Shown piece after piece: positions 1-34,784 of a stretch of DNA of 34,784 bases (position 1 is its first letter; every line of letters starts with the position of its first letter). The notes below the pieces were generated by a model. It saw only the letters and a list, made by a program, of their open reading frames with translations, ran no database searches and had not been told where the DNA came from. This stretch comes from an uncultured Clostridia bacterium (lineage in GTDB: Bacteria > Bacillota > Clostridia > Oscillospirales > Ruminococcaceae): assembly GCA_945935925.1 (NCBI GenBank), contig CAMERU010000005.1:1-34784 (forward strand), written 5' to 3'. Position numbers and translations under genes: made by a program.

Positions 1-367
1 CCTCGACAATCGTGTCGCAGTCGAGATAAAGCACGCGGTCATACGCTGCGAAAAGCTCGCCGAGAATCGCTAAGCGGTAGTTTGTTTCCGCGGTTATGTA
101 GGCGTGGGTCGCGTCCTTGACGCTTTCGCGGAAATCCGTCATATCCACCGCACGCACCGTGCAGTTCGGGAAAAGCGCGCCTACCCTTTCAATAAGCGCG
201 AGTTTTTCCGGCGATATCGCGCTGTGAAGTATCACGATATCGTAAACGCGCGACTTATCCGCATTGCAAAGCAGCGAATACATTGACACCGCGAGATACG
301 GCGCGTAGTCCTCGTTGGTCGCGTAGCAGATATTCACCGGCAGATACGCCGGTTTCAGCCGTTCCAT
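1..367 (-). CDS. GT8 family glycosyltransferase, N-terminal part (cut by window edge)
   Basis: The first 122 codons are visible and the rest lies outside the window. The product opens with VNICYATNEDYAPYLAVSMY, the typical nucleotide-sugar-binding start of family GT8 (LgtC/GlgA-like retaining transferases). It continues with a TAETNYRL segment and the metal-binding DxD motif in YLDCDTIVE near residue 118. Such enzymes transfer glucose or galactose from UDP-sugars to lipopolysaccharide-like, teichoic or protein acceptors in the cytoplasm; the acceptor here cannot be told. The ATG at 367 follows AGGAGG (373-378) by 5 bases. It has its own promoter, so it is not part of the broken operon upstream. 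Family assignment is firm; specificity is unknown. Confidence 0.9.
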   Translation of the reverse strand, partial: MERLKPAYLPVNICYATNEDYAPYLAVSMYSLLCNADKSRVYDIVILHSAISPEKLALIERVGALFPNCTVRAVDMTDFRESVKDATHAYITAETNYRLAILGELFAAYDRVLYLDCDTIVE

Positions 368-427
368 AGAACTCCTCCTAAAGTAACTTTCTGCCAATGA
401 GCCTAAGTTATTACAAACACTCTTTTT

Positions 428-457
428 ATTATACTACCGTAAAATCGGGTTTGTCAA
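428..457 (-). promoter_or_regulatory. Sigma-A promoter of the GT8 gene
   Basis: On the minus strand TTGACA (452-457) and TATAAT (428-433) are separated by 18 bp. Transcription would start near 421 and give a leader of about 55 nt. The rest of 368-770 is AT-rich and holds no gene I can support. Confidence 0.85.
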
Positions 458-770
458 TAATTTTCAAAGAAAAAATCCATTTTGTAACGAAAATTTCTTC
501 CTGTTTTCACATTCTCTATACAAAATCACTTTTTTAGGACAGTGAAATTGTAGAAAATGACAAACGTAATAAATAACGCGGATGATTTGCCCTAACATAA
601 TGTGCTGTGACACAAAGCCGTGCATTCCCAATCGGAGCGTTTTCACTCAATGCAAAACTTTAACCCCACAAAGTTGGTTACATATTCGCACAAAAAACCG
701 CCGCGGCATCCGTGAAAAACGAGCGCCCCGACGGTGTAATTTATGCAGGAATTATCGGAAAACATACCTG

Positions 771-2406
771 TCATTCCGAGATAAGCTCCCTTACTTCTAC
801 CCTCTTTATCTGCCGCGCGGCAATGTAGGAGAAAAGGAAGAAGCTGGCGCATATAGCGGCGGCGGGAATGATGAACGTCAAAAACGTTATGCTGCTTTCG
901 ATCCGCGTAAGTCCAACCATTCTCAGCAGCAGCTAAAGAAGCCGCCCCGTAAGCAGCAGCGAGCACACGCCTCCGATCACCGAGCCGACAGCGGAAACGA
1001 TAACAAACCTGAACGCAAACTGGAACCGAAGTCCGTTTTCGGTGAAGCCAAGCGCCTTCAGTATTCCGATATCCGTGCGCTCCTTTATGAACGCTTTCGC
1101 GCAGATCATATTTATGACCACGATCGAAAACAGTATCGATACGCTGAACACCGCTATAACAATAATAAGACAAATCGAGTCTATCATTTTTTTCACGCCC
1201 TCGGTGGCGCTGCTGCGCTCTGTTTTCTCCGTCTTGGAATAAATAACGCTGCCGAGATTTTCGTCAAGCGCGTTTGAAACCGCGTCAACAAGCGTATCGT
1301 CCGACAGCTCAATGCAGCAGGACGGCTTTGCGCCGCTCACGCTGTACAAGCCCTCGGCGGTAAGCAGGAAAGTCCGCCCGAGGTCGTTTATCGACTGATA
1401 ATAGCCCGTGATGATAAACTCCTTCGCGTTTTCGCCGCTTCCGACAAGTATCGTATCGCCGATCTTTTTGCCAAGCTCCTCGGAGGCGATCTCGGTCAGC
1501 ACCGCTTCGTTGTCGTAAATCGGCATTCTTCCCTCAAGCGGCTTATACATAAGCTCTGCGGGAGTGCAGGCGGTGCAGAATAGCTCGATCCCATCCGCCA
1601 TGATGTACTCATTATATCCGAAGGATATCTTTGCGTCCTCATCTATTGCCCGAACCTCCGCATCAAATCTCTCGATATCGCTTATTTCAAACTCATCGGA
1701 CATCGTAACGACGATATGCGGATCAATATTCCCCTCAATGATCTTCTCCCCCGAAAGCCTTTCGGAAAGAACGGAGATCGTCATCATAAAGAAAACAAGA
1801 AGCGCGACGATAAACACCGAGCCTATGTAGCTTTTTCCCCGGGAGGTAAACTGCCGCAGACCGATGAGGAAGGAAAGCGGTCTTGCCTTTATCGGGGCAT
1901 TGAGCCTGCTGTCAAAATGCACCTCCGCCTGTCCGCCCGAAATCGCGCGGACGGGAGAGATCCTGCCTACCCTGCTTGTTGCGAGAATTACGAATAAGCC
2001 GCACAAAGCTATTATCCCCAGCGAAATACCCGCGCATTTCAGCACCGAAACATCTGTCGCTGTAAGCAGTCCCGTTATCGGCTGAAACAGCGAGCCCAGC
2101 GCCGTTGTAAGCGGCACCGCGAGCAAAAGTCCTATCGCCGCGCCGATAAGCTCCGCAAGAATATACTGTACAATATAAACAAGACGTATTTTCCCCGACG
2201 TAAAGCCCTGCGATTTTAATATGCCGAGGTTCACATATTCCATCTCAACCGAGGTAGAAATGCTGTGCCACATTGATATAATAACGATAGTGACGAGCAG
2301 GATTATGAAAACGACAAAGGGTTATTATCGCCATAAGCGCCGCGATACTCTTGAATGCGCCCTTTTTGTGCTTTATGTTAGCCCTGATAAGCTTGATTAT
2401 CTCCAT
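771..2406 (-). pseudogene. FtsX/MacB-type ABC transporter permease, broken
   Basis: This is the remains of a two-FtsX-domain permease of an antimicrobial-peptide or lipoprotein-type ABC system. It starts at ATG 2406 (MEIIKLIRANIKHKKGAF), 8 bases after the ATPase stop. After ALMAIIT the frame breaks near 2320. The next frame resumes inside a later membrane helix (FVVFIILLVTIVIISMWHS), so most of the first extracytoplasmic domain, normally about 200 residues, appears to be missing. The second half is intact and ends in an FtsX domain (FIKERTDIGILKALGFTENG). An in-frame TAG at 933-935 then cuts off the last helix; the frame stays open beyond it to a TGA at 771 (MVGLTRIESSITF, then IKRVEVRELISE). 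One frameshift/deletion plus one nonsense codon make a functional product unlikely. Confidence 0.85.
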
Positions 2407-2414
2407 GCCGCACC

Positions 2415-3160
2415 TCACCATTCCATTGACGACAGCCACGCGCTTATCTGCGTTTCGCGGCTCTTTTCGGCGTCGGGGGTATAGGGCGGCAGGTCAAGGC
2501 AGCCTATTACGGAGCCGTCGGCTATGTAGATGATCCTTGTCGCGCGTCATGCGTTACCATAAGAATGCTCTGACCGCCCGCGTTAAGCTCGGAGAGCAGG
2601 TCGAGCACCTCGGTGGTGTTCTTTCGGTTAAGGGCGCCCGTCGGCTCGTCCGCGAAAAGCAGCTTCGGACTGTTGACGACAGCCCTCGCTATCGCGCAGC
2701 GCTGCTGCTCGCCGCCCGAGCACTGCGACGGAAGGTGCGTCTTTATATGCGATATCCCCATTTGCTCAAGCAGTTCCTCGGCGCGCCTGTTCACCTCTCC
2801 CGCGGGTACGGATTTATTGAGATACCCCGGCACGGCGATATTCTCAAAAAGCGTCAGGTTGCTGACAAGGTGCATCTGCTGAAAAACAAATCCGAAATCA
2901 CCGCAGCGCAGCTGTGAAAGCTTCTTTTCCGAAAGCTTTGCGATATCATTTCCGCCGTACATTACCGACCCGCCGTTCACCCTGTCCATGCCGCTCAGCG
3001 CATAGAGCAGCGTTGACTTTCCCGAGCCGGAAGCGCCCATTACAACGGTGAAATCCCCCTCGTAGATATCAATGTCGAGATTGGTCAGAATGTGATTCTG
3101 AACTCCGTTATGCGCGAAGCTTTTGCATATTCCCTTTGCGGATAAAACAGTATTTTTCAT
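2415..3160 (-). pseudogene. ABC transporter ATPase (MacB/BceA-like), C-terminal frameshift
   Basis: This is the ATPase partner of the downstream permease. Walker A (GASGSGKST), Q-loop (FVFQQMHLV), signature (CSGGEQQR), Walker B ([11 protein letters not shown]) and the switch histidine (MVTHDAR) are all present. Immediately after THDAR (about 2535-2545) the frame shifts and stops at TAG 2522. Another frame carries the expected tail (ATRIIYIADGSVIG, ending AWLSSMEW) to a TGA at 2415, just before the permease start. A few bases therefore seem to be lost after the H-loop. The truncated 212-residue protein keeps every catalytic motif and might still bind ATP, but lacks its last strand and helix. 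Its promoter is at 3193-3221. Confidence 0.85.
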
Positions 3161-3192
3161 AACAATCGCACCTTTCCTTAATTGTTGATATC

Positions 3193-3226
3193 ATTATACC
3201 GCAAAAGTTATTAAGAAGTAATTAAG
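3193..3226 (-). promoter_or_regulatory. ABC operon promoter with tandem OmpR-type operator
   Basis: On the minus strand two adjacent 11-bp direct repeats, CTTAATTACTT (3216-3226) and CTTAATAACTT (3205-3215), lie directly before a TATAAT (3193-3198). There is no good -35 box; the repeats occupy that place. This is the usual design of promoters activated by PhoB/OmpR-family regulators, and the (broken) regulator of that family lies upstream. The repeats overlap the kinase stop codon. Confidence 0.7.
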
Positions 3227-4173
3227 AGATGACGGGCAGAATAATTTTAATCCGAAAGCCGTCGGAAAGATTTTCGGCGAAAACCTCGCCGCCCGAGCGC
3301 GTCACGATGTATTTCACTATGTACAAACCGAGTCCCGCGCCGTTCCCGACAGCCTGCAGGAGCCTGTTTCTGTCTGCGCTGACCCGCACGGGATATGCGG
3401 GCAGATCAAGCCTGATATTGTTCCGCGCGGAGAGCCCGCCGACTGCCTCCGTGAGAAATCCGCACAGCTCGATATCCTCCGGCTGCATTTTCAGCCTGTC
3501 AAGGTCGGAAACGGAATGCAGCAGCATATCGTTAGTCAGCGCCGCTACCTCGTCGCACTTGCGCATGATCACCCCGAGATATTTCGCGCGCTTTTCGGGG
3601 TTATCGCCAAAGCCTGCCTCCAGCGCCTCGGCGTAGGCGCGTATTGAAGCGACGGGAGTTTTGATGTCATGGGAGAGAGGCTGTCACGGTCTTGTTATTT
3701 TCGATCGCAGCCTTTTCGCAGGCGCGCGCCGATGTGATCTCGCGGCGCATACAGTCGAACGCCCATGTGAACCGCCCGAAATAATTCCCGCGCTCGTAAT
3801 TCAGCGGCAGGTCGAAATCTCCCCCCGCGATACGCTCCGCAAAGCACGAAAGCTTATCAAACGGGCGCAGTATCGCAGCGCCGACATACATAAACGCGGC
3901 AAATATGACCACAGAGCAGGCGCCGAACATCACCCATATATAAGCAGCGCAGCCGCTTTCAGCGGTAAATCCCGACAGCGCCGTCCTGAGCTCCGCCGCG
4001 CACTGCGCCGCCGCTTCGGTTTTCCCCTCGGCGATAAGCCGCTCTATCTCGTTCGCCGCGACGGCAAAGCCCCCCGTGTCGGCAGCGGGCTTATCTGCCG
4101 CGCTGTAAATAAACGCAGTCGCCGCCGCAAGCAGGGCGATGAACAGCAGTGCAGTCGTCAAAGCCTTTTTCAT
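3222..4173 (-). pseudogene. Sensor histidine kinase, broken in the H box and internally deleted
   Basis: The ATG at 4173 overlaps the regulator stop by ATGA. The N-terminal part has a signal-anchor helix, a short outside segment, a second helix (IWVMFGACSVVIFAAFMYV) and a HAMP-like region (LRPFDKLSCFAERIAGGDF). The phosphoacceptor box should read SLSHDIKTPVASIRAYAEAL, but one base appears missing in a TCTC run at about 3671-3680. The first frame therefore ends in ASLP-stop and the rest (HDIKTP onwards) is out of frame. Further on, RLLQAVGN joins directly to GAGLGLYIVKYIV near 3345, so about 50-60 residues between the N and G2 boxes are gone, in frame. The ATP site is therefore incomplete even if the frameshift were bypassed. 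Confidence 0.88.
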
Positions 4174-4852
4174 CCCCCCACCTCCAGCATATATCCCACC
4201 TTGTAAACCGTTTTGATGAAGCGCGGCGCGGCGGGGTTTTCCTCAAGCTTTTCCCTTAACCAGCGAATATGCACCGTAAGCGTCGACGGCTCGACCTCGG
4301 AGAACGCGCCCCAAACCTCCGAAAGCAGCGTTTCCTTTGAAACGGCGGTGTTGATGTGACAGCAGAGGTACGCCAGCAGGTCAAACTCGCGCAGCGAAAG
4401 CGAAACGGGCTTGCCGCCGCGCGTGACTGTGCGCATGGTTATGTTCACGACGATATCCCCGAAGGCAACGGTCTTTTCGCGGTCGGCGCTTCCGTAGGTG
4501 CGGCGGAAAAGGGCGTTCACCCTTGACAGAAGCTCCTTCATTGAATAGGGCTTGGGCAGGTAATCGTCCCCGCCGATATCAAAGCCGCTTATCCGGTCGT
4601 TTTCGTCCGCACGCGCGCTCGCGAAGATTACGGGTATCTGCGACGCCCTGCGCAGCTCCCTGCAAAGCTCCAGCCCCGTTGTGTCGGGAAGATTGACGTC
4701 AAGCAGGATAAGCTGAAATGCGTTTGCCGAAAGCAGGTCGAACGCCTCCGCGCCGCTTTCCGCGGTCGTCACCGAATAGCCGTAGCTCTCCAGCATTTCC
4801 GACACGATAAAGGACAGGTCGCTGTCGTCCTCGACGATAAGTATTTTTTCAT
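4170..4852 (-). pseudogene. OmpR-family response regulator, frameshifted at codon 3
   Basis: A receiver domain (ILIVEDDSD; phosphoacceptor Asp in LILLDVNLP; Lys in YLPKPYS) is followed by a winged-helix output domain (LSLREFDLLAYLCCH, STLTVHIRWLREKLE). The only well-placed start is ATG 4850-4852, eight bases after GGAG. It is out of frame with the body because the following run has six A (4844-4849); seven would give MKKILIVEDD. The body frame has no ATG, GTG or TTG between an upstream stop and Met-4805. The internal start at 4805 would lose the acidic pocket. Without slippage this gene is inactive; transcriptional slippage on the A run, or a sequencing error, could restore it. Confidence 0.75.
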
Positions 4853-4897
4853 TGCCGCATCTCCGTTTTTGTTAACATATCCGCCGCGTTATTTCAA

Positions 4898-4927
4898 CAA
4901 AAATGTCGGGAGCAAACGCCCCCGACA
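4898..4927 (-). terminator. Rho-independent terminator of the ABC half-transporter operon
   Basis: On the minus strand TGTCGGG (4921-4927 side) pairs with CCCGACA (4904-4910 side), followed by a TTTTTG tract. It lies 12 bases past the stop at 4939 and separates this operon from the decayed regulator. Confidence 0.8.
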
Positions 4928-4938
4928 AATTTACGGCA

Positions 4939-6759
4939 TTACACCGCGCCGCAGCCGATATAATACTTCGCCTGCTCGGCGAACATTTTCGCGTATATGC
5001 CGCCTTGCAGCGAAACAAGCTCGTCATGCGTGCCGCTCTCCTTAATGGTGTCCTCCGCGAACACCACGATACGGTCGCAGAATTTACAGCTGGATAGTCT
5101 GTGCGAGATGTACACGGCAGTCTTTCCGCCGACGAGCGTGTTGAACTGGCGGTATATCTCGTATTCGGCAACGGGGTCAAGCGCCGCAGTAGGCTCGTCA
5201 AGTATGACAACGGGCGCGTTACGGTACAGTGCCCTCGCAATGGCTGTCTTTTGCCGCTGACCGCCCGAAAGGTCGGTGCCGTTCTCGTCAAAGCTTTTGT
5301 AAAGCATGGTGTCAAGCCCGTCGGGCAGCTTCTGCGCGTCCTCCCACAACCCCGCTAGCCGCAGCACGTTTTCAAGCTCCTTATCGTCGGCGCGTTCCCC
5401 GAACGCGATGTTTTCACGCAGGCTGAACGCGAACAGCTGAAAATCCTGAAATACCACCGCAAACAAACGGCGGTACTCCTCGTCGGAGTATTCCTTTATG
5501 TTCACTCCGTCGACAAGTATCTCGCCCTCGGTGACGTCGTAAAGCCTGCACAGCAGCTTTATGAACGTTGTTTTTCCCGCTCCGTTAAGTCCGACTATCG
5601 ACAGGTGCTCGCCAGATTTTATGGTGAGGTTAATGTCGCGCAGCACAGGCTTGTCGGTGCGCGGGTATTTAAATCCGACATGGCGGAACTCGATAGTATG
5701 CTCTCCCGCTGCGACCGCCCTATTACCCTTTTCCATAGCGGCGGGATAGCGCATAAATTCGATATAGCGGTGCGCATAGGCGCATTTCTGATTTACGCCC
5801 TGAATGCCGCTGACAACGCCGTAAAGGCTCCAGTAGAGCGTCCCCGCGGCGCTCGCGCACATTGAGAAGTCGCCGACGGTGATAGCACCCGTTACCGCGA
5901 GATAGCCTATATAGAAATAGCTTATCCCATCGCGCAGAGCGTTCGCCGCGTCCATTACCCAGCTGTTGCGGCGCTGCTTCTCGGCGGTTTCGTGCCATAC
6001 GCCTATCTGCTCGTCGGAGTAATACTTCGCCTTGTCACCCATCATTTTGCCGCTGTTGTAAAGGCGGATATCCTTGCCGAGCCTGAAATCTGCCAGCTGA
6101 TAGAAAACATATCCGAAAACACGGTTGCTTTTCGCAAGCTTTAAGAAGCTCTCGCGGTCTATCTTGTTATTTTTCGCGTTGAATATCGTGATAACGACAA
6201 TCGCCGCCGCCTGCACAGGAAGAAGCCACGGGCAGGTCATCAGTATTATAACCGAAACGCCCAGCAGTGCCGCCACATTGTTGACAAGCCCGAACACCGC
6301 GCCCAGCACGCCCACGATACCGCCGCTGTACCAGCTCATTCCCTCCTGCGCCTTTTCCAGCGCGTCGAGAGCCTCGGGGTTTTCGGTGTGTTCATAGTCC
6401 ATTTTCATGGAGTGATCGGCAAGCTGAATGTCCACATACTCCGCGAACCACTCACCGTGCACCGATTCGAGCTGATCCGCGCCGTTCTTCAGAACGCTTG
6501 TCAGAAGCTGAACGCCGATATATATTCCCGCGAACATAACCGCGTTCGCAAGGTGCTGCGCAGCCGAGCCGCCGCTGATGACAAGCACCAGCTCGTCAAT
6601 GATGAGCTTTGCCATTATCGCGTTCTGCATTTTATCGGCAAACTCCGCGATAAATCTCATTATATAGACAAGGAAAACGGAGCGGCGCTCCCTCCACGCG
6701 GTCGCGAACACGAATTTCAGCGTTTCCCGCGTTATCCCCTTTTGTTTCTGCTCAGACAT
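4939..6759 (-). CDS. Type-I ABC exporter half-transporter (second of a pair)
   Basis: This 606-residue protein has an N-terminal six-helix membrane domain (to about residue 330) and a C-terminal ATPase. Visible motifs are Walker A (GLNGAGKTTFIK, near 395), signature (LSGGQRQKTAIARAL), Walker B (VVILDEPTAALD) and H-loop (AVYISHRLSS). The ATG at 6759 follows AGGAGG and overlaps the preceding gene by 8 bp, so the two are translationally coupled. With its partner (6752-8593) it probably forms a heterodimeric exporter of drugs, peptides or lipids in the cytoplasmic membrane. No peptidase C39 domain or precursor peptide is seen, so the substrate is unknown. The upstream XRE gene is the likely regulator. 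Confidence 0.92.
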   Translation of the reverse strand: MSEQKQKGITRETLKFVFATAWRERRSVFLVYIMRFIAEFADKMQNAIMAKLIIDELVLVISGGSAAQHLANAVMFAGIYIGVQLLTSVLKNGADQLESVHGEWFAEYVDIQLADHSMKMDYEHTENPEALDALEKAQEGMSWYSGGIVGVLGAVFGLVNNVAALLGVSVIILMTCPWLLPVQAAAIVVITIFNAKNNKIDRESFLKLAKSNRVFGYVFYQLADFRLGKDIRLYNSGKMMGDKAKYYSDEQIGVWHETAEKQRRNSWVMDAANALRDGISYFYIGYLAVTGAITVGDFSMCASAAGTLYWSLYGVVSGIQGVNQKCAYAHRYIEFMRYPAAMEKGNRAVAAGEHTIEFRHVGFKYPRTDKPVLRDINLTIKSGEHLSIVGLNGAGKTTFIKLLCRLYDVTEGEILVDGVNIKEYSDEEYRRLFAVVFQDFQLFAFSLRENIAFGERADDKELENVLRLAGLWEDAQKLPDGLDTMLYKSFDENGTDLSGGQRQKTAIARALYRNAPVVILDEPTAALDPVAEYEIYRQFNTLVGGKTAVYISHRLSSCKFCDRIVVFAEDTIKESGTHDELVSLQGGIYAKMFAEQAKYYIGCGAV

Positions 6760-8593
6760 TTGCCGCCTCCTTTCCCTCAACATAATACTGCGCCTGCAGG
6801 CGGAACATCTCCGCGTATGCGCCGTTTTTCGCCATAAGGCTGTCGTGCGTGCCGTACTCGCACAGCTCGCCGTCCCTGAACATCGCAATGCTGCTGCAGA
6901 ACTGCGTGGAGCTCAGCCTGTGGCTGATGTAAACGGCTGTCTTATTGCCGATAAGCTTGTCGAAATCGTTGTAAAGCCTGCTTTCCGCAAGGGCGTCGAG
7001 AGCCGCCGTCGGCTCGTCAAGCACTGCCACGGGAGCGTCCTTGTACAGCGCCCTAGCAAGCGCCAGCTTCTGCTTTTCGCCGCCCGAAAGGTCAACTCCG
7101 TCGTCGTGAATGACCTTGAGTATCTCGGTGTCAACTCCGCGCGGCAGTTCCGCAAGCTTGTCGCCGAAGCCCGCCGCTGCAAGGCATTCCTCCGCGCGCT
7201 TTCTGTCCGTTTCCTCGGGCGACTGCATCGAAACATTCTCCGCAAGCGGGAACGCGAACAGCTCGACGTCCTGAAATACCGGCGCGAATATCCCGTAATA
7301 GCTCTCCCTGCTGTATTCGCGGATATTGACGCCGTTGAGGAGTATCTCTCCCTCGGTCGGCTCGTACAGCCGCAACAGCAGCTTTATAAACGTAGACTTT
7401 CCCGCGCCGTTAAGCCCGACAACGGCGAGCCGCTCCCCTGCCCTCAGCCGTATCGACAGGTTTTTCAGCGCGTAATTCTCCGCCTTTGGGTATTTAAAGG
7501 ATACGTTGCGGAACTCAAATTCGTAGCTGTCAAGCCTTGGCACAGGCTTGCCGCTGTCGGGACTGCCGCCGTCTATATCCATGAAACTGCGGAAGTCATC
7601 CACCTGCCTGCTTTTCTGAAGCAGTGAGCTCACACAGTTAAGAAGATTATTTATATGCTGAAACAGCGTTCCCGCGCTTGCCAGATAAAGGCTGAAATTA
7701 CCCAGCGACAGCCCGTCGTTCACCACCGACCATATAAGCCAGCCGTAAACAGAGCACAGCGCCGCCGCCCACATCACCGCCGATAAACCCGACGCAAGAA
7801 ACCACATTTTTGCATTGGTTTTCTGCGCGGAAAGGCGCTCCTTTTTAAGCTCGCGGTATTTTTCCACAAGCCATTCGCGCAGCCCGAAAAGCCGTATATC
7901 CTTTGCGGGCGTGAAGTCGGTTATCTGCCGCCTCATATAATTATCCCGCCGCCACCACGGCGCAAGCGGATCCCAAACCTTTTTCTTGCAGGAAGCGTTC
8001 GTGCGGTCGGTTATGACAAAATTAACAACGGCAAGAACGGTCATGATAAGCACTATGCGGATATCCAGCGTTCCCATAATGCACAGCCCGACAACGGTTA
8101 CCGCAAGCGACATCGCAAGATCCACCATGCCCCTTGACATCCCCTCAACGCCCGCGTCGTTGCTGTTGCAGGCGTTGTTTGCCTTTTGATAGCAGTCCAT
8201 GACGTCGGGGTTTTCGAGGTGCTCGAAATCAATGCTCATGACCTTTGCGTTTTTCTCCGCCATTAAACCGAACCTCACCGCGACAAACCGCCACCATGCC
8301 TCGCTGTGATAATATGTGTTCAGCATGGTGGAAACAAGCTGTAAAAGCGTGAACGCGCCCACAAGCCACAGCAGCGCCTCCCAGCCCGCCTCGCCCGTTA
8401 TCATGTCAATGACGAATTTCGTGATGAATGTCCACAGGTAATTCATCATCGGCGCGCAGACTATCCCTATCGGAATGAGCACAAGCAGCCGCTCAGAATA
8501 CCGCCGCATTCCCGAAAAGATCCAGCGGATATTGCTCCGCAGACCGTAGTCACGGTGAAGCGGATTCTGCTTCTCATCGGTTTTCTTTTTCAT
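6752..8593 (-). CDS. Type-I ABC exporter half-transporter (first of a pair)
   Basis: This 613-residue protein has membrane helices in the first 340 residues and a C-terminal ATPase. It carries Walker A (GLNGAGKSTFIK, near 398), signature (LSGGEKQKLALARAL), Walker B (VAVLDEPTAALD) and H-loop (YISHRLSS). The ATG at 8593 is chosen because AGGAGG precedes it by 7 bases; a start at 8620 has no such site. It overlaps the regulator gene by 20 bp and the second half-transporter by 8 bp, so all three are one tightly packed operon. Both ATPase sites look intact, unlike many heterodimeric exporters with one degenerate site, at least for the motifs visible here. Confidence 0.92.
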   Translation of the reverse strand: MKKKTDEKQNPLHRDYGLRSNIRWIFSGMRRYSERLLVLIPIGIVCAPMMNYLWTFITKFVIDMITGEAGWEALLWLVGAFTLLQLVSTMLNTYYHSEAWWRFVAVRFGLMAEKNAKVMSIDFEHLENPDVMDCYQKANNACNSNDAGVEGMSRGMVDLAMSLAVTVVGLCIMGTLDIRIVLIMTVLAVVNFVITDRTNASCKKKVWDPLAPWWRRDNYMRRQITDFTPAKDIRLFGLREWLVEKYRELKKERLSAQKTNAKMWFLASGLSAVMWAAALCSVYGWLIWSVVNDGLSLGNFSLYLASAGTLFQHINNLLNCVSSLLQKSRQVDDFRSFMDIDGGSPDSGKPVPRLDSYEFEFRNVSFKYPKAENYALKNLSIRLRAGERLAVVGLNGAGKSTFIKLLLRLYEPTEGEILLNGVNIREYSRESYYGIFAPVFQDVELFAFPLAENVSMQSPEETDRKRAEECLAAAGFGDKLAELPRGVDTEILKVIHDDGVDLSGGEKQKLALARALYKDAPVAVLDEPTAALDALAESRLYNDFDKLIGNKTAVYISHRLSSTQFCSSIAMFRDGELCEYGTHDSLMAKNGAYAEMFRLQAQYYVEGKEAANV

Positions 8594-9446
8594 CACCAAC
8601 CTCCTTTTTGTAGGTGTCATTTATGAAATAACGCTTATGCCTGCAATCGCTGTTATAGTTGAAGCTGTTGGGCGGACACATAAAGTACCGCGCGGCGGTA
8701 AGGAAAGCAACCAGCTCGCAGCGCGCAAGGAACTGATAAATCTTCTCGCTGCTTTCGCCTACGTTCAGGGTCGCCTCCCATATAAACCTTATATCGCAGA
8801 AAGCGGTTATTATTTCCCTTGCGTTTTCGTCGGAGATACCAAGCTCGTGAATGAGCGTATCTTTTTTGAAGAACATCGTGCCGTCCCTGCCCGCGAGGAA
8901 ATACAATGCTTTCAGCGCGTTCGGTTTCGCCAGAACGCTGAACAGCTTCACATACCGCTCGTCGTATTTAAGCACCTTGTCATAACCGCACTCCGGCTCG
9001 GGGAACAGGAAAAAATATTGCAGATCCGAATTGTTCCGCGTTTCCATAAAGCCCTCGAAGAAATCCATACGGCTATGGATCTCGTACTCGCAGTCAAGTA
9101 TATCCGGCGTCAGCGGTTCATACCTCGGGCTGCCGCCCTTACCCATTATCAGCGCCCTGCAAATGCTGAAAGCCTCCTCGAACTGTTTTTCGGCGGGAGC
9201 GGCTTTGATGTGCTCCATGACCCTGTCGTAAATCGAGATGTTCTCGTTCTTCAGTCCGAACAGCTCGTCGATCGTGGTGCCGAGCCGCTCCGCGATCTTC
9301 GGCAGCAACGCAGCGTCGGGGTAGCTGTTCATCTCCCATTTTGACACCGCCTGCGCGGATACCCCCACCGCAAGCGCAAGCTGTTCCTGTGTGATACCCT
9401 TTTCCCTGCGTATCCTGCGGAGATTTGTGTTAAAGCTGTTTTCCAT
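8574..9446 (-). CDS. XRE-family helix-turn-helix regulator
   Basis: This 290-residue protein has an N-terminal HTH_3 domain (residues about 5-60: LRRIRREKGITQEQLALAVG, then AVSKWE and IAERLGTTIDELF). The rest is a long helical domain of unknown role (residues 80-290), perhaps ligand-sensing. It includes a winged-helix-like stretch (KKDTLIHELGISDENAREII). The ATG at 9446 follows AAAGGAGGGG. It is the first gene of the operon with two ABC half-transporters, and an inverted repeat overlaps its promoter, so self-regulation and control of the exporter are likely. Confidence 0.88.
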   Translation of the reverse strand: MENSFNTNLRRIRREKGITQEQLALAVGVSAQAVSKWEMNSYPDAALLPKIAERLGTTIDELFGLKNENISIYDRVMEHIKAAPAEKQFEEAFSICRALIMGKGGSPRYEPLTPDILDCEYEIHSRMDFFEGFMETRNNSDLQYFFLFPEPECGYDKVLKYDERYVKLFSVLAKPNALKALYFLAGRDGTMFFKKDTLIHELGISDENAREIITAFCDIRFIWEATLNVGESSEKIYQFLARCELVAFLTAARYFMCPPNSFNYNSDCRHKRYFINDTYKKEVGDEKENR

Positions 9447-9467
9447 GTTTTCCCCTCCTTTGAACTC

Positions 9468-9498
9468 ATTATAGCACAATCTGCCGTTGAAATCAACG
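9468..9498 (-). promoter_or_regulatory. Promoter and inverted-repeat operator of the XRE-ABC operon
   Basis: On the minus strand TTGATT (9491-9496) and TATAAT (9468-9473) are 17 bp apart. The 14-bp inverted repeat CGTTGA-AA-TCAACG (9485-9498) covers the -35 box, a normal place for an XRE repressor. Confidence 0.8.
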
Positions 9499-9578
9499 TA
9501 TTTATAGTTTATCAATTCAACCTGCGGTTTATCTGCATCAAAATATCAACCCACGAATTATTTTTTTTTGCTTACAGC

Positions 9579-9607
9579 TTGACCGACAGTATTTTCTGTG
9601 CTACAAT
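9579..9607 (+). promoter_or_regulatory. Promoter of the DUF5131 gene
   Basis: TTGACC (9579-9584) and TACAAT (9602-9607) are 17 bp apart. The predicted start of transcription near 9614 leaves a leader of only about 26 nt. Confidence 0.75.
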
Positions 9608-9639
9608 AAAGGCAGAATGACCGCCGATTTACCGAGAGG

Positions 9640-10449
9640 GTGAGAAAAATAAAGAACAGCATATATGCGGACTGGAATCCGTGGCACGGCTGCACCAAAA
9701 TCAGCGCAGGCTGCAAATACTGCTATGTTTACAGGCAGGATGAAATGCACGGCGGCTCTGACAGCAGCCTCTGCCGCAAAACGCAGAACTTTGACCTGCC
9801 GCTGAAAAAACAGCGCGACGGGAGCTATAAGCTGCCGCCCGGGAAAATAGTGTTCACCTGCTTCACATCGGATTTCCTGCTGAGCGACGCGGACGAATGG
9901 CGCGGCGAGTGCTGGCAGATGATAAAGCAGCGGGGCGACTGCCTGTTTTATTTCTTCACCAAGCGAATTGACCGCCTTGAACAATGCCTGCCGCCCGACT
10001 GGGGCAGCGGCTACGACAACGTGATGATAGGCTGCACTGTCGAAAATCAGGACAGAGCCGACTTCCGCCTGCCGATATTCCTGTCGCTGCCGATAAAGCA
10101 TAAGTCGATAATCGCGGCGCCGCTGCTGGAGCGGATAGATATTTCAGCCTATCTTGACGGAAGTATAGAGCAGGTGTCCGCAAGCGGCGAATCGGGGCTG
10201 TGCGCAAGGCCCTGCAATTATGACTGGATACTGGATATCAGGCGGCAGTGCGTGGAGAAAAACATTCCGTTCAGCTTTCATCAGACGGGCGCGCACTTCA
10301 TCAAGGACGGGAAAATGTACCGTATCGAGCGGAAATTTCAGATAAGTCAGGCAAGAAAGGCGGGGATAGACTTCCGTATCGGGGAGAATTTAATTCCCGA
10401 CACCGCCGTCTTTCCGACCGACCCACAGCTCACCCTGTTTGATGAATAG
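9640..10449 (+). CDS. DUF5131 (phage Gp37/Gp68-like) family protein
   Basis: This 269-residue protein opens with the family hallmark DWNPWHGCTKISAGCKYCYV. The CxxxxxxxCxxC cysteines resemble the iron-sulfur-binding triad of radical-SAM enzymes, and the family is thought to share that fold; no reaction is established. Later conserved parts include FTCFTSDFLL, FYFFTKRIDRL, IGCTVENQ and SGESG. The start is awkward: GTG at 9640 directly abuts GAGAGG, and an 8-codon reading frame from ATG 9617 ends across it (TGA 9641-9643). Translation may therefore be coupled to that mini-ORF. It is transcribed away from the XRE operon and ends in TAG. Confidence 0.85.
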   Translation: MRKIKNSIYADWNPWHGCTKISAGCKYCYVYRQDEMHGGSDSSLCRKTQNFDLPLKKQRDGSYKLPPGKIVFTCFTSDFLLSDADEWRGECWQMIKQRGDCLFYFFTKRIDRLEQCLPPDWGSGYDNVMIGCTVENQDRADFRLPIFLSLPIKHKSIIAAPLLERIDISAYLDGSIEQVSASGESGLCARPCNYDWILDIRRQCVEKNIPFSFHQTGAHFIKDGKMYRIERKFQISQARKAGIDFRIGENLIPDTAVFPTDPQLTLFDE

Positions 10450-10472
10450 CGGCGCGGGAGGATAATTAACGC

Positions 10473-10501
10473 TTGATTTTTTGAGATCATTGTGGTATAA
10501 T
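10473..10501 (+). promoter_or_regulatory. Promoter of the HExxH small protein gene
   Basis: TTGATT (10473-10478) and TATAAT (10496-10501) are separated by 17 bp, 33 bases before the ATG. The gene therefore has its own promoter despite the short gap to the DUF5131 gene. Confidence 0.85.
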
Positions 10502-10533
10502 TAAGTAAGATAACAATGAGGAGGTGTGTTTTT

Positions 10534-11145
10534 ATGGGATTTTCGGTCAGCGGGAGCATGGCGGGCGTTCAAAATAACGGCTATGTTTACGGCAACAACG
10601 GCAATAATGGCAGCAGCGGCTCTCGGCGTTCTGTCGAAAGCGAGTTGACTAAGCTTAATAAGCAGCTCGACGATTACGAACGGCAGAAGAAAGAAAGCGG
10701 CTCATATGAACTCGACAGCAGGATCGCGAACCTCGAAAAGCGAATAAATGACCTCCAAAAGCGCCTAAACAGTCTGAAAGAAAAAAACGACGAGTTGGAC
10801 AACGGCGAGTGTCAGACCTGCAAGAACCGCAAATATCAGGACGGCTCCGACGACCCCGGCGTGTCATTCAAAAGCCCCGGAAAAATCGACCCCGCAAGCG
10901 CCGAGGCAGTCGTGCGCAGCCATGAATACGAGCACGTCAACCATAATCAGGCAAAGGCGTCGCGCGAGGACAGAGAGGTAGTTTATCAGAGCGTGATAAT
11001 AAAGCACGGGATATGCCCCGAATGCGGCGATACCTATGTGACGGGCGGCGAAACGACAACCGTCACAAAAAAGGCGGCGGACGACAGGTTCTCGGCAGGG
11101 CTGAAGGACAGCGAACAGGGCAAGGTCATGAATCTGCTTGTGTAA
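10534..11145 (+). CDS. Putative zinc metalloprotease-like small protein (SprA-related type)
   Basis: This 203-residue protein has a Gly/Asn/Ser-rich start, then a charged coiled-coil (residues 33-90). Two cysteines follow (C93, C96 in CQTC), then the HExxH-type sequence HEYEH (130-134) inside VRSHEYEHVNHNQAKA, and a CPEC pair (161-164). The arrangement resembles the SprA-related/CJM1_0395-type putative metalloproteases of Clostridia; activity is not proven and I infer it only from HExxH. The cysteine pairs could hold a second zinc. There is no signal peptide. The ATG at 10534 follows GAGGAGG; the in-frame ATG at 10516 overlaps that site and is rejected. It is monocistronic, with its own promoter and terminator. 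Confidence 0.75.
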   Translation: MGFSVSGSMAGVQNNGYVYGNNGNNGSSGSRRSVESELTKLNKQLDDYERQKKESGSYELDSRIANLEKRINDLQKRLNSLKEKNDELDNGECQTCKNRKYQDGSDDPGVSFKSPGKIDPASAEAVVRSHEYEHVNHNQAKASREDREVVYQSVIIKHGICPECGDTYVTGGETTTVTKKAADDRFSAGLKDSEQGKVMNLLV

Positions 11146-11161
11146 ACAACATATTAACAGC

Positions 11162-11195
11162 AAAGACTGCACCTCAATTGAAGTGCAGTCTTTTT
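11162..11195 (+). terminator. Rho-independent terminator
   Basis: AAAGACTGCAC (11162-11172) pairs perfectly with GTGCAGTCTTT (11183-11193), ending in a five-T run. It closes the gene ending at 11145. The convergent FecR gene ends 50 bp away, and the hairpin may also help stop that transcript. Confidence 0.92.
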
Positions 11196-11244
11196 GTTAT
11201 CCTCAGCCGTGTTTATCGCCCGGGGCAGCCGTCAGGCTGTTGTC

Positions 11245-12504
11245 TTATTCCAAACTGCTGTCGGGCGGCATAAGCTGCACGGGCGCCGCAGCCGCGCCGT
11301 TGCCCGAAGAGAACGTAAACATCACGCCGACAAGGCAGTTTTGTCTGCCCTCGCTGCTAACAGCGCCCCTAGGCAGGCAGGAGGCAGTTTCGTCCGCATA
11401 TTCCTTTGTTGAGTCGGCAATTATCCAGCTTAACGTAGCCATGTCGAAATCGACCTCGGAGGATACTCCCTCATGGTCGGTGAATGTAATCGTGCGCGAC
11501 GGGAAGCCGTTGTACCAGCGATTAATATCGTTGATATAATTATTTAGCTCGGGGTCATAGCCGGTGAGGAAATCCGTCGTTATTTCGGCATTTATCAGCC
11601 ACTCTAACTCGTCCATAACGGGGACGATAAACTGCTCGTCAATATCCATGACCGACTTGGGCAGTCCCCCCAGATTATAAAGTTCTTCAGTAGGATTTAC
11701 AGATGTTTCGTATGTTCTGTCGCCGAGATCGGCTTCAAATTCAAAGTGATCCGCGCCCGCGCCGAGATAATCGGGGACGTTTTTGAAATAATGTGTGATG
11801 GATAGGGTCCTCTGCTCAAGCGGGTATTCTGTGGGATTTTCCAAACCGGCAGACGTGCCGCCCGACGCTTCGGGGGTAACTGCCGAGCCGCCGGACGTTT
11901 CGGTATCAACGACCGCGCCGCCTGACATTTCGGGGGTTATCCGCAGCGTGTCGCCCTTTTCAAGGATCTCCCGCCTGTTCCCGTAGTCAACCCATACCGA
12001 GCCTTCGAACACCTCCGCCGTCGTTTCGCCCGTTGTAATGTCGTACTCTACGGAAAAGGACGTTCCGCGGACGCTAAGCGTTGCGTTGGGCGTTCTGACC
12101 TCAAAGAATGAATTTTCACCGAGCTTGTTGTCAATGGTGAAAAGCGAGCGCCCGTATATCAATTGAATGGATATCATTCCCTTTTCGGCAGTGCCGCTTG
12201 AATTGAGCAGAAAGCGCGTGTTTTCCTCCGCGATGATATGCTTGTCCTCGTCGGCGAGGAGCTCCAGAAACGACTCCTCCTCAACGTTCACCTCGTCCTC
12301 CGAAACAAGCTTCATTCCGTTGAATGCATTAAGAGTGCCCTCCGTAAGACGGTTCACCGAAACATCGCCCTCAAAGCTGTTCACCCTGACAAGGCGGTAT
12401 TCCTCTTTGTGCGAAAGCAGCATTACTGCCGTCACCACCGCCGCCGCAATCAGCACCGCAGCGGCAGCGGGTATTATTATCCATTTTGCGTTAATCTTCT
12501 TCAT
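11245..12504 (-). CDS. FecR-domain membrane-anchored protein
   Basis: This 419-residue protein has one N-terminal membrane helix (residues 8-30, WIIIPAAAAVLIAAAVVTAV) with the rest outside the cell. Residues about 40-200 match a FecR domain: a short VNSFEGDVSVNR start and the hallmark VRTPNATLSVRGTSFSVEY, then AEVFEGSVWVDY. A low-complexity linker with repeated SGG and TPE/TPEASGG follows (about 195-220). The C-terminal 190 residues are not recognised. The ATG overlaps the stop of the CHASE2/HD-GYP gene by 4 bp (ATGA), so the two are co-translated. A role in envelope signalling with the CHASE2 protein is inferred from this coupling. It is not a TonB/sigma-type FecR system, as no sigma factor or receptor is nearby. 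Confidence 0.85.
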   Translation of the reverse strand: MKKINAKWIIIPAAAAVLIAAAVVTAVMLLSHKEEYRLVRVNSFEGDVSVNRLTEGTLNAFNGMKLVSEDEVNVEEESFLELLADEDKHIIAEENTRFLLNSSGTAEKGMISIQLIYGRSLFTIDNKLGENSFFEVRTPNATLSVRGTSFSVEYDITTGETTAEVFEGSVWVDYGNRREILEKGDTLRITPEMSGGAVVDTETSGGSAVTPEASGGTSAGLENPTEYPLEQRTLSITHYFKNVPDYLGAGADHFEFEADLGDRTYETSVNPTEELYNLGGLPKSVMDIDEQFIVPVMDELEWLINAEITTDFLTGYDPELNNYINDINRWYNGFPSRTITFTDHEGVSSEVDFDMATLSWIIADSTKEYADETASCLPRGAVSSEGRQNCLVGVMFTFSSGNGAAAAPVQLMPPDSSLE

Positions 12505-14585
12505 GCGTTATCTCCCTTTTTGTCCGTTTTATCCGTTTTATCCCCCGTCAGCCAGATTTCCTTTGCGATATCGAGAAGCGCCTTATCCACCTTCCCTGCC
12601 GCCGCTTCCTCGTCAAGTATCTCAAAAGCCGCCTTTACCGACTTCGCCTTTTTGTAGGGTCGGTCGTCCGCAATCAGCGAATCATAGATGTCCATTATCG
12701 TGAGTATCCTCGTCATGGTGTCGAGCTTGTCCGCGCCTATCCCGTTGGGGTAGCCCTTTCCGTTGAGCAGCTCGTGATGATTTGCCGCCATTGCCCTGAC
12801 GTCACGGTAATCCGCCCCGAAATGCATATGCGACAATATCTTGTCGGTGTACACCACATGGCTCTGCATTATGCGGCGCTCGTCGTCGGACAGCGTTCCC
12901 GCGCGGATATGCAGGTCGTCATTTTCCTGCGGGGTCAGGAACGGTATCTCCTCGCCGTCCGCCGAGCGGTACACCGTGGCGCTCATTCTGTCGATAACTG
13001 CCCATTCCTCCGCCTCAAGCTTTCTGCCGCAGTTGTACAGCCCGAGCTTGTCAAGAAAGCCCTGTATCTGTGCCAGCTGCTCGTCTGCCTTTTCTTTGGG
13101 GAGAGCGCCCGTGAGCGCGTCGTTCAAAAGCCGCTGCCTTATTATTTCCAGCCTTGCGCGGAGCGGCTCCTCATGATGCCCGAGCTTTGTGGGCTTGTCC
13201 ATGACCTCGAGCGGAATGTCCATCTTTCCGACATCATGAAGCATTGCCGCAAGATAAAGCTGATTTCTGTCCTTTTTTGAGAAATGAAGGTCTGTCCTGC
13301 GTTCCCTGTGCATTTGGTTGATGTAGTCAAGCATACGGACAGAGCGCTCCGCTACATTTTTTGTGTGATTAGCATTATAGGGCGTTCTTCCCTCTATCGC
13401 CTCCGCCATGCAGTCCGCCATGGAGAAAAGCATCTTCTGCATTTCATCGGCGCGATTTTTCTGAAGCTCAACATACCTCGCCAGCACAAAAACAAGGAAC
13501 TCCAGCACCACGCCGAGCGGTATAAATATGACCGACGCCCTTACTCCCGTCAGACCGAACAGCGCAAGCGCCGCCGCGGGATATCCGACAACAATCCCCG
13601 CCATGGCGAGCACGCACGTCCGAAGCCTGCATTTCCTCATTATCAGCCCGAACGCCGCCGCCACAACAGCCGCCGCAATTATTTCCGCCCACAGCGGCAC
13701 GCTCTCAATGAACCGATGCTCAAGAAAGGCGGTCACTGCGTTAGCGTGGCATTCGACGCCGTACATTTCTGTCTGACGGTCTATCGGCACCTTGTAGGAG
13801 TCGAGCATTCCCTCCTCATAAGCACCGACAAGCACCACGCTGTCCCTGAAATAACCCGCGGGGACAGTCCCGTCAAGCACCATCGACATGGGAACGGTCT
13901 CAAATTCCCCGGGATTGCCGGTATATCGAAGCTCGACAGTTGTCGGCAGCCCCGAAAGGACATCAACTCCCGCCGCCTTTTCCGCAATAATACCTGCAAA
14001 GCTTTTGTACACTCTGCCGCCGTTTTCAACGCTCGTGTAAGCGCGGCGGACAAAGCCGTCGCTGTCGATGATTATGTTGGTGAAGCCCGACTCGCAGACA
14101 GCGCTAAGCTCGTCAAACGCAGTCACCTCGCCGCCGATAAAGGTCTTAAGGGCATACCCGCCGTCGTCGGAGCGCGCCGCGTGGGTATCGGTATCAAGCT
14201 TTGAAGCAAGCACAACGTTTCCCGCGTCCCTTGCCGCCGCGACAAGCCTTTCGTCCGCCGCCGAGTTATCCGTCCCCGAAAAGATGACGTCAAGCCCGAT
14301 AACAAGCGGCTTTGCAGCAGAGTCGGCGTTCAGCGCTTCGATAAGCTCCGCAAAACAGGACCTGTCCCAACCCGAATAAGGGCCCAGCCTGTCAAGGGTC
14401 GTTTCGTCTATCGCGATTATTTTTATGTTGTCGGGGATAACGCCCGCCTGCTGATAAAGCTCGTCCTCCGCGATCATTTCAAGCTCGTTCGGTATGCGCA
14501 GCACCGTAAGCAGCACCGCCACAATAACGGGCAGCACCGCGGTAAGTATCCGCGCCGCGCGGTCAATAAATCTTGTAAAGGTCAC
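12501..14585 (-). CDS. CHASE2-domain membrane protein with HD-GYP-type phosphodiesterase domain
   Basis: This 694-residue protein starts with a membrane helix, then an extracytoplasmic CHASE2 sensor (about 40-290; IIAIDETTLDRLGPYSGWDR, VIGLDVIFSG). Three helices follow (WAEIIAAAVVAAAFGLIM and two more to about 365), then a cytoplasmic HD-GYP-like domain. Its metal motifs are AAMLHDVGKMDIP (near 448) and NHHELLNGKGYPNGIG (near 603), matching HHExxxGxGYP. About 150 residues separate the two motifs, longer than in typical HD-GYP domains. It probably hydrolyses cyclic di-GMP in response to an outside signal; no GGDEF partner lies in this window. The start is GTG with GAGAGGG upstream. Confidence 0.88.
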   Translation of the reverse strand: MTFTRFIDRAARILTAVLPVIVAVLLTVLRIPNELEMIAEDELYQQAGVIPDNIKIIAIDETTLDRLGPYSGWDRSCFAELIEALNADSAAKPLVIGLDVIFSGTDNSAADERLVAAARDAGNVVLASKLDTDTHAARSDDGGYALKTFIGGEVTAFDELSAVCESGFTNIIIDSDGFVRRAYTSVENGGRVYKSFAGIIAEKAAGVDVLSGLPTTVELRYTGNPGEFETVPMSMVLDGTVPAGYFRDSVVLVGAYEEGMLDSYKVPIDRQTEMYGVECHANAVTAFLEHRFIESVPLWAEIIAAAVVAAAFGLIMRKCRLRTCVLAMAGIVVGYPAAALALFGLTGVRASVIFIPLGVVLEFLVFVLARYVELQKNRADEMQKMLFSMADCMAEAIEGRTPYNANHTKNVAERSVRMLDYINQMHRERRTDLHFSKKDRNQLYLAAMLHDVGKMDIPLEVMDKPTKLGHHEEPLRARLEIIRQRLLNDALTGALPKEKADEQLAQIQGFLDKLGLYNCGRKLEAEEWAVIDRMSATVYRSADGEEIPFLTPQENDDLHIRAGTLSDDERRIMQSHVVYTDKILSHMHFGADYRDVRAMAANHHELLNGKGYPNGIGADKLDTMTRILTIMDIYDSLIADDRPYKKAKSVKAAFEILDEEAAAGKVDKALLDIAKEIWLTGDKTDKTDKKGDNA

Positions 14586-14631
14586 AACAGCCCTCTCGTT
14601 TCGTTTTTCGTTGATTTACAATGCTATATAT

Positions 14632-14660
14632 ACTTTATCATTTTCGGCGGGAATTGTCAA
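14632..14660 (-). promoter_or_regulatory. Promoter of the CHASE2/FecR operon
   Basis: On the minus strand TTGACA (14655-14660) and TAAAGT (14632-14637) are 17 bp apart, 47 bases before the GTG start. The -35 box lies within a 29-bp direct repeat. Confidence 0.6.
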
Positions 14661-14712
14661 GCTGTCGGCAAGCGGGGCGCGGTTTTTCGGCGGAAATCGT
14701 CAAGCTGTCGGC
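14641..14712. repeat. Two 29-bp direct repeats at the CHASE2 promoter
   Basis: Copies at 14641-14669 and 14684-14712 match at 27 of 29 positions, with a period of 43 bp. Each holds the complement of a -35-like hexamer (TTGACA and TTGACG on the minus strand). Confidence 0.85.
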
Positions 14713-14775
14713 GGCGGGTGCAGCGCCGGTCATTCCCTCCGCAGCTTATTTATAGATAATAATCAGATTAAACTA

Positions 14776-14834
14776 TTGACAAGACTAATTTTTTGTGATA
14801 TAATGTAACAAGTGTTATACAACTAATGTTACAT
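14776..14834 (+). promoter_or_regulatory. TetR-MCP promoter with palindromic operators
   Basis: TTGACA (14776-14781) and TATAAT (14799-14804) are 17 bp apart. Just downstream lie TAACA-AG-TGTTA (14806-14817) and a wider inverted pair ATGTAAC (14803-14809)/GTTACAT (14828-14834). Both sit where a bound TetR dimer would block transcription, which suggests autorepression. Confidence 0.75.
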
Positions 14835-14848
14835 AATGGAGTGATGAA

Positions 14849-15499
14849 ATGCCGCCTAGAGCAAAGTTTACCCGTGAGGAGATAGTGCAGGTCGCGCTGG
14901 AGCTTGTCGCCCGTCAGGGTATCGACGCGCTCAACGCAAGGAACCTTGCCGCCGCGCTCGGAACGTCCACCCGACCGCTGTTCACCGCGTTCAGGAACAT
15001 GGGCGAGCTTGCCGACGAGGTGTATCTCGCCGCAATGGCAAGCTTCAACGAATACACCCAGCGCATCACCGAAATAAAGCCGCCGTTCAAGAGCGTCGGT
15101 ATGCAGATGATAATGTTCGCCGCGGAACAGCCGAAGCTTTTTAAGCTTTTGTTTATGAGCGAGCGGAGGCAGTCGGACAGCTTTGATGATATGTTTGATC
15201 GGCTGGGAGAAACTGGCACCGTCTGCCGCGAATTTATCCGGCGCGACTACGGGCTGAACGAACAAGAAACGGATATCCTGTTCAAAAACGTGTGGATATA
15301 CACCTTCGGGATATGCAGCCTTGTCGCAAACGGGATCTGCCGTTACAACGAACGGAAGATCTCCGAAATGCTCTCGCTTCAATTCAGCGCGGTCATGTCG
15401 CTCGTCATTTCGGGAAAGGCTGCCGAACCGCCGAGCAGCACGGACGATTATTCCCGCGAGGAATTTATCAGGCAATTAACGACAAAACGCGATAACTAA
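14849..15499 (+). CDS. TetR/AcrR-family transcriptional regulator
   Basis: This 216-residue protein has an N-terminal TetR DNA-binding domain. It starts with FTREEIVQVALELVARQGID, and the recognition helix lies in NLAAALGTSTRPLFTAFRNM. The helical ligand-binding domain (about 60-200) resembles the TetR_C WHG-like group in length only; the ligand is unknown. It has cysteines in the C-terminal half (TVCREF, GICSLVANGIC). The ATG at 14849 has GGAG upstream. It is the first gene of an operon with a methyl-accepting protein 11 bp downstream, so it probably controls that receptor and itself. Confidence 0.92.
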   Translation: MPPRAKFTREEIVQVALELVARQGIDALNARNLAAALGTSTRPLFTAFRNMGELADEVYLAAMASFNEYTQRITEIKPPFKSVGMQMIMFAAEQPKLFKLLFMSERRQSDSFDDMFDRLGETGTVCREFIRRDYGLNEQETDILFKNVWIYTFGICSLVANGICRYNERKISEMLSLQFSAVMSLVISGKAAEPPSSTDDYSREEFIRQLTTKRDN

Positions 15500-15510
15500 A
15501 GGAGGAAATT

Positions 15511-17001
15511 ATGGAACTGTTAAAGGAAAACGAACTCGGCGCAAACCGCGCTTCGGCGAATGTCATGAGAATTACGGCGGCAGTGTTCGTGCTGGTTCTC
15601 GTGCTGGATATCGTGGGGATATTCACCGTCGAGCTCGGGACAATGATAACCTCGTTTATCATCGGTACCGTGCTGCTTTTCATACCGACGCTTCTTGTCA
15701 ATATTCTGAAGATCGAGAAGGGCTGGGTCAAGTTCGTCATCGTTCTCTGCTCGGTCGTTTTCACCGTCATTCTGACGGTAACGCTCGCTTATCACGCCGT
15801 TCTTCTGTTCGTCTACCCGATAGCGATAGCCAGCCTTTATTTCTCGGCGAAGCTCAACTACTTCGCGACCTCGCTCACTATCGTAGGCGTTTCCGTCGGG
15901 CAGTTTCTGTGCTATAATTTCGATCTTGTGACCGACCGCAATTTCACCACGATAAAGGGGCTCGTGCTTTTCGGGATATTGCCGCGTGCGCTGGTGCTGC
16001 TTGCCGTTTCGGCGATATTCGTCATGCTGTGCAAAAGAACGGCTTCAATGCTCGGCAGCCTTATGGGTGCGGAGCAGCAGCGGCTCATGCAGGAAAAATC
16101 AATGAAGATGTCGCATAAGCTGCTTGACACCGTTACGGAGCTCGACAATATCGCGAACTCCTCCGCCGAGGCGAACCGCAGCATTTCGGAACAGTCCTCT
16201 AACGTAATGCACGACAGCGAGGAGAACTTCCAACATATCAAGTCGGTAGAGGACAGCATGACGGAGATATCCGAGAGCCTGAAGAAGCTTTCGGACATGA
16301 GCCGCGAGATATCCGAGCTCACCGCCCGCTCCGACGAAATTACCGCCGAAAATAACCGCAAGATAGAGCTTTCCTCCCAAAGCATGGACGAAATATGCCG
16401 CGGCAGCGACGAAAGCCGCGACATCATTCTGCGCCTTTCAGACCGTTCAAATCAGATAGTAGAGATAGCGAAGGTCATCACGGGCATTTCAACGCAGACG
16501 AATATTCTCGCGATAAACGCCTCGATAGAGGCGTCCCGGGCGGGCGAGGCAGGAAAGGGCTTCTCGGTCGTTGCGAGCGAGATAAAGTCGCTCTCCGACA
16601 AGACAAAGACCGCCGCTGCCGAGATAGGTCAGATAATCGTCAAGGTGACAGAGGACATCAACGCGGCTGTTTCTTCTATGGAGAACAACTCTGCTCTCAC
16701 AAGGCAGGGGCTTGACAGCATGAACAAAATAACTGCCTCCGCCGAACAGCTCAGCCTTTCGACAAGCGAAATCTCCCGCAACATTGCGGAAATGGACCGC
16801 GTTATCGGAAGCGTTGCTGCGAACGGAGAAAGCGTGTCCGACAAGCTTGTTAGCGTCAGCAGGAACATCGAAAACAACTGCGGCGCTGTACAGCAGGTAG
16901 CGGCGGCAATTCAGGAGAACAGCGCAGGCGCGGCAAACCTCGGATTTATGGTAAAGGATATAAAAACCATGGCGGAGGAGCTCGAACGGCTCACGCAGTA
17001 A
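15511..17001 (+). CDS. Methyl-accepting chemotaxis-type receptor with multi-helix membrane sensor
   Basis: This 496-residue protein lacks the usual Cache or Tar-like outside domain. Instead about six closely spaced helices fill residues 18-190, so sensing probably occurs within the membrane or is indirect. A long coiled coil follows, with the conserved MCP signalling tip in VITGISTQTNILAINASIEA and EAGKGFSVVASEIKSLSDKT (about 330-365). No HAMP domain is evident. The ATG follows AAAGGAGG by 6 bases. No che or flagellar genes are in the window, so it may feed a distant Che array or act in another signalling role. It is co-transcribed with the TetR gene and followed by a strong terminator. Confidence 0.92.
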   Translation: MELLKENELGANRASANVMRITAAVFVLVLVLDIVGIFTVELGTMITSFIIGTVLLFIPTLLVNILKIEKGWVKFVIVLCSVVFTVILTVTLAYHAVLLFVYPIAIASLYFSAKLNYFATSLTIVGVSVGQFLCYNFDLVTDRNFTTIKGLVLFGILPRALVLLAVSAIFVMLCKRTASMLGSLMGAEQQRLMQEKSMKMSHKLLDTVTELDNIANSSAEANRSISEQSSNVMHDSEENFQHIKSVEDSMTEISESLKKLSDMSREISELTARSDEITAENNRKIELSSQSMDEICRGSDESRDIILRLSDRSNQIVEIAKVITGISTQTNILAINASIEASRAGEAGKGFSVVASEIKSLSDKTKTAAAEIGQIIVKVTEDINAAVSSMENNSALTRQGLDSMNKITASAEQLSLSTSEISRNIAEMDRVIGSVAANGESVSDKLVSVSRNIENNCGAVQQVAAAIQENSAGAANLGFMVKDIKTMAEELERLTQ

Positions 17002-17063
17002 ACGCGTTACATACGGCACATTTCGGCGGGAATACCGAAATACCGCCGAAGCATACAACAAAG

Positions 17064-17099
17064 CCCCCGTGACCCAAGCGATCACGGGGGTGATTTTTT
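17064..17099 (+). terminator. Rho-independent terminator after the MCP gene
   Basis: CCCCCGTGA (17064-17072) pairs with TCACGGGGG (17082-17090), followed by TGA and six T (17094-17099). It separates this operon from the convergent sensor kinase gene. Confidence 0.92.
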
Positions 17100-17136
17100 G
17101 CCGTTCTGCCGCGCCGACACAGTAGGAATAAAATAT

Positions 17137-17153
17137 GGTCACCTCTGAAAACC
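17137..17153 (-). repeat. Short copy of the dispersed repeat end, abutting the kinase stop codon
   Basis: On the minus strand the 17 bases match the end of the 28774-29005 repeat at 16 of 17 positions (GGTTTTCAGAGGTGACC). They begin directly after the TAA of the hybrid kinase gene. Confidence 0.7.
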
Positions 17154-19655
17154 TTATTTATCAATATTCATAAGAATAATCCTGATCACCTCGTCCATGA
17201 CAATGGGCTTTGCAAGATGACCGTTCATTCCCGCGTCCAGCGAAGCCTGAACGTCCTCGACGAATGCGTTGGCGGTCATGGCAATTATCGGTATCGTGCG
17301 GGAATCGGGGCGGTCGGGCAGCGTTCTTATATCCGTTGTTGCCTCATAGCCGTTCTTTTTCGGCATCATGATGTCCATGAATATCAGGTCGAACGTGCCG
17401 GGCGGCGCTTCCGAGAACAGCTTTACAGCCTCGTCGCCGTCGTGTGCCCTTGTGACATTGATACCGAGCTCCTCAAGCTGTATGGTCGCTATTTCCGCGT
17501 TGATGTCGTTGTCCTCGGCAAGGAGTATTTTTACGCCGCTGAGATCGGCGCCGGTATTGGGCATAGCCTTTGTTGCAACATGGCTTGCATCGGTCAGTTC
17601 AAGCGGCAGCTCCACAGTGAACACCGTGCCCTCGCCCTTTTTGCTCTTAACGGTTATTGTACCGCCCATGAGGTCAACATAACGCTTGGATATCGCCATA
17701 CCAAGACCCGTTCCCTTATACTGCGTCCTCGCGCCGTTTTCCTCCTGTGTGAACTCTTCAAAGATGTGCTCCGCAAAGTCCTCCGACATACCGACGCCCG
17801 TATCGGATATGGTGTAGGTGACGAAAATGCGGTTCGGCTCGCTGCCGCTGCGATAGCTTGTTTCAAAGGTTATGCTGCCGCCGTCATCGGTGAATTTGAC
17901 GGCGTTGCCGAGAATATTAACCAGCACTTCCCTTATCCTCACCGAATCGGCAAGCACATACGGCGTGTCCGTTTCGCCAATATTTGCGGTAAAGTTTATG
18001 TTGCGGTTGGAAAGGAAGCCCTGAACGATACTGAGCACCATATCGGTTACCTGCGTAATGTTCGCGGGAGTGGGCGAGAACTTTATCCTGCCGCTCTCGA
18101 TACGGCTGATGTCAAGCACGTCGTTTATGAGCGTGAGCAGATGCTCGGAGCTTGTGCTTATCTTTTCAAGGCAGTTTCTCACCTCGGGGTTAGTGTCCTG
18201 CTTTAGCGCTATGCCCGTGAAGCCTATGATAGCGTTCATCGGCGTGCGGATATCATGCGACATATTGTTGAGGAACGTCGTTTTCGCAAGGCTGGCTTTC
18301 TGCGCGGCGTGCACCGCGTTTTCAAGATCCTGATTTATCTTCCTGTCCTCTGTCCTGTCAGACATATCCAGTATGTACTTCTTCGCCCCCTGAATATCGC
18401 TGCAAAAAGCGAATACATGGAACCAACAGACATTGCCGCTCGACCCGTGGACATATTCCCTGTCCCATTCCACCTGACAGCCCGGACGGATATCCGGAAG
18501 AATATCAAGGATACGCGCGTTCTCTTTATTGCGGATAAGATTTTCAAGCGCGTGAGCGTCCTTGTACACCTGTTTTTTGGAAATTCCGAGGAGTTTTTCT
18601 ATATTCGGGCTGACATATTCGACGTCGAAGTTCTGCGCGTCGAGCATAAGGAACACGTCGTTGACGTTCGCAGACAGCGTTGAGAACAGCTCGTCGCGCG
18701 CGATAAGTTCATTGTCCTTCAGTCTGAGCTTCTGCCTGTTACGGCGAATGACAAGCAGCAGCAGGCATACCGCAAGCGCAATGATTATCACCGAAACAAC
18801 TACCATTGTAGACGACTGGAGCTTGTTCATGCTTGCGTTGACAACTTCTGTCGGAGCTACCCCGAGAACCATCCAGTCCTGAAAGTTCGCGGGCTCATAT
18901 ATAAGATAACAGCTCGCGCCGTTTATGTCAAACACTGCCTGACCCGCCCTGCCCTCAAGGAAGTCCCTCTGAATTTCGTCAAGCTTTTCCGCAGACACTC
19001 TGTCAGACTTTTTGAGCAGCGCGAAAAGGTTGTAAATATTGCCGAAATCCTCGCCGCCGTTGTCAACGACTATGCGCCCGTCGGGCAGCACCGCATAGGT
19101 GCCCGCCTTGCCCCCGAAAGCAGAGATCTTCAAAGCGTCCACAAAGTCGGAGTTGTTGTAGGTTATGGCGATAGCCTCATACTCAAAGCCTCGGAAGCTG
19201 CCGTGTGCGGCAGGTACGGCGAAAACCATGATCTCGGGCTGATCCGGCACAACGGAATTAATAACTATGGGCATATGCTCAACAACAAGCTCCTCAAGCC
19301 TGCTTCTGAGGTCAAGGTAGCCCTTCTTTCCCTCGATAGTCATATATTCGCCGTCGCGCGAGATGAAGAAGAAGTCGGTAAAGCTGCTTTCCTCGCGCGC
19401 TGTTTCAACATACGCCGTGATATCCTCCTCGCTTGCCGCCGACTCGATAAACGGAGTCCACATTCGCATACGGCTCCAATTGAAGGATACCATGTTATAC
19501 AGTGCCTGATTTGCCTGATGGAATATCTCAACAAGGTGGGCGGTGCTTTCCTCAAAAATCGTTTTGGAAACAAAGCCGGAATAGGCATATCCCGACACGA
19601 CCACTGCGGCAGCAATGACCGCCGAAAGAAGGCATGAAATGATTCTGTTTCTCAC
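17154..19655 (-). CDS. Hybrid sensor histidine kinase with receiver domain
   Basis: This 833-residue protein has helix 1 (about 5-27), a large outside domain of Cache type (30-275), helix 2 (MVVVSVIIIALAVCLLLLVI) and a PAS domain (about 315-430; VEYVSPNIEKLLG). HisKA follows (His467 in NNMSHDIRTPMNAIIGFTG), then an ATPase domain (NILGNAVKFTDDGG, DTGVGM, GTGLGMAISKRYVDLMGG). A C-terminal receiver has its phosphoacceptor Asp761 in LIFMDIMMPKKNG. All catalytic residues are present. The start is GTG after AGGGAGG, 33 bases past the binding-protein gene, so the two form an operon. The receiver needs an HPt partner; a separate HPt gene lies at 23437-23787. The output is not encoded here. Confidence 0.93.
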   Translation of the reverse strand: MRNRIISCLLSAVIAAAVVVSGYAYSGFVSKTIFEESTAHLVEIFHQANQALYNMVSFNWSRMRMWTPFIESAASEEDITAYVETAREESSFTDFFFISRDGEYMTIEGKKGYLDLRSRLEELVVEHMPIVINSVVPDQPEIMVFAVPAAHGSFRGFEYEAIAITYNNSDFVDALKISAFGGKAGTYAVLPDGRIVVDNGGEDFGNIYNLFALLKKSDRVSAEKLDEIQRDFLEGRAGQAVFDINGASCYLIYEPANFQDWMVLGVAPTEVVNASMNKLQSSTMVVVSVIIIALAVCLLLLVIRRNRQKLRLKDNELIARDELFSTLSANVNDVFLMLDAQNFDVEYVSPNIEKLLGISKKQVYKDAHALENLIRNKENARILDILPDIRPGCQVEWDREYVHGSSGNVCWFHVFAFCSDIQGAKKYILDMSDRTEDRKINQDLENAVHAAQKASLAKTTFLNNMSHDIRTPMNAIIGFTGIALKQDTNPEVRNCLEKISTSSEHLLTLINDVLDISRIESGRIKFSPTPANITQVTDMVLSIVQGFLSNRNINFTANIGETDTPYVLADSVRIREVLVNILGNAVKFTDDGGSITFETSYRSGSEPNRIFVTYTISDTGVGMSEDFAEHIFEEFTQEENGARTQYKGTGLGMAISKRYVDLMGGTITVKSKKGEGTVFTVELPLELTDASHVATKAMPNTGADLSGVKILLAEDNDINAEIATIQLEELGINVTRAHDGDEAVKLFSEAPPGTFDLIFMDIMMPKKNGYEATTDIRTLPDRPDSRTIPIIAMTANAFVEDVQASLDAGMNGHLAKPIVMDEVIRIILMNIDK

Positions 19656-19688
19656 GCACCGACCCTCCCTTCTGACAATTTCCCCTTA

Positions 19689-21578
19689 TCAATAGCCGCG
19701 GATAACGGTCACATATTCCGTCGGAGCAAGGAACTGCTGCGTTTCTGCAAGCGCCTCGCAAATGTACTCCTGACTTGTGAAATCGTTCACTATGTAGTCC
19801 TCCCGCTTGGTCTTGATGTCCTCGGGCATGGGACAGCCGCAGAATGTCGGGTGTTCAAGATAGGTATCCGCGCCGACAAGCAAGACATTATAAACCGCGT
19901 CGTCGTCAAGCGGCTGACCGTTCACGGTAATATCGCCGAGAGAGAACTTTCCGCGCTCCGTTTCGGTTACGGTGTATTCAAGGCCGCTCGTCACGGGCAT
20001 CTGGTTGCGGTGGTGTATAGGGTTGGCGCCGTCCTCCTTTACGTTAACGAGCCAATCCATGATACGGCGAACCTCCGCGCCTGTGTACTCGCCTCGGTAG
20101 AGCGCGTTTCTGAATGTCATTATCCACTTGACCTGCTGAACGGTGTACTCGCCCGCAAATATCGGCGAGCTCGCAACGCTCGCATATCCTATCGCGATAT
20201 CATCGTTGTTCTTGATGCGCAGCGTGTTCATCAGAGAGGAAGCCGCAGGGCTGCCGTGAACGCCGAAATCGTTGGAATAAGCCGTGTTCTGCGTGAACAG
20301 CACCTCCTCCGCCTCGGGGTTCTTGTAATCGGTTATCTGTGCGTTGAACGCCTCGTAAGCGCTCTTGGCGTCATACTCGCCCGTCATCATCTTGTGAGCG
20401 ACGTCCTGCGAAATACTGAACACCTCAGTGGAGGCAAGGCGCATATACAGGTGGTTGCTGCTTATGCAGTCCTGAACATAGTCAAGCGCGGGCGAGGGGG
20501 TTATCTTAACCTCCTTGTTGTAGGAGAGGACAGATGTTCCCGCGGCAACGTGCTTCTGACCCTCGTCGCTGAAAAGCGCCATAAGCACCTCGTTCACTGC
20601 CGCAATTTTAGCCTCGTCGCCCTCAAAGCCGTTTGACACCGCAACCTGACACATGGGGTATGTAAGCACCCAGTTATCCTCGGCAGTTTCGCCGAAATAG
20701 GGCAGGATAACGCAGTTCATGTCACGTTCAGCCTTGATACTGTCGCAGAGAGCCGCCGTGTTTCTTATCATAGCGGTCTTACCCGCATAGAAAGGCTCCA
20801 TTGTCTCTCTGAACTGAAGCTCCTCGTCGCCCGGTTCAAAGCGGACGTCCTTTAAGAACTGCTCATACTTATCAAAAACAACAGGCCACACCTTGTCGTC
20901 AAGACCGACCCGATCGCCCGACCTTTCGCTCTCGTACTCCATGCGCCACTTTGTCCCCTCAAGGCTCATAAGCTCGGGGACAGCGCAGCCCTGCATGGTT
21001 TCAAGGCAGGTGTAGTCGTAGTACCAGTCAGCCTGAAAGCCCTTGATCCCCAGCTCCTCAAAGGCGTCGATCGCCGCCACAAACTCGGAATAATTCGTGG
21101 GCAGGGGGATATTGTGCTCGTCGAAAAGGTCTTTGTTCGCCACGATACAGTCGACCTCGGCGCACATGGGCAGCCAGCGTATCGCGCCGCTTTCCTCGCG
21201 GTTGATCTCAAGATAGCTGCTGTAAAACGTTCCCGCTACCTCGGTCTTGCTGAGATCCATCAGATTGTCGGCAAGCGGCGCAGCGTCATTCAGCGAGAAT
21301 CGGCGGCAGGTTATGATGTCGGGCATTTCCTCGCCTCTTGCGATAAGATCCTTGTAATATTCCATGGTGTTATAGCTCTGCACAAAGGTGAAATCAATGT
21401 CGGGGAACTTCTCCTCCAGCCACGGGGTAAGCTCCTTGAACAAGGATCTGTCCCACATATACATACTTATGGATATTCTCCCGTCATTGCCGTTCTGCGC
21501 GGTGCCCGAGCAGCCTGTAAGCATTGAAGCGGACATTACACCCGCAAGCAGCAGGGATACGAATTTCTTTAATTTCAT
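19689..21578 (-). CDS. Extracellular solute-binding lipoprotein fused to a 5'-nucleotidase C-terminal-like domain
   Basis: This 629-residue protein has a lipoprotein signal (MLTGC, Cys23). A type-1 solute-binding fold follows (about 35-430; ISISMYMWDRSLFKELTPWL, EEMPDIITCRRF, FYAGKTAMI, LPYFGETAEDNWVLTYP). The last about 190 residues do not belong to that fold. AASSLMNTLRIKNNDDIAIG, FRNALYRGEYTGAEVRRIMD, SGLEYTVTETERGKFSLGDI and VNGQPLDDDAVYNVLLVG resemble the substrate-binding C-terminal domain of 5'-nucleotidases. The metal-binding catalytic domain of those enzymes is absent, so it is a second binding module rather than an enzyme. No permeases or ATPase lie beside it; the kinase gene follows, so I infer a ligand receptor for that kinase. 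ATG 21578 follows AAGGA; an upstream TTG is less likely. Confidence 0.85.
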   Translation of the reverse strand: MKLKKFVSLLLAGVMSASMLTGCSGTAQNGNDGRISISMYMWDRSLFKELTPWLEEKFPDIDFTFVQSYNTMEYYKDLIARGEEMPDIITCRRFSLNDAAPLADNLMDLSKTEVAGTFYSSYLEINREESGAIRWLPMCAEVDCIVANKDLFDEHNIPLPTNYSEFVAAIDAFEELGIKGFQADWYYDYTCLETMQGCAVPELMSLEGTKWRMEYESERSGDRVGLDDKVWPVVFDKYEQFLKDVRFEPGDEELQFRETMEPFYAGKTAMIRNTAALCDSIKAERDMNCVILPYFGETAEDNWVLTYPMCQVAVSNGFEGDEAKIAAVNEVLMALFSDEGQKHVAAGTSVLSYNKEVKITPSPALDYVQDCISSNHLYMRLASTEVFSISQDVAHKMMTGEYDAKSAYEAFNAQITDYKNPEAEEVLFTQNTAYSNDFGVHGSPAASSLMNTLRIKNNDDIAIGYASVASSPIFAGEYTVQQVKWIMTFRNALYRGEYTGAEVRRIMDWLVNVKEDGANPIHHRNQMPVTSGLEYTVTETERGKFSLGDITVNGQPLDDDAVYNVLLVGADTYLEHPTFCGCPMPEDIKTKREDYIVNDFTSQEYICEALAETQQFLAPTEYVTVIRGY

Positions 21579-21645
21579 AAGATGTTTTCCTTTTTTCAAA
21601 TCAACGTATTTCGGGCGGTTATGCCACTTTTTGAATAATCACTGA

Positions 21646-21674
21646 ATTATAACATGAAAAACGACAAAAAGCAA
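21646..21674 (-). promoter_or_regulatory. Promoter of the binding protein-kinase operon
   Basis: On the minus strand TTGCTT (21669-21674) and an extended -10 TGTTATAAT (TATAAT at 21646-21651) are 17 bp apart. The leader of about 60 nt holds nothing else I recognise. Confidence 0.8.
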
Positions 21675-21717
21675 TAAATATTTCGTTAAGAAATATAAAG
21701 GAAACGCCTGTAATATG

Positions 21718-21764
21718 CGGCGGTTAACCGCCGAAAAAAGCGCGCCAACGTTCCGCAGGCGCGC
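21718..21764 (-). terminator. Rho-independent terminator of the GH43 gene plus adjoining palindrome
   Basis: On the minus strand GCGCGCC (21758-21764 side) pairs with GGCGCGC (21740-21746 side), then six T (21734-21739). Directly beyond is a perfect 16-bp palindrome CGGCGGTTAACCGCCG (21718-21733), a possible second hairpin. Confidence 0.85.
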
Positions 21765-21784
21765 CATATTTTTCAATTATTTGC

Positions 21785-23296
21785 CTATTTTGCAGCGACC
21801 TGCCACGCGTCAAGCTCCGCGCCGTCCGACAGGACGAAATAAACGTCGTTCACGCCTCTCGCTGTCGTGCTGAACCTGTTATAAACCGTCGTCCATTCGT
21901 CGCAGTCAAACTCGATATAGGTGTAAGCGCCGTTTTCCGAATCCCCTACATACACCTCTATTCTTCCCTTGCCGCGGACGTCCGCCGCGAAATAATCCGC
22001 GCCGCCGCCGAAGTCCGCCCCGCGGACATATGTCCACGCGGAGCTTCCGTCGCCGTTCCCGCCCGATATCCACATATTGCCGCCGTCCGAATAGTAGGAA
22101 ATGTTGGAGCAGGCGGCGATCGTTTCCGCCGCAACGGGCCCGAACGGGTCAAGGCTCTTTATCTGCTCAACGCCCTGTTTGGTTGCGGTGACCTTTTCAA
22201 TGGTGACGGTGCTCTCGTCTACCTGCGCCTCGTTCACGCAAAGGCTCCTGAAACCGCCGCTCGTCCCCAGTGCTTTCTGCGGAAAAAGCGAGTGGTAAAA
22301 CAGATAATACCTGCCGCCGTATTTCTGCAAATGGGTGTGATTGTTGCTGTACTCCATGCCCTGCTCGCCGGGGTTTTTGAAGTAATAGTCGCGGTAGACC
22401 CAGCTGTCGGGGTCAAGCGGCGTTTTCGTCGTCATGTAGGACATACTGCATGAGGGCGGCGGGATAACGCCATCAATGTCCCAGCCCGTGATGTGGCTGT
22501 CCCAGTCGTTGTTGTGGGTGTAAACGTAGGTTCCGTTGATGTAATTCAGCTCGCTCGCCTCGAAATGAAAGCGCGACGGTATCTTAACGATATCGCTGTC
22601 AAGGCTGAGCATATCACTGCCCAGTCTTACTATCCGAGATCCATCGGTGCCGCCGCCGAACGTCAGCCAGCCCGTCCCGTTGTCGTCAATGCACGCTCCC
22701 GGGTCGAACGGCGACTCGCAGCCGTTGAGCCCCGGAGTGTTCCCATCGATAAGCGACTGCCCCAGCGGATCGCTCCACGGTCCCGTGGGCGAGGTCGCGG
22801 TGATAACGCCCGTTCCCCAGCCGCTGTTTGAGAAGTAAAGGTAGAAATGGGTCAGCCCGTCCTCCTCTACCCGCGATACTATCGACGGCGCCCAGGAAGC
22901 GAATATCCACGGGCAGATCTCGCCGACTTCAATGCGCCCGTGATAGGTGTAGTTCACCATATCGTCAGTCGAAAGCATGACAAATGATTTAATGCGCTCA
23001 TAGGTGTTCTTCCCGCCGGCACCGACAGCCTCAAACTGCTGCTGATCGCAGGTGCCGTAAATATACAGCCTGCCGTCATATTCCACCGCCGTCGGGTCTG
23101 CGCAGAATATGTTTGAAATCAGCGGGTTGGAGTCAAGCGGGTATTTTGAAACGGTTTCGTTTATAGGCGCCATTGTCAGCTCTTCCTTTAGCGACAGCAC
23201 TGCATTACCGCCAAGCGAAAATTCGGGCGGCGCTGTGCTGCAGGAGCATAACATCAAGGAAGAAAGCAGCAATGCGACAATTGATAATTTTTTCAA
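21785..23296 (-). CDS. GH43-family glycosidase lipoprotein with CBM6-like C-terminus
   Basis: This 503-residue protein has a lipoprotein signal (LCSC, Cys19), so it is tethered outside the cell. The five-bladed propeller domain of family GH43 spans about 55-370. The base Asp is in FCADPTAVEYDGRLYIYGT, the modulating Asp in SPFDPGACIDDNGTGWLTFG, and the acid Glu in FHFEASELNYINGTYVY. The last about 100 residues (GRIEVYVGDSENGAYTYIEF, VYNRFSTTARGVNDVYFVL) look like a CBM6 xylan- or arabinan-binding module. An arabinofuranosidase or xylosidase acting on arabinoxylan is the best guess. Start is TTG with AAGGTG 8 bases upstream. It stands alone between HPt and binding-protein genes and ends in TAG. 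Confidence 0.88.
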   Translation of the reverse strand: MKKLSIVALLLSSLMLCSCSTAPPEFSLGGNAVLSLKEELTMAPINETVSKYPLDSNPLISNIFCADPTAVEYDGRLYIYGTCDQQQFEAVGAGGKNTYERIKSFVMLSTDDMVNYTYHGRIEVGEICPWIFASWAPSIVSRVEEDGLTHFYLYFSNSGWGTGVITATSPTGPWSDPLGQSLIDGNTPGLNGCESPFDPGACIDDNGTGWLTFGGGTDGSRIVRLGSDMLSLDSDIVKIPSRFHFEASELNYINGTYVYTHNNDWDSHITGWDIDGVIPPPSCSMSYMTTKTPLDPDSWVYRDYYFKNPGEQGMEYSNNHTHLQKYGGRYYLFYHSLFPQKALGTSGGFRSLCVNEAQVDESTVTIEKVTATKQGVEQIKSLDPFGPVAAETIAACSNISYYSDGGNMWISGGNGDGSSAWTYVRGADFGGGADYFAADVRGKGRIEVYVGDSENGAYTYIEFDCDEWTTVYNRFSTTARGVNDVYFVLSDGAELDAWQVAAK

Positions 23297-23334
23297 ATCT
23301 GTTCACCTTTCCTAAACAATGTATTTTCACTTTA

Positions 23335-23340
23335 ATTATA
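23335..23340 (-). promoter_or_regulatory. Likely -10 box of the GH43 gene
   Basis: TATAAT on the minus strand, 39 bases before the TTG start. There is no convincing -35 hexamer at 16-18 bp, so an activator may be needed. Confidence 0.5.
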
Positions 23341-23436
23341 GCCAATAACGCCCGAGCATTCGATAACCGTTTCGGTAAATTAAGGTCAGTTTTTCGGCGG
23401 CGCAATATGCGGGCGGAAATAAAACTGCCGCAGCTT

Positions 23437-23787
23437 TCATGAATATCTCTTTATGCAGCCGATCATTTTCTCCTGAACGGGCAGTATTCCGACCAGCAGC
23501 TCTCGCGCCTCGGCGGGCTTGTACGCTCTCAAAAGATTAACTATCTCGGTGTAAGCCGTATAAAGCGGCGTGAGCGATAGGTTTCCGACAATGCCCTTTA
23601 TGGTGTGCGCGTTGCTGAGTGCCGTCTTGATATCGCCTGCGTCGAGGAAACTCAACACCTCAAGCTTTGCAACATTCGCGGGCGCCTTTTTCAGCAGCCT
23701 CTCATAAAGCTCTTGATTGTTCATGCACCTTTCAAGTCCCTCGTCTGTATTTGCTCCCAGTTCCTTTAATTCGGTCATAAGATCCAA
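23437..23787 (-). CDS. Stand-alone HPt phosphotransfer protein
   Basis: This 116-residue all-helical protein carries the phosphotransfer motif SNAHTIKGIVGNLSL with His61. It has the leading Asn/Ala and trailing Lys-Gly typical of Hpt domains. It would pass phosphate from a hybrid-kinase receiver to a final response regulator in the cytoplasm. The hybrid kinase at 17154-19655 lacks its own HPt, so this gene is the natural partner, although the GH43 and binding-protein genes lie between. The start is TTG 23787 because AGGAGG precedes it by 7 bases; the ATG 9 bases later is further off. It has its own strong promoter. Confidence 0.85.
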   Translation of the reverse strand: MDLMTELKELGANTDEGLERCMNNQELYERLLKKAPANVAKLEVLSFLDAGDIKTALSNAHTIKGIVGNLSLTPLYTAYTEIVNLLRAYKPAEARELLVGILPVQEKMIGCIKRYS

Positions 23788-23880
23788 TGTCGGTCCTCCT
23801 TGTAAATGTTAAAAAGCGCCGGACGGCTCCGAAGCAGCATTGCAGCCGCAACAGGTTCCATCTTGTAATTAACCAAATTA

Positions 23881-23909
23881 ATTATATCATAAATGATCCG
23901 CAAAATCAA
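23881..23909 (-). promoter_or_regulatory. Promoter of the HPt gene
   Basis: On the minus strand TTGATT (23904-23909) and TATAAT (23881-23886) are 17 bp apart, giving a leader of about 85 nt. Confidence 0.85.
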
Positions 23910-23938
23910 TATATTTTATGAAAATATGTCAAAAATGC

Positions 23939-24118
23939 CGGAACGACAACGCTCTTCAGTACCGCCGCAGCGGCGGGCGCGTTCGGAACTCTGTCGTTAT
24001 TGAGATCTACGGGCAGGCACTGAACTCACAGAGCATCTGACACAGCCGCCCTTACGGTCACGTTGTTGAGAAGCGCATTGCCGATTTTCTCTGTTCAAGC
24101 CGCTTTTCAGAGGTGCCC
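23939..24118. repeat. Structured intergenic element ending in a dispersed repeat end
   Basis: This 180-bp gene-free stretch holds a GC-rich hairpin: CCGCC pairs with GGCGG near 23962-23976, inside a longer AACGACA/TGTCGTT stem (about 23942-23999). Its right end, 24080-24118, matches the end of the repeat at 28774-28812 (opposite strand) at 34 of 39 positions, including CTCTGTTCAAGCCG and AGAGGTG. No protein product is supported. Confidence 0.6.
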
Positions 24119-24145
24119 ACAAGCGAAAATGTCTCAAAAACGGCA

Positions 24146-24173
24146 TTGCAAAATTCGCTGATCATGCTATAAT
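24146..24173 (+). promoter_or_regulatory. Promoter of the Sel1-repeat gene
   Basis: TTGCAA (24146-24151) and an extended -10 TGCTATAAT (TATAAT at 24168-24173) are 16 bp apart. Transcription would start near 24180, about 20 bases before the ATG at 24199. Confidence 0.8.
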
Positions 24174-24198
24174 ATATCTCAATAAGGAGGAGTTGTGT

Positions 24199-24225
24199 AT
24201 GAATATATCGGAAGCAAAAAAATAG
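24199..24225 (+). other. Eight-codon reading frame ending in UAG, in frame with the Sel1 gene
   Basis: ATG 24199 has a strong AAGGAGG site 7-8 bases upstream and encodes MNISEAKK, then TAG at 24223-24225. The frame then stays open into the Sel1 protein (VDNYNRGEAHTEQEDLIYLE). It looks like the original gene start with a nonsense mutation, or a leader peptide. Confidence 0.75.
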
Positions 24226-24270
24226 GTCGATAACTATAACAGAGGGGAAGCTCATACCGAGCAGGAGGAT

Positions 24271-25077
24271 TTGATCTATCTCGAGGCGCTGCGGTATTTG
24301 TTTGACGAAACCCACGAACCGGCATACATCGCCGAAACGGGCTTTTATTACTATGAAAGCCGCCGCTTTGAGCTTGCGCTGAAATACTACGAAATGGCGG
24401 CGGAGCTTGGCGAAAAATCGGTGTACCCGGGGCTGGGATATATATGGTACTACGGAAGAACGGGTAAATGCGACTACGAAAAAGCATTCCGATGGTTTAC
24501 CCTTGCCGCCGAAAACGGCGACATTCAGTCGGAATACAAGCTTGCCGATATGTATAAAAACGGCTACGGCGTTGAGAAGGATTCCGAAAAATACAAGGAG
24601 ATCATCGAGAGCCTTTACCCGAAAGTCAGAAATGCGCGTTATCTGCATGAGCCGCTCCCCGAGATAGCGACAAGGCTCGCAAGGATACGCAAAAAGCAGG
24701 GCAGGATCAATGACGCCGTGTCGCTTTATTTGCAGGCAAGGGATTTTCTCGCGCAGAGAATAAAGTACAGCCCGTTTTTCGGAAACCTGAACATCATGAT
24801 GTGGCTTATCGACGACCTTTACAGTCTTATAGAATTTGATGAGGATAATATGGATCTGTTCGACCTGTATTGGCTGCTCAAAGCCCCGAACAAGGCGTCG
24901 TTTTATTACGAGGAAGAGCTCCAAACGGTTGAAAGCTCCGAATCGGAGGGAGATATCGCTGTTTGCTTTAACGGAAAGTGGTTCAGAAACCGCGGGGAAT
25001 TTTTTGAAAAGGCAGAGATCGGCGGAATGCTGCGGACCACGATACAAAATGAACTTTACGGGTTCAGGGTGGAGTGA
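24271..25077 (+). CDS. Sel1-like (TPR-type) repeat protein, start interrupted by UAG
   Basis: The body of 268 residues is helical. It has Sel1/TPR-type repeats in the first half: SRRFELALKYYEMAAELGEK, a GYIWYYGRTG unit with YEKAFRWFTLAAENGD, and YKLADMYKNGYGVEKDSEKY. Such repeats bind partner proteins; no enzyme domain is visible. There is no signal peptide. The likely ancestral start at 24199 is separated from the body by an in-frame TAG at 24223. If that stop is obeyed, the best restart is TTG 24271, only 2 bases after GGAGG, so yield is probably low. The rest of the frame is undamaged, which suggests a recent mutation or some continued use. It has no operon partner. Confidence 0.7.
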   Translation: MIYLEALRYLFDETHEPAYIAETGFYYYESRRFELALKYYEMAAELGEKSVYPGLGYIWYYGRTGKCDYEKAFRWFTLAAENGDIQSEYKLADMYKNGYGVEKDSEKYKEIIESLYPKVRNARYLHEPLPEIATRLARIRKKQGRINDAVSLYLQARDFLAQRIKYSPFFGNLNIMMWLIDDLYSLIEFDEDNMDLFDLYWLLKAPNKASFYYEEELQTVESSESEGDIAVCFNGKWFRNRGEFFEKAEIGGMLRTTIQNELYGFRVE

Positions 25078-25115
25078 AAATATGGAGATCGTCAGATTGT
25101 TCTTGTCAAGCAAAA

Positions 25116-25606
25116 TTGTAACACTTTCCCACAAAATCAATCCATCCGTTTCTGCCAGGGTGTAAGACCGTTATTGAACGAATGAGGTCTGACGGAATTA
25201 TACCATAGCAGTACGTGATCATCACCGTCTGAGAAGCCATATGAGTCCCATCGACTCTTTGTTTTCGTCGAGAAATCGATCTCCTTCGTGAAGAATGCCG
25301 CTGCTTTTTTTAGGAATTCGTTTTACTTCCTCATTTCTTCAAGCTCCTTTCGGAGTTTGAGGTCTTCCTTCATGAGGTCGTATTCTTCCTTTGCAGCGGG
25401 ATCCTTTGAGCATTCTTCGCGATACATTTTCAGCCAGTACCCGATCCCGTTCTCGGAAACATGGTACTCCTCCGACAGACTTCTTATCGTCCGTCCTTAT
25501 TCCAAGTGCATCCGCACTATCCTCTTCTTGAATTCTTCGTCGTAACTTGCCATTGCTTTCCCATCCTTTGTTTATTATATCACTTTTTTTGGGGTGGGTG
25601 TTACAA
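25116..25606 (-). mobile_element. Internally deleted IS3-family insertion sequence relic
   Basis: A 491-bp stretch is bounded by perfect 9-bp inverted ends, TTGTAACAC (25116-25124) and GTGTTACAA (25598-25606), followed inwards by similar CCCAC/CCCC and A-rich bases. It contains a fused remnant of orfA and the very end of orfB on the minus strand. IS3 elements end in TG...CA, as here if the outer T/A is left out. No target-site duplication is visible. It cannot move by itself. Confidence 0.8.
25137..25553 (-). pseudogene. IS3-family transposase OrfA/OrfB remnant
   Basis: One frame of 139 codons runs from ATG 25553 (MASYDEEFKKRIVRMHLE) to TGA 25137. It has the helix-turn-helix of IS3 OrfA (IRSLSEEYHVSENGIGYWL) and the coiled coil leading to ENEFLKKAAAFF. 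Two in-frame TAA codons stand where Gln (25497-25499) and Glu (25323-25325) are expected, each one base change away. After FFTKEIDFSTKTKSRW the sequence soon joins WYNSVRPHSFNNGLTPWQKR, the last residues of OrfB. The whole DDE catalytic core has therefore been deleted while the frame was kept. The gene is clearly dead. Confidence 0.85.
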
Positions 25607-25696
25607 CTTTATTATAGCACATCGCCATGCCACATAAAAGAAAGCTACAAAAAGCGTGTCCAACGCCAAAATAAAACTATCAATAAAATGAAAAAA

Positions 25697-25783
25697 TGCC
25701 CAAAAGCCCTTTCACAAAGGCTTTTAGGCAAAAAAGAAAAAGCACGGTAGTTTCAGATACCATTGTATCAAAATTACCGTGCT
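25697..25783 (-). terminator. Two hairpins between the tRNA and the IS relic
   Basis: AGCACGGTA (25741-25749) pairs with TACCGTGCT (25775-25783), with an inner GATAC/GTATC stem. On the minus strand it is followed by a T-rich tract and so resembles a terminator. A second hairpin, AAAAGCC with GGCTTTT (about 25697-25720), lies just beyond. The second has no gene to serve. Confidence 0.55.
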
Positions 25784-25832
25784 TATTTGTCTATGGTATA
25801 TGAAATAGATTTTTTATCGCGGGAGAAAACCT

Positions 25833-25877
25833 AAAAAACAGAAGCGCCTCAACGCGCGAAAATGCGTGTCGAGGCAC
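25833..25877 (-). terminator. Terminator of the tRNA-Leu gene
   Basis: On the minus strand GTGCCTC (25871-25877) pairs with GAGGCGC (25844-25850) through an imperfect stem, followed by TTCTGTTTTTT. It starts 6 bases after the CCA end. Confidence 0.7.
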
Positions 25878-25882
25878 TCGAC

Positions 25883-25965
25883 TGGTGCGCCTGACAGGAC
25901 TTGAACCTGCACGCTTTCGCATTGGAACCTAAATCCAACGTGTCTGCCAATTCCACCACAGGCGC
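25883..25965 (-). tRNA. tRNA-Leu, anticodon UAG, with encoded CCA
   Basis: The acceptor stem GCGCCTG/CAGGCGC, discriminator A and CCA (25883-25885) are all present. The anticodon stem TTGGA/TCCAA encloses TTTAGGT, giving anticodon TAG, which reads CUN leucine codons. A long variable arm (TGCGAAAGCGTGC region) and GGTTCAAGTCC T-arm fit a class II leucine tRNA. Confidence 0.95.
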
Positions 25966-25978
25966 TCGCTTGATTATC

Positions 25979-26008
25979 ATTATAGCACAACTCATATGCT
26001 TTTGTCAA
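25979..26008 (-). promoter_or_regulatory. Promoter of tRNA-Leu
   Basis: On the minus strand TTGACA (26003-26008) and TATAAT (25979-25984) are 18 bp apart; the -10 box ends 13 bases before the mature tRNA. Confidence 0.88.
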
Positions 26009-26038
26009 GCGGGCGCTTTATCGTATTTTGCGGCGCGG

Positions 26039-26965
26039 TCATGTTTTACTTTCGGGGACGGCTATCGTTACTGCGCGCGGTTCGATCGATATCTCGGCGA
26101 GAAGCGTGCTCCCGCCGAACTCGCCGTCCAGATCCCATTCAATGGGTTTGTCGCTCTCGATAACGAGCCTGTCGGTGCGCAGGCGGACAACATTCCCGAA
26201 CGTGTGACCCTCGTCAAGTAGAGCCGCCCGCGTTTTTTCTATGTCCGAAAGATTTCTCGGGCGCCTTATAAAAAGGCAGTCAAGCAGCCCGTCGTCCATT
26301 TCCGCGCCCGCAGAAATAAGCTTTGTCATACCTGCGACGGAAAGGCTGTTTCCCGCCATGCCGAAAATAAAATCCCCGATGAAAACCTCGTCGCCGCAGG
26401 TTATTTTCATACCGACAGAGCGTTCGTCAAAATAATTTATGTCAAAAAGCTTTACACCCTGCAGAAAATACGCGAACGAGCCGAAAACGTTCTTCAGGCG
26501 GTTGTCGGTCGAATAGCTGACCTCGGAGAACGCCCCGAACGCCGCGACATACGCGAACCGCTCGCCGCCGAGCACGCCAGCGTCAATATCGCGGAAATTC
26601 CCGCCAACAATCATTTTTGCCGCCTCGGGAATATCCTTCGGAATGCACAGCGAGCCTGCGAAATCGTTCATCGTCCCCGCGGGAATATAACCGCAGCGCT
26701 TGCCCTTATGGTACTTTATCCCCTCGAAAAGCTCGTGCAGCGTGCCGTCGCCGCCGCAGGTGCATACAAGGTCGTATTCACCGCCGCAGTCCCTTATAAA
26801 ATCGCGCCCGTCACCCTTTTCGGAGGTAGGGTGCACCGTCACGTCATAGCCCGCCGCCGTGAACACCGCGATCACCTCGTGAAGCGAGCGCACTATGTCG
26901 CCTTTCCCCGAGAACGGGTTGTAGACAAACAAAAGCTTTCGCCGCTCCATTGCCGCCGCCGTCAT
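26039..26965 (-). CDS. Diacylglycerol/lipid kinase family protein (YegS/BmrU-like)
   Basis: This 308-residue protein opens with the nucleotide-binding strand LLFVYNPFSGKGD and has the family signature TCGGDGTLHE near residue 72, then GYIPAGTMNDFA. The C-terminal beta-rich half (FGMAGNSLSVAGM, EMDDGLLDCLFIRRP, WDLDGEFG) also fits. The family phosphorylates lipids such as diacylglycerol at the inner membrane face, and in Gram-positives helps recycle diacylglycerol from lipoteichoic acid synthesis. The exact substrate cannot be read off. The ATG overlaps the pyruvate kinase stop by 4 bp, so it is co-translated with that gene; this pairing seems a matter of operon layout rather than of pathway. 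Confidence 0.9.
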   Translation of the reverse strand: MTAAAMERRKLLFVYNPFSGKGDIVRSLHEVIAVFTAAGYDVTVHPTSEKGDGRDFIRDCGGEYDLVCTCGGDGTLHELFEGIKYHKGKRCGYIPAGTMNDFAGSLCIPKDIPEAAKMIVGGNFRDIDAGVLGGERFAYVAAFGAFSEVSYSTDNRLKNVFGSFAYFLQGVKLFDINYFDERSVGMKITCGDEVFIGDFIFGMAGNSLSVAGMTKLISAGAEMDDGLLDCLFIRRPRNLSDIEKTRAALLDEGHTFGNVVRLRTDRLVIESDKPIEWDLDGEFGGSTLLAEISIEPRAVTIAVPESKT

Positions 26966-28737
26966 ATCGGCTCCGCCGCCGAAACTATGCCCTTTTCGGC
27001 GTCCATGGTTATCGTCGTTCCACTGCGCAGGATAAGCGTAGCGTTCGCCGCACCCGTTATTACGGGAATATCAAGCGCCATTCCGACAACAGCCGCATGG
27101 CTTTCGGTATCTGTGGAGATCTCCTCGGTGATTATTCCCGCCGCCGTCTTTAACAGAGGGAGTATCGCATTAGAGGTCTTGGGTATAACGATTATCTCCC
27201 CGCTCTCAAACTGACACAGCGCGTCGCTCTCGTTCCTGCATACACAGGCGGTGGCGGTGACCTTTCCGCCCGAAACGCCGTGACCCGAAACAAGCACGTC
27301 CCCGACGATGTGCACCTTCATCAGGTTAGTCGTTCCCGAAACGCCGAGAGGAACGCCCGCCGTAATGACCGCAAGGTCGCCGTTTTTAAGCAGACCCGCC
27401 GACACAGCCTTTTCCACCGCGTGGTGTATAAGGTCGTCGGTGCTGGTCATCATTTCCTCCGCCATGAGCGGTATAACGCCCCATGACAGCGCCATCTGGC
27501 GCCATGTCACCTCGCTCGTCGTGCAGGAGATTATAGGGCATTCGGGACGGTAGCGCGATATCATGCGCGCCGTCGTGCCCGTCTTTGTGACGGTGATTAT
27601 CGCTGTCGCGCCGAGATCCATTGCAGCGCTTACCGTCGCGTGGGATATTGCGGTGGATACGTTCACGCCGTTATTTGTTTCAAGCTTATAGAAGCGCTTT
27701 TTGTAGTCGATAGCCTTTTCGGTGGTTTCTGCGATCAGCGCCATTGTCTTTACCGCCTCAACGGGGTGCTCGCCCGCCGCCGTTTCTCCCGAGAGCATTA
27801 TCGCGCTCGTCCCGTCGTAAATAGCGTTCGCAACGTCGGTCGTTTCGGCGCGCGTCGGGCGCGGATTGTGTATCATGCTTTCAAGCATCTGCGTTGCCGT
27901 TATTACCTGCTTGTTCGCGTTGTACGCTTTCTTGATGAGCATTTTCTGTATCTGCGGTATTTCCTCGAACGGTATTTCAACGCCCATATCGCCGCGCGCT
28001 ACCATTATTCCGTCGGAAACGCGGAGTATCTCGTCGATATTCTTGACGCCCTCGCCGTTCTCTATCTTCGCGATAATGCGGATATCGGGTCTTCCCTCTT
28101 CCTCGAGTATCTTCCTTATCGAAAGAACGTCCGCCTCGCAGGTCACAAAGCTTGCCGCGATATAATCGAAGCTTTCCCGAGCCGCAAAGCGTATATCCGA
28201 AATGTCCGCCTCGCTGAGGTACGGCATGGACAGCTTGACACCGGGGATATTCACTCCCTTGTTGTCGGACAGCAGTCCCCCGTTAAGAACGGTGCACACT
28301 ATATCGGCGGTGCCGTCCGCGTTTCTTATGATATCGGTGCAGCGTAGTATAACGTTGCCGTCGTCGATAAGAATGCGCGTCCCGACGTCGATGTCGTCGG
28401 CGAGTTTTTTGTAGGTTATCGACACGATATCCTTGTTGCCGGCGATATCACGGGTAGTAAGGACAAAACCCTCGCCCGTCTTTATCTCGGTCTTTTTTCC
28501 GCCCTCGAATTTTTTCAGGCGCACCTCCGGTCCCTTTGTGTCAAGCAGTGTCGCAACGGGCTGACCGAGCTCGCGCGCTATCCTGACGACCTGATCGTGC
28601 GTTGCCTTGTGGCCGCTGTGGTCGCCGTGGGAAAAGTTCTGCCGCGCAACGTTCATGCCGCTTTCGATAAGGCGGCGGAGCACCTCGTCGCTCCTTGTCG
28701 AGGGACCAAGCGTGCAGACAATCTTCGTTCTTCTCAT
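26962..28737 (-). CDS. pyk: Pyruvate kinase with extra C-terminal PEP-utiliser-like domain
   Basis: This 591-residue enzyme converts phosphoenolpyruvate and ADP to pyruvate and ATP, the last step of glycolysis. Motifs are IVCTLGPST, SGMNVARQNFSHGDH, TLLDTKGPEVR, the active-site IIAKIENGEG and MVARGDMGVEI, and TRAETTDVANAIYDGTSAIM. Residues after about 480 form the extra domain common in Firmicutes (GEIIVIPKTSNAILPLLKTA, AVVGMALDIPVITGAANAT), similar to the phosphohistidine swivel domain of PEP synthases. Oddity: Gln replaces the usual Leu/Phe in VARQNFSHG. The ATG follows AAAGGAG. A leader of about 275 nt separates it from its promoter, and the lipid kinase gene overlaps its end. Confidence 0.96.
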   Translation of the reverse strand: MRRTKIVCTLGPSTRSDEVLRRLIESGMNVARQNFSHGDHSGHKATHDQVVRIARELGQPVATLLDTKGPEVRLKKFEGGKKTEIKTGEGFVLTTRDIAGNKDIVSITYKKLADDIDVGTRILIDDGNVILRCTDIIRNADGTADIVCTVLNGGLLSDNKGVNIPGVKLSMPYLSEADISDIRFAARESFDYIAASFVTCEADVLSIRKILEEEGRPDIRIIAKIENGEGVKNIDEILRVSDGIMVARGDMGVEIPFEEIPQIQKMLIKKAYNANKQVITATQMLESMIHNPRPTRAETTDVANAIYDGTSAIMLSGETAAGEHPVEAVKTMALIAETTEKAIDYKKRFYKLETNNGVNVSTAISHATVSAAMDLGATAIITVTKTGTTARMISRYRPECPIISCTTSEVTWRQMALSWGVIPLMAEEMMTSTDDLIHHAVEKAVSAGLLKNGDLAVITAGVPLGVSGTTNLMKVHIVGDVLVSGHGVSGGKVTATACVCRNESDALCQFESGEIIVIPKTSNAILPLLKTAAGIITEEISTDTESHAAVVGMALDIPVITGAANATLILRSGTTITMDAEKGIVSAAEPI

Positions 28738-28773
28738 ATAATACTCCTTTCTCGGTCGGGGTCACTAATATAA

Positions 28774-29005
28774 GGTCACCTCTAAAAACCGGCTTGAACA
28801 GAGGAAACCGGCAGGGAACATCGGCTGCAGGGAAAGCCGACGAAGCAAGGCTGTATGCCTTGTGATGAGGCGCAGCACAATGTTGCGAAGCGAAAGCCCC
28901 CAAGCGACGGCACGGACGCCGTTGCCGAAGATCTTTCGCCTGTTGACCGAAGCAGACGGCGCGCTCTGTCGATTTATCCCCCAAACAAGGCTTTTATAGG
29001 TGCCC
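28774..29005 (-). repeat. 232-bp repeat with complementary ends in the pyruvate kinase leader
   Basis: The ends form imperfect inverted repeats. Read on the minus strand, GGGCACCTATAAAAGCC at the start can pair with GGTTTTTAGAGGTGACC at the end over 15 of 17 positions, one a G-U pair. Inside are further short hairpins (AAGGC/GCCTT, TCGGCT/AGCCGA, ACGGC/GCCGT). Related ends occur at 17137-17153 and 24080-24118. It starts about 8 bases after the predicted transcription start. Reading frames across it are not convincing as genes. Confidence 0.7.
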
Positions 29006-29019
29006 ATAATACATTTATA

Positions 29020-29048
29020 ATTATACACCAATCCGCTCGGAATTTCAA
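29020..29048 (-). promoter_or_regulatory. Promoter of pyruvate kinase
   Basis: On the minus strand TTGAAA (29043-29048) and TATAAT (29020-29025) are 17 bp apart. The transcript would begin near 29013 and run through the repeat before reaching the start codon at 28737. Confidence 0.8.
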
Positions 29049-29181
29049 GCCCGATATGCTCGCCCGCGAAAATTTAATACTACTTCATCGTATTCTTAAC
29101 ACAAAATAATCAGGACAGGCAGTATTTTCTATTTTTCTCACAAAAAAATGCCATCTCGGAAATATTTTTTTGCAAAAGTTG

Positions 29182-29210
29182 TTGAAAATTCCGCCGTTTC
29201 ATGCTATAAT
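29182..29210 (+). promoter_or_regulatory. Promoter of the GSF-repeat operon
   Basis: TTGAAA (29182-29187) and an extended -10 TGCTATAAT (TATAAT at 29205-29210) are 17 bp apart. This is a strong constitutive-looking promoter with a leader of about 20 nt. Confidence 0.88.
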
Positions 29211-29236
29211 AGAGTTATATTATTGGGGGTGACGTG

Positions 29237-30004
29237 ATGGAATGTGCGCTTTGGCTTAACAGGCGTAAAATATACCATGCCGATGAGATATCCGATAACC
29301 TTGATATCGCGTCGCTGAGGGGTTATTTTCTCGGGGGAAGCCTTGAAGAATGGCTCCGCGACAACGGCGGCGAAATGTACGCCGATCGCCTCGCAGAGCT
29401 GGACGCAGCCGACCCCGACCTTAATGGGAAGCTGGCACGCATATTCCGCAAAAACAGCCCGCCCGTGCCCGCCGTATCCCTCGGCGGCGCACAGCAGCCT
29501 GTCCCCGCACGCGGAGCGGTATTCGGGCTTTCGCAGAGGCAGAGCGCTTACGGCGGCTCGTTCGGCTCTTTCGGCTCGTTTGGGTCATTCCGAGGGTCGT
29601 TCCGCGGTGGTTCGTTCCGTCATGGAAGCTTTATTAACGAATGGGAGTGGGAATACGTCCTCGGAAGCTTCAAAAGAGGTTCGTTCCGCGCGGGGTCATT
29701 CGGCGGCTCTTTCGGCTCGCATGAGTGGGAATGGGAATATGCCCTCGGAAGCTTCGGAAAGGGCTCGTTCCGCGCGGGGTCATTCCGCTCGGGATCATTC
29801 ACAGGCGGCTCGTTCAGGCTCGGGTCATTCAGAGCGCCGATCTCCGTATATGGCTCGGGCAGACCGTTCGGGCTGTCCCCGAAAAACACGAACGGAAGCT
29901 TCCCCGCATTTGTCCTGTCCTCCGACGAATACGACAGGATAATGCTCGAAACGCTGCGAAAGTGCCCGCTGGATCGCTTCGGCTACGGTATCCATATCAT
30001 ATAA
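29237..30004 (+). CDS. GSF-repeat protein with short helical N-terminal domain
   Basis: I do not recognise this 255-residue protein. Residues 1-72 look like a small globular helical domain (LRGYFLGGSLEEWLRDNGGE, then ADRLAELDAADPDLNGKLAR). A Pro/Ala/Gly linker follows. Residues 107-199 are built from 17 Gly-Ser-Phe triplets spaced by 0-3 mostly Arg/Gly residues, with two longer units that each begin EWEWEY (135-140 and 163-168) and share LGSF and GSFRAGSF. One more GSF lies at 220-222. The tail (SSDEYDRIMLETLRKCPLDR) is ordinary. No signal peptide or membrane helix is present. ATG 29237 is preferred over the adjacent GTG because of spacing from GGGGGTG. The next gene starts one base after the stop, so the two are coupled. 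The repeats might be modified at serine, or form a cohesive low-complexity domain; both ideas are inference. Confidence 0.8.
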   Translation: MECALWLNRRKIYHADEISDNLDIASLRGYFLGGSLEEWLRDNGGEMYADRLAELDAADPDLNGKLARIFRKNSPPVPAVSLGGAQQPVPARGAVFGLSQRQSAYGGSFGSFGSFGSFRGSFRGGSFRHGSFINEWEWEYVLGSFKRGSFRAGSFGGSFGSHEWEWEYALGSFGKGSFRAGSFRSGSFTGGSFRLGSFRAPISVYGSGRPFGLSPKNTNGSFPAFVLSSDEYDRIMLETLRKCPLDRFGYGIHII

Positions 30005-30005
30005 C

Positions 30006-30824
30006 ATGAATGCTATCCATATCGTATCAACTGCGCCGTTTTTCGCAAAGGGCGGCAAGACTTACCGCATGGAGGATTTCGACCTCTGGTGCACCGCGCT
30101 GTCAGCCCTGTGCTGGAGAAGATACAACGGCAGAATAACGCTCTGCGCCGACAGCCGTGCCGCACGGTATTTCACCGAGGCGGGACTTGCGCCGCTCTGG
30201 GACGGCATAAACGTCTGCATCCCCGACGACCTCGATGGGATAGACCCCGAGATGTTCTGGGCTGGCGGAAAGCTGCTTGCGCTGAAAGAAACGCCTGCGC
30301 CCGTTGTAATGCTTGACACCGACTTTATCGTCTGGAAACCGCTCCCGTTCGGGCAGGAAATAATCGCCGCCCACTGCGAGGAGCTCTACCCCGACATATA
30401 CCCGCCGCTCGGGTACTTCCGAACAAAAAACCATATCATTCCCGCGTTCAGCGAAAGCGTTCTCCCACTGAACACGGCTTTTCTCTATATACCCGACGAG
30501 GACTTCAAAGGCTTCTACACCTCGCAGGCGATAGCGTTCATGAAGTCCGCCGAAAAAAGCGGCGACCGCCTGTGCAACATGGTTTTCGCCGAGCAGAGAA
30601 TGGCGGCGATGTGCGCCGACTACACGGGCACCCCCGTAAAGACGCTCCTCGACAAGGATCACCTCTTTTTCCCGCAGGACTGCTTCACCCACCTCTGGGG
30701 CGCAAAGCAGGCAATGCGCGACGACCCCGTGCTCCGCGCCGACCTTGTTGGTAAATTCAGAGCGCGGCTGATGTCCGACTTTCCCGAATATTCTTTCATC
30801 GCCGATATTATCTGCGCGCTGTGA
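30006..30824 (+). CDS. Glycosyltransferase-like protein (GT-A fold, DUF6734-like)
   Basis: This 272-residue protein begins IHIVSTAPFFAKG and carries a DxD-type motif in PVVMLDTDFIVWKPL (Asp104, Asp106), preceded by FWAGGKLLAL. This is the usual strand and metal site of GT-A nucleotide-sugar transferases. Late segments PQDCFTHLWGAKQ and a C-terminal helix also fit the DUF6734-type family. Catalysis has not been shown for this group as far as I know. There is no signal peptide, so it would act in the cytoplasm. It starts one base after the GSF-repeat stop (TAA C ATG) and lacks a clear ribosome-binding site of its own. Its translation therefore depends on the GSF gene, and the repeat serines are a candidate acceptor. 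Confidence 0.75.
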   Translation: MNAIHIVSTAPFFAKGGKTYRMEDFDLWCTALSALCWRRYNGRITLCADSRAARYFTEAGLAPLWDGINVCIPDDLDGIDPEMFWAGGKLLALKETPAPVVMLDTDFIVWKPLPFGQEIIAAHCEELYPDIYPPLGYFRTKNHIIPAFSESVLPLNTAFLYIPDEDFKGFYTSQAIAFMKSAEKSGDRLCNMVFAEQRMAAMCADYTGTPVKTLLDKDHLFFPQDCFTHLWGAKQAMRDDPVLRADLVGKFRARLMSDFPEYSFIADIICAL

Positions 30825-30842
30825 CGGAATATTCCCCCGTTA

Positions 30843-30871
30843 TTTCCGTATAATACGGGAAAAGGTTTTTT
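30843..30871 (+). other. Palindrome with TATAAT followed by T-run
   Basis: CCGTAT-A-ATACGG (30846-30858) flanked by TTT/GAAA forms a small hairpin, and six T follow at about 30866-30871. It could be a weak terminator of the GSF operon or the -10 region of the next gene (TATAAT at 30849-30854, no clear -35). The sequence does not decide. Confidence 0.4.
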
Positions 30872-30913
30872 ATGGGGACGCCCGCGCGGCGTTTCCCTGA
30901 AGGGGGAATTTAT

Positions 30914-31579
30914 ATGTCAATATCTGCGAAAGAACTGCGAAAATACTACAACGTCGGCGGACAGTGCGTAAGAGCGCTCGACGGCGTGAGCCTTGACATT
31001 AGCGACGGGGAATATGTCACCGTCGTCGGGGCGAGCGGCTCGGGAAAATCCACACTGATGAATATTCTCGGCTGCCTTGACCTGCCAAGCTCGGGCAGCT
31101 ATTTTTTAGACGGCGAGGACGTTTCGCTCCTGCCCGACAGCAGGCTCAGCGATATCCGCGGCGCGGGGATAGGCTTTATCTTCCAGAGCTTCAATCTTAT
31201 CCCGGGGCTTACCGCGCTTGAGAATGTCGAGCTGCCGCTGATATACCGCCGTGTACCCAAAAAAACGCGCCGCGAGCTTGCTATGGCGGCGCTTGAAAGC
31301 GTTAAGCTCTCCGACCGCGCGCAGCACCGCCCCTCGGAAATGTCGGGCGGTCAGCAGCAGCGCACCGCGATAGCCCGCGCTATTGCAAGCTCGCCGTCGC
31401 TTATCCTTGCCGATGAGCCCTGCGGCAACCTTGACAGCCGCTCGGGCGCGGAGGTGCTGGATATACTTTCCGCGCTCAACCGCAGCGGGAAAACCATTGT
31501 GATGATAACCCACAACGAACAGACCGCAAAACAGGCTCAACGCCTTATCCGAATTTCGGACGGGAAGCTGAGCAGCTGA
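30914..31579 (+). CDS. Orphan MacB/LolD-type ABC transporter ATPase
   Basis: This 221-residue ATPase carries Walker A ([12 protein letters not shown]), Q-loop ([11 protein letters not shown]), signature ([15 protein letters not shown]), Walker B ([12 protein letters not shown]) and H-loop (MITHNEQTA). It is of the class that works with FtsX-like permeases in lipoprotein release, macrolide or peptide export. Cys replaces the usual Thr in DEPTGNLD. ATG 30914 is chosen for the AGGGGG site 7 bases upstream; the frame is open from an ATG at 30872, but that extension (MGTPARRFPEGG) has no family support. No permease is in reach: a sirtuin gene follows 17 bases on. It must either share a permease encoded elsewhere or be a relic of a lost pair. 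Confidence 0.92.
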
Positions 31580-31596
31580 CATTACGGAGGGATTTT

Positions 31597-32307
31597 ATGA
31601 CATTACAGGAGATCATTGACGAAAGCAGCCGCATAGTATTCTTCGGCGGGGCGGGAGTGTCCACCGAAAGCGGCATACCCGACTTCCGCAGCGCGGACGG
31701 GCTTTATAACCAAAAATACAAATACCCGCCCGAGCAGATAGTCAGCCACAGCTTCTTCACAGAGCACACCGAAGAATTTTACCGCTTCTACCGCGACAGA
31801 ATGATATTCCCCGACGCGAAGCCAAACGCCGCGCACCTCAAGCTCGCCGAGCTTGAGCGGGCGGGTAAGCTGTCCTGCGTTATTACGCAGAATATTGACG
31901 GGCTGCATCAGGCGGCGGGCAGCGTAAACGTCGTTGAACTGCACGGGAGCGTTCACCGTAACCGCTGCATGAGCTGCGGAAAGAAATTCCCGCTTTCGGC
32001 GGTGACGGAAAGCGACGGGATACCGCGCTGCGAATGCGGCGGTATCATCAAGCCCGAGGTCGTGCTTTATGAGGAAAGCCTTGACGACAGCGATATTGAG
32101 CGCGCCGTTCACGAGATAAGCGCTGCGGATACGCTGATAATCGGCGGGACCTCGCTCGCCGTTTATCCCGCGGCGGGACTTGTCCGCTTTTTCGGCGGGA
32201 AACACCTCGTTGTGATAAACAAATCCGCGATAAGCGCGGATCGCTCCGCCGACCTTGTGATAAACGAGCCGCTCGGAGAGGTGCTCGGGAAACTGATCGT
32301 CCGTTAA
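31597..32307 (+). CDS. cobB: Sir2-family NAD-dependent protein deacylase (sirtuin)
   Basis: This 236-residue enzyme removes acyl groups from lysine using NAD, giving nicotinamide and O-acyl-ADP-ribose. The NAD site is FFGGAGVSTESGIPDFRS (15-32) and TQNIDGLHQAAGS (97-109); the catalytic His116 is in VVELHGSV. The structural zinc is held by C124/C127 (CMSC) and C145/C147 (CEC), an unusual tight second pair. IKPEVVLYEESL and IIGGTSLAVYPAAGL complete the fold. FYRFYRDRM near 61-69 may fit the Tyr/Arg pair of sirtuins that remove acidic acyl groups, but this is uncertain. ATG follows ACGGAGG. The 17-bp gap to the ATPase gene suggests one operon. Confidence 0.94.
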   Translation: MTLQEIIDESSRIVFFGGAGVSTESGIPDFRSADGLYNQKYKYPPEQIVSHSFFTEHTEEFYRFYRDRMIFPDAKPNAAHLKLAELERAGKLSCVITQNIDGLHQAAGSVNVVELHGSVHRNRCMSCGKKFPLSAVTESDGIPRCECGGIIKPEVVLYEESLDDSDIERAVHEISAADTLIIGGTSLAVYPAAGLVRFFGGKHLVVINKSAISADRSADLVINEPLGEVLGKLIVR

Positions 32308-32326
32308 TGAAATAAAGGAGTATCTT

Positions 32327-33409
32327 ATGAAAACTGTTACCTACCAGTGCCCGAACTGCTACGCGGCGCTGGAATACGATAATGCGAGCGGGGAATTCGC
32401 CTGCAAGTACTGCGGGGGGACTTTCTCCGAGGAGCAGATACATTCCCTCTTTAAGGAAAACGAGGAAATGCCGCTCGACATCGACGAGCCCGAACTCAAC
32501 GAGCAGCAGAAGGAGGACGAGGAGTTTTCAGGGCAGAGCGCGCTGTATTCCTGCCCTAACTGCGGCGCGGGCGTTATCTGCGATTCGCTCACCGCGTCGA
32601 CAAGATGTCATTTCTGTCACACTCCCGTTATCCTCACGGGGCGTTTGTCGGGCGAATACAAGCCCGATATGATAATCCCGTTCTGCACCACGAGGGAGCT
32701 TGCCGAAAGCTCGTTCAGGGAGTACATAAAAGGCAAATTCCTCCTTCCGAAGGGTTTTCGCAGCGAGGCGCAGATACGGAACATTGCGCCGCTGTATGTC
32801 CCCTACTGGCTTAAAAGCGCGCTCACTACCGCGCACCTTGTCGCTGAGGGGCGGATCATAAGAACATGGCGCTCGGGCGACACGCGCTATACGAATACAA
32901 AGGTATTCAACGTCAGGCGCTCGGCGGAGATGGCTTTCGTGCGCGTTCCCTGCGACGGGTCTAAGCGCATAGACGACAGCCTTATGGAGAGCATAGAGCC
33001 GTTCAACTATGACGGGCTGAAGCCGTTCTCGATGTCCTATCTTTCCGGCTGCGCCGCAGAGAAATACGACGTTGCAAAGGAGGAAGCGGGTCAGCGCATA
33101 GGTCAGCGCATACGCGCGGGAGCGGAGGAGGAACTTAAAAAGAGCATTATGGGCTATTCCTCGGTGGACGTGCTCAATTTCGCGCTGAATTACGAAAAGC
33201 AGCAGTATATCTACGCGCTCATGCCCGTTTGGTTCCTTAACTACACCTACGGCGGCAAGGATTACCCCTTTGTTATGAACGGTCAGACGGGGCAGATGTT
33301 CGGTATCCTGCCCATAAGCAAGCTCAGGGCGTTCCTTTTCGGCGCGGGGATATTCCTGCTGGCAACAGCTGCCGCCGCTCTTATAGGAGGTGTCTGCGTT
33401 GTTTTATAA
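32327..33409 (+). CDS. Zinc-ribbon protein with C-terminal membrane helix, partner of TPM protein
   Basis: This 360-residue protein begins with a zinc ribbon (C8xxC11, C26xxC29 in YQCPNCYAAL and FACKYCGG), then an acidic linker. A second ribbon follows (CPNCGAGV and CHFCHTP, about 75-98). The middle part (DMIIPFCTTRELAESSFREY, LYVPYWL, MPVWFLNYTYGGKDYPFVMN) is a conserved beta-rich domain seen in Firmicutes proteins of unknown function. One helix (AFLFGAGIFLLATAAAALIG) ends it. It probably sits on the inner face of the membrane. It overlaps the TPM-domain gene by 11 bp, and the two families often occur together, so a joint envelope role is likely. No enzyme activity can be assigned. Confidence 0.8.
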   Translation: MKTVTYQCPNCYAALEYDNASGEFACKYCGGTFSEEQIHSLFKENEEMPLDIDEPELNEQQKEDEEFSGQSALYSCPNCGAGVICDSLTASTRCHFCHTPVILTGRLSGEYKPDMIIPFCTTRELAESSFREYIKGKFLLPKGFRSEAQIRNIAPLYVPYWLKSALTTAHLVAEGRIIRTWRSGDTRYTNTKVFNVRRSAEMAFVRVPCDGSKRIDDSLMESIEPFNYDGLKPFSMSYLSGCAAEKYDVAKEEAGQRIGQRIRAGAEEELKKSIMGYSSVDVLNFALNYEKQQYIYALMPVWFLNYTYGGKDYPFVMNGQTGQMFGILPISKLRAFLFGAGIFLLATAAAALIGGVCVVL

Positions 33410-34691
33410 AAGAATAATTTCCCTTGTCATATGCCTGCTTGTTTTCGCGGGGTCATTCACCGCCGCTTATGCGAAAAGTGCGGACGGCTGGCTGAAAGAT
33501 GATCTCGGGCTTTTAACCGAAAGTGATACCAAAACGCTGCGCGCGGAGATACGCAAGACAGCAAAGCAGGCGGGAGTTAATATCGCGGTTTTTGTCTGCG
33601 ACCTTGGGCAGCACACCGACGACAGCGAGCGGCGCGAGTTCGCCGAGGAGATCTGCGAGGTCAATGATTTCGCTGCAACGGGCGGAGCGGTCGTTTTCAT
33701 CATGGACGTTGACCCCGAAACGCTGGATTACTTTGATTACATATACCTTACGGGCAATGCCTACGAGCTTTATCAGCCGCATATAAGCGAAATTTACTCC
33801 GATATGTACGACGCAATGGACGGCGGCGGGCTGTCCGCGGGGTTATCCTCGCTCGTCGGCAGCCTTTACGCCCTCGCGGGCGGCGGCGCGGAAACGGAAA
33901 GCACCGAGTCCGCCGAGCCCGAAAAGCCGCGTTTCAGCGGAGTATTAAGCGACCTTGAGATGAAGTTCTCCTCCGCGCAGCAAAGCGAGCTCACCGAGCT
34001 GCTTAATGAAACAGCGCAGACGATACAGTGCAACGTCGGCGTTGTTATAACAGACGACCTGCGCGGTAAAAGCGACAGGCAGTATGCTGAGAATTTCCTC
34101 GACAACACGTTCGGGGTCGGCAGCAGCTCGATCGTACTGCTTTACAACGACGACCGCTCAAACATGAACTACACCGACTACATCTCCGCAAACGGGCGCG
34201 GAACAGACCTCTATGGTAACCGCATAGATGACATTTTCGACAGGGTATATGCGGGCTCGCTGGGGGTCAAAAAAGACGTTTATCCTGCGGAGGATTATTA
34301 TGAGTCCATAGTATTCTTCTGCCGTTACCTTTCCAATCACACCACTCCCGGCAGCAACAGCAATGCCTATGAGGAGGATTTCAATATTTCGTTCGACAGC
34401 GCGGACATCGACACGGTAGCATATGTTTTCGTTGTGCCATGCGTATTCGGCATTATAGTCGCGTTTGTTGTGACGAGCGTAGTCTGCTCCAAGTACAAGA
34501 AGAAAAAACCGATAAGCGCCGCGGCGTACCTTGCCCGCAGCAGAACGAAATACCTCTTGAGAACAGATGATTTCGTCCGGGAATACACCACCCATGTGCA
34601 CATCAGCTCCTCCTCTTCCGGCGGCGGGCACCGAAGCGGAGGCGGCGGGCACCGAAGCGGCAGAAGCGGAGGCGGCGGCAGACGGCGCTGA
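33399..34691 (+). CDS. TPM-domain membrane protein (YgcG/Psb32-like) with Gly/His/Arg-rich tail
   Basis: This 430-residue protein has a signal peptide (ISLVICLLVFAGSFTAAYAK). A first TPM domain follows (WLKDDLGLLTESDTKTLRAE, VNIAVFVCDLGQHTDD), then an acidic linker and a second, TPM-like domain (FSSAQQSELTELLNETAQTI, NVGVVITDDLRG, SSIVLLYNDDRSNMNY). A membrane helix comes at about 345-370 (VAYVFVVPCVFGIIVAFVV), then KYKKKK and a cytoplasmic tail ending in GGGHRSGGGGHRSGRSGGGG. TTG 33399 is preferred because AGGAGG (33385-33390) lies 8 bases before it; the GTG at 33390 overlaps that site. TPM proteins act in repair or assembly of membrane complexes; the target here is unknown. Confidence 0.85.
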   Translation: MFYKRIISLVICLLVFAGSFTAAYAKSADGWLKDDLGLLTESDTKTLRAEIRKTAKQAGVNIAVFVCDLGQHTDDSERREFAEEICEVNDFAATGGAVVFIMDVDPETLDYFDYIYLTGNAYELYQPHISEIYSDMYDAMDGGGLSAGLSSLVGSLYALAGGGAETESTESAEPEKPRFSGVLSDLEMKFSSAQQSELTELLNETAQTIQCNVGVVITDDLRGKSDRQYAENFLDNTFGVGSSSIVLLYNDDRSNMNYTDYISANGRGTDLYGNRIDDIFDRVYAGSLGVKKDVYPAEDYYESIVFFCRYLSNHTTPGSNSNAYEEDFNISFDSADIDTVAYVFVVPCVFGIIVAFVVTSVVCSKYKKKKPISAAAYLARSRTKYLLRTDDFVREYTTHVHISSSSSGGGHRSGGGGHRSGRSGGGGRRR

Positions 34692-34784
34692 CGCAGTATG
34701 ACGTGAAATGCAATTGACCCAAAACAGAAAATTTAAGGCAACACCGCATAATTATTTTCGTTCGATTGCGCAGTCAGATTTTTC
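34692..34784. other. Intergenic end of window
   Basis: No gene or clear terminator is seen. The AAGGCAACACCGCATAAT stretch (about 34735-34752) resembles intergenic repeats I associate with gut Clostridia, but only one copy was noticed here. Confidence 0.3.

Follow-up and report, generated by a model that had tools for sequence, protein, structure and literature searches.

Two adjacent forward-strand genes were analysed in the window, by which we mean the whole 34,784-nucleotide stretch of DNA. Gene 1 (29237..30004; ATG at 29237, TAA stop at 30002-30004) encodes a serine-array protein of 255 aa with a C-terminal tag. Gene 2 (30006..30824) encodes a protein of 272 aa, predicted to be a GT-A, GT8-like glycosyltransferase and marginally matching DUF6734. 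A single base separates the gene 1 stop from the gene 2 ATG at 30006, and no Shine-Dalgarno-like site precedes this ATG, as an earlier note on this DNA had described. A near-consensus sigma-A-type promoter (29182..29210, forward strand; TTGAAA-17-TATAAT with a TG before the -10, 11 of 12 matches) ends 26 bases before the gene 1 start, and the same promoter is present in several relatives. Downstream of gene 2 lies an intrinsic terminator (30843..30871, forward strand), with its stem at 30843-30861 followed by a T run. With a promoter before and a terminator after it, the pair appears to form a complete transcription unit of its own, separate from the downstream ABC-transporter ATPase and Sir2 genes. 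The window neighbours scanned were pyruvate kinase, DAG kinase, ABC ATPase, Sir2 and zinc-ribbon proteins. A 360-residue ORF on the reverse strand (24058-25140) had no Pfam match.

The gene 1 product has three parts. Residues 1-72 (29237..29452) form an N-terminal domain; in the predicted model, residues 1-70 are folded (pLDDT about 96) and the repeats are disordered (about 40). The repeat array spans residues 107-198 (29555..29830). It contains 17 GSF triplets, and one more is found at residue 220. The total is thus 18, one above the count in the earlier note; when the repeat region was shuffled 5000 times, GSF occurred 0.8 times on average and at most 5 times. The two EWEWEY-headed units also reported there were confirmed, with the elements at residues 135-140 (29639..29656) and 163-168 (29723..29740). 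Gly, Ser and Phe codons differ among the GSF units (Ser: TCG 7, TCA 5, AGC 4, TCT 2), which marks GSF as a protein-level repeat rather than recent DNA slippage, and a microsatellite origin was rejected on this ground. The protein ends in FGYGIHII, with the tag GYGIHII at residues 249-255 (29981..30001) and its last residue at the protein end. This tag, the most conserved feature of the system, was missing from the earlier note, as were the promoter (29182-29210) and the terminator (30843-30861). A Pfam scan of the repeat protein gave no match, and its N-terminal domain had neither a Pfam family nor a Foldseek match. No hydrophobic segment of membrane strength (19-residue Kyte-Doolittle mean ≥1.6) was detected in 59 homologues, so the repeat protein should be soluble and cytoplasmic.

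At least six bacterial families, most of them gut Clostridia, have the two-gene unit. Searches of whole genomes, and of named genomes of Oscillospiraceae and other Clostridia, yielded a first set of 111 distinct enzyme loci. At 109 of these, a protein encoded upstream carries a C-terminal GYG-type tag, which almost always coincides with the end of the chain. Another 17 enzyme loci, from three further families, came from a search across the class. Of these 17, 12 had the tagged gene adjacent, and the other five, all from one genus, had a tagged partner in trans: in each of the five genomes, a search with the tag alone revealed a serine-rich tagged protein that is encoded away from the enzyme locus and next to a U32 peptidase gene. 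Altogether, a partner with a C-terminal GYG-type tag accompanied 126 of the 128 distinct enzyme loci. The two exceptions were G266, where the enzyme stands alone, and G010, with an internal GGYGLSLI about 1 kb upstream. The neighbour gene is therefore conserved, the tagged repeat protein being kept with the enzyme in nearly every genome. Homologues beside unrelated genes, which the earlier note had named as evidence against its reading, occurred in one genus only; there the pair is split, with both genes still in the genome. Junctions were most often overlaps, of 4 bases (25 loci) or 1 base (14 loci), followed by the one-base gap seen in the window (9 loci). Besides acceptor and enzyme, no third gene within about 6 kb was common to near and far lineages. 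Several close relatives of the window's genome have the acceptor and enzyme genes 0.6-2.1 kb apart.

Some local arrangements were observed in addition. In close relatives, genes for a family of small membrane proteins, often as tandem copies, separate acceptor and transferase (L022 4573-5316 and similar, 27 loci); the window has none of them. In one genus (L201, L203, L205, L206, L207, L212-L216), the transferase follows MltG and O-methyltransferase genes, and the acceptor precedes a U32 peptidase gene. The two settings might derive from a single operon that was split.

The consensus of the tag is GYG[IL]-x-[LIN]-[IV]. Its GYG positions have an entropy of about 0.1 bit, and the preceding positions of 2-4 bits. 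The tag was kept across GSF, TSY, ASF or plain (GS)n repeats, where the N-terminal domain was replaced, and where other genes separate the pair, including those relatives with 0.6-2.1 kb between the genes. Its persistence when the genes are not adjacent shows selection at the protein level, and not a by-product of gene 2 translation initiation. An RNA- or ribosome-binding constraint on the C-terminus was likewise rejected, since the tag stays with distant genes and its first four residues are encoded by 64 different DNA sequences. The tag tyrosine is present in 125 of 126 tags and replaced by Phe in one (G232, GGFGLELI). In G944, from another class of the same phylum, the pair is present and three residues extend beyond the tag. 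Among 30 enzyme-negative genomes, chance matches of the pattern included no true tag.

The rest of the acceptor is more variable. Most members of the window's family have GSF/GSY arrays. In f13 the array is TSY together with GSGS, in f171 it is ASF/SSF/TSY, and in f206 it is almost pure (GS)n; termite relatives also have (GS)n arrays almost devoid of aromatics, with tag and enzyme retained. In the arrays, [GT]S[FYW] was 9 to 15 times commoner than in shuffles, and T[FYW] was rarer (down to 0.43 and 0.20). EWEWEY-like elements (EWEWE/EYEYE) were common in f1 and f171 only. Given the (GS)n arrays of f206, what the families have in common is a serine with a small neighbouring residue, aromatics being optional. 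Two acceptors, in G1240 and G944, have the tag and almost no array. Modules of at least five kinds make up the N-terminal part, and they track the clades of the enzyme tree; the sorting rules left some rows unassigned. The earlier note had singled out the N-terminal 72 residues and the repeat as search handles; the former proved replaceable, and the shared part is the C-terminal tag. The exchangeability of the N-terminal domains suggests that they set the target of the protein.

The gene 2 product scored 28.9 bits against DUF6734 (Pfam PF20508; cut-off 27), a marginal match but above the threshold and the only one in the Pfam scan, which gave no hit to the GT8 sequence family Glyco_transf_8. 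Searching solved structures with the enzyme sequence returned nothing meaningful. Its AlphaFold2 model, built from a 65-sequence alignment, reached a pLDDT of 95.3. In a Foldseek search against the PDB, LgtC, glycogenin and GlyE were among the nearest folds, with a probability of 1.0 to LgtC and glycogenin. TM-scores to known glycosyltransferases were moderate, about 0.4, and hence the fold matches reveal neither the donor nor the acceptor. The D-x-D motif noticed earlier is D104-T-D106 (30315..30323); both aspartates are invariant in the 65-sequence alignment, as is H229 (30690..30692), which we take to be the metal-site histidine of GT8 enzymes. Such invariance would be expected if the GT8-like enzyme depends on a metal. 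The predicted fold and the metal-site residues thus agree with the glycosyltransferase-like character first proposed for the neighbour, and its assignment as a GT-A, GT8-like glycosyltransferase is a confident prediction.

We consider the pair to be, with somewhat better than even probability, a two-gene module for protein glycosylation inside the cell, in which a tag-recognising GT8-like enzyme glycosylates array serines of a soluble acceptor. This reading draws on what computation established: the genes are paired, the acceptor is tagged, its array is predicted to be disordered and follows a serine pattern, and the enzyme is predicted to have a glycosyltransferase fold. Gene 1 would supply the soluble acceptor, in which an exchangeable folded domain at the N-terminus is followed by a disordered serine array and the tag. 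The gene 2 enzyme would recognise and dock on this tag; here, the basis is the co-inheritance of tag and enzyme. It would then move a sugar from a nucleotide sugar onto the array serines in the cytoplasm. That these serines are the acceptors had been put forward in the earlier note, and its proposal is supported in so far as the arrays are strictly serine-based and predicted to be disordered. Where the genes touch, translational coupling would yield matched amounts of both products. The decorated protein would most likely be a soluble, glycan-coated scaffold whose N-terminal domain chooses the target. The main tension with glycosylation of the array is that the G1240 and G944 acceptors hardly have one.

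The same two acceptors would be easier to accommodate if the enzyme acted on another substrate and the tagged protein were an adaptor or regulator delivering it through the N-terminal domain. The tag is also better conserved than the array, and the N-terminal domains vary as adaptors would. However, this would leave unexplained why serine arrays precede the tag in nearly all lineages despite their differing N-terminal domains, and we regard it as improbable. The main rival is a glycogenin-like reaction on the tag tyrosine, through which the protein would prime or anchor a polysaccharide. Glycogenin is among the top Foldseek matches of the enzyme, and the tyrosine is nearly invariant (125 of 126 tags). 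On the other hand, the one natural tag with Phe (G232), albeit a single case, lacks the residue to be modified, and the serine arrays would have no explanation. Glycogen synthase (GlgA) was equally frequent in genomes with and without the pair and speaks neither for nor against a glycogen link. Overall, a glycogenin-like primer appears unlikely.

The arrays also recall low-complexity cohesive proteins of the FG-nucleoporin or FUS type, which would form condensates with a cohesion tuned by the enzyme through glycosylation. GSF/GSY arrays, the EWEWEY elements of the window's family and the predicted disorder fit such a protein, but f206 and the termite relatives keep tag and enzyme with (GS)n arrays almost without aromatics. 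Aromatic-based cohesion can therefore not be the general function, and the FG-like domain offered as an option in the earlier note fails as such on the (GS)n family; we judge condensate formation as improbable as an adaptor role. The acceptor could also be a glycoprotein of the spore coat or crust, produced together with a transferase of its own in the cytoplasm of the mother cell, and its lack of a signal peptide would agree with this. Of 40 genomes checked, 39 encode SpoIVA, whether or not they have the pair, and its presence is thus uninformative. Upstream of 94 acceptor genes, where the relatives are not independent, sigma-A-like sites were enriched (45 of 94 above the shuffle threshold, versus 2.8% of shuffles), whereas SigE, SigK and SigG sites were not. 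We therefore disfavour a spore-coat role and rate it as very improbable.

Several known systems resemble parts of the proposed glycosylation module. According to two papers, serine-rich repeat glycoproteins carry a serine-repeat acceptor that is glycosylated in the cytoplasm by GtfA/GtfB and others such as GlyE, encoded alongside (PMC6973325, PMC5207161). The window's acceptor is similar in having a serine-repeat region, with repeats and serine enrichment, and GlyE is among the Foldseek matches of its enzyme. By the published account, those adhesins are exported and anchored, whereas the proteins studied here have no signal peptide or wall anchor and end in the GYG tag. Neither the window neighbours scanned nor the genes common to near and far lineages within about 6 kb include accessory Sec (SecA2/SecY2) or GtfA/GtfB genes, there is one transferase instead of several, and the array is far shorter, with a C-terminal tag and exchangeable N-terminal domains. 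A serine-rich-repeat adhesin system was rejected, given an acceptor without export or anchor features and the absence of accessory Sec genes. Glycogenin (GT8) shares the similar predicted fold, the D-x-D metal site and a conserved tyrosine, here in the tag. It differs in that acceptor and enzyme are separate proteins here, the tag tyrosine can be Phe, serine arrays are present and sequence identity is very low, about 12%.

In glycocin-type RiPP systems, a dedicated transferase lies beside a genetically encoded substrate. Unlike in these, no leader, protease or exporter gene is common across the lineages of the pair, and the substrate would be a repeat protein with a conserved C-terminus. O-GlcNAc-modified FG nucleoporins and FUS-like proteins have disordered GSF/GSY-like arrays. 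They share with our proposal the disordered arrays and serine glycosylation inside the cell; the present system differs in being bacterial, with one dedicated enzyme per acceptor and with (GS)n arrays sufficing in some families.

Most known cases of protein O-glycosylation in bacteria concern exported proteins, and the pair looks like an undescribed intracellular protein-glycosylation system. A literature search, with most subscription journals outside its coverage, found no paper for DUF6734 or the tag, and one repeat string matched two unrelated plant papers. Searches of titles and abstracts for comparable systems, whether RiPPs or cytoplasmic glycoproteins, yielded nothing of such form. A dedicated transferase with an encoded acceptor is already a known logic; the novelty, if shown, would be intracellular glycosylation through a portable C-terminal tag. 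More tentatively, and with less than even confidence, we propose a new class of bacterial intracellular glycoprotein system, in which a portable GYG[IL]xLI tag would recruit one transferase to disordered serine arrays and exchangeable N-terminal domains would aim the glycan coat, an analogue of nucleocytoplasmic O-glycosylation of low-complexity proteins. If true, a soluble acceptor, a short tag and a single transferase would make a compact glycosylation module, the tag could possibly be used as a transferable glycosylation tag, and a part of DUF6734 would gain its first function.

Other DUF6734 enzymes were found in different settings. A canonical member (G879, 22% identical) has no tag in its locus, which is of the eCIS/tail type: its gene (L166, G879:C16:28000-35000) lies between an eCIS-core (DUF4157-type) gene and baseplate-like genes. 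This gene order hints at a place for other DUF6734 enzymes in contractile injection or tail loci. Viral contigs (L173-L188) encode DUF6734-like glycosyltransferases with 23-30% identity, some among tail or structural genes, and the GYG tag was absent from the nine viral-contig loci read. A phage or plasmid origin of the pair was rejected, as annotated phages and plasmids gave no match and the viral-contig relatives are this distant and without the tag in the loci read.

The window-type N-terminal domain was also found apart from the pair. In G160 (L172 3002-4681, 5750-7669), it fronts Sel1-repeat and SH3 proteins beside an AAA ATPase, with no enzyme gene adjoining. It is thus a more general module, without a Pfam entry, that also occurs on Sel1 and SH3 proteins.
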